The notes under the pieces: model-generated
Databases searched by the model: none
Told to the model about the DNA's origin: nothing
The model's input: only the letters and a program-made list of their open reading frames with translations
Shown here: positions 1 through 64,000 of the stretch, in pieces
Numbering within the stretch: position 1 is the first letter of the stretch
How the letters are laid out: each line of letters starts with the position of its first letter
From: Spartobacteria bacterium
GTDB lineage: Bacteria > Verrucomicrobiota > Verrucomicrobiia > Chthoniobacterales > Chthoniobacteraceae
DNA length: 64,000 nucleotides
Direction of reading: 5' to 3'
NCBI GenBank assembly: GCA_021324825.1
Contig: JAJPII010000020.1
Location: 1 to 64,000 of the forward strand
Program-made: the position numbers and the translations under genes

Positions 1-183
1 CATCCCAAAACGGTGTTTGAGCGTGGCGATCCGCGGCTCGATCCCCGCCCGCCATGCTTGTCCGCGCTTGAACCACCGCTTCTTTTCACGGGCTGCGCGC
101 TCCGCGCTTAAAAGTCCTCGACCCGGCAAGACGACCTGGTGGACGCCCATCGCCGCAGCCAGCCGTTCATTCTCCGCGCTCCA
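1..183 (-). pseudogene. Transposase C-terminal remnant (IS5/IS1182-like), cut by window edge
   Basis: Translating the minus strand gives 61 uninterrupted codons ending at base 1. They contain REKKRWFKRGQAWRAGIEPR followed by IATLKHRFGM, the pattern seen near the C-terminus of DDE transposases of the IS5/IS1182/ISNCY kind, where a KxRWFRRGQxWRAGxExRIxxLKRRFG block precedes the end. An in-frame stop (TAG, 184-186) interrupts the frame immediately upstream, and bases 184-214 have stops in all minus frames, so the N-terminal part is missing here. The reading frame may continue beyond the left edge. No start codon or terminal inverted repeat is visible. The family assignment rests on recalled motif similarity. 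Confidence 0.6.
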
Positions 184-214
184 CTATTCTTCCAGCTATT
201 TAAGGGACATACCA

Positions 215-925
215 CTAGCTCCCCGCGAACCGCTTCCCGACGGCGCGGGAGATCGGCCACAGGGCGAGCAACGCCAGCGCGAAGCCGGTTCCGCCCGGCG
301 TCGCCGCGCAGAATGCCGCCTGGATGGGAAGCAGGAGCCGTATCAACATCCCGATGGCAGGCGGCCCGATACGGCTTCCCTTTGTTTCATTACGGGCGAG
401 GATCGTTACTGTCGCGATGTAGAGCGCGATGACGAGCGCGGCGGGCATGGCTCCGTTATGAAAGACCGCGCCGGATGCTGCCGCGCCGCCGATGAGCACG
501 CTGAAGCCCCGGCACAGCCCCATGTTCACCGCGCCGATAAATGGAATTTTCTTTATTCCCGCGTTGTAGGTGATGATGCAAAGGCCGGCGCATAATCCCG
601 CCCGGAAGGCGCCCGCCAGGGCGCAAAGGCCAAGCCCCGCCGCGCCGAATGCGAAGGCGACCGCCAACGCCGCTCCCTTTCCAACCGCGCCGCCCGGCAG
701 CGGCCTGCCGGGACGATCCCGCCGGTCTTCTTCCATGTCGCAAAGGTCGTTCATCAACAACCCGCCCGCGTAGAGGAACAGGCTTGCGCCCGCCGCCGGG
801 AAAACGCGGCCCGAAATCCCGCCCGCGAGCAGGAAGCCCGCGACCGGATCGCCGGGGACTGTAAAGAGATTCGGCGCGCGGAGAAGTCGCAGCCAGTCGT
901 TGAGAGTCTTGTTCAATGGCTTCAT
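215..925 (-). CDS. UbiA-family prenyltransferase (possibly EboC-like)
   Basis: A 236-residue polytopic membrane protein starting at the ATG at 925 (MKPLNKTLND). UbiA enzymes move a prenyl group onto an acceptor within the membrane. The first Asp-rich motif is intact: N59-D60-x2-D63-x3-D67, followed by RPGRPLPGG. The second Asp-rich motif of classical UbiA enzymes is not evident; the corresponding place reads ILARNETKGS. This may indicate a variant such as EboC, so the acceptor is unknown. Reading through further upstream would run into the divergent TPR gene, so the start at 925 is preferred. No quinone or haem pathway gene is adjacent. Confidence 0.75.
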   Translation of the reverse strand: MKPLNKTLNDWLRLLRAPNLFTVPGDPVAGFLLAGGISGRVFPAAGASLFLYAGGLLMNDLCDMEEDRRDRPGRPLPGGAVGKGAALAVAFAFGAAGLGLCALAGAFRAGLCAGLCIITYNAGIKKIPFIGAVNMGLCRGFSVLIGGAAASGAVFHNGAMPAALVIALYIATVTILARNETKGSRIGPPAIGMLIRLLLPIQAAFCAATPGGTGFALALLALWPISRAVGKRFAGS

Positions 926-2378
926 TTTATGGCCCAGGCGCAAAATCTCACTTCCTTTTGGCGGCGACGTTTTTAAAGTAGGCGCTCTGATTAAAATCCC
1001 GCCATCCGCCCGCGCCGCCGCATGTCTTCTCGCGTTCTTTTTTCTGCGGGGCGGACTTCCCGGCCAGCCGTCGGATGCCCTGGACGGGCTCCGCAGGCAA
1101 CTCGCCGCCGCCGAATTGGATACGGAACGGACGGGGTTCTCCTGGTATGCGGTCGCCGATTTGTGCAGGCTCATCCTTCATCTCGCGCCGAACAGCCCGG
1201 ATGTCTGGGAAAAAATGGCGCGCGCCCAGTTCGAGGTCGGCGACGTGGACGCGTGTGAACGGACGCTGATCTCCTGGGAGGAATCGCTCGCCGCCCATCC
1301 TCCCGTCATGGACGCGCTGGCGGGCGACATCGCTTTCGCCAGGGGCGATCATCCGAAGGCGCTGCGACGCTGGAATGCCTTCCTGGCCGCCAAGCCGGAC
1401 GATGCCGGCACTTTGGATAGGATCGCCTGGAGCGAGGAATCCGACGGTCTTTGGGACGACGCCATCGCGACGCTCACGAAACGGATCGAGGCGAAGAAGA
1501 CGCCGGGCGCGCTGGTGTGGCGGGCGCGGTTGCATCTGCGCCGCAGGAACTGGGACGCAGGGTGGAAGGACATCCAGGCGGCCAATGCGATGGACCCGGC
1601 GGATGAGTCGGTGAAGGCCTGGCTGCCGCGATTCGAGCTGGTGGAAAAATATCTCCCCGAGATCAACGCGCTGGATGTGCCGCCCGGAACGCGCGGCGCC
1701 AACAAGCTGCTGGACAGGGCCTCGTTTTTCGCAAAGGCGGATCAGAACGACCTGGCGCTGGAAGACGACGAGGCGGCGATGAAAGCGGCTCCGGATTCCC
1801 GCCGCGCGCTTCTCCAGAAATGCGCGACGCTCCTCGCGCTGAACCGGGAGGATGACGCCGCGAAGTTGAATCTGAACATTCTCGAACCCAAAAGGAACTT
1901 CGCGGAAGGAGTGCTGATACAGATCGGCGAACTCGACGCGAAAATAGAAGGGAGCCCGAAGGACCTGAACGCCGCGCTGCTCGCCCGCGCTATCAAGTGC
2001 AACGAGGTCGACCAGTACACGCTCTCGCTTCTCGACGTCGCCGCGATCCGCAAGAGCGGCTCCGGCGATCCTTCCTACGCCAAGGCGCTGACGGAGGAAG
2101 CCTACGCCTTGCAAAAGGCGGGCCTTGCGGAGAAGGCGATGAAAGACCTCGCCGAAGCGACCACGCTCGACCCGAGCAACGCGCTCGCGTGGCGGTTCCG
2201 GGGCGAAGCGGAGATGCTGCGGGCGAACTACCCGGCGGCGATTGATTTTCTTTCCCGCTCGCTGGTGTTGCAGGAGGTCGCCCCCGTCCTGCTGGAACGC
2301 GCGCGATGCCAGCGGGCGACCGGGCACGTGGAGGAGGCGAACTGGGACATCGAGCGTTACCGCCGCTTGCAGAAATGA
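900..2378 (+). CDS. Secreted TPR-repeat protein upstream of alpha-2-macroglobulin
   Basis: About 460-490 residues with repeated TPR-like helix pairs, for example around DVWEKMARAQFEVGDVDACE and NALAWRFRGEAEMLRANYPA. Near the N-terminus is a signal-like stretch (ARAAACLLAFFFLRGG), so export to the periplasm is likely. The start is uncertain. The first in-frame start is a TTG at 900, which would overlap the divergent UbiA gene by 26 bp. The signal sequence fits better with translation from a rare start near 987, after an AAAGTAGG stretch. The stop overlaps the next ATG (ATGA, 2375-2378), so this gene and the macroglobulin are translationally coupled. TPR proteins act as binding scaffolds; the partner is inferred to be the macroglobulin. 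Confidence 0.75.
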   Translation: MRVLFNGFILWPRRKISLPFGGDVFKVGALIKIPPSARAAACLLAFFFLRGGLPGQPSDALDGLRRQLAAAELDTERTGFSWYAVADLCRLILHLAPNSPDVWEKMARAQFEVGDVDACERTLISWEESLAAHPPVMDALAGDIAFARGDHPKALRRWNAFLAAKPDDAGTLDRIAWSEESDGLWDDAIATLTKRIEAKKTPGALVWRARLHLRRRNWDAGWKDIQAANAMDPADESVKAWLPRFELVEKYLPEINALDVPPGTRGANKLLDRASFFAKADQNDLALEDDEAAMKAAPDSRRALLQKCATLLALNREDDAAKLNLNILEPKRNFAEGVLIQIGELDAKIEGSPKDLNAALLARAIKCNEVDQYTLSLLDVAAIRKSGSGDPSYAKALTEEAYALQKAGLAEKAMKDLAEATTLDPSNALAWRFRGEAEMLRANYPAAIDFLSRSLVLQEVAPVLLERARCQRATGHVEEANWDIERYRRLQK

Positions 2379-5300
2379 ATCGCCCCCTCCTGTTCGCGGC
2401 GCTGTGGCTGCTGGCCGCCGGCATTTCGAACGCGGCGCCCGACGCGGGGGGCGTCACGCTCGATCCGGGCGAAGGGCGCATCACGGACACGGATTCGTTT
2501 CGCATCAGCTTTCCCGCGGCCATGGCCGCCGCGGAGGATATCGACGCGGGAGGAAAGCCTCCGCCTTTTACGAGCGAACCGAAGCTTGACGGCGTTTTCC
2601 TGTGGAAAAGCCAGACGGAGGGCGAGTTTACCGTGGACGGCCCCGTCATTCCGGGGGCGGTCTACCATTTCTCCCTCGCCCCGGGTTTGAAGGATCTTTC
2701 GGGCAACCCCGTCGCGATCAAGGAATGGAGCGCCGAGTTCAAGGCCGAGGCGTTCCACATCCAGCCTTGGGAAGATCAGCTTTCACAAAAACATCTGGAC
2801 GCCCTGCCGCGCATCTCCGTGGATACGAATTACGATGTCAGTTTCGCCGAGGCCGCGGCGCACTGTTATTTCCAGGACAAGTCGGCCTTCAAGCGCTTCC
2901 CCGCCGAGGTTATCCAGACCGAAAGGAATGACGCGCTGCTGCAGGGGGCGCACTTTGCCGTGCAGCCGCGCGAGCCCCTGCCGCCGGACCGCGGCTACGA
3001 ACTGGTCTTCAACGGATTGACCGACCTGCGGACGCGCACGCCCCTCCCCTTCCCCCAGGTCTTTCCCGCCGGAACCACCGCTTCGCTCGGGTTGGATTGG
3101 CTGGGCGCCTTCAACGCCCCCCTCGACAGGCCGATGATCCGCGCGCACTTCGACGACGCCATCGATCCTGACAGCGTCTCTCCGGATGCGTTCCACGTCG
3201 AGCCGGCGGTCAGAAATCTGAAGATCGTCGCGAACGAGGACGAGATTGACGCCCAGGGGGATTTTGACACGGCGCGGCGCTACACCGTCACCGTCTCTCC
3301 GGCCCTCAAGGGCAAGCGCGGCTATGGATTGCCCGCGCCTTCCAGGTGGGGCGCGACCTTCAGGCCGAAGCGACCCTCCGTCCTCTTTCCGCCGGATGAA
3401 CAGATACTTCAACGTTCCGCGCCGGGGCTGCGCTTCTCGTTCATCCAGGTCAACACCGCGCTCCTTACCTGGAACCTCGCGGAGGTACCGCTGGAAAAAC
3501 TGGCGGCCGTCACCGCGCGCGTCCATGAGTTCACGGAAACCGCCAAAGACCCGCTCACGGGGCGCACGCTCAAGGATCCGAACACCGGCCTCGACAAGAA
3601 CAAGGAGACCGAGTTGCTGGTCAAGGCGTTCGACTTGAAGATCGTCGGCTCGGGCCGGTTCGACTCGACGGGCGCGGACCAGGAAGTTCTCCGCACGATC
3701 ACGTATGCGCCCGACGGGACGCCGCTGTCCGGCCCTTATCTCCTGGAGGTCTGCGGCTACGGAGCGGACGGCAGGTTTGTCGGGAACCGGACGGTCGTTT
3801 GCTTCAGCGAAATCATGATGACGCAGAAAAGAAGCCGCGACACCGTCACGCTACGGCTCGCCAAAATGTCCGACGGCTCGCCCGTCGCGAACGCGCCGGT
3901 CCGGGCGGTATCCGCCGACAATTACTTCCTGGCCCAAGCCGAGTCGAATAACGAGGGCCTGGCATTCTTCACAACCGACCGGCTCTTCCCAAAAAAGGGG
4001 CCGCAGGCGCACCTTTACATAGCCGATGCGCCCGACGGCCCCGCCTATCAGTTCGTCGACGCCGCGCCCTACGCCTCCGGCCGCCCCGGCACGAAAGACA
4101 AGGAGACGGTTCTCCGCTCATTCATCCTGACGGATCGCAACTTGTACCGGCCCGGGCAGACGGTTAAATGGAAAGGATTCGTCCGCAGGGCATGGGGCGG
4201 CGATCTCATCACGCCCGCCGATGACAAAATCTCCTGGTGGATAACCCCGGAAGGAAGCGACGCGCCCGCCGCCGAAGGCTCCGCCCCGCTTAAAGAAGGC
4301 GGATGGGACGCCGAATGGGCCGTGCCGGAGAAGACGGCCATCGGCTCGTACGTCATCCATTGCAAGGTGGGCGGCCTCAGCGCGGAAGAGCCGCGCTTCT
4401 TCCAGGTGCAGGAATACCGCGCGCCGCTTTTCTCCGTGACGGTGGAACCGGCCAAGGCGGTCGGCCCGCGCTCGCGCGTCAGGGTTTCCTCGGCCTATTT
4501 TCATGGCGCTCCCAACGCCGGGGCTCGCATTCACTGGAAAGCGGCCTGGAACGTTTCCCGCGCGGAACAAAGCGAGGAGGCCTTCCAGCGGGAAGATCTT
4601 TGGTCGCCAAAAGCGCCCGCTTCCTTCCCTGAGGAGGAGGAGATGGAAGGCGACGCCGTCCTCGACGTCAACGGCATGGCGGAACTCCAGTCGGACGCTC
4701 CGTTCGCCGACCCCTCATTGTTTGGACGGTATGAAGTGAATTGGCGCGTGGATGTCACTTCCGTTGACGGGCAGACGATCACCGGCGGAACCCACGCTCC
4801 CTTGCAAAGAGTGCCGGCGCTGCCCGGCGTACGGTGCCGCGCGGAAGACCAGGCTTCCGCCGTGAAGGTCGAGGTGGACGCCGTCACCCCGGAAAACGAG
4901 CCGATAGGCCAGTTCCCCGTGCGGGCCGATCTGTACCATGTCACTTCCAAGACGGTTAAAGAACAGCTCGCGCGCTCCGTCTATCGCTACCGGAACACGA
5001 ACCTGTTCGAGAAGGTCGCCTCCAAGATTCTCAGGACGAAGGGAGCCATCGTCTTCGCCGTGCGCGCCACGGGCCGGTATGTCGCCACCGTCACGGGCGC
5101 GGAATCCGCCACGCCGATCGTGAGCGATGAGACCTTCGTCAGCGGGGAGCAATACGCCGAGCTGCCGGTCGAGGATGAATCGAGCTTCAAACTCGTCCCG
5201 CTGGATAAAAAGCAATTCTACACTCCGGGCGATGTGGCGGCCTTTTCCATCCAGGCGCCTTTTGGAGGCACGGCGTGGGTCACCGTCGAGACGAACGAAA

Positions 5301-7822
5301 TCCTCGACAGCCTGTTCGAGCGGATCGCCGGCAACTCCGGCCGCATACGCCTGCCCATAAGGAAGGAGTTTTCGCCCAACGCCTGGGTCTCCGTATACCT
5401 GGTGAAACCGGGCGGCGAGCGCGGCCTGCCCAAGGAACGTTTCGCCAGCGCGCCCATCCTGGTCCGCCGCCCGGACCTGCAACTCGACCTCGCGACAAGC
5501 CTCACCGCCGACGCCGTCCGCCCGGGCGAAACAGTCCACGGCGAAGTGGCCGTCACTTCCGCCGGAACGCCTGTCGCTTCAGCCGATCTCACGCTTTTCG
5601 CCGTCGATGACGCCGTCCTGAAACTGGGCGACTGGCGGATGCCCGAGATTCCTCCGCTCTTTTATCCGGAGCGTCCCTTCGGCGTCCTCAGCTTCAATGC
5701 GCTGTCCCATTACGTCGACTCCATCCGGCGGGAAAATCTCACGGAGAAGGGATTTGTCATCGGCGACGGCGGCGCGGAGGAGTTTGGAAATGTCTCGGTC
5801 AGCCGGAAGGAATTCCGCACCCTCGCTTTTTGGAAAACGGATGTGAAAACGAATCTCGAAGGCAAAGCCCCCTTCGAATTCACGGCGCCCGACAACCTCA
5901 CCAGCTACCGCATCGTCGCCATCGGCCAGACCGCGCAGCATCAGTTCGGCGGCTCGGCGGACAAGACCGTGCAGGTCTCCAAGCCGCTCCTGATCCAGCC
6001 CGCCCTCCCGCGTTTCCTGCGCGAGGGGGATGAAGTGGAACTGCGCGCCGTCGTCCGGCAGAACTCCTCGGACTCGGAGAATATCATCACCCGCTGCATC
6101 GTGGATTCGAGACTGAAACTCCTCGACGCGCAAGGACCGCAAATCGCGCAGCGCGATGCGCCGGTTGTCTTTCGCTACAAGGCGAAGGTCATCGATCCCG
6201 ATCTCTCCTCCACGAAGATTCGCTTCGAGGCCGTCTCGAAGTCCAACCGCGATCTTTTTGACTCCGTGGAGAACGTCGTCCCCGTGGGCTCGCCCGTCAT
6301 CCTTCGGAAGGAAAGCGTCGCGGGCGCCTTCGACGGCCCCGTCTTCAACCCCTCCGAGCACATGCCCGATTGGAAAAACTCGACGGGCCATTACGACCTG
6401 ACGCTTTCGACCTCCCCGTGGCTGCCGAAGATAACCGGACTGCCGCTCCTCCTCGACTATCCCCACGGCTGCTTCGAACAAATCTCGACCCGGCTCCTTG
6501 GCTACAGCCTGCTCGGCTCGCTCCTCGCCTCCCTGCCGGACGCTCAGGCACGGGATGCACATTACCGCGAAGCGATCCAAAACGGCTTGCGGCAATGCGA
6601 CGCCTCCCTCCTTCCGAACGGCATGCTCCCCTATTGGAGCGGCGAGGACCAGGGCAACGCCTTTTGCACCATTCAGGCGTATTGGGCCGTGACGGAAGCG
6701 GCGAAAGCCGGGTTCGATGTCCCTCCCCGCCTGCTTGAAACGTTGCCCAAAGCGGTTCAATCCATCGCGACCGGGACGCGCCCACCCTTCTTAAGGAGCT
6801 TCGCCCTCATGACGCTCGACGGGCGGGGCGATTTCATCAAAGCCGCCGAAGCCGTCTATCTCGAACGCAACAAAATGACCGACGAAGGCCGGGCCTTGCT
6901 CGCACTGGCGCTCCACCGGTTCGATATTTTGCCGAAAGAGAAGCTCCAACTCCTCAGCGAGATAACCTGGCCGCTTCCCGAGAGGGCGTTTGATCCCGGA
7001 ACGTTTTCCTCCCGGGAACGCGCCGAAGCCATTTGCACCCTCGCCTTCACCACGATCAATCCTCCCGGCTGGGCCCGGCAAAAAGACCGGGAGAGAAAAC
7101 GCATCTCCGATCTCATGGAATCCTCCGCCGCCCTCTCGACGCAGGAAAACCTCTGGCTGCTGCTCGTCTTCAAAGCGCTCGGCGGCGCCGCGCCCGCGCC
7201 CAAACTGCAAGCCGCGGAGTTGCTGCAAGCCATCGTATCCCGCAACGGCGCATCCGCCTCCTGGAGGGACCAATCGTTTCAGGACCCGTTCAGCATTCGC
7301 GGTCTCAACAACGCCGGGAGCTACATCCTGAGCGCCGAATTCACGGACGCCAAAGTCGAGACGGAGCGCTCGGACCGCGGGTTTCGCGTCGAGCGCGTCG
7401 TGCGGAACCTCACGGAACCGAAGCGGACAGGGCAACCCGACGCGCCCTTCAAGCTCGGCGACAGCATCCTGATCACCTACCGGCTGGAAACAGCGAAGCT
7501 GCAAAACTACGTCGCGCTGGAAGACCTCCTTCCCGCCGGCCTGGAAACCGTCAATCCCGATCTTCCCTCGGTCGCAAAGTTTTTCGAGACGCCCAACAAT
7601 TCGCGCGACAACATCCTCGCCCTGTCGCATTCGGAGATGCGGGATCAATCCACCCTGCTCTATTTCAACCGGGTCGAGCCGGGATTCAGCGCCTACTCCG
7701 TGCTGGCGCGCGCCACCGCGGCCGGGACATTCCGCTGGCCCGCCACGCAAGTCACGCCGATGTACGACACGCGCTTCTCCGGCCTCTCCCCGTCCTCCGT
7801 CTGCGCCGTCGCGGGCGATTAG
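2375..7822 (+). CDS. Bacterial alpha-2-macroglobulin with intact thioester motif
   Basis: A 1815-residue periplasmic protein starting at the ATG that overlaps the upstream TPR stop. Residues 1-21 form a signal peptide ending SNA-AP; no lipobox is seen, unlike E. coli YfhM. Macroglobulin MG domains fill the N-terminal two thirds, including TDRNLYRPGQTV near residue 586, and the A2M domain (FWKTDVKTNLEGK ... PDNLTSYRI) is near 1150. The thioester motif is GCFEQ, with Cys1366 and Gln1369, followed by an alpha-helical thioester domain and a C-terminal receptor-binding-like region. Family members trap attacking proteases by covalent thioester capture. The usual partner, penicillin-binding protein PbpC, is absent from the window. 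Confidence 0.9.
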   Translation: MNRPLLFAALWLLAAGISNAAPDAGGVTLDPGEGRITDTDSFRISFPAAMAAAEDIDAGGKPPPFTSEPKLDGVFLWKSQTEGEFTVDGPVIPGAVYHFSLAPGLKDLSGNPVAIKEWSAEFKAEAFHIQPWEDQLSQKHLDALPRISVDTNYDVSFAEAAAHCYFQDKSAFKRFPAEVIQTERNDALLQGAHFAVQPREPLPPDRGYELVFNGLTDLRTRTPLPFPQVFPAGTTASLGLDWLGAFNAPLDRPMIRAHFDDAIDPDSVSPDAFHVEPAVRNLKIVANEDEIDAQGDFDTARRYTVTVSPALKGKRGYGLPAPSRWGATFRPKRPSVLFPPDEQILQRSAPGLRFSFIQVNTALLTWNLAEVPLEKLAAVTARVHEFTETAKDPLTGRTLKDPNTGLDKNKETELLVKAFDLKIVGSGRFDSTGADQEVLRTITYAPDGTPLSGPYLLEVCGYGADGRFVGNRTVVCFSEIMMTQKRSRDTVTLRLAKMSDGSPVANAPVRAVSADNYFLAQAESNNEGLAFFTTDRLFPKKGPQAHLYIADAPDGPAYQFVDAAPYASGRPGTKDKETVLRSFILTDRNLYRPGQTVKWKGFVRRAWGGDLITPADDKISWWITPEGSDAPAAEGSAPLKEGGWDAEWAVPEKTAIGSYVIHCKVGGLSAEEPRFFQVQEYRAPLFSVTVEPAKAVGPRSRVRVSSAYFHGAPNAGARIHWKAAWNVSRAEQSEEAFQREDLWSPKAPASFPEEEEMEGDAVLDVNGMAELQSDAPFADPSLFGRYEVNWRVDVTSVDGQTITGGTHAPLQRVPALPGVRCRAEDQASAVKVEVDAVTPENEPIGQFPVRADLYHVTSKTVKEQLARSVYRYRNTNLFEKVASKILRTKGAIVFAVRATGRYVATVTGAESATPIVSDETFVSGEQYAELPVEDESSFKLVPLDKKQFYTPGDVAAFSIQAPFGGTAWVTVETNEILDSLFERIAGNSGRIRLPIRKEFSPNAWVSVYLVKPGGERGLPKERFASAPILVRRPDLQLDLATSLTADAVRPGETVHGEVAVTSAGTPVASADLTLFAVDDAVLKLGDWRMPEIPPLFYPERPFGVLSFNALSHYVDSIRRENLTEKGFVIGDGGAEEFGNVSVSRKEFRTLAFWKTDVKTNLEGKAPFEFTAPDNLTSYRIVAIGQTAQHQFGGSADKTVQVSKPLLIQPALPRFLREGDEVELRAVVRQNSSDSENIITRCIVDSRLKLLDAQGPQIAQRDAPVVFRYKAKVIDPDLSSTKIRFEAVSKSNRDLFDSVENVVPVGSPVILRKESVAGAFDGPVFNPSEHMPDWKNSTGHYDLTLSTSPWLPKITGLPLLLDYPHGCFEQISTRLLGYSLLGSLLASLPDAQARDAHYREAIQNGLRQCDASLLPNGMLPYWSGEDQGNAFCTIQAYWAVTEAAKAGFDVPPRLLETLPKAVQSIATGTRPPFLRSFALMTLDGRGDFIKAAEAVYLERNKMTDEGRALLALALHRFDILPKEKLQLLSEITWPLPERAFDPGTFSSRERAEAICTLAFTTINPPGWARQKDRERKRISDLMESSAALSTQENLWLLLVFKALGGAAPAPKLQAAELLQAIVSRNGASASWRDQSFQDPFSIRGLNNAGSYILSAEFTDAKVETERSDRGFRVERVVRNLTEPKRTGQPDAPFKLGDSILITYRLETAKLQNYVALEDLLPAGLETVNPDLPSVAKFFETPNNSRDNILALSHSEMRDQSTLLYFNRVEPGFSAYSVLARATAAGTFRWPATQVTPMYDTRFSGLSPSSVCAVAGD

Positions 7823-7831
7823 GAGGTTTTT

Positions 7832-7896
7832 GTCGTAGAGGCGGCTGGAACAGCCTCTACAACCAAGAGCGGCAAAGTGCGTGACACGCTCTTTGC
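7832..7896. repeat. Dispersed intergenic element, copy A
   Basis: Lies between the macroglobulin stop and hisS. It begins with a hairpin at 7835-7860, arms GTAGAGGC and GCCTCTAC, then continues AACCAAGAGCGGCAAAGTGC and GTGACACGCTCTTTGC, which contains the palindrome GCGTGACACGC. Related copies are at 12275, 32801, 52384 and 60043. The resemblance to copy C, read on its reverse strand, covers both the GTAGAGGCGGCTG hairpin and the AACCAAG...GTGC(G/A)TGACACGCTCT tail. Confidence 0.65.
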
Positions 7897-7954
7897 TAAG
7901 GGGAGACTAAAGGCGTGCATCCGGCGTTGCGCGGCGTAAACTGCCACGCTCGCC

Positions 7955-9199
7955 ATGCAGCTTCTACCAGGATTCCGCGACCTCTTTCCCGACGATTGCG
8001 CGCGGCGCAATTACATCCTCTCCCGCTGGCGCGAGACGGCGCTCCGCTACGGCTTCGTGGAATACGACGGCCCCGTGCTCGAAAGCACGGAACTCTATCG
8101 CAAGAAGAGCGGCGGGGAGATCGTGGGCCAGCTCTTCGACTTCAAGGATAAAGGCGAACGGGAAGTCGCCATGCGCCCCGAGATGACCCCGACCCTCGCC
8201 CGCATGGTCATCGCGCGCGAACGCGATTTCCGCAAACCGCTGAAGTGGTTCAGCGTCTCCCAATTCTTCCGCTACGAAAAACAGCAGCGCGGGCGCTTGC
8301 GCGAGTTCTATCAGTTGAATTGTGACATCATCGGGGAGGCTTCGCTCGCGGCGGACGCGGAGATTGTGGCGCTGGTCATCGACGCGCTGCGCGCCTTCGG
8401 CTTCACCGCGCACGATTTCGTGGTGCGGATAAGCGACCGGGACGCGTGGCTCTCCTTCCTCCAGGCGAAAGGGGTCGACGCGGGCGGCGGCCAGTTCCTG
8501 CAAATCATCGACAAGCTGGAGCGCGAAACCGAGGAAGCGACCGCGAGGAAGCTGGGAGAATTTGGCCTTAACCTTGGCGAAGTGCGCGAATTCATCGCCG
8601 AACCGGGCGTTCACTTCGAACGCTTCAACCAGCTCGCGGCCGATCTCGATGCGCGCGGGATGGCCGGCTTCTACCGGCTCGATCCGACGATCGTCCGCGG
8701 GCTCGCTTACTACACCGGGCTGGTTTTCGAAGTGTTCGACAGGAAGGGAAAACTCCGCGCGCTGGCAGGCGGGGGCCGCTATGACAACCTGTTGCGCGAC
8801 ATGAGCGACGGCGCGGTGAATTTGCCCGCGCTGGGCTTCGGGATGGGCGACGTGGTGCTGGGGGAATTGATCGCCGATACGCCCGCCGCCGTGGAGAAAT
8901 GGGAGCGCTGGCGCCAATCCGCGGCGGAAATCTACGTCGTCATCGCAAAGGAGGACCGACGTAGCGACGCGATCCGCGCGGTTCAGGAAATGCGCGAAAA
9001 CGGGCTGCGCGTGGACTATCCCCTCGCCCCCGCGAAAGTGGGAAAACAATTTCAGAACGCGGAACAACTCGGGGCGCGGTTCGCCGTGCTCTTCGGCGAC
9101 GAATGGCCGGCAGTGAAAATAAAAACGCTCGCGACCCGGCAGGAAACAACCCTCCCGCGCGAGGAGCTTCTAGGGCGCATCCAGCGCCTCGCGCCGTAG
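7955..9199 (+). CDS. hisS: Histidyl-tRNA synthetase
   Basis: A class II aminoacyl-tRNA synthetase of 414 residues that charges tRNA-His in the cytoplasm. Visible features are the N-terminal LLPGFRDLFPDD, motif 2 FFRYEKQQRGRLREF near residue 100, the histidine-binding signatures RGLAYYTG (about 248) and VFEVFD, and LAGGGRYDNL near 273. A C-terminal anticodon-binding domain is present (YVVIAKEDRRS to the end). The RGLAYYTG form differs from the common RGLDYYT, and HisZ regulators also carry such variants, but the anticodon domain and absence of hisG nearby favour a true synthetase. The 3' end overlaps the convergent recO by 30 bp. Confidence 0.85.
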   Translation: MQLLPGFRDLFPDDCARRNYILSRWRETALRYGFVEYDGPVLESTELYRKKSGGEIVGQLFDFKDKGEREVAMRPEMTPTLARMVIARERDFRKPLKWFSVSQFFRYEKQQRGRLREFYQLNCDIIGEASLAADAEIVALVIDALRAFGFTAHDFVVRISDRDAWLSFLQAKGVDAGGGQFLQIIDKLERETEEATARKLGEFGLNLGEVREFIAEPGVHFERFNQLAADLDARGMAGFYRLDPTIVRGLAYYTGLVFEVFDRKGKLRALAGGGRYDNLLRDMSDGAVNLPALGFGMGDVVLGELIADTPAAVEKWERWRQSAAEIYVVIAKEDRRSDAIRAVQEMRENGLRVDYPLAPAKVGKQFQNAEQLGARFAVLFGDEWPAVKIKTLATRQETTLPREELLGRIQRLAP

Positions 9200-9712
9200 C
9201 GCGGGCAGCCGTCCGTACACGCGGCCGATGGAGACGGCCGGCGAGCATCCGTCCTCGCCCTGGATGCCCAGCAAGAGGACCAGTTCCGACTCGAAATGCA
9301 GCAAGGCCCTGCGGCTCGCCGGTTTCGAGGCGAGGTGCCCGACGGCTCGTCGCAAGAGGCCGAATAACTCCGGCGCGGCGTGTTCCGGCTCGGTGACGAG
9401 TTCGATGAGTTCCACGAAGTAGGACGCCATCCGCACGTTCGCGAGATGCCGCCGCACGCCCTCGTTCGCGTTCCGGACCGAGACCTCCCGCAAGGTGTGA
9501 AGATCGCTTTTCCTGCCGCGAATAAACTGGATGTCCGCCTCGAAGAAAAGATCGAGCTTGCCCGCGAACGGACTCTTGGGACGCCGCGCCCCTTTTGCGA
9601 CGGTCCGGATTTTACCGTGAAGCTCCGTCCACCAACCGATGATGAGGCTCGTGTCGGAGAGCTTTGTCTTTCGCAAAAGGATGGCGGGCGTCGTTTCCGT
9701 CGCCTTGAGCAT
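9170..9712 (-). CDS. recO: DNA repair protein RecO (short form)
   Basis: A 180-residue protein with the RecO N-terminal OB fold (ETTPAILLRKTKLSDTSLII, KGARRPKSPFAGKLDLF) and part of the helical C-terminal domain (YFVELIELVTEPEHAAPELF). RecO works with RecR and RecF to load RecA on single-stranded DNA. It is about 60 residues shorter than typical RecO and lacks the C-terminal Cys zinc cluster seen in several families. Its end overlaps hisS. Its start lies 29 bp from the divergent ligD start, so the two DNA-repair genes share a compact intergenic region. Confidence 0.8.
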   Translation of the reverse strand: MLKATETTPAILLRKTKLSDTSLIIGWWTELHGKIRTVAKGARRPKSPFAGKLDLFFEADIQFIRGRKSDLHTLREVSVRNANEGVRRHLANVRMASYFVELIELVTEPEHAAPELFGLLRRAVGHLASKPASRRALLHFESELVLLLGIQGEDGCSPAVSIGRVYGRLPALRREALDAP

Positions 9713-9741
9713 TAGCCCTGTTATGCGAAAGTCAACAAACC

Positions 9742-11292
9742 GTGGGCCTGAAGGAATACCAGAAAAAGCGCGATTTCGCCCGCACCGCCGAACCGAAGCC
9801 CTCCGTCAAAAAGTCGAAGGGGAAGCAGCCCCTCTTCGTCATCCAGAAGCACGACGCCTCCCGGCTGCACTACGATTTCCGGCTTGAAATGGAAGGAGTG
9901 CTCAAGTCGTGGGCCGTGCCAAAGGGCATTCCTTATGCGCGGGGAGAAAAACATCTTGCCGTCCAGGTCGAGGATCATCCCTTCGATTACGCGGGCTTCG
10001 AAGGCGTCATTCCCAAGGGCAGCTACGGCGGCGGAACCGTGATGGTGTGGGACGCCGGAACCTACGAGATGCTCGGCGGCGGCGCCCTGGAAAATCTGAA
10101 GGCCGGCAAGATGCACTTCCTGTTGCACGGCAAAAAGCTGGAAGGCGAATGGGCGCTCATAAGGATGCGGACGGAGGAAGAGAACCAATGGCTCCTTTTC
10201 AAGAGCGGCGAGGATTTTCCTCCGGTCTCCGCGAGGCGCGACGACCAATCCGTGCTCACAAAGCGCTCGATGAAAAAGATCGCCGCGGACAAGGACGCCG
10301 AGTGGCAATCGAACCGGGGCATGGCCGCCGAAGCGCGCGCTGCCCGCCGAGGCGCGGTTTCCTTCGTCGAACCGATGCGCGCCCGTCCGGTCGAAGCGCC
10401 GCCCCGCGCCGGCGCCTGGCTCTACGAACTGAAGTTTGACGGATACCGCGCGATAGCCGTCAAGAATGGAGAAAACGTCGAACTCCTCTCGCGCGCGAAG
10501 AACTCCTTTACGCAGCGGTTCCCGGAGATCGCCCAAGCCGTCGGCAGGCTCGGCTATTCGCGCCTCGTCCTCGATGGGGAGATCGTCGCGCTGGACGCGG
10601 AAGGCCGGCCATCCTTTCAATTGCTCCAGAACTCCGATACGGCGGCGCACGTCCGCTACTATCTCTTCGACCTGCTGAACCTGAACGGGCGCGACCTGCG
10701 CGGGCTGCCCCTTTCCGAGCGGAAGGAAATGCTGAAGCAAGCGCTGAAGGGCGCGGGCGACCCCTTGCGCTTTTCCGCGAACATCGAGGGCGGCGTGGAG
10801 GATCTCCTGAAGGAAATAAGGCGCCTCGGACTCGAGGGGCTTCTTGGCAAGCGAGCCGATTCCAAATACGAGTCCGGCGAATCCAAAGGCGCGTGGATAA
10901 AACTGAAATGCGTCAACGAGCAGGAATTCGTCATCGGCGGCTGCACCCCGCCGCAGGGGCTTCGCCAGCACTTCGGCGCCTTGCTTCTCGGCTATTTCGA
11001 AAACGGCCGCCTCGTCTTCGCGGGCCGAGCCGGGTCCGGTTTCACCGCCAAATCGCTCGCCGCCCTCCACAAACAGCTCCAGCCGCTGCGAATCGCCAAA
11101 TGCCCGTTCGTCAATCTTCCCGCCGAAGGAAGCGTCTCGCGATCCGAGATGAGAACCTGCACATGGCTCAAGCCCGAGCTGGTCTGCCAGGTCAAATTCA
11201 CCCAATGGACGCACGACGGCCTGTTGAGAAACCCCGTCTTTCTCGGCCCGCGCGAGGACAAGCCCGCTGCGGAAGTGACGCGCCAGGGTTGA
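9742..11292 (+). CDS. ligD: LigD-type DNA ligase with 3'-phosphoesterase domain (no polymerase domain)
   Basis: A 516-residue ATP-dependent ligase of the bacterial end-joining type, translated from GTG. Residues about 25-140 form the phosphoesterase domain (HDASRLHYDFRLEMEGVLKS, HPFDYAGFEGVIPKGSYGGG), which trims 3' ends. Residues about 195-400 form the adenylation domain, with motif I ELKFDGYRA and adenylated Lys231, and EIVALD as a further nucleotidyl-transferase motif. An OB domain follows to the C-terminus. The primase-polymerase domain found in full-length LigD is missing, and no ku gene lies in the window. It is divergent from recO. Confidence 0.88.
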   Translation: MGLKEYQKKRDFARTAEPKPSVKKSKGKQPLFVIQKHDASRLHYDFRLEMEGVLKSWAVPKGIPYARGEKHLAVQVEDHPFDYAGFEGVIPKGSYGGGTVMVWDAGTYEMLGGGALENLKAGKMHFLLHGKKLEGEWALIRMRTEEENQWLLFKSGEDFPPVSARRDDQSVLTKRSMKKIAADKDAEWQSNRGMAAEARAARRGAVSFVEPMRARPVEAPPRAGAWLYELKFDGYRAIAVKNGENVELLSRAKNSFTQRFPEIAQAVGRLGYSRLVLDGEIVALDAEGRPSFQLLQNSDTAAHVRYYLFDLLNLNGRDLRGLPLSERKEMLKQALKGAGDPLRFSANIEGGVEDLLKEIRRLGLEGLLGKRADSKYESGESKGAWIKLKCVNEQEFVIGGCTPPQGLRQHFGALLLGYFENGRLVFAGRAGSGFTAKSLAALHKQLQPLRIAKCPFVNLPAEGSVSRSEMRTCTWLKPELVCQVKFTQWTHDGLLRNPVFLGPREDKPAAEVTRQG

Positions 11293-11323
11293 AAGACCCG
11301 TTCGCTCCGCGTAGCATCCTTTG

Positions 11324-12256
11324 ATGCACACGACCGACAGTTCCCCATGGAGGCACAGCCACGATTTCGCGGGCGAATTCGCGACCGCGGAAAGGAACAC
11401 GCGTCGCGTCCTTGCATTGACGGCGGTGATGATGGCCGTCGAGATATTCGGCGGCCTGCGCTTCCGCTCGATGGCCCTGCTCGCGGACGGCTGGCACATG
11501 GGAACGCACGTCGCGGCCTTCGCGATCAGCGCGTTCGCGTACCGGCTCGCGCGGCGGCAATCGGCGAACGCCCGCTTCACCTTCGGGACCGGGAAGATCG
11601 GCGTGCTCGGCGCGTTCACGAGCGCGGTCATCCTCGGCGGCATAGCCCTTTACATGGCGGGGGAATCGGCATGGAGACTCTTCCATCCGGCGCCCATCGC
11701 ATTCGCGGAAGCCATACCCATCGCGTCCGTCGGCCTCGTGGTGAACGTCCTCAGCGCGCTCCTGTTGAAACACGACGCCCATGACCACAGTCATCATGAC
11801 CGCCACCACCACCATGACCTCAACCTGAAGTCCGCCTACGTGCACGTCATCGCCGACGCCGTCACATCCATCCTTGCGATCACCGCGCTGACGCTCGGCA
11901 AATTCTTCGGCTGGAACTGGCTGGACCCGGTGATGGGCGTCATTGGCAGCGCGGCCATCGCCCGCTGGGCCTCAACCCTCTTCCGCGAGACCGGCCCCAT
12001 CCTCCTCGACAGCGAACCGGAGGATTGCGACTTGAGCCGGGAAATCCGCAAGGCCCTGGAAACGGGGGACACCGTCATCTGCGACCTGCACATCTGGCAG
12101 GTCGGGGTGCGGCAATTCGCGGCCATCGTATCGCTGGTGACGCACGACCCGAAACCGCCCGAAAGCTACAAGCAACTCCTGGCGGAGCATGAAGAACTGG
12201 TGCACGTCACCGTCGAAGTCCACTACTGCGAACCGGAGAAACGCCTCGCCGCTTAG
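11324..12256 (+). CDS. dmeF: CDF-family Co/Ni efflux transporter (DmeF-like)
   Basis: A 310-residue cation diffusion facilitator in the inner membrane, predicted with six helices and a cytoplasmic C-terminal domain. The ATG at 11324 directly follows a TTG and is preferred. The DmeF-like pattern is clear: SMALLADGWHMGTH in helix II, FTFGTGKIGVLG, and a histidine-rich loop (HDAHDHSHHDRHHHHD) between helices IV and V that probably binds metal. HVIADAVTSILA in helix V supplies the second HxxxD metal site. CDF proteins export divalent cations by proton antiport; Co or Ni specificity is by similarity to DmeF. A dispersed repeat (copy B) follows its stop. Confidence 0.85.
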   Translation: MHTTDSSPWRHSHDFAGEFATAERNTRRVLALTAVMMAVEIFGGLRFRSMALLADGWHMGTHVAAFAISAFAYRLARRQSANARFTFGTGKIGVLGAFTSAVILGGIALYMAGESAWRLFHPAPIAFAEAIPIASVGLVVNVLSALLLKHDAHDHSHHDRHHHHDLNLKSAYVHVIADAVTSILAITALTLGKFFGWNWLDPVMGVIGSAAIARWASTLFRETGPILLDSEPEDCDLSREIRKALETGDTVICDLHIWQVGVRQFAAIVSLVTHDPKPPESYKQLLAEHEELVHVTVEVHYCEPEKRLAA

Positions 12257-12274
12257 CGCGTGTCGCCGGCGGAA

Positions 12275-12374
12275 TGTAGAGGCGGCTGTGCCAGCCGCCT
12301 AAAAAGGCCTGGAACCTCCTTGTCGCTTTGACGTTGCGTCCCCCACCGCTCCAGGCGGCTGAGGAGGGAGGGAT
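12275..12374. repeat. Dispersed intergenic element, copy B
   Basis: Fills the gap between two convergent genes. It opens with TGTAGAGGCGGCTG TGC CAGCCGCCT, a perfect hairpin with GGCGGCTG/CAGCCGCC arms. It then carries a core, CGCTTTGACGTTGCGTCCC ... CGCTCCAGGCGGCT, that matches copies C and E. The position at a convergent junction would suit a bidirectional terminator or a REP-like element. Confidence 0.65.
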
Positions 12375-13295
12375 CTATCGCGCGGGGACGACGACTGACT
12401 TCGGGGAGCCGGAGAGTTCGAAGTGCGCCTCCGAAACGGTGGCGCGTATCCAGTGCGCCTTCCCGTCCTTGAAGGCGTCCGGGGTCTGGAGCATGAAGAA
12501 ATGTTTGCCGTCGCCTTTGCCGGTCTGTTTCAGGTCGCCGCGGAATTCCTTGGCGGCGACAGTGGTCAGAACGGTTGTCCCGTCGCATATGTCCACGGTT
12601 AGCGGCTCGTTGGGGCGGGCGGGGTCGTAGACCCAGCCTGCGATCATTTTTCCATCCGCCAGTTCCAACGAACCTTCCGGACCGGATGCCGGGGTTTCCG
12701 CCGGAGCTTCGGCCACGGCGGGCGAAGCGAAGGATGGCGCCCCTGTCTTGAATAATTTTTCCGCGCTGGCCATGCCGGCTATTTTTTGAGCCAAAAGAAG
12801 ATGTTCCTTGAGGCCGGGGAGCGATTTCCTCGCGAATCGCCGTATGGCCGCGTCCGCGGATTCCGAGCCTTTCTCGTAGGTGGCGACCTGTTTCTTCTGC
12901 ACGTCGATGATGCGCTCCATGCAAGCCTTGTCGAAACTGTCGCCGCTTAGTTTGGCCAGCGCGCGGTCGCTCCTCTTCTGCCGGGGCTGCGCGGGCAGGG
13001 TGACGCGCTTCCCGGCGGCCAGTTTCTTCAACGCGTCGCTCTCGGCGGCGTGGTCTTTGAGGAGCGCTTCGCCCAGGGTTTTCACCGGGCCGGTGCGGGC
13101 GTGGGTGGCGGCCAGTTCATCGAGGGCGGATTGCGCCTCGTCCTGCTCGCCGGCGTCGCCGAGGAATTGGAGGTCGCTCCCCGTCATGTCGGTGTCGTAA
13201 AGCGGGGCGCGGGGGCTCTGGACTTTGGCCGCGGACGCCGTGCAGGCAAGCGCCGCCGCGGTTCCAAACGCGAGCGCGGTTATACGTTTGATCAT
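12375..13295 (-). CDS. DUF4142 periplasmic protein with extra C-terminal domain
   Basis: A 306-residue exported protein (signal peptide MIKRITALAFGTAAALACTASA). The central part (about 35-175) matches DUF4142, a ferritin-like helical bundle annotated as putative outer-membrane protein: DLQFLGDAGEQDEAQSALDE, KTLGEALLKDHAAESDALKKL. Residues about 195-306 form a separate beta-rich region with GWVYDPARPNEPLTVDICDG whose family I do not recognise. The start codon overlaps the gatB stop (ATGA), placing it last in a four-gene operon. Function unknown; DUF4142 proteins are often stress-associated. Confidence 0.75.
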   Translation of the reverse strand: MIKRITALAFGTAAALACTASAAKVQSPRAPLYDTDMTGSDLQFLGDAGEQDEAQSALDELAATHARTGPVKTLGEALLKDHAAESDALKKLAAGKRVTLPAQPRQKRSDRALAKLSGDSFDKACMERIIDVQKKQVATYEKGSESADAAIRRFARKSLPGLKEHLLLAQKIAGMASAEKLFKTGAPSFASPAVAEAPAETPASGPEGSLELADGKMIAGWVYDPARPNEPLTVDICDGTTVLTTVAAKEFRGDLKQTGKGDGKHFFMLQTPDAFKDGKAHWIRATVSEAHFELSGSPKSVVVPAR

Positions 13296-14749
13296 AGGTC
13301 TGCGAGTTTCCTGGCCAGCACTTCTCCCACCATGCCGGGATTTGCCTTGCCTTGCGAGAGTTTCATGACCTGGCCTTTGAGAAAGTTGATCGACGATACC
13401 TTGCCCGCGCGGTAGTCCGCAACGACTTTGGGGTTGGCTTCGATGACCTGGTCGCAGAGCGCTTCGATGGCCCCGGTGTCGCTCTCCTGTTTCATCCCCT
13501 TTTCGGCGATGATCGTTTGCGGCGGTTTTCCCGTGGCGAACATTTCGGCGAAGACTTCCTTGCCCTGCTTGCCGCTGATTTCTCCGCGCTCTATGACGGC
13601 TACGAGTTTCCCGAGCGATTCCGGCGAAACGGGGCACGCTTCGATGGCGCCGGAGGATGCGCCCAGGGCGCTTAGCAGATCGTTCAGAACCCAGTTGGCG
13701 ACGCTCTTGGGTTTGGCGGAGTCTTTTGAGGCGGCTTCGAAATAGGAGGAAAGCCCGATGTCGTTCGCGAGGACGCCCGCGTCGTACGGGCTGACTCCGT
13801 AGTCCGCGACGTACCGGGCGCGCCGGGCGGCGGGCAGCTCCGGGAGGCGCCCGCGGACGGCCCCGACGAGCACATCCGTCTTCACGGGGAGGAGATCGGG
13901 ATCGGGGAAATAGCGATAATCATGCGCGTATTCTTTGGTGCGCATCAGCCACGTCTGGCCGGAGGCGTCGTCCCAGCGGCGCGTTTCCTGCCGCAAGGCC
14001 TCGCCGCGCTCGCAAGCGTCGATCTGCCGCGCGATCTCGTAGGCAAGGGCGCGCCGCACCCCGCTGATGGAGTTCATATTCTTGATCTCGATCTTCGCGC
14101 CGAATTCCTTTTGGCCTTCGGGGCGGACGGAGACGTTGCAGTCGCACCGCAACTGGCCCTTTTCCATATCGGCGTCGCTTACGCCGCCGTGGATGAGTAT
14201 CTGTTTCAAGGCCGTAAGATAGGCGAAGGCCTCCTCCGGCGAATCGATCTCCGGCTCGGAGACGATCTCCATGAGCGGCGTGCCCGCGCGGTTGAAGTCG
14301 ATGCCGGTGCTGGTCTCGAAATGGAAGCTCTTCGCCACGTCCTCCTCGAGGTGGATGCGAACGAGCCGGACGACCTTGTCGGGATGCGTGATGTTCTTCT
14401 GCGCGTCCTTTGGGTAGGCCATGTCGTGCAGGGGGACGCCGCCGCCCGCGCAAAGCGGCATGTCGTACTGCGAGATCTGGTAGTTCTTCGGCATGTCCGG
14501 GTAGAAGTAATTCTTGCGGTCGAACTTGCAGACCGGGGCGATGTCGCAACCGAGCAGGAGGCCGGAGAGCGCGGTCATCCGGAGCGCCTCGAGGTTCATG
14601 ACGGGCAACGCGCCCGGCAGGCCGAGGCAGACGGGACAGGTGTGCGCATTCGGCTCGGCGCCGAACTCCACGGGGCAGGCGCAGAACATCTTGCTGCGGG
14701 TTTTCAACTGCACGTGGACCTCCAGCCCGACCGTGGGGAGATACCGCAT
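13292..14749 (-). CDS. gatB: Aspartyl/glutamyl-tRNA amidotransferase subunit B
   Basis: A 485-residue GatB, which activates and amidates Glu-tRNA-Gln or Asp-tRNA-Asn with ammonia from GatA. Hallmarks are PTVGLEVHVQLKTRSKMFC, CPVCLGLPGALPVMN, RKNYFYPDMPKNYQISQYD, GQLRCDCNVSVRP and EIKNMNSI, with the C-terminal tRNA-binding YqeY-like tail (LKGQVMKLSQGKANPGMVGE). The ATG at 14749 matches the usual N-terminus. gatA and gatC are not adjacent; the gene sits 5 bp downstream of a dodecin gene and overlaps the DUF4142 gene. Confidence 0.96.
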   Translation of the reverse strand: MRYLPTVGLEVHVQLKTRSKMFCACPVEFGAEPNAHTCPVCLGLPGALPVMNLEALRMTALSGLLLGCDIAPVCKFDRKNYFYPDMPKNYQISQYDMPLCAGGGVPLHDMAYPKDAQKNITHPDKVVRLVRIHLEEDVAKSFHFETSTGIDFNRAGTPLMEIVSEPEIDSPEEAFAYLTALKQILIHGGVSDADMEKGQLRCDCNVSVRPEGQKEFGAKIEIKNMNSISGVRRALAYEIARQIDACERGEALRQETRRWDDASGQTWLMRTKEYAHDYRYFPDPDLLPVKTDVLVGAVRGRLPELPAARRARYVADYGVSPYDAGVLANDIGLSSYFEAASKDSAKPKSVANWVLNDLLSALGASSGAIEACPVSPESLGKLVAVIERGEISGKQGKEVFAEMFATGKPPQTIIAEKGMKQESDTGAIEALCDQVIEANPKVVADYRAGKVSSINFLKGQVMKLSQGKANPGMVGEVLARKLADL

Positions 14750-14754
14750 GCGGC

Positions 14755-14964
14755 TTATCCTTCCAGGGTGAAGCCTATCTTGACGGTCACCTGCCAATGG
14801 TCGATCCGGCCATCGACGATATGGCCGCGCGTTTCGGCCACTTCAAACCACCGCATGTGGCGGACGGTCTTCGCGGCGTGTTCGACGGCGTTCTTCACGG
14901 CTTCCTCGATCCCATGGGGGGAAGAGCCGACCAGTTCGATTTTTTTGTAAATATGGTCACTCAT
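14755..14964 (-). CDS. Dodecin family flavin-binding protein
   Basis: A 69-residue dodecin: [20 protein letters not shown], then a helix with [20 protein letters not shown] and a final beta hairpin ([14 protein letters not shown]). Dodecins assemble as dodecamers that store flavins in the cytoplasm; the Trp in MRWFEV corresponds to the flavin-stacking residue. The start overlaps the S9 peptidase stop by 4 bp (ATGA) and the stop is 5 bp from gatB, so it is co-transcribed with both. Confidence 0.9.
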
Positions 14965-16862
14965 GCCCCGCTTTTATGCACCGCGCCGCCCCGTTTCTCC
15001 AGCAGATATTTCGCGAGGAAGGCTTCCATCTTTCCGTAGAAATCAAGCCGGTTCTCCGGGTTGGCGAAGCCGTGGCCCTCGTCCATCTTCACCATGTACT
15101 CGACCGGTTTGCCGGCGGCTTTCAAGGCTTTGACGATCTGCTCGGCTTCGGCGTGATTGACTCGCGGGTCGTTGAAGCCTTGCGCGATGAAGAGGGGCGC
15201 GATGATTTTGTCCGCGGCGAAGAGAGGGCTTCGCGAGCGGAGGAATGCCACGTCGGTTTTCGGGTTGCCGACCCGGCGATACATCACGTCGCGGTACGTT
15301 TCCCAATAGGGCGGGATGGTGTTCATGAATGTCAGCAGATTCGAGACGCCGACATAATCGACTCCGCACTTGAACACGGCGGGGCGGAAGGCGAGCGCGG
15401 CCAGCGTGGCGTAGCCCCCGTAGCTGCCGCCGTAGACGCCCAATTTGTCCTTGTCGGAGTAACCTTGCGCGACGGCCCAGTCCACGCCCGCGACCATGTC
15501 GTCGAGCATCTTGCCGCCCCATTCGCGATCGCCGGCGTGCAGGAATTTCTTCCCGTAACCGGTCGAGCCGCGGTAGTTGACCTGGAGCACGGCGAAGCCG
15601 CGGTTGCAGAGGAATTGCGCCTCGGGGTCGTAGCCCCAATCGTCGCGCGCCCAGGGCCCGCCATGCACGACGAGGACGGTGGGGAGATTCTTCGGCTCGA
15701 CGCCTTTCGGCAGGCTCAGGTAACCGTGGATGGCGAGGCCGTCGCCGCCGGGGAAGGAGATCGGTTTCATGCCGACCAGTTCGTCGGGCTTCAGCCAGGG
15801 TCGGGGGCGGTAGAGGAAGTCGGTCTTGCCGGTCGCGCGGTCATAGGCGTAGGTCGCGCCGGGATCGGTGGGGGAGTTGTAAGCGATGATCCAATGTTGC
15901 TCGCCGGCGTCGCTGTCGCGGAAGAGAACGTCGCCGTCGTGGACTTTTTCCAGGAGCGCGAGGTCCTTTTTCATTTGCGGATCGAACATTTTGTAAGTCA
16001 TCCGGTCCTTGTTATAGACAACGCCCAGCAGTTCGTGGGTCTTGTCGCTGATGATCGGGCCGTCAATGTCGTACTCGGGGTCTTCGTCGATGAGCGTTTC
16101 CTTGCCGGTCTTGAGGTCGAGCGTCGCCAGGTGCGAGGTGTTCGTTCCCCGGGCGCTTGAGAAATAAAGAGCCGTCCCATCCTTCGTGAAAGCGTGGATC
16201 GACGCGTCCTCTTCATCCGTGTAAGTGGCGAGCACGCGGAACGGGCCTTCGCCGCTGTCGCGCACGCGAATCTCCGTCCTGCCGCCGCTGATCTGCGCGG
16301 CGGCCGCGCGCAGCACCCCGTTCGTGTCGGTGTGCCAGGAGTCGATGTCGCCCGGGTTCTGCTGGATCATCTTCAACTCGCCCGTGGAAATCCGCAGGCG
16401 GTAGACGTCGAAGTAACGCTTGTCCCGGGCGTTGATGGCGACGAGGGCTTCGTCGGGACGTTCGCGCGGGAGATCGACGAATTCCGCGCGCGCGCCCTCC
16501 TCGGGCGTCAGGTCAACCGCCGGGGCGTCGGGCTTGGAGGGATCGGCGCGGTAGATGTGGAAATTCTCGTTGCCGCCCTGGTCCTGCGAGTAGAGGACGT
16601 ATTTGCCGTCGCGCGTCCAGGAGAAGCTCCTTATGCCGCGCGCCTTGTCGTGCGTGATGACGCGGGCCTTGTCGAACTGGCCGGCGGCGCAGACCCAGAC
16701 GTTCATCCGGTTGTTGTCCGGCGCGAGGAAGGCGTAGGATTTCGCGTCGGGGGAAATGGAGGCGCTGCTTATCTTTGGATTGTCGAAGAAATCCTTGATC
16801 GGGATTTCCCTCGCGTTCGCCAGGCTGCCGAAGAGAAGGAGGAGGGGGACGAGGTGTTTCAT
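14961..16862 (-). CDS. S9 family prolyl oligopeptidase-type peptidase
   Basis: A 633-residue exported serine peptidase with a signal peptide ([17 protein letters not shown]). The N-terminal beta-propeller occupies about 25-390 and the alpha/beta-hydrolase catalytic domain the rest. The nucleophile is in GGSYGGY (Ser near 479), the acid is near 564 in [10 protein letters not shown], and the His is in DEGHGF near 596. The oxyanion segment [17 protein letters not shown] precedes it. These enzymes cleave short peptides, often dipeptidyl- or acylaminoacyl-peptides. It is the first gene of the operon with dodecin, gatB and DUF4142. Confidence 0.92.
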
Positions 16863-16917
16863 AGCTTTTGCGATAGAGTGTGACCCGGCGGGAGCCGCGG
16901 ATGTTCAAAAAAGAAGC

Positions 16918-18660
16918 CTACTCCCAGCGGCTGTTCCTGCTTCCAATATAAGCAAGAACGAGGCCCGACACCACGTGCGATCCCAGCACCCAGAAGCAGA
17001 GCGGCACGGCGGAGAGATGCGTCCGCGTCACGTCCTGGACGATGTCGTAGACGCGCGTGTCCTTCATGCTCTGGAGGAAGCCCGACCAGCTCCAGTAAGC
17101 GGCTATGAACGGGCGGGTTATCCATCCTATAAAGCCCGGAAGCGCGAGCACCGCCCCCGAAAGCGGAAGCTGAAAACCGACCAGGTAGACCGATATGAGC
17201 GACGCCTGTTCGGCCGTCCTGGCCAGGCTGGATATGCCGAGGCAGACGGAGGTCATGGCCGCGTTGACGAGCGCCAGCAGGCCGAGCTGGCTGACAAAGT
17301 CCCCGGGGAAATGGCAGATGACATTCACGAACACCGCCATCCACAGCGATTGCGCGGCGACGAGCGCGGCGAGGAAGGCGGCCTTGCTCATGACGTAACT
17401 GACGGGCCGCACCCCGCCGTATTTTTCTTTTTCGAAGACGAGGCGCTCGCCGGCGATTTCGCGCGCGGAGTTGTTGGAACCCATCAAGGTCAGGAGAACG
17501 ACCTGGAACATCACCAGGCCGGAGACCAGCCCGCCGGTGCGCGCCGCTTCCTGTTGATAGGACGCCTGCTCCGCCAGTTGGCGCAACATGTTGGTCTGCG
17601 AACCCATGCTGAGGTTCTTGATCTGGGGCAGGCCGTCCCATGCGAAGATGACGACCAGGCAGGGGAAGCCGAACAACAGCGCGAGGTTGAGGAAAACCTG
17701 CCCTTTGTCGCGAAGGAAGAGACGCCACCGCCGCGCGAGGAGGATGCCGAACTGGGTGAGAGAACCGGGGACGCCGCCCAAATCCCCGTGTTTCAACCCT
17801 TCCGGCTTTTTGGGCGCGGGCAGCCGGAAGAGCCGGCGCAAGCTTTCCGTGCGCGGCCCCGCGGGCGCCATCCCGGCGGCCGCCCCGAACTTGAACGCCT
17901 CCCTGTACTTTTCCCACGAATCATGCCAATCGTCGGGGGAGCGCTCCGCGAGGCGTGGGAAAAGATCGTCGGGATCGTGCACGCTGAAGTAGTGGTAGAG
18001 AAGATTCGCCGGGCCATGGTACGCGAGCCGCCCCTGGTGGAGCACGAGAACGCTGTCGTAAAGCTCCGCATGTCGCAGGCTGTGCGTCACGGAGAGGACG
18101 ATGCGCTCGTCCTCGCTCGAGAGCCGTTTCATCAAGCGCACGATCTCGTCCTCCGCCTTGGGGTCGAGGCCGCTTGTCACTTCATCCGCCAGGAGCAGGA
18201 TGGGCGATGTCACCATCTCCATCGCCAGGGCCAGGCGGCGTTTCTGGCCGCCGGAAAGAACCTGCACGCGCCGGTCGCGCAATTCGCCCAGGCCCACGTG
18301 GTTCAATATCTCCGCCACCCGTTCCTCGCACGCATCGCCGCCGATGGCGACGCGCAGGCGTAAGGCGGACTCCACGCTTTCCCGCACGGTCAGGAGATCG
18401 TAGGCGATGCTGAACTGCGGCACATAACCCGTCTCGTGGGGATCGAGATCATGATGGGCCAGGTCCCTGCCTTCCCAATGCAGCGTCCCTTCCGTCGGCT
18501 CGCGCAAGCCGGCGATGACCTTCAGCAGCGTGCTCTTCCCGCAGCCGGACGGCCCGATGACCGCGGCAAAATGCGCCTGCGGAAAGACGGTGGAAACTTC
18601 ATTCAGGAGACGATGCCCTTCCCGTCCAAGTTGCAGGGAGACGTTGCGAAGTTCGAGCAC
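16918..18660 (-). CDS. ABCG-like ABC transporter (ATPase fused to permease)
   Basis: A 580-residue half-transporter from a GTG start. The ATPase is N-terminal: Walker A GPSGCGKST (36-44), signature LSGGQKRR near 141, Walker B LLLADEVTSGLD. After a linker, about 300-580 hold an ABC2-type permease domain with about six helices. ATPase-first order with an ABC2 membrane domain is the White/ABCG arrangement, which works as a dimer exporting lipids or drugs. The substrate cannot be told. Downstream on the same strand, 55 bp away, is the S9 peptidase; upstream it is divergent from an AsmA-like gene. Confidence 0.85.
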   Translation of the reverse strand: MLELRNVSLQLGREGHRLLNEVSTVFPQAHFAAVIGPSGCGKSTLLKVIAGLREPTEGTLHWEGRDLAHHDLDPHETGYVPQFSIAYDLLTVRESVESALRLRVAIGGDACEERVAEILNHVGLGELRDRRVQVLSGGQKRRLALAMEMVTSPILLLADEVTSGLDPKAEDEIVRLMKRLSSEDERIVLSVTHSLRHAELYDSVLVLHQGRLAYHGPANLLYHYFSVHDPDDLFPRLAERSPDDWHDSWEKYREAFKFGAAAGMAPAGPRTESLRRLFRLPAPKKPEGLKHGDLGGVPGSLTQFGILLARRWRLFLRDKGQVFLNLALLFGFPCLVVIFAWDGLPQIKNLSMGSQTNMLRQLAEQASYQQEAARTGGLVSGLVMFQVVLLTLMGSNNSAREIAGERLVFEKEKYGGVRPVSYVMSKAAFLAALVAAQSLWMAVFVNVICHFPGDFVSQLGLLALVNAAMTSVCLGISSLARTAEQASLISVYLVGFQLPLSGAVLALPGFIGWITRPFIAAYWSWSGFLQSMKDTRVYDIVQDVTRTHLSAVPLCFWVLGSHVVSGLVLAYIGSRNSRWE

Positions 18661-18781
18661 TGATCAAAGATTCATTTAGCAAGCCCGTTTGTCACTGGAA
18701 TTCGAATCCCGCCGGCCCCGATTGTTCACTCCTCTGGAATTCTTTGGACTTTGCGGAGACGGCATGGGATGAGTGAACGGC

Positions 18782-20149
18782 ATGAAGCGCGGGATGGTTT
18801 TTCTTTGGTCGGCGCTCGGGCTTTTCATTTTTATCGTCGTCTGTTTCCTCGCGTTGAAGATCTGGTTCGACGCCTATCTCCGCAGCGACGGTTTTCGGAA
18901 ACTCATCAGCGGCGTCGCTTTCGGGGCCATCCAGGCAAGAGGGGAGTTCCTTCCTTTCCACTACTCCGGCACGACGATCTATACCGACGGGTTTCAGGCG
19001 CGCGGCGCCGGCACGGCCTTCTTCGATCAATTGCGCGCCGACCAGATGCGGGCCGAGTTCAACCTGCGCGGCATCCTGAAACACGCCTGGGAGATCGACG
19101 AATTGGAATTGCAGCAACTCCAGATAACCGTGGGGAACCAGAAGAACCGCGAGCCGGCTCCTTCGCCTGCGCCCGGCGCCGGCGGCCCGGGGTGGCTGCC
19201 GAGCAAGGTCGATTTGCGCCAGGCGGACATCGAGGACGCCTCGCTGGAATGGGCGGGCGAAACCCGGCGCGCCTCGGTGAAGGGGACGAAACTGACCATC
19301 ACGCCGGAAGCCGCCGGTTCCATGAGCGGCGAGAACGCCGCTAATCCCGGCTCGTGGAATATCCTGGCGGAGGGCGGGCATATTGCGACCGGAGACCTGC
19401 CTGGGTTGGAGGTCAGCAGCGCCAAGCTGCGTTACCGGCGGCCCTCGCTTTTCATCCTCGACTCGGAATTCAAATGCAAAGAGGAAGGGAGCCTCACGGC
19501 GAGCGGAGAAATCAATTTCGAACAGTCGCTCGACCTCGAACTCAAACTGAACGGCGTCCCCCTCCGGCCCTTGCTTCCGGTCGATTGGCGAAGGCGGCTG
19601 GACGGGAATCTGTATGGCGATATCCGCCTGCTTTCCGCGATGCCGTTGACCGGCGAGCCGGATATGGAAGGCTCGCTAAGCCTCGCGCAGGCGCGGGTTG
19701 AAGCCCTGCCGATACTCGACCAGATCGCCCTCTTCACACGCTCGCAGCAATTCCGGACGCTCTCCTTGAGCAAGGCCTCCGGCGACTTCAAGCGGACACA
19801 AACCCGGCTCGAAGTGAAGAACTTCGTCGCGGAAGCGGAAGGTCTCATCCGCATGGAAGGAGCGTTCACGGTGCAGGACGGGCGAATCGACGGCGCCTTC
19901 CAGATCGGGGTGACGCCTGGGAGCCTCCAATGGCTGCCGGGGTCGCAAGGGAAAGTCTTCACCGATTCGCGGGAAGGGTATCTCTGGACGCATCTGCATC
20001 TGACCGGCCCCGTGGAGAGCCCGATAGAAGACCTGACCCCGAGACTGGTCCAAGCCGCTCAAGGCGCGATCATCGACAAGGCGCAAAAGGCGCTTACGGA
20101 CCCGGCCGGGACGCTCCTGGACGGGGTGAAGTCGCTGCTTCCCCCATAG
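18782..20149 (+). CDS. AsmA-like membrane-anchored periplasmic protein
   Basis: A 455-residue protein with one N-terminal membrane helix (MVFLWSALGLFIFIVVCFLA) and a long beta-rich periplasmic part. An in-frame GTG at 18773 is a possible alternative start. The repeated amphipathic beta strands (ELQQLQITV, VDLRQADIEDASLEWAG, LTASGEINFEQSLDLELKLN) resemble AsmA/DUF3971/TamB-type proteins that shuttle lipids between membranes, but no diagnostic signature is seen. Its last 56 bp overlap the convergent ribE. Function is inferred from shape only. Confidence 0.6.
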   Translation: MKRGMVFLWSALGLFIFIVVCFLALKIWFDAYLRSDGFRKLISGVAFGAIQARGEFLPFHYSGTTIYTDGFQARGAGTAFFDQLRADQMRAEFNLRGILKHAWEIDELELQQLQITVGNQKNREPAPSPAPGAGGPGWLPSKVDLRQADIEDASLEWAGETRRASVKGTKLTITPEAAGSMSGENAANPGSWNILAEGGHIATGDLPGLEVSSAKLRYRRPSLFILDSEFKCKEEGSLTASGEINFEQSLDLELKLNGVPLRPLLPVDWRRRLDGNLYGDIRLLSAMPLTGEPDMEGSLSLAQARVEALPILDQIALFTRSQQFRTLSLSKASGDFKRTQTRLEVKNFVAEAEGLIRMEGAFTVQDGRIDGAFQIGVTPGSLQWLPGSQGKVFTDSREGYLWTHLHLTGPVESPIEDLTPRLVQAAQGAIIDKAQKALTDPAGTLLDGVKSLLPP

Positions 20150-20699
20150 CGCGCTCGACATATTTCGCGAGGATGTCGCATTCGAGATTCATCGCGTCCC
20201 CCGCCCGGAGCGACGCCAGGTTCGTATGGGCAAGCGTGTGCGGAATGATGCAGACCACGAAGCTTCGCTCCAGCAATTCGGCGACTGTGAGGCTTATCCC
20301 ATCGAGCGCCACGGACCCTTTGAAGGCGACGTAGCGCGCGAACGCCTCCGGCAGCGCGACCTCGAGCCGGTGATCCGTCCCGAACGAAAGCGCTTCGGTC
20401 ACACAGTCGATATGCCCCTGCACGAAATGCCCTCCCATGCGGCCATCCGCGCCGAGAGCGCGTTCAAGGTTCACGATGCCGCCCTGTTTCAACCGGCCCA
20501 GGTTTGTCCGGGCCAGCGTTTCCTCCAGCAGATCAAACCCGAGCATGGAACCGTTGCATTCGATGACGGTGAGGCAGCAGCCGTTCACCGCGACGCTGTC
20601 CCCCTCCCGCGTTCCGGGGCCGATGCGCGGCGCTTCGAGAACGAGCCGTTTCCCGGCGGATGCGACACTCCCTGTTTCCTCGATCAAGCCGGTGAACAT
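20094..20699 (-). CDS. ribE: Riboflavin synthase alpha subunit
   Basis: A 201-residue enzyme that disproportionates two 6,7-dimethyl-8-ribityllumazine molecules into riboflavin. Two lumazine-binding repeats are visible. The first starts MFTGLIEETGSV with VNGCCLTV and ends RMGGHFVQGHID; the second has YVAFKGSVALDGISLTV and IIPHTLAHTNL. The length is normal apart from a short Pro-rich tail. It stands alone without other rib genes and overlaps the convergent AsmA-like gene by 56 bp. Confidence 0.95.
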   Translation of the reverse strand: MFTGLIEETGSVASAGKRLVLEAPRIGPGTREGDSVAVNGCCLTVIECNGSMLGFDLLEETLARTNLGRLKQGGIVNLERALGADGRMGGHFVQGHIDCVTEALSFGTDHRLEVALPEAFARYVAFKGSVALDGISLTVAELLERSFVVCIIPHTLAHTNLASLRAGDAMNLECDILAKYVERAMGEAATSPRPGASRPGP

Positions 20700-20741
20700 T
20701 TTCGCAAGAGTAACACGGACGGCGCGGGCGGGCGTCTTTTT

Positions 20742-20768
20742 TATCCGTGCTATCCGTGCTATCCGTGG
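20742..20768. repeat. Tandem 9-bp repeat TATCCGTGC (x3) upstream of trxB
   Basis: Three head-to-tail copies, TATCCGTGC, TATCCGTGC, TATCCGTGG, followed by TTAATTC. They end 17 bp before the trxB ATG, in the gap shared with divergent ribE. Read on the other strand they encode TTDSTDSTDKK-like peptides that recur as spurious products in related genomes (recalled, not searched). Confidence 0.6.
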
Positions 20769-20785
20769 TTAATTCTTTTTCTTCC

Positions 20786-21706
20786 ATGGAAAAAATGATC
20801 ATTGTCGGCTCCGGGTGCGCGGGACTGACGGCCGCCATCTACGCGGCGCGCGCGAATCTCGATCCGCTCGTGCTTGAAGGAAAGGAGCCGGGCGGGCAGC
20901 TCAGCACGACGACTCTCGTGGAAAACTTCCCCGGTTTCCCGGAGGGGATCGACGGGCCGCAACTCATCCTGAACATGAAGGCGCAGGCCCAGCGGTTTGG
21001 GGCGCGCTTCGCCTACTCTTTCGCGAACGGACTGGAGCCAAAGGAGGGTCATCTGCGGGTGAAGGTGGACGATGACTGGGTGGATACGCGGACGCTCATC
21101 GTGGCAAGCGGCGCCTCGGCGCGCTGGCTCGGCCTGCCTCACGAGAAGAAGCTCGTCGGCCACGGCCTGACCTCCTGCGCCACGTGCGACGGCGCGTTTT
21201 ATCGCAACGTGCCGGTGTGCGTGGTGGGCGGAGGCGACTCGGCCTGCGAGGAGGCGACCTTCCTTACCAAGTTCGCTTCCAAGGTTTATCTCATCCATCG
21301 AAGGGACACGCTTCGCGCCTCGAAGATCATGGCCGCGCGCGCGCTTTCCAACCCGAAAGTCGAGCCGGTATGGAACAGCGTCCCCACCGAATACCTCACG
21401 GACGAAAGCGGCGAAGTGCGCGCGGTGCGCCTGAAGAATACGGCAACCGGCGCGGAAAGCGAACTGGAGGTCAAATGCGTTTTCGTCGCCATCGGCCACA
21501 CGCCGAATACGGCGCCGTTCCGCGGAGTGCTCGACATGGATGCGGAGGGTTACCTGACCCAGCAACGGGGTTCGCGGACGAATATCGAGGGGGTATTCGC
21601 GGCGGGCGACGTGGCCGACCACGTTTATAAACAGGCCGTGACCGCGGCGGGCGAAGGCTGCGCCGCCGCGATGGACGCCGAAAAGTATCTCGCCGAACGA
21701 GGTTGA
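20786..21706 (+). CDS. trxB: Thioredoxin reductase
   Basis: A 306-residue flavoprotein that reduces thioredoxin with NADPH. The FAD-binding loop is GSGCAG (8-13, with Cys in place of the usual Pro), the redox disulphide is CATC (Cys131 and Cys134), and the NADPH loop is GGGDSACEEA. The C-terminal FAD segment is GVFAAGDVADHVYKQAVTAA. The start at MEKMIIVGSG is chosen because residues before it would be the 9-bp repeats. It is followed 12 bp later by a GT4 gene. Confidence 0.93.
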   Translation: MEKMIIVGSGCAGLTAAIYAARANLDPLVLEGKEPGGQLSTTTLVENFPGFPEGIDGPQLILNMKAQAQRFGARFAYSFANGLEPKEGHLRVKVDDDWVDTRTLIVASGASARWLGLPHEKKLVGHGLTSCATCDGAFYRNVPVCVVGGGDSACEEATFLTKFASKVYLIHRRDTLRASKIMAARALSNPKVEPVWNSVPTEYLTDESGEVRAVRLKNTATGAESELEVKCVFVAIGHTPNTAPFRGVLDMDAEGYLTQQRGSRTNIEGVFAAGDVADHVYKQAVTAAGEGCAAAMDAEKYLAERG

Positions 21707-21718
21707 CCAGACCGGGTT

Positions 21719-22882
21719 GTGAAGGTCTGCGATCTCACCCAGTTCTACTCGCCCGTGAGCGGCGGGGTGAAGCGCTACCTTCACGAAAAGGTTCTCTACC
21801 TGCACGAACACACCGAGGACGAACACATCCTCATTGTGCCGGGGGAGAAGGACGGCCTGGCGGTGGAAGGGCGTTCAAGGACGTATTCCATCCGTTCGCC
21901 GCTGGTCTCGAAAACTTCGCGATACCGCGCGCTGCTGCGCCTCCACGCGGTGGAGGAGGTCCTGGAGAAGGAGATGCCGGACATCATCGAATCGGGCGAC
22001 CCGTACCAGGTCGCCTGGAAGGCTATCGCTTCCGGCGCCGCGCTCCGCATCCCGGCGGTCGGTTTTTACCACTCGCATTTCCCGGAGGCGTATCTGCGCA
22101 GCGTGCGGAAATTCTTCGGAAGCGCCGCGACGGATTTCGCCTTCGACATGGCGATGCGTTATGTCCGCCATCTCTACAACCGTTTCTCGAAGACGCTCGT
22201 CCCCTCCCCCGCCCTCGGCAGGCTTCTCGCGGATTGGGGGGTGGAGAACGTGCGGAATATCGACCTGGGCGTAAACACCGCCGTCTTCAAGCCGCAACCC
22301 GCCGCGTGCGTCCGGGCGGAACTCGGCGTCCCCGCGGAGCGCACCCTGCTCCTCTACGTGGGCCGTCTCGCCGCCGAGAAAAACACCCGCACTCTCTTCG
22401 ACGCCTTCGAGCTGTTGACGCGGGAGCGTCCCGGGCGCTTCCATCTGCTGGCGATCGGCGACGGCCTTCAGCGTCCGCTCCTGAAAGACTTGCAGCAAAC
22501 CACCGGCGCCGTGACGTGGTTGCCGTATTGCGCGGACTCCGCGAAGCTGGCCCGGTTCTATTCGGCGGCGGACCTTTTCGTGCATCCGGGAGTGCAGGAA
22601 ACCTTCGGTTTGGTGACGCTGGAGAGCCAGGCTTGCGGCACGCCGGTAGTGGGAATCCGGGGCAGTTACATGGATCGGATCATCCACAGCGACCAGGCGC
22701 ACTGGGCGGCGGAAAACAGCCCCGAAGCGCTGGCCCGGGCGGTCGTCGAGGCGGCTGAACAGGACCTTTGCGCGGTGGGCGCGGCGGTCAGCCGGAGGGT
22801 GGCGGCGCAGTATTCGTGGGAAAAAGTCTTTTCCCGCCTGTTTGAAATTTACCGCGAGACCATTCGGGACTATAGAAACTGA
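21719..22882 (+). CDS. Family 4 glycosyltransferase (GT-B fold)
   Basis: A 387-residue retaining glycosyltransferase from a GTG start. The N-terminal Rossmann half begins MKVCDLTQFYSPVSGGVKRY, with the Gly-rich acceptor loop. The C-terminal donor half has LLYVGRLAAEKNTRTLFDAF, the HPGVQETFGLVTLESQACG block with the conserved E-x7-E, and GTPVVG. It likely transfers a sugar from a nucleotide donor to a lipid or glycan at the inner face of the membrane. The next genes are a GNAT acetyltransferase (3 bp later) and an ABC exporter, which suggests one pathway making and exporting an acylated glycolipid. Confidence 0.88.
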   Translation: MKVCDLTQFYSPVSGGVKRYLHEKVLYLHEHTEDEHILIVPGEKDGLAVEGRSRTYSIRSPLVSKTSRYRALLRLHAVEEVLEKEMPDIIESGDPYQVAWKAIASGAALRIPAVGFYHSHFPEAYLRSVRKFFGSAATDFAFDMAMRYVRHLYNRFSKTLVPSPALGRLLADWGVENVRNIDLGVNTAVFKPQPAACVRAELGVPAERTLLLYVGRLAAEKNTRTLFDAFELLTRERPGRFHLLAIGDGLQRPLLKDLQQTTGAVTWLPYCADSAKLARFYSAADLFVHPGVQETFGLVTLESQACGTPVVGIRGSYMDRIIHSDQAHWAAENSPEALARAVVEAAEQDLCAVGAAVSRRVAAQYSWEKVFSRLFEIYRETIRDYRN

Positions 22883-22885
22883 CGC

Positions 22886-23566
22886 ATGGAAAGGGAATCC
22901 AAGCCGGTGATCCGCAATTATACGCCCGCCGACCGGGATATGGTGCGCCGTCTTTGTTGCGACACAGGCTTCCTGGGGCAGCCGATAGACCCTGTATTCG
23001 AGGACCGCGAATTGTTCGCGAACTTCCTCACCGGTTACTACACGGATTGGGAGCCGGAGTCCGCCTTCGTCCTGGAACTGGACGGCGAGGTCAAAGGCTA
23101 CCTGCTCGGCTCCAGGCGCCCGCTCCGGCACCAGCTTTACAGCATCTACCAGAACCTCGGCCTGCTCGTGCGCGGCCTGGCCCGCTACCGGCGTTACAAC
23201 AGCGCCTCCCGGCGTTTCGTCCACTGGATACTCTACTACGGCTGGCGGGAGGTGCCCGCCGCCCCGAGGCGGACCGCGCACTTCCACGTCAACCTTCTGC
23301 CGGAAGCCAGGAGCATCGCCTCGACCCGCGCCTTGATGGACGCCTATCTCCACTATCTCCACGAGCACGGGGAAAAGCGCGTTTACGGGCAGATGGTCAC
23401 CTTCGAAAGCCGCCGCGGCGCCAAGATGTTCGAGCGCTACGGCTTCCGCGTCCTGAATCGTTCCGAGATTTCCAAATACCGCACCTTGCACCCGCAACCC
23501 GTTTTCCTCTGCACCGTCATCAAGAACCTGGATGAGAACAGCCGGCTGTACGCCGCGGAAAAATAG
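22886..23566 (+). CDS. GNAT-family N-acetyltransferase
   Basis: A 226-residue acyltransferase with the GNAT arrangement: N-terminal IRNYTPADRDMVRRLCCDTG, core strand FVLELDGEVKGYLLGS, and C-terminal YGQMVTFESRRGAKMFERYGFRV, where the helix and following beta bulge build the acetyl-CoA site. A middle insert (YNSASRRFVHWILYYGWREV) is unusual and may form an acceptor pocket. It follows the GT4 gene by 3 bp. The substrate is unknown; a sugar or glycolipid amine is plausible from context. Confidence 0.7.
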   Translation: MERESKPVIRNYTPADRDMVRRLCCDTGFLGQPIDPVFEDRELFANFLTGYYTDWEPESAFVLELDGEVKGYLLGSRRPLRHQLYSIYQNLGLLVRGLARYRRYNSASRRFVHWILYYGWREVPAAPRRTAHFHVNLLPEARSIASTRALMDAYLHYLHEHGEKRVYGQMVTFESRRGAKMFERYGFRVLNRSEISKYRTLHPQPVFLCTVIKNLDENSRLYAAEK

Positions 23567-23607
23567 CCGCCTCCGACCATAGTTATCGTTCGGACCGCCC
23601 GTGGCGC

Positions 23608-25308
<1,701 letters not shown>

Positions 25309-25317
25309 CCGTGGCGG

Positions 25318-26601
25318 CTACTCCGTCTGGTCCTGCACCTCTTCCATGTAACGCGAGATGGCGTCCTGGCGGCTGGCGGGCGGGGCGGCCAATTCATTCG
25401 CGGTCTTGAAATAACCGTCGAACGAGTTGCTGCAGGCGTGCATCTGCGTGGCCTCATACCAATTCAGGTAATCGGCGATCTCGTCCACGCGGGTTACGAT
25501 CGTCTCCCGGTACGTGGCGAGGGATTGGAGCCGGGGAGGAACCCTTTTGGTTTTTCCACGGAGGAGGTCCAATGCGATTTCCTGATACTCGGCGATGACC
25601 GGGCGAAAGAGCGGGTTCGCCTGCGCCGAGAGAGCCACGAGGTTCTCGTTCATCCGGAAAATCGCGGCGCGCCTTTGCCGGTTGCCCATGAAGCTCTTGA
25701 AGTCCTCCAGCCGGTATTCCTTCTCCTCCGCGGTTTTCCCGACGGTCATCTTGACGAACAGGAGCGCCGCAAGCCGCTGCTCGGTTTCCTCCGCGGAAAG
25801 GCCCCTGTAGCGATCCGAGGCGGAGAGGCGGGCGATGCCGAGCGTCCACCATTTCTCAAGGCCGTCCGCGGAACTGCCGAGCGCGGGGAAGTTCCGGATA
25901 AGCCCCGCGGCCGGATCGCCGCCCGCCGGGAGGGAGCGGATGTAGGCGGCGAGACGCGGACGGCCTTCCGGCAGACCCATGAGAAGCTGGACGAGGCTGA
26001 AGGCGCAGGCGTCGTAGAGCGCCAGGGAGGTGGAGTCCATCCCCGCGGGCGCCTCGGCGAGGAAATTCGCGAAGGAGGGAAGCTGGTTCGACGCCATGAG
26101 GCCTCTGTAAACGGACGCATCCGCGCCGGAATCGCGCGTTTCCAGGAAGCGCTCCAGCCCGCGCACGAGCCAGGCGGGGGGCGGGTTGTATTCCATCCCC
26201 TGTTTCATGAAACTCTGGTCGCGGTACGCGAGTTCCAGAATCAAGGCGCTCAAGAGATGCTGCCCCAGATGCACGCCGGTCAAATCCGCCGCGAGATTCA
26301 CATCCACCACGACTTTGAGCCCCTGGTTCGCCTCGAACATCCTGACGCTGGCCGGGTTGCTCCCCGCGCCGGGCAGGTTGCGGAGGTTGACGACGATGGG
26401 GAATTTCCATTTATCCGGGAGGCGCAGGGCGCTCAGGAAGCCGGATTTTACTTCCTCGCAATACGTTGTCGTCCGGACGCGCGCGGAGTCCTGGTCGCAG
26501 ACGATGACAAACTGGTGGGAGGAACTGACGCTCTGGCGGGGGAGCGCCGCGCGCGCGGGGATGCAACAAACGGCCAGTGCGGCGAGGAAGAGGAGCCTCA
26601 T
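25318..26601 (-). CDS. Secreted protein resembling an inactive gluzincin peptidase
   Basis: A 427-residue exported protein with a signal peptide (MRLLFLAALAVCCIPARA). Residues around 118-150 look like the catalytic region of peptidase_MA-like gluzincins. A helix, HLLSALILELAYRDQ, stands where HExxH would be, and NPPPAWLVRGLERFLE resembles the PaWlxEGlA segment downstream. No HExxH is present, so it is probably a pseudo-peptidase. The start overlaps the upstream zinc-ribbon gene stop by 4 bp (ATGA), indicating coupling. The pseudo-peptidase reading is an inference. Confidence 0.65.
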   Translation of the reverse strand: MRLLFLAALAVCCIPARAALPRQSVSSSHQFVIVCDQDSARVRTTTYCEEVKSGFLSALRLPDKWKFPIVVNLRNLPGAGSNPASVRMFEANQGLKVVVDVNLAADLTGVHLGQHLLSALILELAYRDQSFMKQGMEYNPPPAWLVRGLERFLETRDSGADASVYRGLMASNQLPSFANFLAEAPAGMDSTSLALYDACAFSLVQLLMGLPEGRPRLAAYIRSLPAGGDPAAGLIRNFPALGSSADGLEKWWTLGIARLSASDRYRGLSAEETEQRLAALLFVKMTVGKTAEEKEYRLEDFKSFMGNRQRRAAIFRMNENLVALSAQANPLFRPVIAEYQEIALDLLRGKTKRVPPRLQSLATYRETIVTRVDEIADYLNWYEATQMHACSNSFDGYFKTANELAAPPASRQDAISRYMEEVQDQTE

Positions 26602-27347
26602 CGCGCGGGACGGGTCGCGACGATGATCCCGGCCTTTGTCACGTCGATGGAGGCCATCTGGTCGAGCAACCGGTGTTCGGGTTTCAGTTTATCCCACAAA
26701 TCCTGATCGACGACCGCAAAACCCGCCATGAGCTTCGGGTGGATCGCCAGCCGCCCGAAATAACCCCCCACGCAAGTGGCCTGCAATTTGTTATCCACGA
26801 TGGAGAGCCGGTAAAGAATACTGCCGTAAATCGGGTTGTCCATGAAGCTCCGTTGCGAGACCACGCAGCAGACGCCGTCCTGCAAATGCACAAACGCCCG
26901 TTCGAATTTCACCGTCCCGGCCATGCCCGCTTCCCCCGGCTTTATCTTGTTGCCCAGGTAGGCGTTAATTCCGTTCTCGGGCAGGGCGAGCCTCTGCGCC
27001 GTGGGCGATTGCATCGCTTCCTCCAGGTCGATGCCGATCTCGGGAGCGTCCAGGATGCGCTCCTTCGGCATCGGCGGGACGGCGTCGGGGGAGCGGGCCA
27101 TCTGGATAAAGGCCGCGGCTACGATGCTCCAGAACAAGGTCAGGCCGAGATTGGAAAGCTCCCGCAGGATGCGGACGCGCGGCGGGTTGGTCAGCCTTTT
27201 TATGCGGTCGCGCTCTTTCTCGCGCGAGACTTCGGGCTTGGTCTCTTCCGGCAGGATCGAACGCTCCAGCTTCGCTCCGCAACTGTGGCAATAGACGCGC
27301 TCCGCCTCGTTGACGTGGTTGCATTGTTTGCAGGTTATCTCGGCCAT
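26598..27347 (-). CDS. Zinc-ribbon, single-pass membrane protein
   Basis: A 249-residue protein. Residues 1-27 form a zinc ribbon (CKQCNHVNEAERVYCHSCG, two CxxC knuckles), followed by a basic stretch and one hydrophobic segment (LSNLGLTLFWSIVAAAFIQM). The remaining 170 residues are extracytoplasmic and soluble: about 110-249 has beta-strand character (GTVKFERAFVHLQDGVCCVV). It starts immediately after the fmdB stop codon and overlaps the following gene, so the three form one operon. Function unknown. Confidence 0.7.
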   Translation of the reverse strand: MAEITCKQCNHVNEAERVYCHSCGAKLERSILPEETKPEVSREKERDRIKRLTNPPRVRILRELSNLGLTLFWSIVAAAFIQMARSPDAVPPMPKERILDAPEIGIDLEEAMQSPTAQRLALPENGINAYLGNKIKPGEAGMAGTVKFERAFVHLQDGVCCVVSQRSFMDNPIYGSILYRLSIVDNKLQATCVGGYFGRLAIHPKLMAGFAVVDQDLWDKLKPEHRLLDQMASIDVTKAGIIVATRPAR

Positions 27348-27674
27348 CTATTCGGCGGGGGGTTTGGCGGCCGCGGGTTTCGCCGCCGGTTTTTCCGCGG
27401 GCTTCGATTCGGCGGGCTTGGATTCCGAGCCGCCGGCGGCATCCTTCTTGGCCGCTTCCTTGTAGCCCGCGCTGCGGTAGTCGGTTATGTAGAAACCCGA
27501 TCCTTTGAAGATCAATCCCGCCCCGGTTCCGAGCAGACGCTTCACCTTCCCCTTCCCCCATTCCGATTCCCGGCAAAGATTTTCGGGGCAGATCGAGAAG
27601 GCCTCATCCTTCATGGACTGGAAGACATCGAAGTTCTTCTGGCATTTCTCGCAATGGTATTCGTACGTCGGCAT
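27348..27674 (-). CDS. FmdB-family zinc-ribbon protein
   Basis: A 108-residue protein with the FmdB signature at its N-terminus: MPTYEYHCEKCQKNFDVFQS, then CPENLCRESEWGKGKVKRLLG and GAGLIFKGSGFYITDY. Members have CxxC zinc knuckles and are annotated as regulators of unclear target. The C-terminal third is a low-complexity Lys/Pro/Ala tail (EKPAAKPAAAKPPAE) common in this family. The ATG at 27674 fits the family start better than the one at 27689. It heads the operon with the zinc-ribbon and gluzincin-like genes. Confidence 0.85.
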   Translation of the reverse strand: MPTYEYHCEKCQKNFDVFQSMKDEAFSICPENLCRESEWGKGKVKRLLGTGAGLIFKGSGFYITDYRSAGYKEAAKKDAAGGSESKPAESKPAEKPAAKPAAAKPPAE

Positions 27675-27773
27675 AGAGGGAGCAGCCATAGTAGCAGATG
27701 CCGGGTCCTCCCGTCAAACGAGTTGACGCCGGGTGGGGCAGACGCTTTATTCCTCCGATTCAATCCCTTCCCA

Positions 27774-28370
27774 ATGCTTAAAGGCCGGCTTTTTTTCTTT
27801 TCCCTACTCCTCCTGTTCGCGGGCTGCGCGCAGGACGCCCGTTACAACCGCGAGACCCAATACCTCGGCGGTCTCGGCTCGCGGATCGCTTCCGCGTTCT
27901 CGCCAAATCGCGACGCCGATTCCTATTGGGACGGCGACGGGATTTCCGGCAGCCCCTCGATCAGGATCCGCCTGAGCGAGCAGCGCGCCTATTTCTACAA
28001 AAGCGGCCAGCTTGTCGGCGTCTCGGTCATCTCGACGGGCCGGGAGGGCTACGGCACCAAGACGGGGCATTTCCACATCATCCAGAAGGATAAGGATCAC
28101 AAGTCCTCGATCTACGGCGACTACGTCGACGAGCAGGGCAACATCGTGATGAAGGAGATCGACAACACCAAGGACCCGAAGCCCCCGGGAGCGCACTTCG
28201 ACGGCGCGCCGATGCCCTTCTTCATGCGGATAAACGGGGGCACCGGCATGCACCAGGGATTCCTCCCGGGCTACCCGGCTTCGCACGGCTGCATACGGAT
28301 GCCGGGCTTCATGGCGGAAGCTTTTTTCCGCTCGGTCTCGACCGGCACGCCCGTCTCCGTGGAGGAGTAG
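27774..28370 (+). CDS. L,D-transpeptidase (YkuD) lipoprotein
   Basis: A 198-residue lipoprotein with lipobox FAGC (lipidated Cys18), so it is anchored in a membrane facing the periplasm. The YkuD domain starts around residue 64 (IRIRLSEQRAYFYKSGQLVG) and ends with the catalytic block GMHQGFLPGYPASHGCIRMP, nucleophile Cys173 with His171. It cross-links peptidoglycan stems 3-3 or attaches proteins to peptidoglycan. It is the first of four plus-strand genes that end with the NRAMP-like transporter. Confidence 0.93.
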   Translation: MLKGRLFFFSLLLLFAGCAQDARYNRETQYLGGLGSRIASAFSPNRDADSYWDGDGISGSPSIRIRLSEQRAYFYKSGQLVGVSVISTGREGYGTKTGHFHIIQKDKDHKSSIYGDYVDEQGNIVMKEIDNTKDPKPPGAHFDGAPMPFFMRINGGTGMHQGFLPGYPASHGCIRMPGFMAEAFFRSVSTGTPVSVEE

Positions 28371-28386
28371 GCGCGGCCGGAATCGG

Positions 28387-29037
28387 ATGGACTGGTACTA
28401 TGTCGAGAACGACCGGCAGGTCGGCCCGGTGAACGACGGCAACTTCAACCGCCTCCTGAAAGAAGGTACGGTGAAGCCGGACACGCTCGTCTGGCGCGAC
28501 GGCATGGAGAAGTGGGCGCCCTATTCGCGCATGAGCATCGGCGCCCAGGCGGTGGCCGAAGCCGCCGCCGTCCAGGCCGACCCCGCGCCCGCCGTCGAAA
28601 AGGAGGAATTGCACTACGCCGGGTTTTGGGTGCGCGCGCTGGCCCGGGTCATCGACGTATTCCTGTTGTTCACCATAAACATGCTCCTGGCTTCCGCCAT
28701 AAGCGACGCATTCTCCTTGGACTTTCGCACGTTCGCGGTTTATCAGGGCGTTTCCCTTCCCCTCCTGGGCATGTCGCTGCTCGTGCAGATGATTTACTTC
28801 ACCCTCTTTCTCGGCCGGTTTGGCGCGACGCCGGGAAAGATGGCCTGCTTCCTGAAGGTCGTCCGCCCCGATGGCGGCCCGCTGACTTACAGGCGCGCCT
28901 TCGGACGCTTCTTCGGGGAAATGCTGAGCGGCCTCGCGACGTTTTTCATCGGTTATATTATGGCGGGTTTCGACGGCCAGAAACGGGCGCTCCACGACCG
29001 CGTCTGCGACACGCGCGTCGTCAAAATAATCTCGTGA
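28387..29037 (+). CDS. GYF_2 and RDD domain membrane protein
   Basis: A 216-residue protein. Residues 1-50 match the GYF_2/DUF4339 domain (WYYVENDRQVGPVNDGNFNR, GTVKPDTLVWRDGMEKWAP), which may bind proline-rich peptides. Residues about 77-216 form the RDD domain: YAGFWVRALARVIDVFLLF, FGATPGKMACFLKVV and a final QKRALHDRVCDTRVV. RDD proteins are small membrane proteins, some linked to ion transport. It lies 16 bp from the transpeptidase gene and overlaps the next gene (GTGA). Confidence 0.88.
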   Translation: MDWYYVENDRQVGPVNDGNFNRLLKEGTVKPDTLVWRDGMEKWAPYSRMSIGAQAVAEAAAVQADPAPAVEKEELHYAGFWVRALARVIDVFLLFTINMLLASAISDAFSLDFRTFAVYQGVSLPLLGMSLLVQMIYFTLFLGRFGATPGKMACFLKVVRPDGGPLTYRRAFGRFFGEMLSGLATFFIGYIMAGFDGQKRALHDRVCDTRVVKIIS

Positions 29038-29489
29038 ATACGGCCAAGGCCTTTTCCCGGCGGCGCAAGCTCTCCGCGATCATCTGGGTTACGCTCGCGC
29101 TCTGCGCGGGACTGACAGCCCTGCAAATGTTCTTTGGTTTTTCCCTGGCGCTGGCGGCGCTGGCGCTGCTGCTCGGCGCGCTGGCCTGGTCCGAACGGCG
29201 CGCCCACGGGATGTTCGCGGCCAACGACCCGCGCGGAGGCTGGGTCGGCTTCTGGAATCAACTGGCTCTGGGCGTTCTCGGCTCAGGCTATCTTTTCTGG
29301 AGCGCCGCGACGCTGCCGGACTTGCAGGTCGAACTCACGGCCCAGGGCGTCCCGCAGGAGACGGCGGAGATGATTACGCCGCTGGTTCATGAAGCGCTCC
29401 TTATTTCCGCGGGGGCAATTCTCCTAAGCCAGATCGTCATCGCCTTTTATGACCTGCGGGTCGCGAAGTTCCCCCGCAATGGCGAATAA
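29034..29489 (+). CDS. Small membrane protein of unknown function
   Basis: A 151-residue protein translated from a GTG that overlaps the RDD stop (GTGA). It has two adjacent helices near the N-terminus (LSAIIWVTLALCAGLTALQM and FSLALAALALLLGALAW), one in the middle (FWNQLALGVLGSGYLFWSA), and one near the C-terminus (ALLISAGAILLSQIVIAFYD). No known family is recognised. The 3' end overlaps the NRAMP-like start by 11 bp, implying translational coupling within the operon. Confidence 0.6.
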   Translation: MNTAKAFSRRRKLSAIIWVTLALCAGLTALQMFFGFSLALAALALLLGALAWSERRAHGMFAANDPRGGWVGFWNQLALGVLGSGYLFWSAATLPDLQVELTAQGVPQETAEMITPLVHEALLISAGAILLSQIVIAFYDLRVAKFPRNGE

Positions 29490-30741
29490 GGCTCGCGGCT
29501 TCGCTTCGCGCTTCTTTTCCGCTCTCGGCCCGGGACTGGTGACCGGCGCCGCGGATGACGACCCCTCCGGCGTGGCGACTTATACGATCGCCGGCGCCCA
29601 GCTCGGCACACAGATGGCGTGGACGGCGCTCGTAACGTGGCCGTTGATGGCCGCGGTCCAGATGATGTGCGCGCGCATCGGCATGGTGACGGGCCGCGGC
29701 CTCGGCTGCGCCCTGGCCAGGAAGTTTCCGCGCCCGGTGCTCGTGCTGACGTCCCTGGCCCTGCTCCTGGCGAACGCGATCAACATAGGGGCCGATCTCT
29801 CGGGCATGGCCGACGCCGCCGGCATGTTAACCCACGACAACTCCCGCCTATGGATTCTCCTTTTTGGGGCCGGCATCACCGTCGCCACGGTCCTCCTGCC
29901 TTACCAGAAGATCGCGGGCGTCTTGAAATGGCTGGCGGCGGTTCTCTTCGCTTACGTGCTGGAAGCCTTCCTCATCAAGCCCGACTGGCGCACGGCGTTG
30001 CACGATACGTTCATCCCCGCCTGGCCCGCGGACCACGCCGCCTGGACGACGCTGGTGGCGATCCTCGGAACGACGATAAGTCCGTACCTTTTCTTCTGGC
30101 AATCCGCCCAGGAGATCGAGGAGGAGAAAGCCGCGAACCGCTGGGAGCCGGAGCGCCGCGCAAAGGTTTCCGCCGATTCCATCATCGACCGGAAGCTTGA
30201 CGTGGGAACCGGCGCCTTCTTCTCCAACATCGTGATGTTCTTCATCCTCCTGGCGTCCGCGTCCACGCTCCATAAGGCCGGGAAGACGAGCATCGAAACC
30301 TCGCGCCAGGCCGCCGAGGCGCTGAAACCGCTCGCGGGCAATTTCGCGGCGCTGCTTTATAGCGCGGGCATCATCGGCGGCGGGCTGCTGGCAATCCCAA
30401 CGCTGGCCGGCTCGGCGGCGTACGCCTTTTCCGATACATTCCGCTGGCGGCAGGGGCTGGACCGCAAGTTTCGCGCGGCGTACGCCTTTTACGGGATGCT
30501 GATCCTCTCGATCCTCGCGGGGGTGGCGATGAATTTTGCGAATATAAGTCCCGTCAAGGCGATGTACTGGTCGGCGGTCATCAACGGCCTGCTCGCTCCG
30601 CCGCTCCTGCTCGGCATCCTCCTCGTGGCGTGCGACGCCGGCATCATGAAAAACCAGCCAAGCTCCATGCTGGGCCGCGTGACGGTCGGGATCGCCACCG
30701 CTCTGATGTTCCTGGCGGCGGTGGGGATGTTTATTTTTTGA
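29479..30741 (+). CDS. NRAMP-related divalent metal transporter with altered metal site
   Basis: A 420-residue inner-membrane transporter of the NRAMP superfamily with about eleven helices. The helix-1 motif reads DDDPSGVATYT where classical NRAMPs have DPGN. The helix-6 region is GTTISPYLFFWQSAQE, where classical members have the MPH motif. The replaced Asn and Met ligands suggest a different metal preference, such as magnesium or a non-Mn/Fe substrate. This follows what I know of NRAMP-related magnesium transporters and is not proven here. The ATG at 29479 is used, overlapping the previous gene by 11 bp. Confidence 0.8.
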   Translation: MANKARGFASRFFSALGPGLVTGAADDDPSGVATYTIAGAQLGTQMAWTALVTWPLMAAVQMMCARIGMVTGRGLGCALARKFPRPVLVLTSLALLLANAINIGADLSGMADAAGMLTHDNSRLWILLFGAGITVATVLLPYQKIAGVLKWLAAVLFAYVLEAFLIKPDWRTALHDTFIPAWPADHAAWTTLVAILGTTISPYLFFWQSAQEIEEEKAANRWEPERRAKVSADSIIDRKLDVGTGAFFSNIVMFFILLASASTLHKAGKTSIETSRQAAEALKPLAGNFAALLYSAGIIGGGLLAIPTLAGSAAYAFSDTFRWRQGLDRKFRAAYAFYGMLILSILAGVAMNFANISPVKAMYWSAVINGLLAPPLLLGILLVACDAGIMKNQPSSMLGRVTVGIATALMFLAAVGMFIF

Positions 30742-30749
30742 GAAGCCCC

Positions 30750-31187
30750 TTACTCTTCGGCCTCCTCCACCGCCTCGGCGCGCGAGAAGGTGTGGTAGAA
30801 GAGCCTGCCAAGGTCGAAGACATCCCCGAGAACGGCCAGCAGGACGAACGCCGCGCTGCAATACCGCAGGAGGAAAAGATTCAGGTCCGAAAGCTCCCGG
30901 GGCGGGTAAGTCCAAAGCGCCGCGACGAACACCGCGCAAGCCGCGGCGTTCAGAAAAAGCTCCAGCAGCGAAAAGGGAAGGGCCTGGGAACGAAACGCCC
31001 CCAGGAGCGGGCGGTACTCCTCGAAGAGCGCCTGCAAGTGGTCGCTCATCACCTTGCGGGGCAGCAGTCTTTCCAGCCGCACGGTGAACGCCGCCCTGGC
31101 TTGCGTGGCGACATAGCGAAAGATACCCGAAGCGGCGAGGAGCAGGACAAAGCTGACGTTCATGAAATAGTTGATCGACAATGGCAT
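30750..31187 (-). CDS. Membrane protein of unknown function
   Basis: A 145-residue protein with two hydrophobic stretches (INYFMNVSFVLLLAASGIF and LELFLNAAACAVFVAALW) and a third around CSAAFVLLAVLGDVFDL. The cytoplasmic loop between the first two is rich in basic residues. A TTG at 31205 is an alternative start. It is convergent with the NRAMP-like gene 9 bp away. No known family is recognised. Confidence 0.55.
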   Translation of the reverse strand: MPLSINYFMNVSFVLLLAASGIFRYVATQARAAFTVRLERLLPRKVMSDHLQALFEEYRPLLGAFRSQALPFSLLELFLNAAACAVFVAALWTYPPRELSDLNLFLLRYCSAAFVLLAVLGDVFDLGRLFYHTFSRAEAVEEAEE

Positions 31188-31220
31188 AGGTTGGGAGGTT
31201 TCCAAATGAAATCCGCGACT

Positions 31221-31862
31221 TTACAATCTTTCCAATCCCTTGTGCGTCCAGGCCGCCGCCAGGGTGCGCCTCCCGTCGCCAGCCGGGGCGTTTTCCACGA
31301 AGCCGCCCGCGAAGTCGATGACGCACATCCGGCCGAAGCGCGCATGCGCGCCGCAGGCAATCCCCGCCACGCCAAAGGAACGGTTAAAAATATTCTTGCG
31401 ATGTCCCCGCCCGCGCACCCCGTCATCCACGATCAAGGTTGCGACGATCCGCTGCGCGTCGGAATATCCATAGGAGATATTCTCGCCCGCAGCCCCCGTC
31501 CACTTGCCCACCCCCGCCATCCTGTCCCACGGCGAGCTATGGTCGCTCCCCTTATGCCCGAACGTCCCCGCGCTCCCCTGGTCTTCCACGTGCCGCATCG
31601 CGCCGGAAGCCATCGCTTCCGAGAAAGAGAGCGGCTGCAAGGGAGAGGCGCGCCTGAGAAACGCTATAGCTTCATCCAGCGAACGGCCGCCCTCGCGCAA
31701 CCGGACGCCTTCCATGCATCTGGCCAGCGTCTCGGCGTAGCGCGCGGGCGAAACCCGGGCGAGATTGATCTGTTCCAGCACGGCGGCGGCATTCCCATCC
31801 GCGGCCAGAAGGGGCAGATTCATTGAAACCAGGCTTACCAGGATATAAAATAAAGCTTTCAT
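31221..31862 (-). CDS. Secreted CAP/SCP-domain protein
   Basis: A 213-residue exported protein (signal peptide MKALFYILVSLVSMNLPLLA). The CAP domain is clear: VLEQINLARVSPARYAETLA near the start, then HVEDQGSAGTFGHKGSDHSS, WTGAAGENISYGYSDAQRIV, and the C-terminal GHRKNIFNRSFGVAGIACG. CAP proteins bind sterols, lipids or peptides in other systems; the bacterial role is unknown. Its start codon lies inside one arm of the 13-bp inverted repeat shared with the divergent MBL gene. Confidence 0.85.
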   Translation of the reverse strand: MKALFYILVSLVSMNLPLLAADGNAAAVLEQINLARVSPARYAETLARCMEGVRLREGGRSLDEAIAFLRRASPLQPLSFSEAMASGAMRHVEDQGSAGTFGHKGSDHSSPWDRMAGVGKWTGAAGENISYGYSDAQRIVATLIVDDGVRGRGHRKNIFNRSFGVAGIACGAHARFGRMCVIDFAGGFVENAPAGDGRRTLAAAWTHKGLERL

Positions 31863-31908
31863 AATAATTATAGAAAGCATGGTTAATGCCACAGTTATAA
31901 TTATTATG
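31860..31908. promoter_or_regulatory. AT-rich inverted repeat between divergent genes (possible operator)
   Basis: Two perfect 13-bp arms, CATAATAATTATA (31860-31872) and TATAATTATTATG (31896-31908), are separated by 23 bp. The left arm includes the CAP-protein start codon, and the right arm ends 14 bp before the MBL start at 31923. The stretch stands out as an AT-rich island in GC-rich surroundings. It could bind a dimeric regulator or form an mRNA 5' hairpin. No regulator gene is adjacent. Confidence 0.55.
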
Positions 31909-31922
31909 ATTTTCACGTCCCG

Positions 31923-32795
31923 ATGAGCCGTCTCCGCTTCTTCGCGACGATGGCCAAAGACCTCGCCCGTCCCGTCCTCCCGGCGCCCCGTCATCCCCAT
32001 CCCGGAACCTGGCGGCCCGAAGCCGTGACAGCCGCCTGGCTGGGGCACGCCACGGTGCTCGTGAATTTTCTGGGCGTCACGATCCTGACCGATCCCGTCC
32101 TGTTCACCCGGTGCGGCATCGGCATCGGCCCCTTCGTCATCGGCCCCAAACGGCACGTCGCCTGCGCGTTGGAACCGGAGGAACTGCCGCCAATCGACCT
32201 CGTACTCCTCTCCCATGCGCACATGGATCATATCGATCTCCGCTCCCTGCGCCGCCTCTCCCGCGACGCCGTCGTCGTCACGGCGCGAGACACCGCCGAT
32301 ATTTTCCGGAACATCCCCTTCCGCGAAGTCGTCGAACTGGACTGGAACCAAACCCGGGAAATCAAGACGCCGCGGGGAAGCGTGACCGTGACGGCATTTA
32401 AAGTGCGCCATTGGGGCGCGCGAATGCGGCACGACGACCACCGGCAATACAACGCCTACGTCGTGGAACGGGGCGGGCGGCGCATCTGCCACCTGGGGGA
32501 TACGGCGCGCACGGACGCCCGCGCGCTCGGGTCGCGCGGCCCCATCGATCTGCTCTTCGCGCCCATCGGCGCGTATAACCCGTGGATCAACTCCCATTCC
32601 ACCCCGGAGGAAGCCGTCGCGATGGCAAATGAAGCCCGCGCCCGTTACATTATTCCGATCCACCACCGGACTTTTAAACTGAGTTGGGAGCCGATGGAGG
32701 AGCCCATGGCCCGCTTTCGCGCCGCGCTCCAGGCCGAGCCTTGGCGGATAGCCCTCGCGGAGATCGGCGAGACGTTCGTCCTGCCCGACTCGTAG
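31923..32795 (+). CDS. MBL-fold hydrolase (UlaG/NAPE-PLD-like)
   Basis: A 290-residue zinc-dependent hydrolase. The metal-binding motif is LLSHAHMDHID (HxHxDH), followed downstream by VRHWGARMRHDD, CHLGDTA and IIPIHHRTF, matching the UlaG and NAPE-PLD type in which WLGHATVLVNFLGVTILTDP opens the fold. These enzymes hydrolyse phosphodiesters or lactones; the substrate is not determined. It is divergent from the CAP gene and followed by dispersed element C. Confidence 0.88.
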   Translation: MSRLRFFATMAKDLARPVLPAPRHPHPGTWRPEAVTAAWLGHATVLVNFLGVTILTDPVLFTRCGIGIGPFVIGPKRHVACALEPEELPPIDLVLLSHAHMDHIDLRSLRRLSRDAVVVTARDTADIFRNIPFREVVELDWNQTREIKTPRGSVTVTAFKVRHWGARMRHDDHRQYNAYVVERGGRRICHLGDTARTDARALGSRGPIDLLFAPIGAYNPWINSHSTPEEAVAMANEARARYIIPIHHRTFKLSWEPMEEPMARFRAALQAEPWRIALAEIGETFVLPDS

Positions 32796-32800
32796 AACCT

Positions 32801-32910
32801 AGAGCGTGTCATGCACTTTTTCCCGCCCTTGGTTGCCTAAAGACTGGAACGGCCTGGCGCTTTGGCGTTGCCTCCCGCTCCCAGGAGGCTGGCCCAGCCG
32901 CCTCTACAAC
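32801..32910. repeat. Dispersed intergenic element, copy C
   Basis: Fills the convergent gap between the MBL gene and the lone response regulator. On the minus strand it reads GTTGTAGAGGCGGCTGGGCC ... GGAGGCAACGCCAAAGCGCC ... AACCAAGGGCGG and GTGCATGACACGCTCT. It therefore combines the hairpin of copies A, B and D, the CGCTTTGGCGTTGC core of copies B and E, and the tail of copy A. It is the most complete copy. Confidence 0.7.
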
Positions 32911-32947
32911 GACAAACGACAATGACAACGACGCCGCTCAGGGCGCT

Positions 32948-33325
32948 TCAGTGCTTGAGCCGGTCTTCGATGCAGTTCATCAAACCCTGCGCGCTGACCG
33001 GCTTGGCCACAAAAAACGAGCCGCCGATGACTCCTCCATGCTCGGGCACTTCGTTTTTCCGCACCGTGGCGGTTACGAAGACTACGGGTATGTGCTTCAA
33101 CGCCGGGTCGGATTGAAGCATGGAAAAGACATCTCCGCCGTCGATCTGGGGCATGACGACATCCAGCAGGATGACATCCGGCTGGAACTGGCGCGCGGTT
33201 TGGAGGGCCATCAAGGGATTGCTCTGTTCCCGAACCTCGTATTTCTTCGAGGCTTCCAAAGTCAACTTCACTACCTTTGTAAAACCCGCCTCATCATCCA
33301 CGATCAATACCTTGCGCTTGTTCAT
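32948..33325 (-). CDS. Stand-alone response regulator receiver protein
   Basis: A 125-residue CheY-like receiver with no output domain. KVLIVDDEAG carries the acidic metal-binding pair, VILLDVVMP the phosphoacceptor Asp, VVFVTAT the switch Thr and FVAKPVS the conserved Lys. Such proteins relay phosphate from a histidine kinase to a partner. No kinase lies within the window. The ATG at 33325 is preceded by a plausible Shine-Dalgarno (GAGGGAAGG). Confidence 0.88.
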   Translation of the reverse strand: MNKRKVLIVDDEAGFTKVVKLTLEASKKYEVREQSNPLMALQTARQFQPDVILLDVVMPQIDGGDVFSMLQSDPALKHIPVVFVTATVRKNEVPEHGGVIGGSFFVAKPVSAQGLMNCIEDRLKH

Positions 33326-33391
33326 AGACCTTCCCTCAGTTTCCGAATCTAATCGCACCCAGTGCGCCCAAACAAGATAAATGACGCCTCG

Positions 33392-34192
33392 TCACAAATG
33401 AAACTTGGGACACTGCGCCAGGAACCGCTTCGGGTTTTCAAATAGGAGCCGGTCGATCACTTCCGGGGAATGACCGCGCTTGCGCATCTCCAGAGCCGTC
33501 CTGGGCACGGCAAGCGGGTCGCTGCGGCCCCAGTCGCAAGCGCTGTTCAGCCACACCCTCTCCTGGCCGTGGACTTCGAGCATGTCGATGGCGCGAGCGG
33601 GCGTGCATTTCGACTCCGGGTAAAGCGTGATGCCCGCCCAGAACCCCGCTTCCAGGATGAGCGGGAGGGTGTGTTCCTCCGCGTGGTCGATGATCACGCG
33701 CCCCGGGTCGAGGCGGCCATCCGCGGCTAACAAATCAAGGATGAGCCGCGTCCCCTTGAATTTATCTTCCAGGTGCGGCGTGTGGACGAGGATGAGCTGT
33801 CCGTGCCGCGCCGCCAGGTCAACGTGTTTCTCCAACACCGCCATCTCATTGCGCGTATTCTTGTTCAGCCCGATCTCTCCGATGCCCAGAACATTGGACT
33901 CCTCCAGGAATTCCGGGATCATCGCCAGCACTTCGTCCGCCAGTTTCATGTCCTCGGCCTCCTTCGGGTTGATGCAAAGCCACGCATAGTGCGGCAGCCC
34001 GAATTTCGCGGCCCGCTTCGGCTCGTAATCGGTCAATTGCCGGAAGTAATCGTGAAACCCCTGCGCGCCGCCCCGGTCGAAGCCGGCCCAAAACGCCGGT
34101 TCACACACCGCCTGGCAGCCCGCGGTGGCCATTGCGGCGTAGTCGTCGGTCACGCGGCTGACCATGTGGGCGTGCGGCTCTATGTAACGCAT
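33392..34192 (-). CDS. TatD-family metal-dependent hydrolase (EboB-like)
   Basis: A 266-residue TIM-barrel amidohydrolase. Metal residues appear in [25 protein letters not shown] and IDHAEEH, with NSACDWG near the C-terminus. As recalled, the pattern MVSRVTDDY ... [10 protein letters not shown] ... [11 protein letters not shown] is typical of the EboB type of Ebo clusters, which move a prenylated precursor between compartments. The remaining Ebo genes (eboD-F) are not here, although a UbiA-type gene that could be EboC lies at the window start. It directly follows the small gene upstream. Confidence 0.82.
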
Positions 34193-34444
34193 TTAAGACG
34201 CCCCGCACGCCGGGCCGCCGGGAGCTTTGGCGAGTTCCGTGCTCAGGTCGCTGAATGCCAGGAGGATGCGCTTCGCTCTTTCCGGTTGCGCGGAGAGCAG
34301 TTCTTCGCAAGCCCGGCGGAATGCCGCGGCGCGGAAATCCTCCTCTCCATCCGCCCGCTCCAGCCTGTCCAGGAATGCGGCGAGGTCGATGAGTTTGGAA
34401 CGCGCCTCAAGGAAGTAGTGATCGAGAACCTGGTCGCGCCGCAT
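34193..34444 (-). CDS. Small conserved-looking protein paired with TatD hydrolase
   Basis: An 83-residue, helix-rich protein (MRRDQVLDHYFLEARSKLID, AAFRRACEELLSAQPERAKR, ILLAFSDLSTELAKA) ending with a Cys (PACGAS). Its stop directly abuts the TatD/EboB-like start, so the two genes are certainly linked. No family is recognised. It could be a small accessory subunit of the hydrolase, which is an inference from the coupling alone. Confidence 0.6.
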   Translation of the reverse strand: MRRDQVLDHYFLEARSKLIDLAAFLDRLERADGEEDFRAAAFRRACEELLSAQPERAKRILLAFSDLSTELAKAPGGPACGAS

Positions 34445-34449
34445 GGTTC

Positions 34450-35190
34450 TTAAATAACGTGCCTATCGCGTCCAAGCGAAGGCTGGTTCGTGCGGGCGGG
34501 GTGTTCCTCGAAGGTCATCGGTTTCGGGGAAAGCTCCGGAATGTCAAACACCGGCAGATTGAGAACCGTAAAAAAGACTTCGTTTATTTCGCGATACCGG
34601 GTTTTGGTTATCGCGCCTTCCACATCCGCGAGTTTCAGCGCCCGATCTTTCACTTCCACGGCCATGACAATGGTCCCGTCCTGATTTACACATTCCAAGT
34701 CAGCCGCCTGCCCGGACGCTTCATCGCTCGCATTAATGCGGCCGCGGTTATCCCGTTCGTACAAACCAAAATGAGCGCCTGCCGCCTCAAACAGCGCGCC
34801 AGCCAATGCGAGGGCGCGATCTCCGCCGGATTTTTCACCAAGAAAACTTCGCGCGGCATCAAGTGCGCTCTTAAGACTGACGCGGGGCGGAACAGGATAA
34901 GCAAAACGCAATTGCTGCTGCCGCCGATGGATTTCAAGGATCACTTGCCGCATCACGTTTGCGGTGAAAACAGGCTCGTCGCGCTTCTCCACGGCTTCCA
35001 ATACGTCGATGAGTCCTTCCCATCCCGCGGGATCTCGCTTGGCGGCGTCTCCGCGCGTCATGTATGGGATACGCATCGCGTTGCCCACATAAGGGTCGCC
35101 CGACGTTCCCAGCACATTTTCCTGCCGCGAAATGAATGGGGCTATCACTTTTGAACCAAGGCTCCGCGCATCCCAGGCGCATCCCCGCGA
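34450..35190 (-). pseudogene. Remnant of a SacI-like restriction endonuclease (C-terminal part)
   Basis: The open frame from the GTG at 35148 encodes 232 residues resembling the C-terminal two thirds of SacI-type endonucleases, including the VEVKDR strand of a PD-(D/E)xK-like core and LADVEGAI. The same frame also reads upstream of the GTG as SRGCAWDARSLGSKV, which resembles the SacI segment before that point, until the in-frame stop TGA at 35191-35193. The N-terminus is therefore missing and expression is doubtful. The base composition is lower in GC than the neighbours, consistent with transfer. The family call is from recalled similarity. Confidence 0.55.
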
Positions 35191-35199
35191 TCATCGCGC

Positions 35200-35361
35200 C
35201 TATTTTTTACCACCGTAGTATCCGAATGCTATCATCTTTTCGCGCCGCTTCGTCGCGCGGCCCATTAGCCGGCGGCGATTCAATTCATACTTTACCGGGC
35301 GCAGTGTGTGATTTGCAGTCGCTCCGTTTGCTCGGATAGATTCAGGCGAGGAACCAGCCAT
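35200..35361 (-). pseudogene. N-terminal fragment of an adenine-specific DNA methyltransferase
   Basis: A 53-codon minus-strand frame ends in TAG at 35200-35202 after KRREKMIAFGYYGGK. FGYYGGK is motif X at the start of D12-class (Dam-like) adenine methyltransferases. The frame is the same as that of the SacI-like remnant: after the stop it continues into SRGCAWDARSL. This is what a deletion joining the beginning of a methyltransferase gene to the end of an endonuclease gene would leave. The rest of the methyltransferase (DPPY motif and so on) is absent. Confidence 0.45.
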
Positions 35362-35450
35362 GCCAAAGCATTACTCGAAAAATTCTCTTTGAACAATGAC
35401 AGATCGCGCTATCGGTTCATGGAAAACCTTTGGCCGGATGCGCGCGGCGG
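35362..35450. other. Intergenic stretch with no identified gene
   Basis: Between the methyltransferase fragment and the FIST gene end. It contains a short plus-strand reading (MPKHYSKNSL, 10 codons) with no recognisable homology. No promoter, RNA or terminator is apparent. Confidence 0.4.
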
Positions 35451-36575
35451 TTAAGCGTCGGAGAAGAGCGCCAGCGAGACGGTGTAGGCGTGGACGAAGT
35501 TCGTCCCGCCGACCGGGCCGATCTCGCCGTTGCAGAAAAACCCGGCGGCGGGCATCGAGCCAAATTGCCCCGCGAACGCCTCGGCGTCGTGGTTCGGCGC
35601 GTCGAAAAGGCTCAGGCCGCGCCCGGTGCAGGAGAACATCAGCGCGGCGAACGGCCTCCGGGCCTCGCCGCGCAACGCAAGGAGGCGTTCGCGCAAATCC
35701 CGGGCGGCGCTCTGCCGGTCGCGCAACTGGTATTGCAAAGTCTGCCCGACGCGCGGATATGCGGCGATCGTCACCGCGCCGCTCTCCGCATCCGCGCCGA
35801 GGATGTTGCGGATGAGGAAGTCGCCCCGCTTGAAGTCGTCCAGGTATTCGGAGGTGGCGAGGCCCGCGAAAAGGTTCCCTTGCGCGCGGCGTTTTTCTTC
35901 GTCGGAAAGCGATTCGAACGCGGAGGCGAGCACCTCGTAGGCGGGCTTGCCGCCGAGCGCCAGCAGGGTGTTCTTCGCCGCGCCGGTCACGGCGAACGGA
36001 TGCCCTATGGGCGTGCACCCCTGGCTGACGAGCGGACGGATGCGCACCCCGCCCTTGAACCCGAGCGCCACCGAGCCGTCGTCGATCAACTCCCGGTCGC
36101 GAAATACGAAGACGTCGCCGCCGCTGCCCAGGCCTCCCACGGTTGGGATATTCGTATACGCCTTGTTCCACTCGGCCAGCCAGCGTTCCACCGGGAAGTT
36201 GACCGGGTTCGCGAGGAGCATCCAGGCGTCGACGTCCCAGGCTTTCCGGTCGGTTTGCTCGTCGCGAAAAACGAAGGGCGTTACGGTCGTTTCCGGCAGG
36301 TGGAGAAAGAAGATCGAGAATCCCTGCGAATGCTCCGCCTCCTGGCTGGCGCCGATGAGGCCCGAGGCGCTGCAACCCACGACGAGCGGAACGTGGCCGT
36401 GAACCTGAACGACCTCGACAAACTCCGGGATGAACGGACGGAAATCCGCCGAGACAAACGCAAAAGCGCAGGTGACGGCGCCTCCGACTTCCGCGAGGCA
36501 TTCGCGCGCGGCGTTGCCCGCCGACTCCTCGGAATACGGGCCAAGGACGAGACGGGACGCCGCGGAATTTGCCAT
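35451..36575 (-). CDS. FIST-domain sensor protein
   Basis: A 374-residue protein with FIST N and FIST C domains. The N-terminal half has VTCAFAFVSADFRPFIPEFV and VPLVVGCSASGLIG; the FIST C half (about 210-374) has FAALMFSCTGRGLSLFDAPN and AAGFFCNGEIGPVGGTNFVH. FIST domains are predicted sensors of small ligands such as amino acids and occur with histidine kinases and receivers. This copy has no fused output domain. The ATG at 36575 is used. It lies 84 bp downstream of the glycosyltransferase-receiver gene on the same strand. Confidence 0.88.
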   Translation of the reverse strand: MANSAASRLVLGPYSEESAGNAARECLAEVGGAVTCAFAFVSADFRPFIPEFVEVVQVHGHVPLVVGCSASGLIGASQEAEHSQGFSIFFLHLPETTVTPFVFRDEQTDRKAWDVDAWMLLANPVNFPVERWLAEWNKAYTNIPTVGGLGSGGDVFVFRDRELIDDGSVALGFKGGVRIRPLVSQGCTPIGHPFAVTGAAKNTLLALGGKPAYEVLASAFESLSDEEKRRAQGNLFAGLATSEYLDDFKRGDFLIRNILGADAESGAVTIAAYPRVGQTLQYQLRDRQSAARDLRERLLALRGEARRPFAALMFSCTGRGLSLFDAPNHDAEAFAGQFGSMPAAGFFCNGEIGPVGGTNFVHAYTVSLALFSDA

Positions 36576-36659
36576 GGGTGTAATGTAGCTATCCCGCCCC
36601 ATTCCGTAAAGTCGGTGCGGAACGGCGCATACGGGAAGCTATTCAAGGGGCGGCCAAAT

Positions 36660-37760
36660 CTAGGCAGTCCGGATGAGTTCGCTGACGAGGCCGCGCATGC
36701 GCAACGCTTTCTGGATCGTCTGGACGAGCTGCCGCGCATCGAACGGTTTCGTGAGGTAGTCGAAAGCGCCCAGCTTCATGGCGCGCACCGCGGTTGGGAT
36801 TTCATCGTTGCCGGAGACGACCACGATCGGTATATCCGCGTGGCGCCTCTTCATTTGGGCGAGGCGCTCCAGCCCGCTCTTGCCGGGCGCCGCAAGGTCG
36901 AGCAGGACGATCCCGACGCCGTCGTTGAGCTTCGCCAGCGTTTCTTCGTCATTCCCCGCCTCTTCCACGTGGAAGCCGGCTTCTTCAAGATGGCTGCGCA
37001 TCAAGTCGCGTATCCCGGCTTCGTCCTCGGCGACCAATACGGTCTGGCCCTCGCCGGTCCGGTCAACGGGGAACGTTATCGGCGCAATGTTGTCCATAAC
37101 CGGCGCGGAATCCCGCGGCTGCACGCCCATGAAGCCGCGCAGCAAACGCCTGGCCCAGTGTTTGCTCTGCCCGTGAACGCGGGGATGGCGCCGGATGACG
37201 ATCTCCGCGGCACGGAAGCCGTTGATGCCGCCGGGCGAAGGACTCATGCGGTGCATCTGGCCGTAAAGCCGGACGTTCTTGATGACTTCCGCGCGGCAGC
37301 ACTTGAAGCCGCAGCTGTGGTCATGCAACACTTTGTGCCAGGCGTCGTGGCGATTGCTCTTCGAGCCGCTGACGATGTCGTAGCCCTCGTCGAGTTTCTC
37401 CAGGAATCGCCCGATCTCCTTCGGGTCGTCCCGCAAATCGGCGTCCATCGTGAAGACGATGTCGCCGCGCGCCGCCTCGAAGCCCACGGCCAGCGCGTGG
37501 GCCTTGCCGCAGTTGCGGTGAAAGCGTATGGCGCCAACCTTTCCAGGATGCTCTTCGCTCAAGGCCCGGATAACCGCCCAGCTTCCATCGGCGCTGCCGT
37601 CGTCGATGAAAATCGCCTCGAATTGCCGGTTCAGGCCGGTCATTTGTTCGGCGATCCGCTCGAACGTTTCGCGGACGGTTTTTTCCTCGTCCTTGAGAGG
37701 AATGACAAAGCTGATAAGATTTTTGATCAGAAGTGGATTTCCTGGGTGTGCGAACCGCAT
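36660..37760 (-). CDS. GT2 glycosyltransferase fused to response-regulator receiver
   Basis: A 366-residue fusion from the ATG at 37760. Residues 14-210 are a GT2 domain of the dolichol-phosphate-mannose-synthase type: SFVIPLKDEEKTVRETFERI, IFIDDGSADGSW, the DXD-like DAD at 106-108, then HDHSCGFKCCRAEVIKNVRL and HGQSKHWARRLLRGF. About twenty residues usually lying between WHK and HDHNCG are missing at 142-146, and the membrane tail is absent. Residues 239-355 form a complete receiver: AEDEAG (Asp246), phosphoacceptor Asp288 in LLDLAAPGKSG, and Lys338 in LTKPF. The order of the two parts and the lack of any output domain are unusual. Confidence 0.8.
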   Translation of the reverse strand: MRFAHPGNPLLIKNLISFVIPLKDEEKTVRETFERIAEQMTGLNRQFEAIFIDDGSADGSWAVIRALSEEHPGKVGAIRFHRNCGKAHALAVGFEAARGDIVFTMDADLRDDPKEIGRFLEKLDEGYDIVSGSKSNRHDAWHKVLHDHSCGFKCCRAEVIKNVRLYGQMHRMSPSPGGINGFRAAEIVIRRHPRVHGQSKHWARRLLRGFMGVQPRDSAPVMDNIAPITFPVDRTGEGQTVLVAEDEAGIRDLMRSHLEEAGFHVEEAGNDEETLAKLNDGVGIVLLDLAAPGKSGLERLAQMKRRHADIPIVVVSGNDEIPTAVRAMKLGAFDYLTKPFDARQLVQTIQKALRMRGLVSELIRTA

Positions 37761-37869
37761 TAACAGAACAGCACTTCCGGCGCCATTTTCCCCAAATGAA
37801 CCGCCCTGCGCGGGTTTGTCTTGAGTTCCGCAAACGGGGGCGCAATATCCCGGGGAGATCACCTTCCCG

Positions 37870-39672
37870 ATGAACGAGACAGCGGCATCCTTGCACAACC
37901 CACCGGCAGGGCTCGGACGCCGCCTTCCAAAGAACGCGGCATTGCGCGCCTGGGTGGAGGAATCCGCCGAACTTTGCCGGCCGGAGAGCGTCTTCTGGTG
38001 CGACGGCTCGGAGGAGGAGAACGCGTTCCTCCAGGGACAGGCGCTCGCCCTGGGGGTGATGACGAAGCTGAATCCCGAAAAAGCGCCGGGGAGCTTCATC
38101 CATCGCTCGAACCCGAACGACGTGGCGCGCGTGGAGCAAAGCACCTTCATCTGCACGCGGGAACGCGACGCCGCCGGGCCCACCAACAATTGGGCCGAGC
38201 CGCGCGAAATGTACGCCCGTCTTTACGGCATGCTGAAAGGCGCCATGCAGGGCAGGACGCTTTTCGTCATCCCCTACCTCATGGGGCCGCCCGGTTCGCC
38301 CTTGATGAAGGTGGGCGTGGAACTGACCGATTCCCTTTACGTCGTCCTGAACATGCGAATCATGAGCCGCATGGGCGCCGCCGCTTACGACCAGCTCGAC
38401 GGCGGCGGCGAGTTCAATCGCGGCCTGCATTCGCTCCTGGATGTGAACCCGGAACGGCGCTTCATCTGCCACTTCCCGGAGGACAACGCCATCGTCTCCG
38501 TCGGCTCCGGCTACGGCGGGAACGTCCTCCTCGGCAAGAAATGCCTGGCGTTGCGCATCGGCTCCTACCTTGGCCGCCGGGAGAACTGGATGGCCGAGCA
38601 CATGCTCCTGCTATGCGTCGAGTCGCCGGAGGGCGAGAAGACCTACGTCGCGGCCGCGTTCCCCAGCGCCTGCGGCAAGACGAATTTCTCCATGCTCATC
38701 CCGCCGCCCGCGTTCGAGGGGTGGAAGGTGCGGACGATCGGCGACGACATCGCCTGGATGAAGCCCGGGCCGGACGGCCGCCTCTGCGCGATAAACCCGG
38801 AAGCAGGTTACTTCGGCGTCGTGCCGGGGACGAATTCGCAGTCGAACCCGAACGCGGTGAAGATGATTTCGCGCGACACCATTTATACAAACGTCGCCAC
38901 CACCGAGGAGGGCGACGTCTGGTGGGAAGGCAAGGACGGCCCCGCGCCCGCCCATTGCATCGACTGGAGGGGCCAGCCCTGGCGACCCGGTTCGCCCGGC
39001 GCCGCGGCGCATCCCAACAGCCGCTTCACGACTCCCATGGCGAACAACCCCGCGCTGGCGCCCGAAGCCGACGACCCGCGCGGCGTGCCGATCAGCGCCA
39101 TATTATTCGGCGGCAGGCGGGCCACCACGGCGCCGCTGGTCTATCAATCCTTCAACTGGAGCCACGGCGTCTACATTGGCGCCACGATGGGGTCGGAAAC
39201 GACCGCCGCCGCCGCCGGAGCCGTGGGCCAGGTGCGCCGCGACCCGATGGCGATGCTCCCTTTTTGCGGTTATCACATGGGCGACTATTTTTCGTACTGG
39301 CTCGGCATGCGAAAACAGGTCGCCGACTTGCCGTTGATCTTCGGCGTCAACTGGTTTCGCAAAAGCCCGGAAGGCGCGTTCCTCTGGCCCGGGTTTGGCG
39401 AGAACATGCGCGTGTTGAAATGGATCGTCGACCGCTGTCATGGCCGCGCGCCCGCGCGGGAGACCGCCATCGGCTGGTTGCCGCGCCGCGAGGACTTCAT
39501 CTGGCGGGGCCTGGAACAATTCACCGCGGAAGACTTTGAGCAGGTGCAGAGGATCGACCCGCTGGAATGGCGGGCGGAGGCGGACTCGCAGGCGGAATTC
39601 TTCGCGAAACTCGGAGACCGCGTGCCGAACGAACTCCTCCTGCAGCGCGAACTGCTTATCGCGCGGCTCTAG
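37870..39672 (+). CDS. pckG: GTP-dependent phosphoenolpyruvate carboxykinase
   Basis: A 600-residue enzyme converting oxaloacetate to phosphoenolpyruvate with GTP, the entry step of gluconeogenesis. The nucleotide P-loop is AAFPSACGKTN and the metal/PEP site is AIVSVGSGYGGNVLLGKKC; HMGDYFSYWLGM and KSPEGAFLWPGFGENMRVL are typical of the GTP family. Length is normal. It is divergent from the GT2-receiver gene with 109 bp between, and a GGGGAG sequence about 15 bp before the ATG could be its ribosome binding site. Confidence 0.96.
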   Translation: MNETAASLHNPPAGLGRRLPKNAALRAWVEESAELCRPESVFWCDGSEEENAFLQGQALALGVMTKLNPEKAPGSFIHRSNPNDVARVEQSTFICTRERDAAGPTNNWAEPREMYARLYGMLKGAMQGRTLFVIPYLMGPPGSPLMKVGVELTDSLYVVLNMRIMSRMGAAAYDQLDGGGEFNRGLHSLLDVNPERRFICHFPEDNAIVSVGSGYGGNVLLGKKCLALRIGSYLGRRENWMAEHMLLLCVESPEGEKTYVAAAFPSACGKTNFSMLIPPPAFEGWKVRTIGDDIAWMKPGPDGRLCAINPEAGYFGVVPGTNSQSNPNAVKMISRDTIYTNVATTEEGDVWWEGKDGPAPAHCIDWRGQPWRPGSPGAAAHPNSRFTTPMANNPALAPEADDPRGVPISAILFGGRRATTAPLVYQSFNWSHGVYIGATMGSETTAAAAGAVGQVRRDPMAMLPFCGYHMGDYFSYWLGMRKQVADLPLIFGVNWFRKSPEGAFLWPGFGENMRVLKWIVDRCHGRAPARETAIGWLPRREDFIWRGLEQFTAEDFEQVQRIDPLEWRAEADSQAEFFAKLGDRVPNELLLQRELLIARL

Positions 39673-39774
39673 GCAATCCCAACGCGTTTCTCGTTCTTGA
39701 CGCCAAAATGGCGGGGGAGAGCGCGAGCAGTTGGCGCGAGTTGCTCCTGGATTTGAAGAAGAGAGGCGGGGCGT

Positions 39775-41145
39775 CTATCGCCATTGGCCGATCTGCTGCG
39801 GGAAGAGGCATTCCGCGCAGTCGGAGTTGTCCTTCATGCAAAAGTCTTCGTAGATTTGCATCAAGCCTTGTTGGCGAGCCGCCGTTTTCAGCATTTCCTT
39901 CGCTTGGGGCATCCCGCCGAACAGACGGATCGCGGCGGTTTCCACACGGCGATTCACGGATGCGGCGGCCAGGTTGGCATACCCGCTCCATGCGGCGGGC
40001 TCGGCCAGGATGGCGAGAGGGTAGAAAACATTCGCGAGCATTTCCGTGACCCGGGATTCGCCGACAAGAGCCATCGGCGCGGTCATCCCCTCGGCGGTGA
40101 GGGTGTAATGAAGATCCCAATACTCATCGTGCAACCCGGCAAAGAACGCATGAATCCGCTTCGGATCGAGACTCTCCTTCAATCTCCGAACTTTGCCCCA
40201 ATGCCTCACGATCTGCGCGAGCGCCGCGACTCTGCGTTGCGGATGGTTCGCGGGCCGCACCCCGCCGGTGCGCCAGCGCTCGGGCTTGAGCGCGAGGCGT
40301 TCCCACTTGTCGCGCTCCGGCCACCACCCCTCCCAAATCGCGCGCAGGTAGGAGCGCGTCTCCTGAGGAAACCGGCCCATGCCCGTATGGGGAAGGAAAC
40401 CGCTGACTCCAAAAAGGAGCGAGTCGACGCGCTCTTTCTCCCGCAAGAGGAGGCGCAGGGGAAGCCGTTGCGTGAGCAACGTGAAGGCGAAGGTGTTTCC
40501 CTTGTAGCCGAGTGTAGCGGCAAGCGCCTGGTACAGCGCTTCGTCGGCGCCGTGCGCGTCGGCGGCCCGGGCGATGCGGGCCGCTTTGTTTTGCAAACGG
40601 AATTGGGCCGCCGCGTCCAGGATATCGGCGGCTTTCCCGCCCGGAAGGTCGCGCAAGGGCGCCAGGCATCTGCCTGGCTTGGCCAGGGGCGCGGAACGCG
40701 GCGGTTCCTCGCCGAGTTTCGAGGGGTCGAGCAGAACCTGGAGGACGTTGCGATTCCGCGCGGTCCGCGTGAAGAACGCGGCGGAGCCTTTCTGAAGGAA
40801 GATGTGCAGAATCACGGACTCGTAATCCGGATTCACCGCGTGCCCGTGCCGTTCCCAATCGCGCGCGTCGGGATCCAATTCGACGCTTCCGCGGATGGGC
40901 GCTGCGCCGTTGATGGATACGGCGGCTTCAGCGAAGTCGGGACCCGCTTCGCGGTTCCACACGCCGAACTGGACGATGCGGACCTCCTCGCCGCCGGTTG
41001 CTTGAAAACGCGTTCCGAACTCCCCCGCGAACCAGCTCGCCTGCAACTCGATTTCCGTCCATTTGCGCGAAGAAAAAAAATCCCCCTCGCCGAGCCTGGA
41101 GCGCTCCGGCGGACGCAACGCGGCATAATGAGCGGCGGGCGTCAC
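39775..41145 (-). CDS. DUF2851 family protein
   Basis: A 456-residue cytoplasmic protein matching DUF2851: QFGVWNREAGPDFAEAAVSI, IRGSVELDPDARDWERHGHA and ESVILHIFLQKGS at the N-terminal half. The C-terminus has C-x8-C-x2-C (MKDNSDCAECLFPQQ), possibly a metal site. The GTG start overlaps the upstream TIGR03790 stop (GTGA). Function unknown. Confidence 0.85.
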   Translation of the reverse strand: MTPAAHYAALRPPERSRLGEGDFFSSRKWTEIELQASWFAGEFGTRFQATGGEEVRIVQFGVWNREAGPDFAEAAVSINGAAPIRGSVELDPDARDWERHGHAVNPDYESVILHIFLQKGSAAFFTRTARNRNVLQVLLDPSKLGEEPPRSAPLAKPGRCLAPLRDLPGGKAADILDAAAQFRLQNKAARIARAADAHGADEALYQALAATLGYKGNTFAFTLLTQRLPLRLLLREKERVDSLLFGVSGFLPHTGMGRFPQETRSYLRAIWEGWWPERDKWERLALKPERWRTGGVRPANHPQRRVAALAQIVRHWGKVRRLKESLDPKRIHAFFAGLHDEYWDLHYTLTAEGMTAPMALVGESRVTEMLANVFYPLAILAEPAAWSGYANLAAASVNRRVETAAIRLFGGMPQAKEMLKTAARQQGLMQIYEDFCMKDNSDCAECLFPQQIGQWR

Positions 41146-42716
41146 GGCGGCGTCATCCGCGCGGCGTCGTCGCGGAGGACGCGCAGCGCGGGGGCGTCCG
41201 GGAATTGCGCGGCCTCCTTGCGCACCAGGGCCAGCCCTTCCGCGTCTCTGCCGGCGGCGCGCAGGAGCCGGACTTCATGGATGGCGACGCGCAGGATGTC
41301 GTCACCGTCCTTATAGCACCGCCGGGCGGCGTCGAATGCGGCCAGGCTTGCCGTCAGGTCGCCCGCGTCTTTTTCAAGAAGACCAAGCCCTTCGAAAATA
41401 ACTCCGCTGCGGAGCCTGTTTCCAGCCTGTCGCAACGCGGCTTCACCGGCGGCGCGATCCTTGTAAAACCAGTCGCGCACCCCGTCGCGATAGGCCGCCC
41501 ATTCCTCGTCCGACTTCGGGGCGGCGCCAAAAACGTCCTGGTTTAATTTGAAGGGCCGGTACAATGGGTCGCCGACGAAGGTTGGCATCCAGGAAAGCAC
41601 GGGTTGAGACATGTAACCACTCTCCGCGAAGGTGAACCCGGCCCGAAGGCGTTCGTCAAAAACGTCAAGATGCGGCAGAAACGGAAGATACGGTTCATAG
41701 ACATTCCCCATGGATGCCGCCGCGCCGTGCGCCAGCAGCGGGCCGACCCAGCCGGCTTTGGGGTCGCGAATGGTCGCGGCGCTATAGGAATGGATGTGGC
41801 ATGCGACGGCGCCTTTTGTGAATTGGAAGCTGTCCAGCGTGAAGGGCCCCACGCTGTTCGCGGAATACCAGCCGTAGTACAGCGCGGCGTTTCGCATCGG
41901 GTAATCCCGCGCGAAGAGTGCGGGGCCTTCCTGGACAATGCACGGAACTCCCTGCCGGGTTGCATTTTTCTCAATGCGGCGCATCCATCGATCTCCCAAA
42001 GCGTAGCCGCCGGTGTTGACGCCCCGCTCGTTGATATAGGCAAAACCCCAGAGGCCGGTCTTTTCCGTTTCCACGGAATCCTCGATCATCCGCCGGACGA
42101 TGGCGTCCGAAGGGCCGTCCAGCCGGCAGACAAGCATGACCGCGGGCATGTCGGCGGTAAAGATCGAGGTGAAGGAGCGGTAGTAGGGATTATTCAACGC
42201 GCCGGAAATGACGCGGCTGTAAGCGCCGAGGACCGAAAGCTCGGAATCAACCGACGCCTGGTTGGTGGAAGCGAGGATTGGCGGCCCTTTCGACGAATCG
42301 CCGGGATAATGTTCGGCCTGGCGGATTTTCAACGGCATCCCGCGCATCAGCGCGACGAAACGCACCTTGTTTTGCAACACGCGAACGGGGTTGCCCTCCT
42401 TCAGTTTCCACCAGCCGCGCCCGGCGAAGACGCGACGCAACGGATCGGCGATGGTCGCATCGTATTCGTCGCGGGATATTTCCTCCTCCCGCGAACAATC
42501 CACGCCCACGATGTTGTCCGGCGGGATCCCACGCAAGCCGGCGTAGAAATTCGCGAGCGCCGGCGAAGAGGGGTCGCGCGTGTTGTATACGACGATGGTC
42601 GCCGCGGCGCAGCGGTCAACCGCGCTGCGCGGAAGCCACTCGAACGGCTTTTCCTGCCCGGAGACGGCCGTCGCCAGGCACAGGCTGAACGCCGCGAGGA
42701 CGACGCATCTTTTCAT
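41142..42716 (-). CDS. TIGR03790 family exported protein
   Basis: A 524-residue exported protein with a signal peptide (MKRCVVLAAFSLCLATAVSGQ). Residues about 30-390 match the TIGR03790 family: TIVVYNTRDPSSPALANFYA, LRGIPPDNIVGVDCSREEEIS, MRGMPLKIR and HIHSYSAATIRDP. A short TPR-like region closes the protein (about 440-520). TIGR03790 is found mainly in Verrucomicrobia and Planctomycetes and has no known activity. It overlaps both neighbours by 4 bp. Confidence 0.85.
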   Translation of the reverse strand: MKRCVVLAAFSLCLATAVSGQEKPFEWLPRSAVDRCAAATIVVYNTRDPSSPALANFYAGLRGIPPDNIVGVDCSREEEISRDEYDATIADPLRRVFAGRGWWKLKEGNPVRVLQNKVRFVALMRGMPLKIRQAEHYPGDSSKGPPILASTNQASVDSELSVLGAYSRVISGALNNPYYRSFTSIFTADMPAVMLVCRLDGPSDAIVRRMIEDSVETEKTGLWGFAYINERGVNTGGYALGDRWMRRIEKNATRQGVPCIVQEGPALFARDYPMRNAALYYGWYSANSVGPFTLDSFQFTKGAVACHIHSYSAATIRDPKAGWVGPLLAHGAAASMGNVYEPYLPFLPHLDVFDERLRAGFTFAESGYMSQPVLSWMPTFVGDPLYRPFKLNQDVFGAAPKSDEEWAAYRDGVRDWFYKDRAAGEAALRQAGNRLRSGVIFEGLGLLEKDAGDLTASLAAFDAARRCYKDGDDILRVAIHEVRLLRAAGRDAEGLALVRKEAAQFPDAPALRVLRDDAARMTPP

Positions 42717-43492
42717 GGCTCGATTTTCATTCCATCGTACGCCAGCCGGACGCCCGGCGGCAGCGAAGCCTCCGTCGCGGCATGCGGCAACTCGTGGCAC
42801 ATATGGGTAAACCAGGTCCGCGGCGCCTTCACCCGCGCGGCGATCTCCAGCGCCTCGGCGACGTTCAAGTGCGTGGGGTGAAGCCGATGCCGCAATGCGT
42901 CGATGATCAACACCCGCACGCCGGAGATCGCTTCGATGACTTCGCGCGACACGACTTTGCAATCGCTGAGATAAGCCGCGAGGGGCGCACCGCCCCGGCT
43001 CATGAGGTAACCGTTGACCATCGTCCTGCCGTGCATGACCGGCAGGGGCAGCAACTCGGTTTCCCCAAGCCGGAAAACCCCGGAAACGACGCGGGGCTGC
43101 GGCAGCACGTAGCCGATGATGCGGTTCTCCCCGCTGAAGGCGAATTCAAACACCCTGCGCAGACTCCGCATCGTTTCCCCGGATGCGTAGACGGGAATCT
43201 CCTTGCCGCCCGCGCAAAACGCCCGAAGATCGTCGAAGCCCATGATGTGGTCGGTGTGCGCGTGCGTGTAAACCACGGCGTCGAGAGAGGTGATCTTTTC
43301 GCGGAGACACTGGGCGCGGAAATCGGTTCCCGTGTCGATGACCCACGCGCACTCGGGCGTCTGGACGTGGATGGAAGAGCGGGTGCGGTTGTCGCGGGGA
43401 TCGGGCGAGGCGCAAACCGCGCAGCCGCAACCGATCATCGGCACGCCGTGTGAAGTCCCCGTGCCGAGAAAGGTGATCGTCAATTCCGCCAT
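42713..43492 (-). CDS. MBL-fold phosphodiesterase of the PhnP type
   Basis: A 259-residue zinc hydrolase. The N-terminal MAELTITFLGTGTSHGVPMI is followed by GCGCAVCASPDPRDNR, where the Cys residues form the extra zinc site seen in PhnP and related cyclic-phosphate phosphodiesterases. The catalytic motif is VVYTHAHTDHIMGFDD. Near the C-terminus, TWFTHMCHELPHA supplies further His ligands. PhnP opens cyclic ribose phosphates; the substrate here is unproved. The ATG at 43492 is used. It is divergent from recN, 47 bp away, and starts the operon with TIGR03790 and DUF2851. Confidence 0.82.
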   Translation of the reverse strand: MAELTITFLGTGTSHGVPMIGCGCAVCASPDPRDNRTRSSIHVQTPECAWVIDTGTDFRAQCLREKITSLDAVVYTHAHTDHIMGFDDLRAFCAGGKEIPVYASGETMRSLRRVFEFAFSGENRIIGYVLPQPRVVSGVFRLGETELLPLPVMHGRTMVNGYLMSRGGAPLAAYLSDCKVVSREVIEAISGVRVLIIDALRHRLHPTHLNVAEALEIAARVKAPRTWFTHMCHELPHAATEASLPPGVRLAYDGMKIEP

Positions 43493-43539
43493 GAGTTGAA
43501 AAAACGGGGTGATCTTTCCATACTCCTCCCGTGCGCGCA

Positions 43540-45252
43540 ATGCTCTCCTCTCTTCGGATCAGGAACCTCGCCCTCGTGGAAGACCTGGAGTGGAACTTGT
43601 CCCCGGGCTTCACCGCCGTCACGGGCGAGACCGGCTCGGGCAAGTCGATCATCCTCGGCGCGCTGAAGCTCCTGCTCGGCGAGCGCGCGGAAAGAACGCT
43701 CATCCGCGCCGAGGCGGAAAGCTGCGCGGTCGAAGGCGCCTTCCGTCTGCCGGATTCCGCCGCCCTGGACGCCCGCCTGGCCGAACTCGGCATCGATCCG
43801 TGCGCGGATTCCGAGTTGATCGTAAAACGGGTCTTCTCGCATTCCGGGACGAACAGGCAGTTCATCAACTGCTGCGCGACGACGCTCGCGATCCTGAAGG
43901 AAGTGGGCGACAGTCTCGTCGACCTCCACGGGCCGCACGAGCACCAATCGCTCCTTTCCGCGGACAACCAGCTCGGCCTGCTCGACGCCTTCGCGGGCGC
44001 GGGCGAACTCCGGGCAAGTTACCAGACGCAGTTCCGGGCGCTGGCGCGGCTTGCCGCCGAGCGGGAGAATCTTTCCGCCGGCGAAGCCGCCCTGGAACGC
44101 GAAGTCGATCTCCTGAAGCACCAGGTGAACGAGATTGAAGCCGCGGATTTTCAGCCCGGCGAGGGCGAGACCCTCCTGAAACGTTACACTCTGGCCGCCA
44201 ACGGGCGGCGGCTGGCCGAGGTCTCTTCCGGGATATTGCAACGCCTGGCCGAGGCCGACGACGCCGTACTCAACCGCCTGGGAGAACTGCGGCGGTTTTT
44301 CCGCGATCTGGAAAAGCTGGACCCGGCCTCGTCGGAACTCGCGGCGGCCGAGGCGCGCGCGGCGTCCGAACTGGAGGGAATCGCCGGCCGCCTCCGGGAG
44401 TACGGGGAGCAACTCGACATCGATCCCGCCGAACTGGCGCGGCTGGAGGAGCGCGTAACCCTCGCGGAGACGCTCAAGAGAAAATACGGCGGCTCCATCG
44501 AAGAGGTCATCGCCTTCGGCCAAAACGCCGCGACGCGCCTGCGCCGGATCGAGTCGCGCGGGGAGGAATTGCTCCGCCTTGAAAAGGAGATCGAGGCCGC
44601 GCGGAGCCGCCTGCTGGAAACCGGCGCGAACCTCACCCGGCGCCGCGAAAAGGCCGCCCCCGTCCTCGCCGCGGACGTCGCCGGGCAGTTGCGCGACCTG
44701 GGCTTCAGGAAATCCGGCTTCGACATAGCCGTCTCGCCGCTGGGAAAACCCTCCGCGCTTGGCCTGGAGAGCGTCGAGTTTCTCTTCACCCCGAACCCGG
44801 GCGAACCGCCGATGCCGCTCAAGGCCATCGCTTCGAGCGGGGAAATCTCGCGCGTCATGCTCGCGGTCAAATCGTCCCTCGCAAAGCAGGACAGCGTCCC
44901 CCTGCTCGTCTTCGACGAGATAGACGCCAATGTCGGCGGCGAGATCGCCCGCTCCGTCGGCGAAAAGATGCTCTCGCTCGGCGCCGCCCACCAGGTGCTC
45001 TGCATAACCCACCTCCCGCAGGTGGCGGGCATGGCCGACGCCCAATTCGTCGTCACGAAGGAATTTGAAAACAACCGCACCGTCTCGCGCCTCTCGGCGG
45101 CGGAGGGCGAAGCGCGCGTGGAGGAACTCGCCCGAATGCTCGGCGGGCGCACCGATTCCGCGCTGGCCCACGCCAGGACGCTTCTCTCGTCCCGCCCCGG
45201 GCCGGGCGAAGGGGCCAAAAAGAGATTGCTGAAGCGCGGAACGGGGGCATAG
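43540..45252 (+). CDS. recN: DNA repair protein RecN
   Basis: A 570-residue SMC-like ATPase for recombinational repair. The N-terminus MLSSLRIRNLALVEDLEW and Walker A TGETGSGKSIIL (about residue 31) are typical, as are the second conserved region VDLHGPHEHQSLL, a central coiled-coil, and the C-terminal signature ASSGEISRVMLAVKS with Walker B LLVFDEIDANVGGEIA. RecN holds broken DNA ends together. An in-frame GTG at 43531 is an alternative start. It begins an operon with the SurA-like chaperone, TPR protein and metG. Confidence 0.95.
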   Translation: MLSSLRIRNLALVEDLEWNLSPGFTAVTGETGSGKSIILGALKLLLGERAERTLIRAEAESCAVEGAFRLPDSAALDARLAELGIDPCADSELIVKRVFSHSGTNRQFINCCATTLAILKEVGDSLVDLHGPHEHQSLLSADNQLGLLDAFAGAGELRASYQTQFRALARLAAERENLSAGEAALEREVDLLKHQVNEIEAADFQPGEGETLLKRYTLAANGRRLAEVSSGILQRLAEADDAVLNRLGELRRFFRDLEKLDPASSELAAAEARAASELEGIAGRLREYGEQLDIDPAELARLEERVTLAETLKRKYGGSIEEVIAFGQNAATRLRRIESRGEELLRLEKEIEAARSRLLETGANLTRRREKAAPVLAADVAGQLRDLGFRKSGFDIAVSPLGKPSALGLESVEFLFTPNPGEPPMPLKAIASSGEISRVMLAVKSSLAKQDSVPLLVFDEIDANVGGEIARSVGEKMLSLGAAHQVLCITHLPQVAGMADAQFVVTKEFENNRTVSRLSAAEGEARVEELARMLGGRTDSALAHARTLLSSRPGPGEGAKKRLLKRGTGA

Positions 45253-45266
45253 GCTTGCCACGTTAA

Positions 45267-46769
45267 ATGATAAACACCCTCCGCAAACATCAGCAGTTCC
45301 TCATGGTGTTTGTCACCATCCTGGTGATCATCTCCTTCGTCTGGTTCTATAACGTCAACCGGACGGCGGGCCGCAACGCCGCCGCCGGCGGCGAGGAGAT
45401 CGCCTCCATCTACGGGCGGCAGCTCACGCAAAACCAGTTGGAGCGCGACTTCCGGCGGTACTACCTCGCGGGGGAATTGGGGCTTTACGAGATGATCCAG
45501 TCCCTGCGCGGAGCCGGGCAGAAAACCGCCGAGGATTTTGTCTGGAACTCGATGGTCCTTGAACACGAGGCCGGCGTCCTGCAAATCCAGCCGACCAAGG
45601 AAGAGATCATCGCGGAGGAATCCCATCTGCCGGTCTTCCAGACAAACGGCGCTTTCGATCCGGACAAACTGGCGGGCTTCATCCAGGAACAGCTCGCCCC
45701 GAAGGGATTCGGCGAAAGCGAGATCGACGAACTCATCGTGAAAGACCTCCAGCTCAAGAAGGTGAAGAAGCTGCTCGCTTCCACCGTGGCGCTGGCGCCG
45801 TCGGAAGTCCGGTTCGCCTACGATGTCGAGAATCGGAAGATGGACATCTCGGTGATCCGCTTCCGGCTCGCCGATGTCCCGGTCAAGCTATCCGAGGACG
45901 ATCTGAAAAAGGCGTTTGAAGCGAGAAAGGACAACTTCCGTTCCGACGAAAAGCGGAAGGTCGCCTTCATCGTCTTCTCGCTGCCGGATTCCGACAAGAA
46001 GCTGGCAGGCAAGGATCTGAATGACGCGATGGGAAAACTGGCGAATCACGCCAGCGATTTCGCCGAAGCGATGACGGAGAAGGGAGCGCGGTTCGACCAG
46101 GTCGCCGCGAAATTCGGCCTGCAAACGCACGAGACGGCGCTCTTCAGCGAAGCCGAACCGGACAAGCAACTGGCCGGGAATCCCGCGGCCGTCCATGCGG
46201 CATTTCAAATGACCAAGGCCGATCCGAACAGCGATCCCGTCCAGGGCCCGAATTCCTTTTATGTAATGCACCTCGAGGACGTGGCTCCGAGTTTGCCCCT
46301 CACCTTCGAACAGGCGCGGGCGCAACTCACCGCGCAACTGAAGGACGAGCGCGCCAAGGAGACGCTGAATCTGAAAGCGACCGATATCCGCAACAAGATC
46401 GTCACCGCGTTGAAGATGGGAAAATCCTTCCCGGAAGCCGCGAAAGCCGCGGGACAGAGCGTCGAAAGCCGTCCGCCGTTCTCGCTGAGCGACTTGAGCA
46501 GCCAGGAGCAACCGGAGACGGGGGCGTTCGCGGAAACCGCGATGCAACTGAGCCCCGGCGAACTAAGCGAGTTCACGCCGTCGGAGAGCGGCGGCGCGCT
46601 CGTCTTCCTGGATAAATTCGAGCCGATAGACCCCGCGGTCTTCGCCAAGGAGGAGCATTCGCTCGGCGAGCGGTTCCTGCGGGGCAAACAGGAGATCGCG
46701 TTCCGCGACTGGCTGCGTCTCCAGCGGCTTGGGGCGCGGATGCACGTCCTTGGCCAGGCGGGGACATGA
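45267..46769 (+). CDS. Membrane-anchored SurA/PpiD-like chaperone
   Basis: A 500-residue protein with an N-terminal inner-membrane helix (MINTLRKHQQFLMVFVTILV then IISFVWFY). The rest is periplasmic and follows the SurA_N/PpiD plan: IYGRQLTQNQLERDFRRYYL, an extended helical chaperone region, and a C-terminal region around QLSPGELSEFTPSESGGALV. The parvulin prolyl-isomerase core is weak or absent, so it is probably a holdase. It is 14 bp after recN and 6 bp before the TPR gene. Confidence 0.82.
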   Translation: MINTLRKHQQFLMVFVTILVIISFVWFYNVNRTAGRNAAAGGEEIASIYGRQLTQNQLERDFRRYYLAGELGLYEMIQSLRGAGQKTAEDFVWNSMVLEHEAGVLQIQPTKEEIIAEESHLPVFQTNGAFDPDKLAGFIQEQLAPKGFGESEIDELIVKDLQLKKVKKLLASTVALAPSEVRFAYDVENRKMDISVIRFRLADVPVKLSEDDLKKAFEARKDNFRSDEKRKVAFIVFSLPDSDKKLAGKDLNDAMGKLANHASDFAEAMTEKGARFDQVAAKFGLQTHETALFSEAEPDKQLAGNPAAVHAAFQMTKADPNSDPVQGPNSFYVMHLEDVAPSLPLTFEQARAQLTAQLKDERAKETLNLKATDIRNKIVTALKMGKSFPEAAKAAGQSVESRPPFSLSDLSSQEQPETGAFAETAMQLSPGELSEFTPSESGGALVFLDKFEPIDPAVFAKEEHSLGERFLRGKQEIAFRDWLRLQRLGARMHVLGQAGT

Positions 46770-46775
46770 GCCGCC

Positions 46776-47108
46776 ATGGCGCTCGAAGAACTCTTTGACG
46801 ACGCAAACGGCGACCTCGCCGTAGGCGACCTGGAAAGCGCGGTTGAAAAGTACCGGCAATGCGTCGCCGAAGACCCCGCGTTCTTCGACGGCTGGCACGC
46901 CCTCGGCATGGCGCTCATGAAAATCGGGCGCTATGAAGAGGCTATCGCCGCCGGCCTGAAATCAGTGGAGCTTCGGCCCAACGACCAACTCGGCTGGTCA
47001 AGCCTCTCTCTCTTTTACGTGCGGAACAACCAGATACAGGAAGCCGAGGCCGCGGGCGCGAAAGCGAGAATCCTCTCGTGGGGCGGCAAAGTAAAAAAGG
47101 ACTCCTGA
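46776..47108 (+). CDS. Small TPR-repeat protein
   Basis: A 110-residue protein made of about three TPR units (LESAVEKYRQCVAEDPAFFD, GWHALGMALMKIGRYEEAIA, SSLSLFYVRNNQIQEAEAAG). Cytoplasmic scaffolding role presumed. Its stop abuts the metG start exactly, and its last codons (AAAAAGGAC) provide the metG Shine-Dalgarno sequence. Confidence 0.8.
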   Translation: MALEELFDDANGDLAVGDLESAVEKYRQCVAEDPAFFDGWHALGMALMKIGRYEEAIAAGLKSVELRPNDQLGWSSLSLFYVRNNQIQEAEAAGAKARILSWGGKVKKDS

Positions 47109-48668
47109 ATGTTCATCACCACCGCCATCGACTACACGAACGCGCCGCCGCACATAGGGCACGCTTACGAGAAAGTGCTGGCCGACGCCATCGCGCGCTA
47201 CCGGCGGCTGAAAGGCGAGCAGGTTTACTTCCTCACCGGCGTCGACCAACACGGCCAGAAGGTGCAGCAAGCCGCGGAGAAGGAAGGCATCCCCCCGCTC
47301 GCCTTCGCCGAACGCATCTCCGCCTCCTTTCTCGCGCTCTGGGAAAAGCTGGGCGTCGAGCCGGACGGCTGGGCGAAGACGACCGATCCCCGCCATGCCC
47401 TGGCGGTCCGCAAGATTCTCCAGTCCCTTTACGAAAAGGGAGACCTCTACAAAGCGGCCTATGCCGGGTTCTACAGCGTGCGGCAGGAACAATTCCTCAC
47501 CGAAAAAGAGCGCGGCCCGGACGGCGAATTCGGCCCGGAATGGGGACAAGTCATCGAGATCGAGGAGGAGAACTGGTATTTCAGGCTCTCCTCCTACGGC
47601 GAATGGCTCAACCGTTTCGTCGAAGCCCGGCCCGATTTCGTCCTTCCAAATTTCCGGCGCGCCGAATTGTTGAACGCCATCGGGAAAGTCTCGGGCGATC
47701 TCTGCATCTCCAGGCCAAAGACCCGGCTCGCATGGGGCATCGAACTCCCGTTCGACCCTCTCTACGTCACCTACGTCTGGTTCGACGCCCTCATCAACTA
47801 CCTCAGCTTCGCCGGTTACCTCGCCGAGCCGGACGCCGGTCTCCCCGATTTTTCCGAATTATGGAACCCGCGCGCCCTGCACGTCATCGGCAAGGACATC
47901 CTGAGTCCGCCGCACGGCATCTACTGGCCAATCATGCTGCACGCCATCGGCTTCCCCGACGACCGGATGCCGCAACTCCTCGTCCACGGCTGGTGGAACC
48001 TCGGCGGCGCGAAGATGAGCAAGACGCTTGGCAACGTCGTCGACCCCTCCGCCCTCGCGGACAAATACGGCGCCGAATGCCTGCGCTACGCCCTCCTGCG
48101 CGACATCGCCACGGGCCATGACGCCGATTTCAGCGAAGACCGCCTCCGGCAGCGCTACAACGCCGACCTCGCCAACGACCTGGGGAATCTCCTCAACCGC
48201 ACATTGAACATGATCCAGCGCTACCGTTCGGGCGTCGTGGTAAAATCAAACGGCGAAGGCCCGCTGTCCGGCCTGGCGGCGCAAATGGCGGGGACCTACC
48301 GGCAACGCTTCGACGAGTTCCAGGTCCACTCGGCGCTGGAGGCGATCTGGAGCTTCATCTCCGAGTGCAACGCCTTCGTGGAAAAATCGGCGCCGTGGAA
48401 GCTCGCCAAAGACACGGCGCGCTCCGCCGCCCTGGATGGCGTGCTCTACGACCTGGCGGAGTCCTTGCGAATAATAGCCGTCCTGGTCTCTCCGGTTCTG
48501 CCAAAAGCCGCGCGTTCGATGTTCGACCAGTTGAGAGTCACGGAGGAACCTTCCCTGGGAAACGCAAGCTGGGGAGGATTGCCGGACGCCCACGCCGTTG
48601 GAAGCCCGAGCCCACTATTTCCGCGCCTGGATGAGGACACTCCTCCCCTCAAAGCTTCTGGAAGATGA
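47109..48668 (+). CDS. metG: Methionyl-tRNA synthetase
   Basis: A class I synthetase of 519 residues that charges initiator and elongator tRNA-Met. The HIGH signature is PPHIGHAY (13-20), the KMSKS loop is AKMSKTLGN near 302, and FITTAIDYTNAPP is the standard N-terminus. The anticodon domain follows (DLANDLGNLLNRTLNMIQRY). No C-terminal dimerisation/tRNA-binding module is fused. An AAGGA sequence lies 9-13 bp before the ATG. Its last 20 bp overlap the convergent GH13 gene. Confidence 0.96.
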   Translation: MFITTAIDYTNAPPHIGHAYEKVLADAIARYRRLKGEQVYFLTGVDQHGQKVQQAAEKEGIPPLAFAERISASFLALWEKLGVEPDGWAKTTDPRHALAVRKILQSLYEKGDLYKAAYAGFYSVRQEQFLTEKERGPDGEFGPEWGQVIEIEEENWYFRLSSYGEWLNRFVEARPDFVLPNFRRAELLNAIGKVSGDLCISRPKTRLAWGIELPFDPLYVTYVWFDALINYLSFAGYLAEPDAGLPDFSELWNPRALHVIGKDILSPPHGIYWPIMLHAIGFPDDRMPQLLVHGWWNLGGAKMSKTLGNVVDPSALADKYGAECLRYALLRDIATGHDADFSEDRLRQRYNADLANDLGNLLNRTLNMIQRYRSGVVVKSNGEGPLSGLAAQMAGTYRQRFDEFQVHSALEAIWSFISECNAFVEKSAPWKLAKDTARSAALDGVLYDLAESLRIIAVLVSPVLPKAARSMFDQLRVTEEPSLGNASWGGLPDAHAVGSPSPLFPRLDEDTPPLKASGR

Positions 48669-51003
48669 GGAAGCCCGAGGCGGGAAGGTTTGCCTGGAAA
48701 CGCCCGCCGGAAACAGGGATGTCCGCGCCGAAATTGCCGACGCCTTTTCCGCCGTAGATAAAGGCGTCGCTGTTGAAGATTTCACGCCAGGAACCGTCCG
48801 GAAGCCGCGACGGATCGGTTTGAACGACGTAGCCATTTAAATACGGCCGGTTCGCGAGGCTGGCGACGATCAGCAGCATGTCGTTCCCGGCGCTGCGGGT
48901 GAAGGCGATGACGCGGTTCGCGCCGATGGCGTGGAGGATGTCGATCTGCAATGACCGCGCGGCGGGATGCGAACGGCTTAACTTGATGGCTTCCTGATAG
49001 AAGCGGAACAGGTTCGCTCCGATCCCGGCGCGATCTCCGAAGAGGTCTTCCCGGTTCTGCATGAAGGTGTCGTATTTATAAAGCTTCCGGGCGCCGATTT
49101 CTTCACCCATGAAAAACATCGGCGTGCCCGCGGAAAGGAGGGTGAGGCCGAATGCCGCGCGACAACGCGCTTCCGCGGCGTCGCGGGTGGCTCCGAGGAG
49201 CGGGGCGCCGTTGACGGCGCAGACGATTGTCCGCTGGGTGCCGCCCGCGTTGCCCGCCTCGTCGTGCGACTCGTTATAGACGATCTGGTTCAGCCTGCTG
49301 TCGTAGAGGACGCCCGCGAATTGTTCGATGGCCAGCGGCGAGTCGTCCCCCGCGCCGGCGTTCTTGATGAGCCGGGCGGCGCCCCCCGCCATGTCGGAAT
49401 CGCCGATGAGGTTGTGGTAGAAGGCGGCGCACCAGGTCGAGTCAAAGCCAAGCCCCCCGATGTCCGGCGATTGGGTTACGGCGGCCCAGCCGGTGTGATC
49501 TTCCGCGATCAACAGGGCGGCGGGCCGGATGAGGCGGATGGTGCGACTCCATTCCTGGAGCATTTTGACGCCGAACAGGTTGGCGTTTCCGACGGAATGG
49601 CCGTTCGCGTGCAGGACATTGTCGCGATGGATGGCCTGGGTGAGATCGACGCGCATCCCGTCGACGTGGAATTCCTCGAAGAAGGCGGCCGCGCTGCTGA
49701 CGAAAAGATGCCGGACGATCTCCTCCCAATAACGCGGGGCGTAGCCGGTCGAGCCGTTGTCGATGTAACCGCCGTCCGGCGAGGCGTACGAGGCCGGATC
49801 GCCCTCGTACCAGTAGTAGATATTCTGTTCGGGAGCGTCCGAGTCGTATTGCCATTGGTCGCGCGCCGCGCTGAAGTCGAAGTGGTTGTAACAGACATCC
49901 TGCAACACGGCGACGCCGCACCGGTGGCATTCCCGGACGAAGCGCTTGTAATCGTCGCGGCTGCCCGCGATGGACTCTATGACGAAGTAATGGGAATCGC
50001 CGTAACCCCAGCCCGCGCCGCCGGAGAATTCGCACATGGGAAGCAACTCGACCGCATTGACGCCGAGGTCGCAGAGATACGGCAGCAGGTCCACGGCGTC
50101 CCGCAAAGTTCCCGGGCCGTCCTTGCCGGGGCCGCCGAGGGCGTTGACGTGCAGTTCGTAGATGATGAGGTCCGAAAGCCGCGCGGGGACGGGAAGACCG
50201 GAGGTAAACTCGTCTTGCCAGAAATCGGATTCCGGGATGCCATCCACGGTATCGAGGCTGGTGACGACGCTGCAGCTTTTCGAGCCGTCCAGGGTCTCGG
50301 GGGTTCCCGTGAAGTGCGCGCCCGCGGGGTTGAACGCGCCGCAGCCGATCTGGTCGCGGGAGAAAAGGTCGGTCCTGTAAACCGTCTCCCCCTGGGCGTT
50401 CCGGATGCGATACATATAGGGAACGCCTTGGTAATCGCAAAAGCCGGGAAGGACGGGGCTTTCCCATATGCCGCAATCCCCGCGCTGGAGAGGGATTGGC
50501 CGCCGCGAAGGATCGATCCCGTCTCCGTCATCGGCGATGTAGCCGTTTGCCGGCAGTCCGAAGACGACGTCGATGGCGAGGGCGTTCGGCGCCCACACGG
50601 AGAACCGGAGACCGGGGTCGGCATCCGGCGCCGTGTAGTATTTGCGGGCCCCGAGGCGGCGCGTATAGGTGAGGTGGAAGTCCTGCAAGGCGGTGTCGCC
50701 GCCGAGTTGAAAGGAACGATAGCGATCCGCGGAAGTCGGGTCGTTCACCTGGGTCGGGATGCCCCAAAGATTGGTTCCCGAAGGGCCGTCGAGTTTTACG
50801 CCCCACCGGAATTGCGCGCCTTCATCCGCAAGATCCACCGAAGCCGTAAAGCAGGGGCAGCCGTCTTCCGCGACGCCCGGAGTCATTGGCGTCTCGCTCC
50901 ACGTCGCGGAGTAGCGGCCCGAGTTATCCCACGTGCCGGTAAGGCGGGCGTTGCTGAAAATCGACCGCCTCAGCCCGGTCAAGTACCGGAACCGGACGAT
51001 CAC
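48649..51003 (-). CDS. GH13-family glycosidase (branching-enzyme-like)
   Basis: A 784-residue alpha-glucan-active enzyme translated from GTG. The first 280 residues form E-set/CBM48-like beta modules (RFSVWAPNALAIDVVFGLPA). The GH13 barrel has all four conserved regions: DVCYNH, GMRVD with the nucleophile Asp near 450, IAEDH with the acid near 501, and NESHDE near 577. A C-terminal beta domain closes it. It resembles glycogen branching or trehalose-synthesis enzymes; substrate uncertain. Its GTG overlaps the HpnH-like stop by one base (TAGTG). Confidence 0.85.
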   Translation of the reverse strand: MIVRFRYLTGLRRSIFSNARLTGTWDNSGRYSATWSETPMTPGVAEDGCPCFTASVDLADEGAQFRWGVKLDGPSGTNLWGIPTQVNDPTSADRYRSFQLGGDTALQDFHLTYTRRLGARKYYTAPDADPGLRFSVWAPNALAIDVVFGLPANGYIADDGDGIDPSRRPIPLQRGDCGIWESPVLPGFCDYQGVPYMYRIRNAQGETVYRTDLFSRDQIGCGAFNPAGAHFTGTPETLDGSKSCSVVTSLDTVDGIPESDFWQDEFTSGLPVPARLSDLIIYELHVNALGGPGKDGPGTLRDAVDLLPYLCDLGVNAVELLPMCEFSGGAGWGYGDSHYFVIESIAGSRDDYKRFVRECHRCGVAVLQDVCYNHFDFSAARDQWQYDSDAPEQNIYYWYEGDPASYASPDGGYIDNGSTGYAPRYWEEIVRHLFVSSAAAFFEEFHVDGMRVDLTQAIHRDNVLHANGHSVGNANLFGVKMLQEWSRTIRLIRPAALLIAEDHTGWAAVTQSPDIGGLGFDSTWCAAFYHNLIGDSDMAGGAARLIKNAGAGDDSPLAIEQFAGVLYDSRLNQIVYNESHDEAGNAGGTQRTIVCAVNGAPLLGATRDAAEARCRAAFGLTLLSAGTPMFFMGEEIGARKLYKYDTFMQNREDLFGDRAGIGANLFRFYQEAIKLSRSHPAARSLQIDILHAIGANRVIAFTRSAGNDMLLIVASLANRPYLNGYVVQTDPSRLPDGSWREIFNSDAFIYGGKGVGNFGADIPVSGGRFQANLPASGFLIFQKL

Positions 51004-52298
51004 TAGGCCGCGACGACGTCGGGCGTTTCTTTCTTGCCCGTGAGGTGGCCCTTGCCGACGGTGACGCCATTATAGGCCTTCTCCTCGATATCCGGGTCGA
51101 CCGGGCCGGGTTTGGGCCTCGGCGCGAAGTTGAACCGGATATTCTTCCAGGTGTCGCCCGGCTTCGCGTTGTCGCCGAGCATCGCGCTCGGTTCGTAGCC
51201 GCAGTGGACCATGCAATTCTCGCAACGGGCGTCGCGCGCGACGCCGTTGACGACGCCGTAGTTCTCCCATTGCACCTTCTCGAGCAACTCGGCGTAGGAG
51301 GCGAAATGGCCGTCGGTCATGAGGTAGCAAGGCGCCTTCCACCCGCGGATGTTCCGCGTGGGGATGGCCCAGGCCGAGCAGGTCAACTCGCGCTTGCCTG
51401 CGAGGAATTCCAGGTAGATCGGCGTGCCGAAAAGCGTGTAGGTCTTTCCCCATTCCTCGACCTTCTGGAATTTCTCGACGGTCTTTTTCCGCGTCAGGAA
51501 GAAATTCTCGGGGTCGAGGTTCAGCCGCTTCATCATGTCTTTCTTCGCGGCGTCGTATTCGTAGCCGGGGGAGATGGTGTGCCCGTCCACCTCCAGCGTC
51601 GTCAGGAAATCGAACATCTGTTCGATCTCGCCCATGTCGGTTTCCTTGTAGATGGTCGTGTTTGTGGCGACCTGGTACCCCAGGATTTTCGCCATCCGGA
51701 TGGCGAAGATGCATTCCTTGAAGACGCCTTCGCGCTCGACGATAAGGTCGTGCGTCCGTTCCAGGCCGTCAAGATGGACGTTCCAATACATCCACTTGCT
51801 GGGGCTGATAACGGCTTTGGCGGTGTCCTTCGGGCCTTTGCGAACCTCGGCGGCGTCCTTTTCGGAAACAAGCTCGGCTTGAAGGAGTTTTTGCAACGTC
51901 GCCTCCGCCGCCCCGCGGTCGCGGACGTATTCGGAGGCGAGGTATTCCCTCATCTTCTTCCGCATGAACATGGCGTTCGTGCAGATATAGACGATGCGCT
52001 TCTGTTCGAGCAGCCCCTGGACGAGCGCCTCGATGTGCGGGTAAATAAGCGGCTCGCCGCCACAGATGGAGACCATCGGCGCGTTGCATTCGGCGGCGGC
52101 CCCAAGGCAATCCTCCAGGGACATCATGTCCTTGAGGGAGGTTGAGTATTCCCGGATGCGTCCGCAACCGGTGCAGGTGAGATTGCAAGTGTGGAGCGGC
52201 TCGAGCTGGAGCACGGTGGCAAACTTCTCCGTCCGGCGAATCTTATGACCGATAATATACGCGGCGATCTTTGCGGTTAAAGGAAGCGGAAATCTCAT
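51003..52298 (-). CDS. hpnH: Radical SAM protein resembling adenosyl-hopene transferase HpnH
   Basis: A 431-residue radical SAM enzyme. The [4Fe-4S] cysteines are Cys38, Cys42 and Cys45 (HTCNLTCTGCGRI), followed by SICGGEPLIYP and, near the C-terminus, GWKAPCYLMTDG and CENCMVHCGYEPSA, which resemble the SPASM-like end of HpnH. HpnH adds adenosine to diploptene in hopanoid synthesis. About fifty extra residues (112-165) interrupt the barrel before NVHLDGLE. No squalene-hopene cyclase or other hpn gene is in the window, so the hopanoid role is by similarity. Confidence 0.7.
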   Translation of the reverse strand: MRFPLPLTAKIAAYIIGHKIRRTEKFATVLQLEPLHTCNLTCTGCGRIREYSTSLKDMMSLEDCLGAAAECNAPMVSICGGEPLIYPHIEALVQGLLEQKRIVYICTNAMFMRKKMREYLASEYVRDRGAAEATLQKLLQAELVSEKDAAEVRKGPKDTAKAVISPSKWMYWNVHLDGLERTHDLIVEREGVFKECIFAIRMAKILGYQVATNTTIYKETDMGEIEQMFDFLTTLEVDGHTISPGYEYDAAKKDMMKRLNLDPENFFLTRKKTVEKFQKVEEWGKTYTLFGTPIYLEFLAGKRELTCSAWAIPTRNIRGWKAPCYLMTDGHFASYAELLEKVQWENYGVVNGVARDARCENCMVHCGYEPSAMLGDNAKPGDTWKNIRFNFAPRPKPGPVDPDIEEKAYNGVTVGKGHLTGKKETPDVVAA

Positions 52299-52383
52299 TT
52301 GGCGGACATCATCGCAACGGACGGAGTCCTGTCAACTCCGAAAGGGCGACGGCAGATAATTTCTTTTTTATTTTCGCCCTGAG

Positions 52384-52439
52384 CGGCGTCGCCAGCCGCC
52401 TGGGGCGGGAAGGCAATGCCAAAGCGCCATGCGGCAAGG
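52384..52439. repeat. Dispersed intergenic element, copy E
   Basis: In the gap between the HpnH-like gene and ubiD. It reads GCCAGCCGCCTGGGGCGGGA then AGGCAATGCCAAAGCGCC, the reverse complement of the core found in copies B and C (CGCTTTGGC(A/G)TTGCC...CCAGGCGGCT). The hairpin half of the element is incomplete. Confidence 0.55.
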
Positions 52440-52440
52440 T

Positions 52441-53898
52441 TCATCTTTCCAGTTGTTTCCGCAATGCGTCGACTCTTGCCTTCACCGGGTCGTCCATCTT
52501 CAGAAGCTCGGGCCACCCGCGCAGATACCCTTCGCCCGGCAGTTTGCGCGTGGCGTCGATCCCCATGTGCGAGCCGATGTTCGGCAGGCTCGGCCCGTGG
52601 TCGAGGGAGTCGCACGGATTTTTAATAAAAGTTGTGTCGCGTTGCGGGTCGGTGTTCGCGCAAAGGCGGAAGAGGACTTCGCTGGTGTTGTGGACGTCGC
52701 AATCTTCGTCCACGACGACGATGTATTTGGAAAACATCATCTGCCCCATGCCCCAGAGGCCGTGCATGATCTTATAGGCCTGGTAAGGGTATTGCTTGCG
52801 GATGCTGACGAAGACGAGGTTATGGAAGACGCCTTCGGGCGGCAGCGCCATGTCGACGATCTCGGGAAAATTCATCCTGAACACGGGCAGGAAGATGCGG
52901 ACGCTGGCGTCGCCTATATAGAAATCCTCCATGGGCGGGATGCCGACGATGGTGGCGGGATAGACCGCGTCCTTCCGGCGCGTAAGGGCGGTGAGATGAA
53001 AGACCGGGTAGGGATCGACGCCGGTGTAGAAGCCGGTGTGGTCGCCGAAAGGCCCTTCCGGCCGCGTCTCGCCAGGCTGGACGTAGCCTTCCAGGACGAA
53101 ATCGGCGTCGGCGGGCACTTCCAGGTCGACGGTTTCGCAACGAACCAGTTCGACCGATTTCTTCCGGACAAAGCCGGCGAAGAGAATTTCATCCAGGCCG
53201 TCGGGCAACGGCGCCGTGGCGGCGAAGGTGTAGGCCGGATCGCCGCCGAGGCAAACCGCGACGGGCATCCGCTCGCCTCTTTCGTAGTAACGCTTGCCAT
53301 GGCGCGCGCCGACTTTGTGAACCTGCCAATGCATCCCGGTGGTGCGGCCGTCGTAAATCTGCATCCGGTAAACGCCGACGTTGCGTTCGCCGGTATCCGG
53401 GTCTTTCGTATGGACGTTGGGCAGGGTGATGAAGCGGCCGCCATCCTTCGGCCAGCATTTCAGGATCGGCAGGTCGTCGAGAGAGAAGTCTTTTTCGATC
53501 ACCTCCTTGCAAGGGCCGTCCTTTACGCGCTTTGGGCGGGCGTGGAGCAGATCGACGCCCTGTTTCAACAGCGTCCACCCTTCCTTCATGCTCGTGGGCG
53601 GCTTGGCCTTGAGGATGAGTTGCATCTGGTGCGCCAACTCCTCCACCTCCCCGACCTGGAGGGCCGCCGCCATCCGCTTTGCCGAGCCCATCGTATTGAT
53701 TGCCAGCGGGAATGCGGAGGGTTTGCCGCCGATCGTCGGTTTCTCGAAGAGGAGCGCCTTCCCCCCGCCGGGCGATTTCATCTCGCGGTCCGCGAACTCG
53801 GTTATCTCCAGTTCCGTCGCGACCGGGATCGCGATGCGCCGCAACTCCCCGGCGCGCTCCAGCGCGGCGAGAAATTCGGAGAAGGAGCCGAACGCCAT
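52441..53898 (-). CDS. ubiD: UbiD-family (prenylated-FMN) decarboxylase
   Basis: A 485-residue decarboxylase like E. coli UbiD. Landmarks are GRFITLPNVHTKDPDTGERN, PEGPFGDHTGFYTGVDPYPV near 284 (active-site Glu with Asp at the second acidic position), KQFP-like FRMNFPEIVDMALPPEG, and the C-terminal HMGIDATRKLPGEGY. It needs prenylated FMN from a UbiX partner that is not in the window. In a likely menaquinone-using organism the substrate need not be a ubiquinone precursor. The ATG at 53898 is used. Confidence 0.85.
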   Translation of the reverse strand: MAFGSFSEFLAALERAGELRRIAIPVATELEITEFADREMKSPGGGKALLFEKPTIGGKPSAFPLAINTMGSAKRMAAALQVGEVEELAHQMQLILKAKPPTSMKEGWTLLKQGVDLLHARPKRVKDGPCKEVIEKDFSLDDLPILKCWPKDGGRFITLPNVHTKDPDTGERNVGVYRMQIYDGRTTGMHWQVHKVGARHGKRYYERGERMPVAVCLGGDPAYTFAATAPLPDGLDEILFAGFVRKKSVELVRCETVDLEVPADADFVLEGYVQPGETRPEGPFGDHTGFYTGVDPYPVFHLTALTRRKDAVYPATIVGIPPMEDFYIGDASVRIFLPVFRMNFPEIVDMALPPEGVFHNLVFVSIRKQYPYQAYKIMHGLWGMGQMMFSKYIVVVDEDCDVHNTSEVLFRLCANTDPQRDTTFIKNPCDSLDHGPSLPNIGSHMGIDATRKLPGEGYLRGWPELLKMDDPVKARVDALRKQLER

Positions 53899-53899
53899 A

Positions 53900-54292
53900 T
53901 TATTTCGCTCCGGCGGGGAAGTGTTCAGCGAGCAGTTCCCCCACCTTTTCCACACCGTGGACGATGGCGGTGGTGAACGATTCCTTTTTGAGATGCGCGG
54001 TCATGGCGGCGGTCACTTCCTGCCAGAAACCGTCGCCGCATTTCTCATGCACCGCGGCGTCGCCGATCACCGCGAAGACCCTGCTCTCCGGGGCCAGGTA
54101 GATAAGCGCGGACTTCGGCCTCTTGTTCATCCCGAGTTTATCGAACCGCCGTTGCGCGGACGCCACCGCATCCGCCGCCTCCCGGTGCGAAATGTAAACG
54201 CGTATATGCCCCGAGGTCTTCTTTTCCGCGTTGGCGATGGCCGAGAGGATGCGGTCGTGATCCAGCTTGCTGACGAAATGGCGCGCCTTCAT
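53900..54292 (-). CDS. Small TPM-domain protein
   Basis: A 130-residue protein with a TPM (YgcG/MOLO1) domain: HIRVYISHREAADAVASAQR, ALIYLAPESRVFAVIGDAAV, CGDGFWQEV and IVHGVEKVGELLAEHFP. There is no signal peptide, so it may be cytoplasmic or rely on the other TPM protein. It follows the longer TPM gene with no gap. Such lemA-TPM-TPM trios are common; the role is unknown. Confidence 0.85.
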   Translation of the reverse strand: MKARHFVSKLDHDRILSAIANAEKKTSGHIRVYISHREAADAVASAQRRFDKLGMNKRPKSALIYLAPESRVFAVIGDAAVHEKCGDGFWQEVTAAMTAHLKKESFTTAIVHGVEKVGELLAEHFPAGAK

Positions 54293-55087
54293 TTACCAAC
54301 TGCCTCCCGCTCCTCCGCCGCCCGTGCTCCCTCCGCCGGGCGTAACCCAGCCTCCTCCTCCGCCCCCTCCACCTCCACCTCCAGAAAATCCCCCTCCTCC
54401 GCCGCTGTTCATAAGACTGCCGAGAAGCATCCCGCCCGCGAAGTTCGAGAACCCGCCGCTGCTGTAAACCGTGCCGCGCGAGCCTCCGAAAAGCCGGAGC
54501 ACCAGCGCGATAACGATGAGCCAGAAGACGAGACCCAGCAGCGACGTTCCGGGGCTGGCGTCCTGATGTCCGCCCTGCCGCTGATTCAGCGTCGTGCCGT
54601 CGCCTTTATATTCTCCGCGCGCGGCGGCCAGGATTGCATCCACGCCGCCGGAAAGACCCGCGTCATAGTTCCCTTGTTTAAAGAACGGGGTGATCTGGGT
54701 GTCGATGATCCGCTTGCACAGCCCGTCCGGCAGCGCGCCCTCCAGGCCATAGCCCGTGACGATGTACATCCGGCGATCATTGATGAATACGAAGAGAACC
54801 GCGCCGTTGCTCTGCTTCTTCTGGCCGAACCCCCACTTCTGGAAAACGCGGATGCAGTAGTCGCCGACCGAGGAATCCGACTCCATCTTCGGATAGACGG
54901 CGACGATGACCTGGCTGGAAGTCTGCTTTTCAAAGTCCTCCAGTTTGGCGTTCAGGCGTTCCGCCGTGCCGGCGCCGGTTACGCGCGCATAATCGTTGAA
55001 ATAATGATCCGGCGCGGGCGGGATGACTTCCGCCGCCCGGCAGACCATGGCCAGGACTAAAGCCGCAAGGAATATCCCGCGCTTCAT
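54293..55087 (-). CDS. TPM-domain protein with glycine-rich tail (YgcG-like)
   Basis: A 264-residue exported protein: signal peptide to about residue 20, TPM domain around 30-155 (FNDYARVTGAGTAERLNAKL, QVIVAVYPKM, RRMYIVTGYGLEGALPD), one membrane helix (LLGLVFWLIVIALVLRLF), and a C-terminal tail almost entirely Gly/Ser. The ATG at 55087 overlaps the LemA stop by one base. YgcG proteins cluster with LemA and are probably membrane-tethered. Confidence 0.9.
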   Translation of the reverse strand: MKRGIFLAALVLAMVCRAAEVIPPAPDHYFNDYARVTGAGTAERLNAKLEDFEKQTSSQVIVAVYPKMESDSSVGDYCIRVFQKWGFGQKKQSNGAVLFVFINDRRMYIVTGYGLEGALPDGLCKRIIDTQITPFFKQGNYDAGLSGGVDAILAAARGEYKGDGTTLNQRQGGHQDASPGTSLLGLVFWLIVIALVLRLFGGSRGTVYSSGGFSNFAGGMLLGSLMNSGGGGGFSGGGGGGGGGGGWVTPGGGSTGGGGAGGSW

Positions 55088-55725
55088 CACTGGACGGGCG
55101 GGGGCGTCCCGAAGTTAAAATCAACCTTCGGCGGAGTCTCCGAACCGGCGGTGGCGCTGAAGTACGGTTTCGGCTTGAACCCCATCATCGGCGCGACGAA
55201 GACTCCGGGAAACCTCTGGATGCGCGTGTCATACGCCTGCACCGCTTCGTTGAACCGGCCCCGTTCCACGGAGATGCGATTCTCCGTTCCCGCAAGTTCC
55301 GCCTGGAGATCGGCGAAATTCTGGTTCGCCTTCAAGTCGGGATAGCGTTCGGAGACCACGAGCAACCGCGAGAGAGCCGAGGAAAGCCCGTCCTGCGCGC
55401 GCTGGTATTTGGCAAGGTCCTCCGCGTTCGCGGGAGCGGAGTTCGGGTTGATCTTGACCTGGCCGACCGAGGCGCGCGCCTGCGTTATCTCCACCAGGGT
55501 CGATTTCTCGAAGTTGGCCGCGCCCGTCACCGTCTTGACGAGGTTCGGGATGAGATCGGCCCGGCGTTGATAGACGTTCTGCACCTGCGCCCACTGTTGA
55601 TCGACGGCCTGCGAGCCGGAGACCATGCCGTTGTAAATGCCGATGCCGCTAAGGGCCGCGATGATGACCGCGACAAAAAGAAGGACGACGACGAAAGCGA
55701 GACAACCGAGGACTGTTCTTTGCAT
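55087..55725 (-). CDS. lemA: LemA family protein
   Basis: A 212-residue membrane protein with one N-terminal helix (LAFVVVLLFVAVIIAALSGIG) and the LemA helical bundle: QQWAQVQNVYQRRADLIPNL, RAQDGLSSALSRLLVVSERY and TENRISVERGRFNEAVQAYD. LemA proteins face the outside and their function is poorly known. First of the operon lemA-TPM-TPM-ubiD; divergent from the beta-barrel gene, with an inverted repeat in between. Confidence 0.93.
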   Translation of the reverse strand: MQRTVLGCLAFVVVLLFVAVIIAALSGIGIYNGMVSGSQAVDQQWAQVQNVYQRRADLIPNLVKTVTGAANFEKSTLVEITQARASVGQVKINPNSAPANAEDLAKYQRAQDGLSSALSRLLVVSERYPDLKANQNFADLQAELAGTENRISVERGRFNEAVQAYDTRIQRFPGVFVAPMMGFKPKPYFSATAGSETPPKVDFNFGTPPPVQ

Positions 55726-55746
55726 ACGCAGGGAAGATGCAGCACC

Positions 55747-55778
55747 CGCCGCGAAATTGATAACAAAAATTCGCGGCG
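55747..55778. promoter_or_regulatory. Inverted repeat between divergent lemA and beta-barrel genes
   Basis: Perfect 9-bp arms CGCCGCGAA (55747-55755) and TTCGCGGCG (55770-55778) surround a 14-bp AT-rich loop. The repeat lies 22 bp upstream of lemA and about 80 bp upstream of the beta-barrel start. It could be an operator or an mRNA hairpin. Confidence 0.45.
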
Positions 55779-55858
55779 AAGTTTTCCCTCTTGCCTCACC
55801 CGAGCGATTCCGTTATGCACGTCGCGTTTGAATGGCCGCCCCATCTTTTTTTAATCCA

Positions 55859-57274
55859 ATGAACCGCGCCTCCCTAGGGTTGATCTATTTTACGTTCTGC
55901 GCCCTTTCGCGGTTTGCCTGTGCGCAGGACTCCCTCGGCGGTTCCCCCGACGCCGGCGCGGGCGCGTCCAACGTTTCCTTCGGTTCCGCCTCCACCCCGT
56001 ACGGTTCGCCGCAATACGGAGAGGGCGCTCTGCCGCCGTCGCAGGTTCCCCCGACGAATGAAGGCCCGGTCATTGCGCCCCAAGGCGTCGTCCTGCCCGC
56101 CGGCTACGGATTCGTTCCGCAGACGTTCATCCCGGGCGAAGGGCGCTTCGCCCAGCCGCCGTATCGCGTCACGTTTTCGCTTTCGCAGGGATACGACGAC
56201 AACGTCTACACCGCGCCCGACACGCAGCGGCTCCCGTTCCCGGGCGCCAGGATGACGACTTTGCCAAAAGTGGGGAGCTGGGAAACCTACGGCAACATGG
56301 GCGTCCAGATACGGCTGGCCAGCCCGCGATCCGTCTTCTCGCTCGATGCGAACCTCGGCGGCACCTACTACTGGCGCAGGAGCACGGAGAATTTCGACTT
56401 CAACGACAGCGTCACCCTCTACTACGCCCACCAGTTTTCGCCGCGCCTGCAGGTGGACGCCGAGGCGGTCTTCGTCATCGCGCCGCAGGAGGACTTCAGC
56501 AACTTTAACGCCCCCAACGGCGGAGGCGGCTCCAGCGGCGAATACTTCATCGGGACCTCCAAATTCGATCTCACCTACCAATGGACGCCTCGGTTCCAGA
56601 CTGTCTCGTCCTATGTGTTCAACACGCTGGTCTATACCAACAGCGCCTTTTCCAGCGGCAACTATTACCAGAACATCCTGGGCAACCAGTTCCGGTTCAA
56701 TCTCAATCCCCGCCTCGTGGCCGTGGCCGAATACCGTTTCGCCTCCACGGAGACGGATTTTTCGTCGAGCAGTTCCGTCAGCAACTTTCTCCTGGGCGGC
56801 TTCGACTACTCCTTCAACCGAAGGCTGAGCGCAACGGTGCGGGCCGGCGCGGAACTGCGGGATTACCAGATGGGCAACTTCCAGGACGCCCCCTTTGTCG
56901 AGACAACCCTGCAATATGTTTACGGCCACAACTCGACCATCGTCTGGGATAACCGGTACGGATTCGAACCCGCGGGCCTCGCCCAAACCCGCCAGACCAG
57001 TTACCGCACTTCGCTCGCCATCAACCAGGTCGTCACGGCGCGGATCGTGGCCAACCTGGGCTTCAACTACGACCACTTCGACACCGACAACATCGCCAAC
57101 AACATTAATGTCGACACCGAGGACGACTTCAACGTCAGCGTCGGGGCGACTTACACCCTTAACAAAAACTTCAGCCTGAACGCCGCCTACACCTTCACCG
57201 ACGTGGTTTCCTCCCTCGCGTTCACCAGCTATACCCGCAACCGGATATTCTTCGGAGCGACCTACACCTTTTAG
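55859..57274 (+). CDS. Outer-membrane beta-barrel protein of the exopolysaccharide locus
   Basis: A 471-residue exported protein with a signal peptide (MNRASLGLIYFTFCALSRFA then CAQ). After a Ser/Pro-rich linker to about 110, it consists of regular amphipathic beta strands (RVTFSLSQGYDDNVYTAP, LQVDAEAVFVIAP, QFRFNLNPRLVAVAEYRF) and ends in an aromatic (FFGATYTF), the outer-membrane insertion signal. It resembles EpsL/BBP2-type barrels found next to Wzc and Wza homologues. The ATG at 55832 is a possible earlier start. Confidence 0.82.
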   Translation: MNRASLGLIYFTFCALSRFACAQDSLGGSPDAGAGASNVSFGSASTPYGSPQYGEGALPPSQVPPTNEGPVIAPQGVVLPAGYGFVPQTFIPGEGRFAQPPYRVTFSLSQGYDDNVYTAPDTQRLPFPGARMTTLPKVGSWETYGNMGVQIRLASPRSVFSLDANLGGTYYWRRSTENFDFNDSVTLYYAHQFSPRLQVDAEAVFVIAPQEDFSNFNAPNGGGGSSGEYFIGTSKFDLTYQWTPRFQTVSSYVFNTLVYTNSAFSSGNYYQNILGNQFRFNLNPRLVAVAEYRFASTETDFSSSSSVSNFLLGGFDYSFNRRLSATVRAGAELRDYQMGNFQDAPFVETTLQYVYGHNSTIVWDNRYGFEPAGLAQTRQTSYRTSLAINQVVTARIVANLGFNYDHFDTDNIANNINVDTEDDFNVSVGATYTLNKNFSLNAAYTFTDVVSSLAFTSYTRNRIFFGATYTF

Positions 57275-57337
57275 CCGGGCCCGTTGCGAAGCGGCGCTTC
57301 CCGGTATAGTTTGGCCCCGCGTTTTTTTGCCGCCAGC

Positions 57338-59449
57338 ATGAATGAACCCAGCGAAGCCAAGTTACACTTCCTCGACTACTGGCGCGTCATCCGGGTGCGT
57401 TCGAGCATAGCCCTGCTCGTCTTCCTGCTGGTGATGGTCACCACCGGCATCTACGTCTATCTCGCGCCCAGGATCTATATCGCCCGCGTCACCATGGAGG
57501 TGAAGCCGGACGAGGCCCGCGTCCATATCTTTTCCGATGCGCCGATGCAGGGTTCCAGCGACCCGAGCTTCGCCCCGACCCAGTTCGAGATTCTCAAGAC
57601 CACGGAAATCCTCTACCCGGTCATCGACCAGATAAAACTCCAGGAGCGGTGGGGCTACAACGGCGTTCCTCTCCTGCGGGAATGGACGCTCGGCAAGCTC
57701 AAGAGGATCATGAACGTCAGCGAAGTCCGCGGCACGAACCTGCTGGAGATCGCCGTCAAGAGTCCGGACCCCGCCGAAGCCGCCGAGATCGCGAACACCA
57801 TCGCCATGGTTTACAAGGAACGGCGCGTGGCGGATCAGGATGAATCCGTGAGCCGGGGCCTCGGGCAGTTGAAGGAAGAAGTGGACAAGCAGCGGGAAAA
57901 AGTCCAGGACACCTCGCTGCTGATGGGCACGATACGGGGGCAGGACGGCGTCATCGACCTGAACCCGGAAAGCATGGAGACCTCGGACATACCGGAAAAC
58001 CGCCAGGTGCTCGGCGACGAGTCGCAAGTGCAGGATGCGAAGGTGAAACTCCAGCAACTCAAGACCCAACTCGCCCAGATAGAAAAGCTGAAACCGGAGG
58101 AACTCCTGGTGGCCCTGCACACCTTGGAAATCGACGACCCCACCGTCACCAAGGTTCTCCCTCTTTACCAGGACGCCGTGGCGGAAGAAGCCCGCCTGCT
58201 CAACTCCGGCCTGGGGGAAAACCATCCGCGCGTAAAGGCGTTGCGGGCGCAGAAAGCCGTCTATGCCGAACAGCTTGACGAGCAGTTGCGCGCCTTGCGC
58301 GACGCGCTGGCGAGAAAAGTGACCCTGCATGAAAACACCCTTGGCGCATTGCAGAACCAACTGGGGCAGAGCCGGAGCAATTTCCAGGGCATCAAGAACA
58401 AGAGCGCGGCCTACACGGAGGCCAAAAACAAATACATCAACGCAAAGCGCGTGCTGGAAGCCTCCGAGACGCGCTACTACACCGCGCGGATGCAGCAGAA
58501 CATCACCATAACCCCGGCGAAGATATGGCAGCCAGCCGAGCCTCCATCCATGCCCAGCGAGCCAAAGGTATGGCTCTACATGCTGGTGGCCGCGGCCGTC
58601 GGCGCGGGGTTGGGCGGCGGCCTCGCGTTTTTCCTCGAGTACCTGGACACCAGCGTCAAGAGCCTCGATGAAGTGGAACGGCTCCTGAACTTGCCCGTCC
58701 TCGCCGTCATCCCGCGGAAGATCCCCCTCCTCCACCGCTGCGAAGGCGACGCGCCGGACGCCGAGGCCTACCGCATCCTGCGCACCAACATCGAGTTCAA
58801 CCGCAAGTCTCCCGACGCCAGCACCCTCACCGTCGTCAGCGGCGGCCCCGGCGAAGGAAAATCGACCACTCTCTGCAATCTCGCGTTCACCTGCGCGAAA
58901 GGGGGCTACAATGTGCTCCTCGTCGACGCCGACCTGCGGCGTCCGAGCCAGGACAAATTCTTCGGCGTCGAAAACACCGCCGGCCTTACCGACTACCTGA
59001 CCGGCCGGATGGATTTCGATGAGATCGTGCGTCCCACCGGCGTGGAGAACCTCTCCATCCTCCCCAGCGGAATCCTCCCTCACGATTCCGTCGGCATCCT
59101 CAATTCCCAGCGGATGAGCGAACTGATCCAGCATGCCAAGGCGGCTTATGACCTTGTGCTGTTCGATTCCCCGCCCATTCTCGGGGTAAGCGACGGCTCG
59201 GTCCTGGCGAGCGAAGTCGATCTCGTCATCATGGTCGTGCAACACCGGCGGTTCCCGCGTTCGATGCTGCTGCGGGTGAAGAGCGCGGTGGCGAACGTCG
59301 GCGGCAACCTGCTTGGCGTCGTGCTGAATAACGTGAACGTAAGCCACGACCAGCACTACCAGTATTACACGAACTACCAGCAGTATTATAAAACGCCCCG
59401 CAAGCCGGAGCCGGCCCGCGCCGGAGCAGCGCACTCCGAGGATTACTAG
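57338..59449 (+). CDS. Wzc-type polysaccharide co-polymerase / tyrosine autokinase
   Basis: A 703-residue inner-membrane protein. An N-terminal Wzz domain has a helix near residues 23-45 (SSIALLVFLLVMVTTGIYVY) and a long periplasmic coiled-coil region, with a second helix at about 410-430 (WLYMLVAAAVGAGLGGGLAF). The kinase domain has Walker A GGPGEGKST near 505, Walker A' VLLVDADLRRP and Walker B LVLFDSPP. A C-terminal Tyr cluster (YQYYTNYQQYY) is the autophosphorylation site. It controls polysaccharide chain export together with the Wza-like gene 2 bp downstream. Confidence 0.9.
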   Translation: MNEPSEAKLHFLDYWRVIRVRSSIALLVFLLVMVTTGIYVYLAPRIYIARVTMEVKPDEARVHIFSDAPMQGSSDPSFAPTQFEILKTTEILYPVIDQIKLQERWGYNGVPLLREWTLGKLKRIMNVSEVRGTNLLEIAVKSPDPAEAAEIANTIAMVYKERRVADQDESVSRGLGQLKEEVDKQREKVQDTSLLMGTIRGQDGVIDLNPESMETSDIPENRQVLGDESQVQDAKVKLQQLKTQLAQIEKLKPEELLVALHTLEIDDPTVTKVLPLYQDAVAEEARLLNSGLGENHPRVKALRAQKAVYAEQLDEQLRALRDALARKVTLHENTLGALQNQLGQSRSNFQGIKNKSAAYTEAKNKYINAKRVLEASETRYYTARMQQNITITPAKIWQPAEPPSMPSEPKVWLYMLVAAAVGAGLGGGLAFFLEYLDTSVKSLDEVERLLNLPVLAVIPRKIPLLHRCEGDAPDAEAYRILRTNIEFNRKSPDASTLTVVSGGPGEGKSTTLCNLAFTCAKGGYNVLLVDADLRRPSQDKFFGVENTAGLTDYLTGRMDFDEIVRPTGVENLSILPSGILPHDSVGILNSQRMSELIQHAKAAYDLVLFDSPPILGVSDGSVLASEVDLVIMVVQHRRFPRSMLLRVKSAVANVGGNLLGVVLNNVNVSHDQHYQYYTNYQQYYKTPRKPEPARAGAAHSEDY

Positions 59450-59451
59450 AC

Positions 59452-60000
59452 ATGAGGCTGTTCGCGCTGCTCTTCCTTCTGCTGGCAGGCGCCGCGCCGC
59501 TGTTCGCCCAGGCCACGCTTCGTCCGGGCGATACGATAGAAATCCGGCTGAGCGGCGTGCCGGCGGACGAGATCCAGCAATTCAGCGCCACCTATACGCT
59601 GGACGACCAGGGATTTCTCAACCTGCCGTACATCAACCAGGTCAAGGCCGGCGGGTTGACGCAGAACGTGGTGCAGGGCGAGATCGAGAGAAAACTGGTC
59701 GCCGAGCGCATCTACACCCACCCGACCATCACCATCATCGTCCAGCCGACGGCCCGCTTCGTGAACGTGGGCGGCGCCGTGCGCAATCCGGGCCGCATCC
59801 CCTTCACTCCCGATTTGACGCTGCTCTCCGCCATCAACGCGGCCGGCGGTTTCAACGACTTCGCCGACCAGCGGAAAGTGCGCTGGGTTCACGAAGGAAA
59901 AGTGGAGATGATCGACACGCGCAAACTGCGCAAAGACCCTTCGCTCGACAGCAAGATCTATCCGGGCGACCAGATCGAAGTCGCGCAAAGCCTCTGGTGA
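59452..60000 (+). CDS. Wza-type polysaccharide export protein
   Basis: A 182-residue exported protein (signal peptide MRLFALLFLLLAGAAPLFA). The Poly_export domain (about 20-105) reads LRPGDTIEIRLSGVPADEI and IERKLVAERIYTHPTITIIV; an SLBB-like domain follows (FVNVGGAVRNPGRIPFTPD). It is shorter than Wza and shows no lipobox, so it may act as a periplasmic or outer-membrane subunit rather than the full octameric channel. No glycosyltransferase or Wzx/Wzy gene follows. Confidence 0.88.
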   Translation: MRLFALLFLLLAGAAPLFAQATLRPGDTIEIRLSGVPADEIQQFSATYTLDDQGFLNLPYINQVKAGGLTQNVVQGEIERKLVAERIYTHPTITIIVQPTARFVNVGGAVRNPGRIPFTPDLTLLSAINAAGGFNDFADQRKVRWVHEGKVEMIDTRKLRKDPSLDSKIYPGDQIEVAQSLW

Positions 60001-60042
60001 TTTTCCTCCATCGCGCGCCATTCACTTTCCGCCCGCAACGTG

Positions 60043-60128
60043 GTTGTAGAGGCGGCTGTGCCAGCCGCCCGGAGCGGAGCCCGGGGCGCTTGCAGGCAAC
60101 CAAAGCGCGGGCGCAAACTGCATGACCT
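60043..60128. repeat. Dispersed intergenic element, copy D
   Basis: Lies between the convergent Wza-like gene and pgsA. It starts GTTGTAGAGGCGGCTG TGC CAGCCGCC, a perfect hairpin. It ends AACCAAAGCGCGGGCGC and CTGCATGACCTAG, matching the tail of copies A and C. The central CGCTTTGGCGTTGC core seen in B, C and E is poorly kept. Confidence 0.6.
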
Positions 60129-60137
60129 AGACTTAGA

Positions 60138-60713
60138 CTAGCTCGCCGTCTGGATCAACGCCCGGTTTCTCCAAAGGTACCCGAAGCCCGAGTAGAGGGT
60201 GAACCCCATGGCGCCCGCCATGAAAAGAATCCCCCCGTAGCGCCACGTCAGCGCCCACCAATGCGCGGCCTCCAGGCGATCAATCTCCCCCAGCGCGAGC
60301 ATGCCGAGAAAGAAGAGGACGGTGATGATCTGCCACGCCGTCTTGTGTTTGCCCATCTTTTCGGCGGGCAGAATCCGGCCCTTCGTGGCGGCCAGCATCC
60401 GCAGGCCCGTGATGAGAAACTCGCGGCTGATGATGACTATCGCCACCCACGCCGGAACCGCATGCATAGCCACCAGGCAGACGAAGGCCGCCGCGATCAT
60501 GATCTTGTCCACCACCGGGTCCATGAGGGCGCCGAAATCGGTGACCAGCGACCAGCGGCGCGCGATCTCGCCGTCGGCATAATCGGTGATGCCCGCCACG
60601 ATGAAAAGAAAGAGAGCGGTCGTGTGATTGAACGGGAATGTAGAGCTCAGGCAAAAGACGAAAAGGAGCGTCAGGAAAAAGCGGGCGACGGTCAGGCGGT
60701 TGGCCCAGTTCAT
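60138..60713 (-). CDS. pgsA: CDP-diacylglycerol-glycerol-3-phosphate 3-phosphatidyltransferase
   Basis: A 191-residue polytopic membrane enzyme that makes phosphatidylglycerol phosphate. The CDP-alcohol phosphotransferase motif is D-x2-DG-x2-AR-x8-G-x3-D-x3-D, seen as DYADGEIARRW through GALMDPVVDK. ANRLTVARF at the N-terminus and RGMLAATKGRILPA-like GLRMLAATKGRILPAEKMGK downstream are typical of PgsA. The ATG at 60713 is used. It is divergent from gnd. Confidence 0.92.
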   Translation of the reverse strand: MNWANRLTVARFFLTLLFVFCLSSTFPFNHTTALFLFIVAGITDYADGEIARRWSLVTDFGALMDPVVDKIMIAAAFVCLVAMHAVPAWVAIVIISREFLITGLRMLAATKGRILPAEKMGKHKTAWQIITVLFFLGMLALGEIDRLEAAHWWALTWRYGGILFMAGAMGFTLYSGFGYLWRNRALIQTAS

Positions 60714-60798
60714 TTTGATTCGCAAAACATTGCCATAGGGAGCCAACCATAGTTACTCTCAAACTTTGCGGACTCAACCTTAAACCCAAAAGTCGTTT

Positions 60799-62211
60799 AT
60801 GAATCAATGTGATCTCGGCCTCGTCGGCCTCGCCGTAATGGGCGAAAACCTCGTGCTGAACATGGAAAGCAAGGGCTTCACCGTGGCGGCGTTCAATCGC
60901 ACCACCGCGGTGACCGACCGTTTCGCGGAGGGAAGGGCGAAGGGGAAGAACATCGTCCCCACCCGGACGATCGAGGAATTCGTCGGCGCCCTTTCAAGGC
61001 CACGCAAGGCGATGATCATGGTGAAGGCCGGCAAGCCGGTGGACGCCGTCATCGCCGAACTGGTTCCGCTCCTGGACAAGGGCGACGTGATCATCGACGG
61101 CGGCAACTCCCTGTTCACCGACACGCAGCGGCGCTGCAAGGAACTCGAGGAGAAAGGGCTGCACTTCATGGGCGTCGGCGTCTCCGGCGGCGAGGAAGGC
61201 GCGTTGAAGGGGCCGTCCATCATGCCCGGCGGGTCGAAGGAAAGCTGGGAGATCGTCAAGCCGATCTTCACGAAGATCGCGGCGATCGTCGACGGCGAGC
61301 CGTGCTGCCGTTACATGGGCATCGACGGCGCGGGCCATTACGTGAAGATGGTTCACAACGGCATCGAGTACGGCGACATCCAGTTGATTTGCGAGGCTTA
61401 CAGCATCCTCAAGGATCTGCTCGGACTCGGCGCGGACGAACTGGGCGGGATTTTCACCGAGTGGAACGCGGGCGATTTGAACAGCTACCTCATCGAGATC
61501 ACCTCGCTCATCTTCAAGAAGAAAGACCCCGAGACCGGCAAGCCGATCGTCGATCTCATCCTCGACAAGGCCGGCCAGAAAGGCACGGGCCTCTGGACGC
61601 TGCAATCCGCGCTCCAGGAATCGGTCGTCATCTCCACGATCAACGCCGCGGTCGAGGCGCGCGTCATCTCCTCCCGCAAGCAGGATCGCGTCGAGGCGTC
61701 GAAGATACTGCCCAAGCCGGAGGCGAAGCCGTTCACCGGCAGCCGCGAGGAACTCATCACCGCCGTCCACGACGCGCTCTATGCGTCGAAGATCATCTCC
61801 TACGCGCAAGGCATGGAGTTGCTGGCCGCGGCGAGCGTCAACTCCGAGTGGAACCTGAACTTTGGCGACATCGCGACCATCTGGCGCGGCGGCTGCATCA
61901 TCCGCGCCCGCTTCCTGAACCGGATAAAGGACGCGTACGAGCGCGATCCCAAGCTGAAAAACCTCCTGCTCGACCCCTACTTCAGGGACATCATCGAAAA
62001 GACGCAGAGCAACTGGCGGCGCGCCGTCTGCCACGCGGTGGAGCACGGCATCGCCGTCCCGGCCATGGCCGCCTCGCTGGAATACTACGACAGCTACCGC
62101 CAGGAACGCCTCCCCTCCAACCTGCTCCAGGCGCAGCGCGACTTCTTCGGCGCGCACACCTACGAGCGGGTGGACAAGCCGGGCGTCTTCCACACCGAGT
62201 GGCTCGAGTAG
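60799..62211 (+). CDS. gnd: 6-phosphogluconate dehydrogenase (decarboxylating)
   Basis: A 470-residue enzyme of the oxidative pentose phosphate pathway, converting 6-phosphogluconate to ribulose 5-phosphate. The dinucleotide loop is GLVGLAVMGENL, the NADP-preferring residues FNRTTAVTD follow, and the substrate segment GGEEGALKGPSIMPGG, catalytic VKMVHNGIEYGDIQ and C-terminal RRAVCHAVEHGIAVPA are all standard. Length matches the long, dimeric class. Transcribed on its own strand; pgsA is divergent. Confidence 0.96.
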   Translation: MNQCDLGLVGLAVMGENLVLNMESKGFTVAAFNRTTAVTDRFAEGRAKGKNIVPTRTIEEFVGALSRPRKAMIMVKAGKPVDAVIAELVPLLDKGDVIIDGGNSLFTDTQRRCKELEEKGLHFMGVGVSGGEEGALKGPSIMPGGSKESWEIVKPIFTKIAAIVDGEPCCRYMGIDGAGHYVKMVHNGIEYGDIQLICEAYSILKDLLGLGADELGGIFTEWNAGDLNSYLIEITSLIFKKKDPETGKPIVDLILDKAGQKGTGLWTLQSALQESVVISTINAAVEARVISSRKQDRVEASKILPKPEAKPFTGSREELITAVHDALYASKIISYAQGMELLAAASVNSEWNLNFGDIATIWRGGCIIRARFLNRIKDAYERDPKLKNLLLDPYFRDIIEKTQSNWRRAVCHAVEHGIAVPAMAASLEYYDSYRQERLPSNLLQAQRDFFGAHTYERVDKPGVFHTEWLE

Positions 62212-62215
62212 CCGC

Positions 62216-62998
62216 TCAGCTCGCGGAAGGGGCGGGCGCGACCCGCACCGTGTAGCCGCCGGATTTCTCGTCGTGCTTCAAATCGAGGAGACCGAGCTTG
62301 CGGGCCTCCAGCAGGAGGTCGTTGAATGAGCGGAAGCCGTACGCCCGCTCGTTGAAGCCCGGGTTGCGGCGCTTGATCGTCTGCTTGACGAAGGATCCCC
62401 ACACCGGTTCATCCGCGCCGCGCTCCTCGGTGATGGCTTCCACCGTGCCGACCAGGAGTTCCATCGCGTTTTCCGGCGGCGGGCCTGCATTTATGTCGTC
62501 CCGACGCGCTTTCGACGGCTCGGGCCGGACCATGTCGTCATAGTAGAGGAACTGGTCGCAGTTATTGAGAAAAAGATCGGAGGTCGAGTTCTTCACGCCC
62601 ACGCCGATGACCGTCTTGGCGTTCTCGCGCAACTTGCTCACCAGGGGTGAAAAATCCGAGTCGCCGCTGATGATGACGAACGTATCGACGTGCCCCTTGG
62701 TGTAGCAAAGGTCGAGCGCATCGACGACCATGCGGATATCCGCCGAGTTCTTGCCCGACTGGCGGACATGCGGTATCTCGATCAACTCGAAGGCCGCCTC
62801 GTGAAGATCGCGCTTGAAGTCCTTGTAACGGTCGAAGTCGCAATACGCCTTTTTGACGACGATGTGCCCCTTCAAAAGAAGACGCTCCAGGACTTTTTGG
62901 ATGTCGAAGCTCGGGTAATGGGCGTCGCGCGCCCCCCTGGCGATATTCTCGAGGTCGAGGTAAACGGCCATCGTGGCGTCGGCTTGATCGGTGCTCAT
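62216..62998 (-). CDS. NYN-domain nuclease-like protein with LOTUS/OST-HTH domain
   Basis: A 260-residue protein. The NYN (PIN-like) domain at about 10-165 has the acidic residues in VYLDLENI, NSADIRMVVDALDL and FVIISGDSDFSPLV, and continues VIGVGVKNSTSDLFLNNCDQ. Residues about 185-255 match OST-HTH/LOTUS: VWGSFVKQTIKRRNPGFNE, then AYGFRSFNDLLLEARKLGLL. NYN proteins are predicted ribonucleases; LOTUS domains bind RNA. The ATG overlaps the SDR gene stop by 4 bp (ATGA), so the two are coupled. Confidence 0.88.
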   Translation of the reverse strand: MSTDQADATMAVYLDLENIARGARDAHYPSFDIQKVLERLLLKGHIVVKKAYCDFDRYKDFKRDLHEAAFELIEIPHVRQSGKNSADIRMVVDALDLCYTKGHVDTFVIISGDSDFSPLVSKLRENAKTVIGVGVKNSTSDLFLNNCDQFLYYDDMVRPEPSKARRDDINAGPPPENAMELLVGTVEAITEERGADEPVWGSFVKQTIKRRNPGFNERAYGFRSFNDLLLEARKLGLLDLKHDEKSGGYTVRVAPAPSAS

Positions 62999-64000
62999 GT
63001 CTCTTTGTAAGGCCGCCACCCCATTGTTTTCAATACCGCCGTGCGGGCGTCTATCCACGCGTGAAGGCCAAGTTCCTCCGCGGCCCGCCGCGCGCACGGC
63101 ACGTAACGGGCGATTTCCGCGCCCGGCTCCGGCCGGCGCAGGATGCTGACCTCCAATGGCGGCGTGCGCGTTCCAGCGACAAGCCGGGCCGCATCCGCGA
63201 TGCTCATCTCTTCCTCGGAACCGACGTTATATGGAACGCGGGCCGCGCCCTTGAAAAGGATCGTCCAGAGCCAGACGGCAAGGTCCGCCGCGTACAAATA
63301 AGACCGGCGGGGCGTGCCGTCGCCGCGCACGACGACCGGGCCGCCGTTCAGCGCGTCGCGGATAAAATTGCCGATGGCGAAGTGGACATCCAGCGGCAGA
63401 TGCGGCCCCACGAACGCGAAGCAGCGGGCGATCTTCGCCTCGACGCCGCTGGTGACGCAAAGCAGCTCGGCGACCCGCTTCCCCTCGCCGTAAGCGGATC
63501 GCGGATCAACCGGGTCGAGGCCGCCCATATACGTCTCCGGCACATGGGTAATGTCCGCGGGCTGTTTCCCATAAACCGCGCCCGAACTTGTCAGCAGGAA
63601 CTTCGCCCCCTTCGCGAAGTCGAGCGTCCGGCGCGTTCCCAGGATGATGTCATCCAGCGCCCCCAGCGGATCGGAGGCCGATTGGTTCGAAGTCGATTCC
63701 GTGGCGGCATGGAGGACGAACCCGAACTCCCCGGCGGGGAAATCGAACGTCTTCACATCGCCGCGCAGAAGTTCGACGGAAGCGAGATGCGGCATCTTCG
63801 CGCGGAACGCTTCGGGGTTGCGCGTAAGAGCGGTCAGGCCCGCGCCGAGCCCGAGTTCCCTGTTGGCGAAGGCGAACGTCTCGAGCAGCCAGCAGCCGAA
63901 AAAACCCGTGCCCCCGGTTACGAAGAACCGGCCCCCGCGCGCTTCCTCCCAGACGTCCCGGGTGTGCTCGAGAAAATGCCGCAGATCGTCCTCGGGCAGC
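62995..64000 (-). CDS. NAD-dependent sugar epimerase/dehydratase (partial, 5' end beyond window)
   Basis: An extended short-chain dehydrogenase reading into the right edge without a start. The part beyond 63795 continues in frame as RGGRFFVTGGTGFFGCWLLE, the NAD-binding loop GGTGFFG. The catalytic Ser-Tyr-Lys pattern appears as LTSSGAVYG and SAYGEGKR (YxxxK). The rest includes IARCFAFVGPHLPLDVHFAI and VRGDGTPRRSYLYAADLAVW. Family members make nucleotide-sugars such as dTDP-4-keto-6-deoxyglucose or GDP-derived sugars. It is coupled to the NYN-LOTUS gene. Confidence 0.85.
   Translation of the reverse strand, partial: LPEDDLRHFLEHTRDVWEEARGGRFFVTGGTGFFGCWLLETFAFANRELGLGAGLTALTRNPEAFRAKMPHLASVELLRGDVKTFDFPAGEFGFVLHAATESTSNQSASDPLGALDDIILGTRRTLDFAKGAKFLLTSSGAVYGKQPADITHVPETYMGGLDPVDPRSAYGEGKRVAELLCVTSGVEAKIARCFAFVGPHLPLDVHFAIGNFIRDALNGGPVVVRGDGTPRRSYLYAADLAVWLWTILFKGAARVPYNVGSEEEMSIADAARLVAGTRTPPLEVSILRRPEPGAEIARYVPCARRAAEELGLHAWIDARTAVLKTMGWRPYKET

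What the first reader, a model, noticed from the sequence alone, without database searches (positions are those of the whole stretch)
36660..37760. GT2 glycosyltransferase fused to an NtrC-type receiver domain
One uninterrupted 366-codon frame joins a dolichol-phosphate-mannose-synthase-like GT2 domain (14-210) to a complete receiver (239-355) with acceptor Asp288 and Lys338. The GT2 part has lost about 20 residues between WHK and HDHSCG and its membrane tail. This could be phosphorylation-controlled glycosyl transfer, or a dead GT2 scaffold carrying a receiver. I know of no named family with this order.
Basis: partly seen in the sequence, partly recalled or inferred. Interest (0 to 1): 0.7.

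Follow-up and report, generated by a model that had tools for sequence, protein, structure and literature searches.

The report
Sugar-transferase relic carrying a signalling switch
This bacterial gene joins a worn-down membrane sugar-transferase to an intact phosphorylation switch; relatives in related bacteria carry working-looking versions of both halves inside surface-sugar gene clusters, which points to a way for bacteria to switch a lipid-sugar enzyme directly by phosphorylation.

Summary
Confirmed: window 36660-37760 (minus strand) is one 366-aa frame with a GT2 domain and a complete receiver (Asp288, Lys338). It is not a one-off. Eight other single-frame fusions were found: seven in the same bacterial class (very probably Verrucomicrobiota) and one in a contig labelled Cloacimonadota. 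Those read GT2 - two membrane helices - receiver. In seven of the eight a family-4 glycosyltransferase gene follows; one lies behind H-NOX and hybrid-kinase genes, one behind a sigma-54 regulator. The window copy is a derived orphan. It has lost, in frame, the juxtamembrane helix JM1 (17 aa) and the whole two-helix membrane segment, and the metal ligand Gln (DADLQ to DADLR). It breaks 11 of 57 otherwise invariant GT2 positions; complete homologues break 0-3. Its receiver keeps every signature residue. Three family-f5 members show the reverse: intact GT2, degraded receiver. Best reading: a soluble response regulator whose GT2 part no longer makes lipid-linked sugar; slow decay is the main rival. 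The truncated form is known only from this genome. New variant of a known kind (response regulators with enzyme partners); no described family with this order was found.

The parts
36660..37760 (-). GT2-receiver fusion gene, 366 codons
37128..37715 (-). GT2 domain (residues 16-211), ArnC/GtrB/DPMS type, degenerate
   Evidence: Pfam; Foldseek; 11 of 57 invariant positions lost
37431..37445 (-). DADLR motif (residues 106-110); metal-ligand Gln replaced by Arg110
   Evidence: PfDPMS Gln93 in PMC5526996
37320..37331 (-). Junction of the 17-aa in-frame deletion of juxtamembrane helix JM1/IFH1 (between residues 145 and 146)
37104..37130 (-). Junction where the two-helix membrane segment is missing (about residues 211-219)
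37047..37127 (-). Linker (residues 212-238), with a remnant of the post-TM2 linker (APVMDNIAP)
   Evidence: pLDDT below 50 at 212-232
36693..37046 (-). Receiver domain (residues 239-356), NtrC/NtrX-like, all signature residues kept
36897..36899 (-). Predicted phospho-acceptor Asp288
36747..36749 (-). Conserved Lys338
35451..36602 (-). FIST_N-FIST_C protein, next gene downstream (57-bp gap); possible partner, inferred only
   Evidence: conserved in 37 of 57 relatives without the fusion beside it in those checked

Best explanation
The gene is a derived, orphan member of a small family of single-chain proteins: GT2 (polyprenyl-phosphate glycosyltransferase type) - two membrane helices - receiver. 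In the full-length members a histidine kinase would phosphorylate the receiver and so tune sugar transfer onto polyprenyl phosphate, feeding a GT4/LPG_synthase_TM surface-glycan cluster (inferred). In the window copy the membrane-binding helix JM1, both membrane helices and a metal-ligand Gln are gone while the receiver is intact. The protein is therefore most likely a soluble response regulator that no longer makes lipid-linked sugar. It would act by phosphorylation-dependent binding of a partner, or as a phosphate sink, with the GT-A core kept as a docking or nucleotide-binding scaffold. Shown by computation: the family, its architecture, the losses, the intact receiver motifs. Inferred: phosphorylation, loss of catalysis, partner binding.
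For: Family: full-span single-frame fusions in G059, G389, G388, G329 (= JB023), G332, G689, G666 and L043/G378. Their GT2 parts, with unfused f15 paralogues, form one supported clade (98/93), the window sister to the same-order f5 fusions (91/76). Context: a GT4-like gene follows in L201 and L203-L208; LPG_synthase_TM follows in L201, L206, L208; H-NOX plus hybrid kinase precede the G666 copy and a sigma-54 regulator the G689 copy. Window losses: 11 of 57 invariant GT2 positions against 0-3 in complete homologues; Q110R; JM1 and TM1-2 absent; no TM-like stretch left. JM1 residues are essential in GtrB; Gln93 is a metal ligand in PfDPMS. Receiver motifs all kept, modelled at pLDDT about 90. 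An orthologous GT4 partner and H-NOX were not found in the own genome.
Against: No reads, expression data or second strain: the truncated form rests on one metagenome-type assembly. No kinase sits beside the gene. PfDPMS without its TM domain is still active, so TM loss alone does not prove inactivity. A receiver on a dead enzyme can also be decay in progress. Receiver trees are too weak to prove one fusion event (one clade not rejected, p 0.749).
Confidence: 0.57

Rival explanations
1. Decaying gene: the copy lost its operon partners and membrane parts, the GT2 half is drifting, and the intact receiver is only the part that has not yet decayed. No present function.
For: Long GT2 branch (0.88, median 0.32), 11 broken invariant positions, no GT4 partner, absent from other genomes of its bacterial family.
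Against: Two large deletions both in frame; no stop or frameshift in 366 codons; coding-type codon-position GC throughout; receiver motifs complete.
Confidence: 0.25
2. Live soluble glycosyltransferase: losing JM1 and the membrane helices changed the acceptor from a lipid to a soluble molecule, and the receiver controls the activity.
For: DXD aspartates, the A-loop Arg194/Lys200 and the nucleotide half of the fold are kept. PfDPMS works without its TM domain.
Against: Metal-ligand Gln replaced by Arg, plus changes at ten other invariant positions including the acceptor half; weak model of that half compared with an intact homologue.
Confidence: 0.12
3. Assembly or binning artefact: a deletion created during assembly, or two genes joined.
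For: Truncated form known only from this assembly; no reads available.
Against: The same fusion order occurs in eight other genomes; both deletions are in frame and fall on membrane-associated elements; the substitutions in the GT2 part are not explained by misassembly; the gene lies inside a 94.7-kb contig.
Confidence: 0.04

Closest known systems
Polyprenyl-phosphate glycosyltransferases of GT2: ArnC, GtrB, PfDPMS
   Same: GT-A fold, DXD, A-loop Arg/Lys; best sequence and fold matches; the full-length relatives also have two membrane helices
   Different: A receiver at the C-terminus; in the window copy JM1, the membrane helices and the metal-ligand Gln are missing
Archaeal REC-BcsA-like glycosyltransferase response regulators (MTH_548, Methanobacteriaceae; PMC5847659)
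   Same: Receiver fused to a GT2-type enzyme; narrow taxonomic spread
   Different: Receiver(s) come first (REC-BcsA, REC-REC-BcsA) and the enzyme is BcsA-like (PF13641); here the receiver comes last, after an ArnC/DPMS-type enzyme
NosP-NosK-NosR systems (FIST heme sensor, kinase, receiver with degenerate HD-GYP; PMC12570481)
   Same: FIST gene near a receiver joined to a probably inactive enzyme domain
   Different: No kinase beside the window gene; heme binding untested; HD-GYP instead of GT2
NtrC/NtrX-type receivers
   Same: Closest receiver sequences and folds
   Different: No AAA+ or DNA-binding part

Membership tests
Polyprenyl-phosphate glycosyltransferase (GtrB/ArnC/DPMS) | GT-A core with DXD motif | tested here: met
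   PF00535; Foldseek ArnC/GtrB/PfDPMS; D106-A-D108
Polyprenyl-phosphate glycosyltransferase (GtrB/ArnC/DPMS) | Gln of DADLQ (metal ligand, PfDPMS Gln93) | tested here: not met
   Arg110 in the window, Gln in all complete homologues aligned (PMC5526996)
Polyprenyl-phosphate glycosyltransferase (GtrB/ArnC/DPMS) | Juxtamembrane helix JM1/IFH1 | tested here: not met
   17 residues absent; mutation of JM1 residues abolishes GtrB activity (PMC4728340)
Polyprenyl-phosphate glycosyltransferase (GtrB/ArnC/DPMS) | Transmembrane helices (not needed for PfDPMS catalysis) | tested here: not met
   maximum 19-residue hydropathy 1.06; relatives have two stretches at 2.0-2.9
Polyprenyl-phosphate glycosyltransferase (GtrB/ArnC/DPMS) | Sugar transfer to polyprenyl phosphate | not testable with these tools
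   needs an enzyme assay
Response regulator receiver (PF00072) | Acid pair, phospho-acceptor Asp, Thr/Ser, Lys | tested here: met
   E245/D246, D288, S317, K338
Response regulator receiver (PF00072) | Phosphorylation by a histidine kinase | not testable with these tools
   no kinase gene among the neighbours checked
GT2-2TM-REC fusion family (described here) | GT2 of the fused clade plus C-terminal receiver in one frame | tested here: met
GT2-2TM-REC fusion family (described here) | Two membrane helices between the domains | tested here: not met
   only a post-TM2 linker remnant
GT2-2TM-REC fusion family (described here) | GT4 gene directly downstream | tested here: not met
   FIST gene instead; best GT4 hit in own genome is 35% and partial
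Archaeal REC-BcsA response regulators | N-terminal receiver(s) before a PF13641 enzyme | tested here: not met
   receiver is C-terminal; PF13641 passes its cut-off but is far weaker than PF00535 (PMC5847659)
NosP (FIST) signalling, for the downstream gene | FIST domain | tested here: met
   PF08495 and PF10442
NosP (FIST) signalling, for the downstream gene | Heme/NO binding and an adjacent kinase | tested here: inconclusive
   no adjacent kinase in the genes checked; heme binding not testable

The most novel reading that the evidence does not exclude
A family of membrane polyprenyl-phosphate glycosyltransferases is gated directly by aspartyl phosphorylation, in some species downstream of H-NOX/kinase gas sensing. 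The family has come apart both ways: one lineage keeps the enzyme and loses the switch, and the window lineage sheds the membrane and catalytic parts and keeps the switch as a soluble regulator.
Probability: 0.4. Interest if true: 0.72.

Novelty: new variant of a known kind. Interest (0 to 1): 0.5.

Why it matters
Supply of polyprenyl-phosphate sugars is a control point for envelope glycans, and its control is usually thought of as transcriptional or through c-di-GMP (general knowledge). A receiver built into the enzyme chain would be direct post-translational control of lipid-linked sugar synthesis, and the intact members make it directly testable. The reciprocal losses (degraded receiver on live GT2; intact receiver on apparently dead GT2) are natural experiments on how enzyme-linked response regulators come apart.

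Tried and rejected
Frame-join artefact: rejected, because the same order recurs in eight other genomes. Conserved synteny of the window locus: FIST is conserved, but in seven relatives it is next to neither GT2-REC nor PEPCK, so the locus does not date the gene's arrival. Receiver phylogeny: short and unresolved; one origin neither shown nor rejected. H-NOX in the own genome: none. Plasmid carriage: no record covers 80% of the fusion. Rfam: nothing in the window. Named family for the fusion: none in NCBIfam or Pfam. The papers searched gave only the archaeal REC-BcsA type. The first own-genome search used the plus strand by mistake and found only itself. The full-length JB023 fusion was not folded, because the structure tool lists only window sequences and loci from certain other tools as allowed.

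Full report
WHAT IS THERE. The frame is on the minus strand: ATG at 37760, stop at 36660-36662, 366 codons, uninterrupted. Pfam places Glycos_transf_2 at 18-137 (5.8e-27) and Response_reg at 242-351 (8.2e-26). The protein is single-copy in its 3.3-Mb, 94.6%-complete genome, inside a 94.7-kb contig. GC by codon position is of the coding type in the GT2 part, the linker and the receiver alike. Downstream on the same strand, 57 bp away, is a FIST_N-FIST_C protein; upstream and divergent is GTP-type PEP carboxykinase.

IT IS A FAMILY. Searches with the window protein and then with its relatives found eight more single-frame fusions. G059, G389 and G388 are in family f5 of the same order. G329, G332, G689 and G666 are in family f15 of the same class. 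L043/G378 is a copy cut by a contig end in a MAG labelled Cloacimonadota. G329 gives the same contig and coordinates as G382, which was reached from a record named Verrucomicrobiota bacterium JB023, so the window genome is very probably Verrucomicrobiota (inference). Among 40 genomes of G378's phylum no other fusion appeared at E <= 1e-60. No plasmid record covered 80% of the fusion. All eight relatives read GT2 - TM - TM - linker - receiver.

CONTEXT OF THE FULL-LENGTH MEMBERS. A GT4-like glycosyltransferase gene of one kind (N-terminus of the type VLGSTYPRN...PW.RE) follows directly in L201, L203, L204, L205, L206, L207 and L208; Pfam confirms GT4 for L207 and L208. LPG_synthase_TM follows in L201, L206 and L208, and HlyD-type or outer-membrane efflux genes lie in several clusters. 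In G666 the gene sits directly behind an H-NOX gene and a hybrid histidine kinase on the same strand. In G689 it sits behind a sigma-54 receiver regulator, with an Hpt gene next to that. JB023 has, at another locus, a sigma-54 regulator, H-NOX, hybrid kinase and an outer-membrane efflux gene, followed by a degenerate GT2. Signalling genes beside some members make phosphorylation of the fused receiver plausible; it is not shown.

WHAT THE WINDOW COPY LOST. Against its homologues it lacks 17 residues between WHKVL and HDH and the whole membrane segment after RGFM; similarity resumes in the post-TM2 linker (APVMDNIAP against LPIVDRIEP). No membrane-like stretch remains (maximum 19-residue hydropathy 1.06; relatives 2.3-2.9). 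The 17 residues are the juxtamembrane helix JM1/IFH1. In GtrB, mutation of conserved juxtamembrane residues abolishes activity, and the whole region is very sensitive (PMC4728340). In PfDPMS this helix carries Ser135 of the lipid-phosphate site (PMC5526996). The Gln of DADLQ, a metal ligand in PfDPMS, is Arg110 here. Leaving out one sequence at a time, the window breaks 11 of 57 otherwise invariant GT2 positions; complete homologues break 0-3. Loss of the membrane helices alone would not prove inactivity, since PfDPMS without them is active. The loss of JM1 together with the Gln change is the stronger argument.

HOW FAR THE DELETED FORM REACHES. The order-wide search (213 genomes) used a query that recovers the window copy, and no other truncated fusion appeared. 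The class- and phylum-wide searches used full-length queries with thresholds at which the window copy itself was not listed, so truncated copies elsewhere could have been missed.

WHAT IT KEPT. The receiver has Glu245/Asp246, Asp288, Ser317 and Lys338. AlphaFold2 models it at pLDDT about 90, with NtrX/NtrC1-type receivers among its closest folds. The nucleotide half of the GT2 (10-130) is modelled mostly above 90. The acceptor half is weak (block means 54, 66, 63, 72; residues 138-145 below 50). An intact homologue (L031) modelled from 14 GT2 rows of nearly the same set has the JM1 helix (125-142) and higher values there. The two alignments differ in depth, so this is support, not proof.

EVOLUTION. 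In a careful GT2 tree the fused copies and the unfused f15 paralogues make one supported clade (98/93). The window is sister to the f5 fusions of its own order (91/76) on a long branch (0.88, median 0.32). One clade of all fused GT2s is not rejected (p 0.175). Receiver trees are unresolved; one clade of fused receivers is not rejected (p 0.749). A single fusion is plausible but not proven. The f5 members show the opposite decay: GT2 invariants intact, receiver degraded (acid pair Glu-Arg in two, phospho-Asp replaced by Asn in G388; no Response_reg hit at 1e-3 in any of the three).

MECHANISM. Full-length members: phosphorylation of the receiver, tethered behind TM2 on the presumed cytosolic side, would alter the GT2 domain or its oligomer and so the rate of polyprenyl-phosphate sugar formation (inferred). 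Window copy: the same switch on a soluble, probably inactive GT-A core. The likeliest use is phosphorylation-dependent binding or a phosphate sink, perhaps with the FIST protein. FIST is widespread in the order (37 of 57 genomes) while the fusion next to it is not, so that partnership is a guess. NosP-NosK-NosR, where a FIST sensor works with a receiver joined to a degenerate enzyme domain (PMC12570481), is an analogy only: no kinase is adjacent here.

KNOWN AND NEW. Response regulators with enzyme outputs are an established kind. The nearest described case is REC-BcsA in Methanobacteriaceae, with the receiver first and another GT2 branch (PMC5847659). I found no description of an ArnC/DPMS-type enzyme with a C-terminal receiver in the paper library, nor a named family in Pfam or NCBIfam; the library lacks most subscription journals. 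Verdict: a new variant of a known kind, with the window copy a derived, probably non-catalytic member.

Noticed in passing
L050:5971-6951 (JB023): A degenerate GT2 protein (326 aa, DAD changed to TPQ) lies in the same stretch as sigma-54 regulator, H-NOX, hybrid kinase and outer-membrane efflux genes, close upstream of a normal-looking GT2 on the same contig: another apparent pseudo-GT2 near signalling genes.
   Followed up: partly
L017, L148, L149 (G059, G389, G388): Fused receivers in family f5 are degraded while their GT2 domains keep all invariant residues: the mirror image of the window copy.
   Followed up: yes
L205:8846-9391 and L050:1304-1840: H-NOX (HNOB) genes beside hybrid kinases in GT2 loci of this class; possible gas-sensing control of envelope glycan synthesis.
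   Followed up: partly
window 34450-35148 (-): Short ORF matching only the end of the SacI restriction endonuclease profile (27.9 bits, above Pfam's cut-off).
   Followed up: no
window 32948-33358 (-): Stand-alone receiver protein about 3.3 kb downstream on the same strand, with no kinase among the neighbours checked.
   Followed up: no
window 41142-42962 (-): 606-aa ORF with no Pfam match; looks like a secreted protein.
   Followed up: no
L043/L208 (JACFNL010000099.1): A MAG labelled Cloacimonadota carries the same GT2-REC/GT4/LPG_synthase_TM/HlyD cluster as the window's class, absent from 39 other genomes of its phylum at the threshold used: gene transfer or mis-binning.
   Followed up: partly
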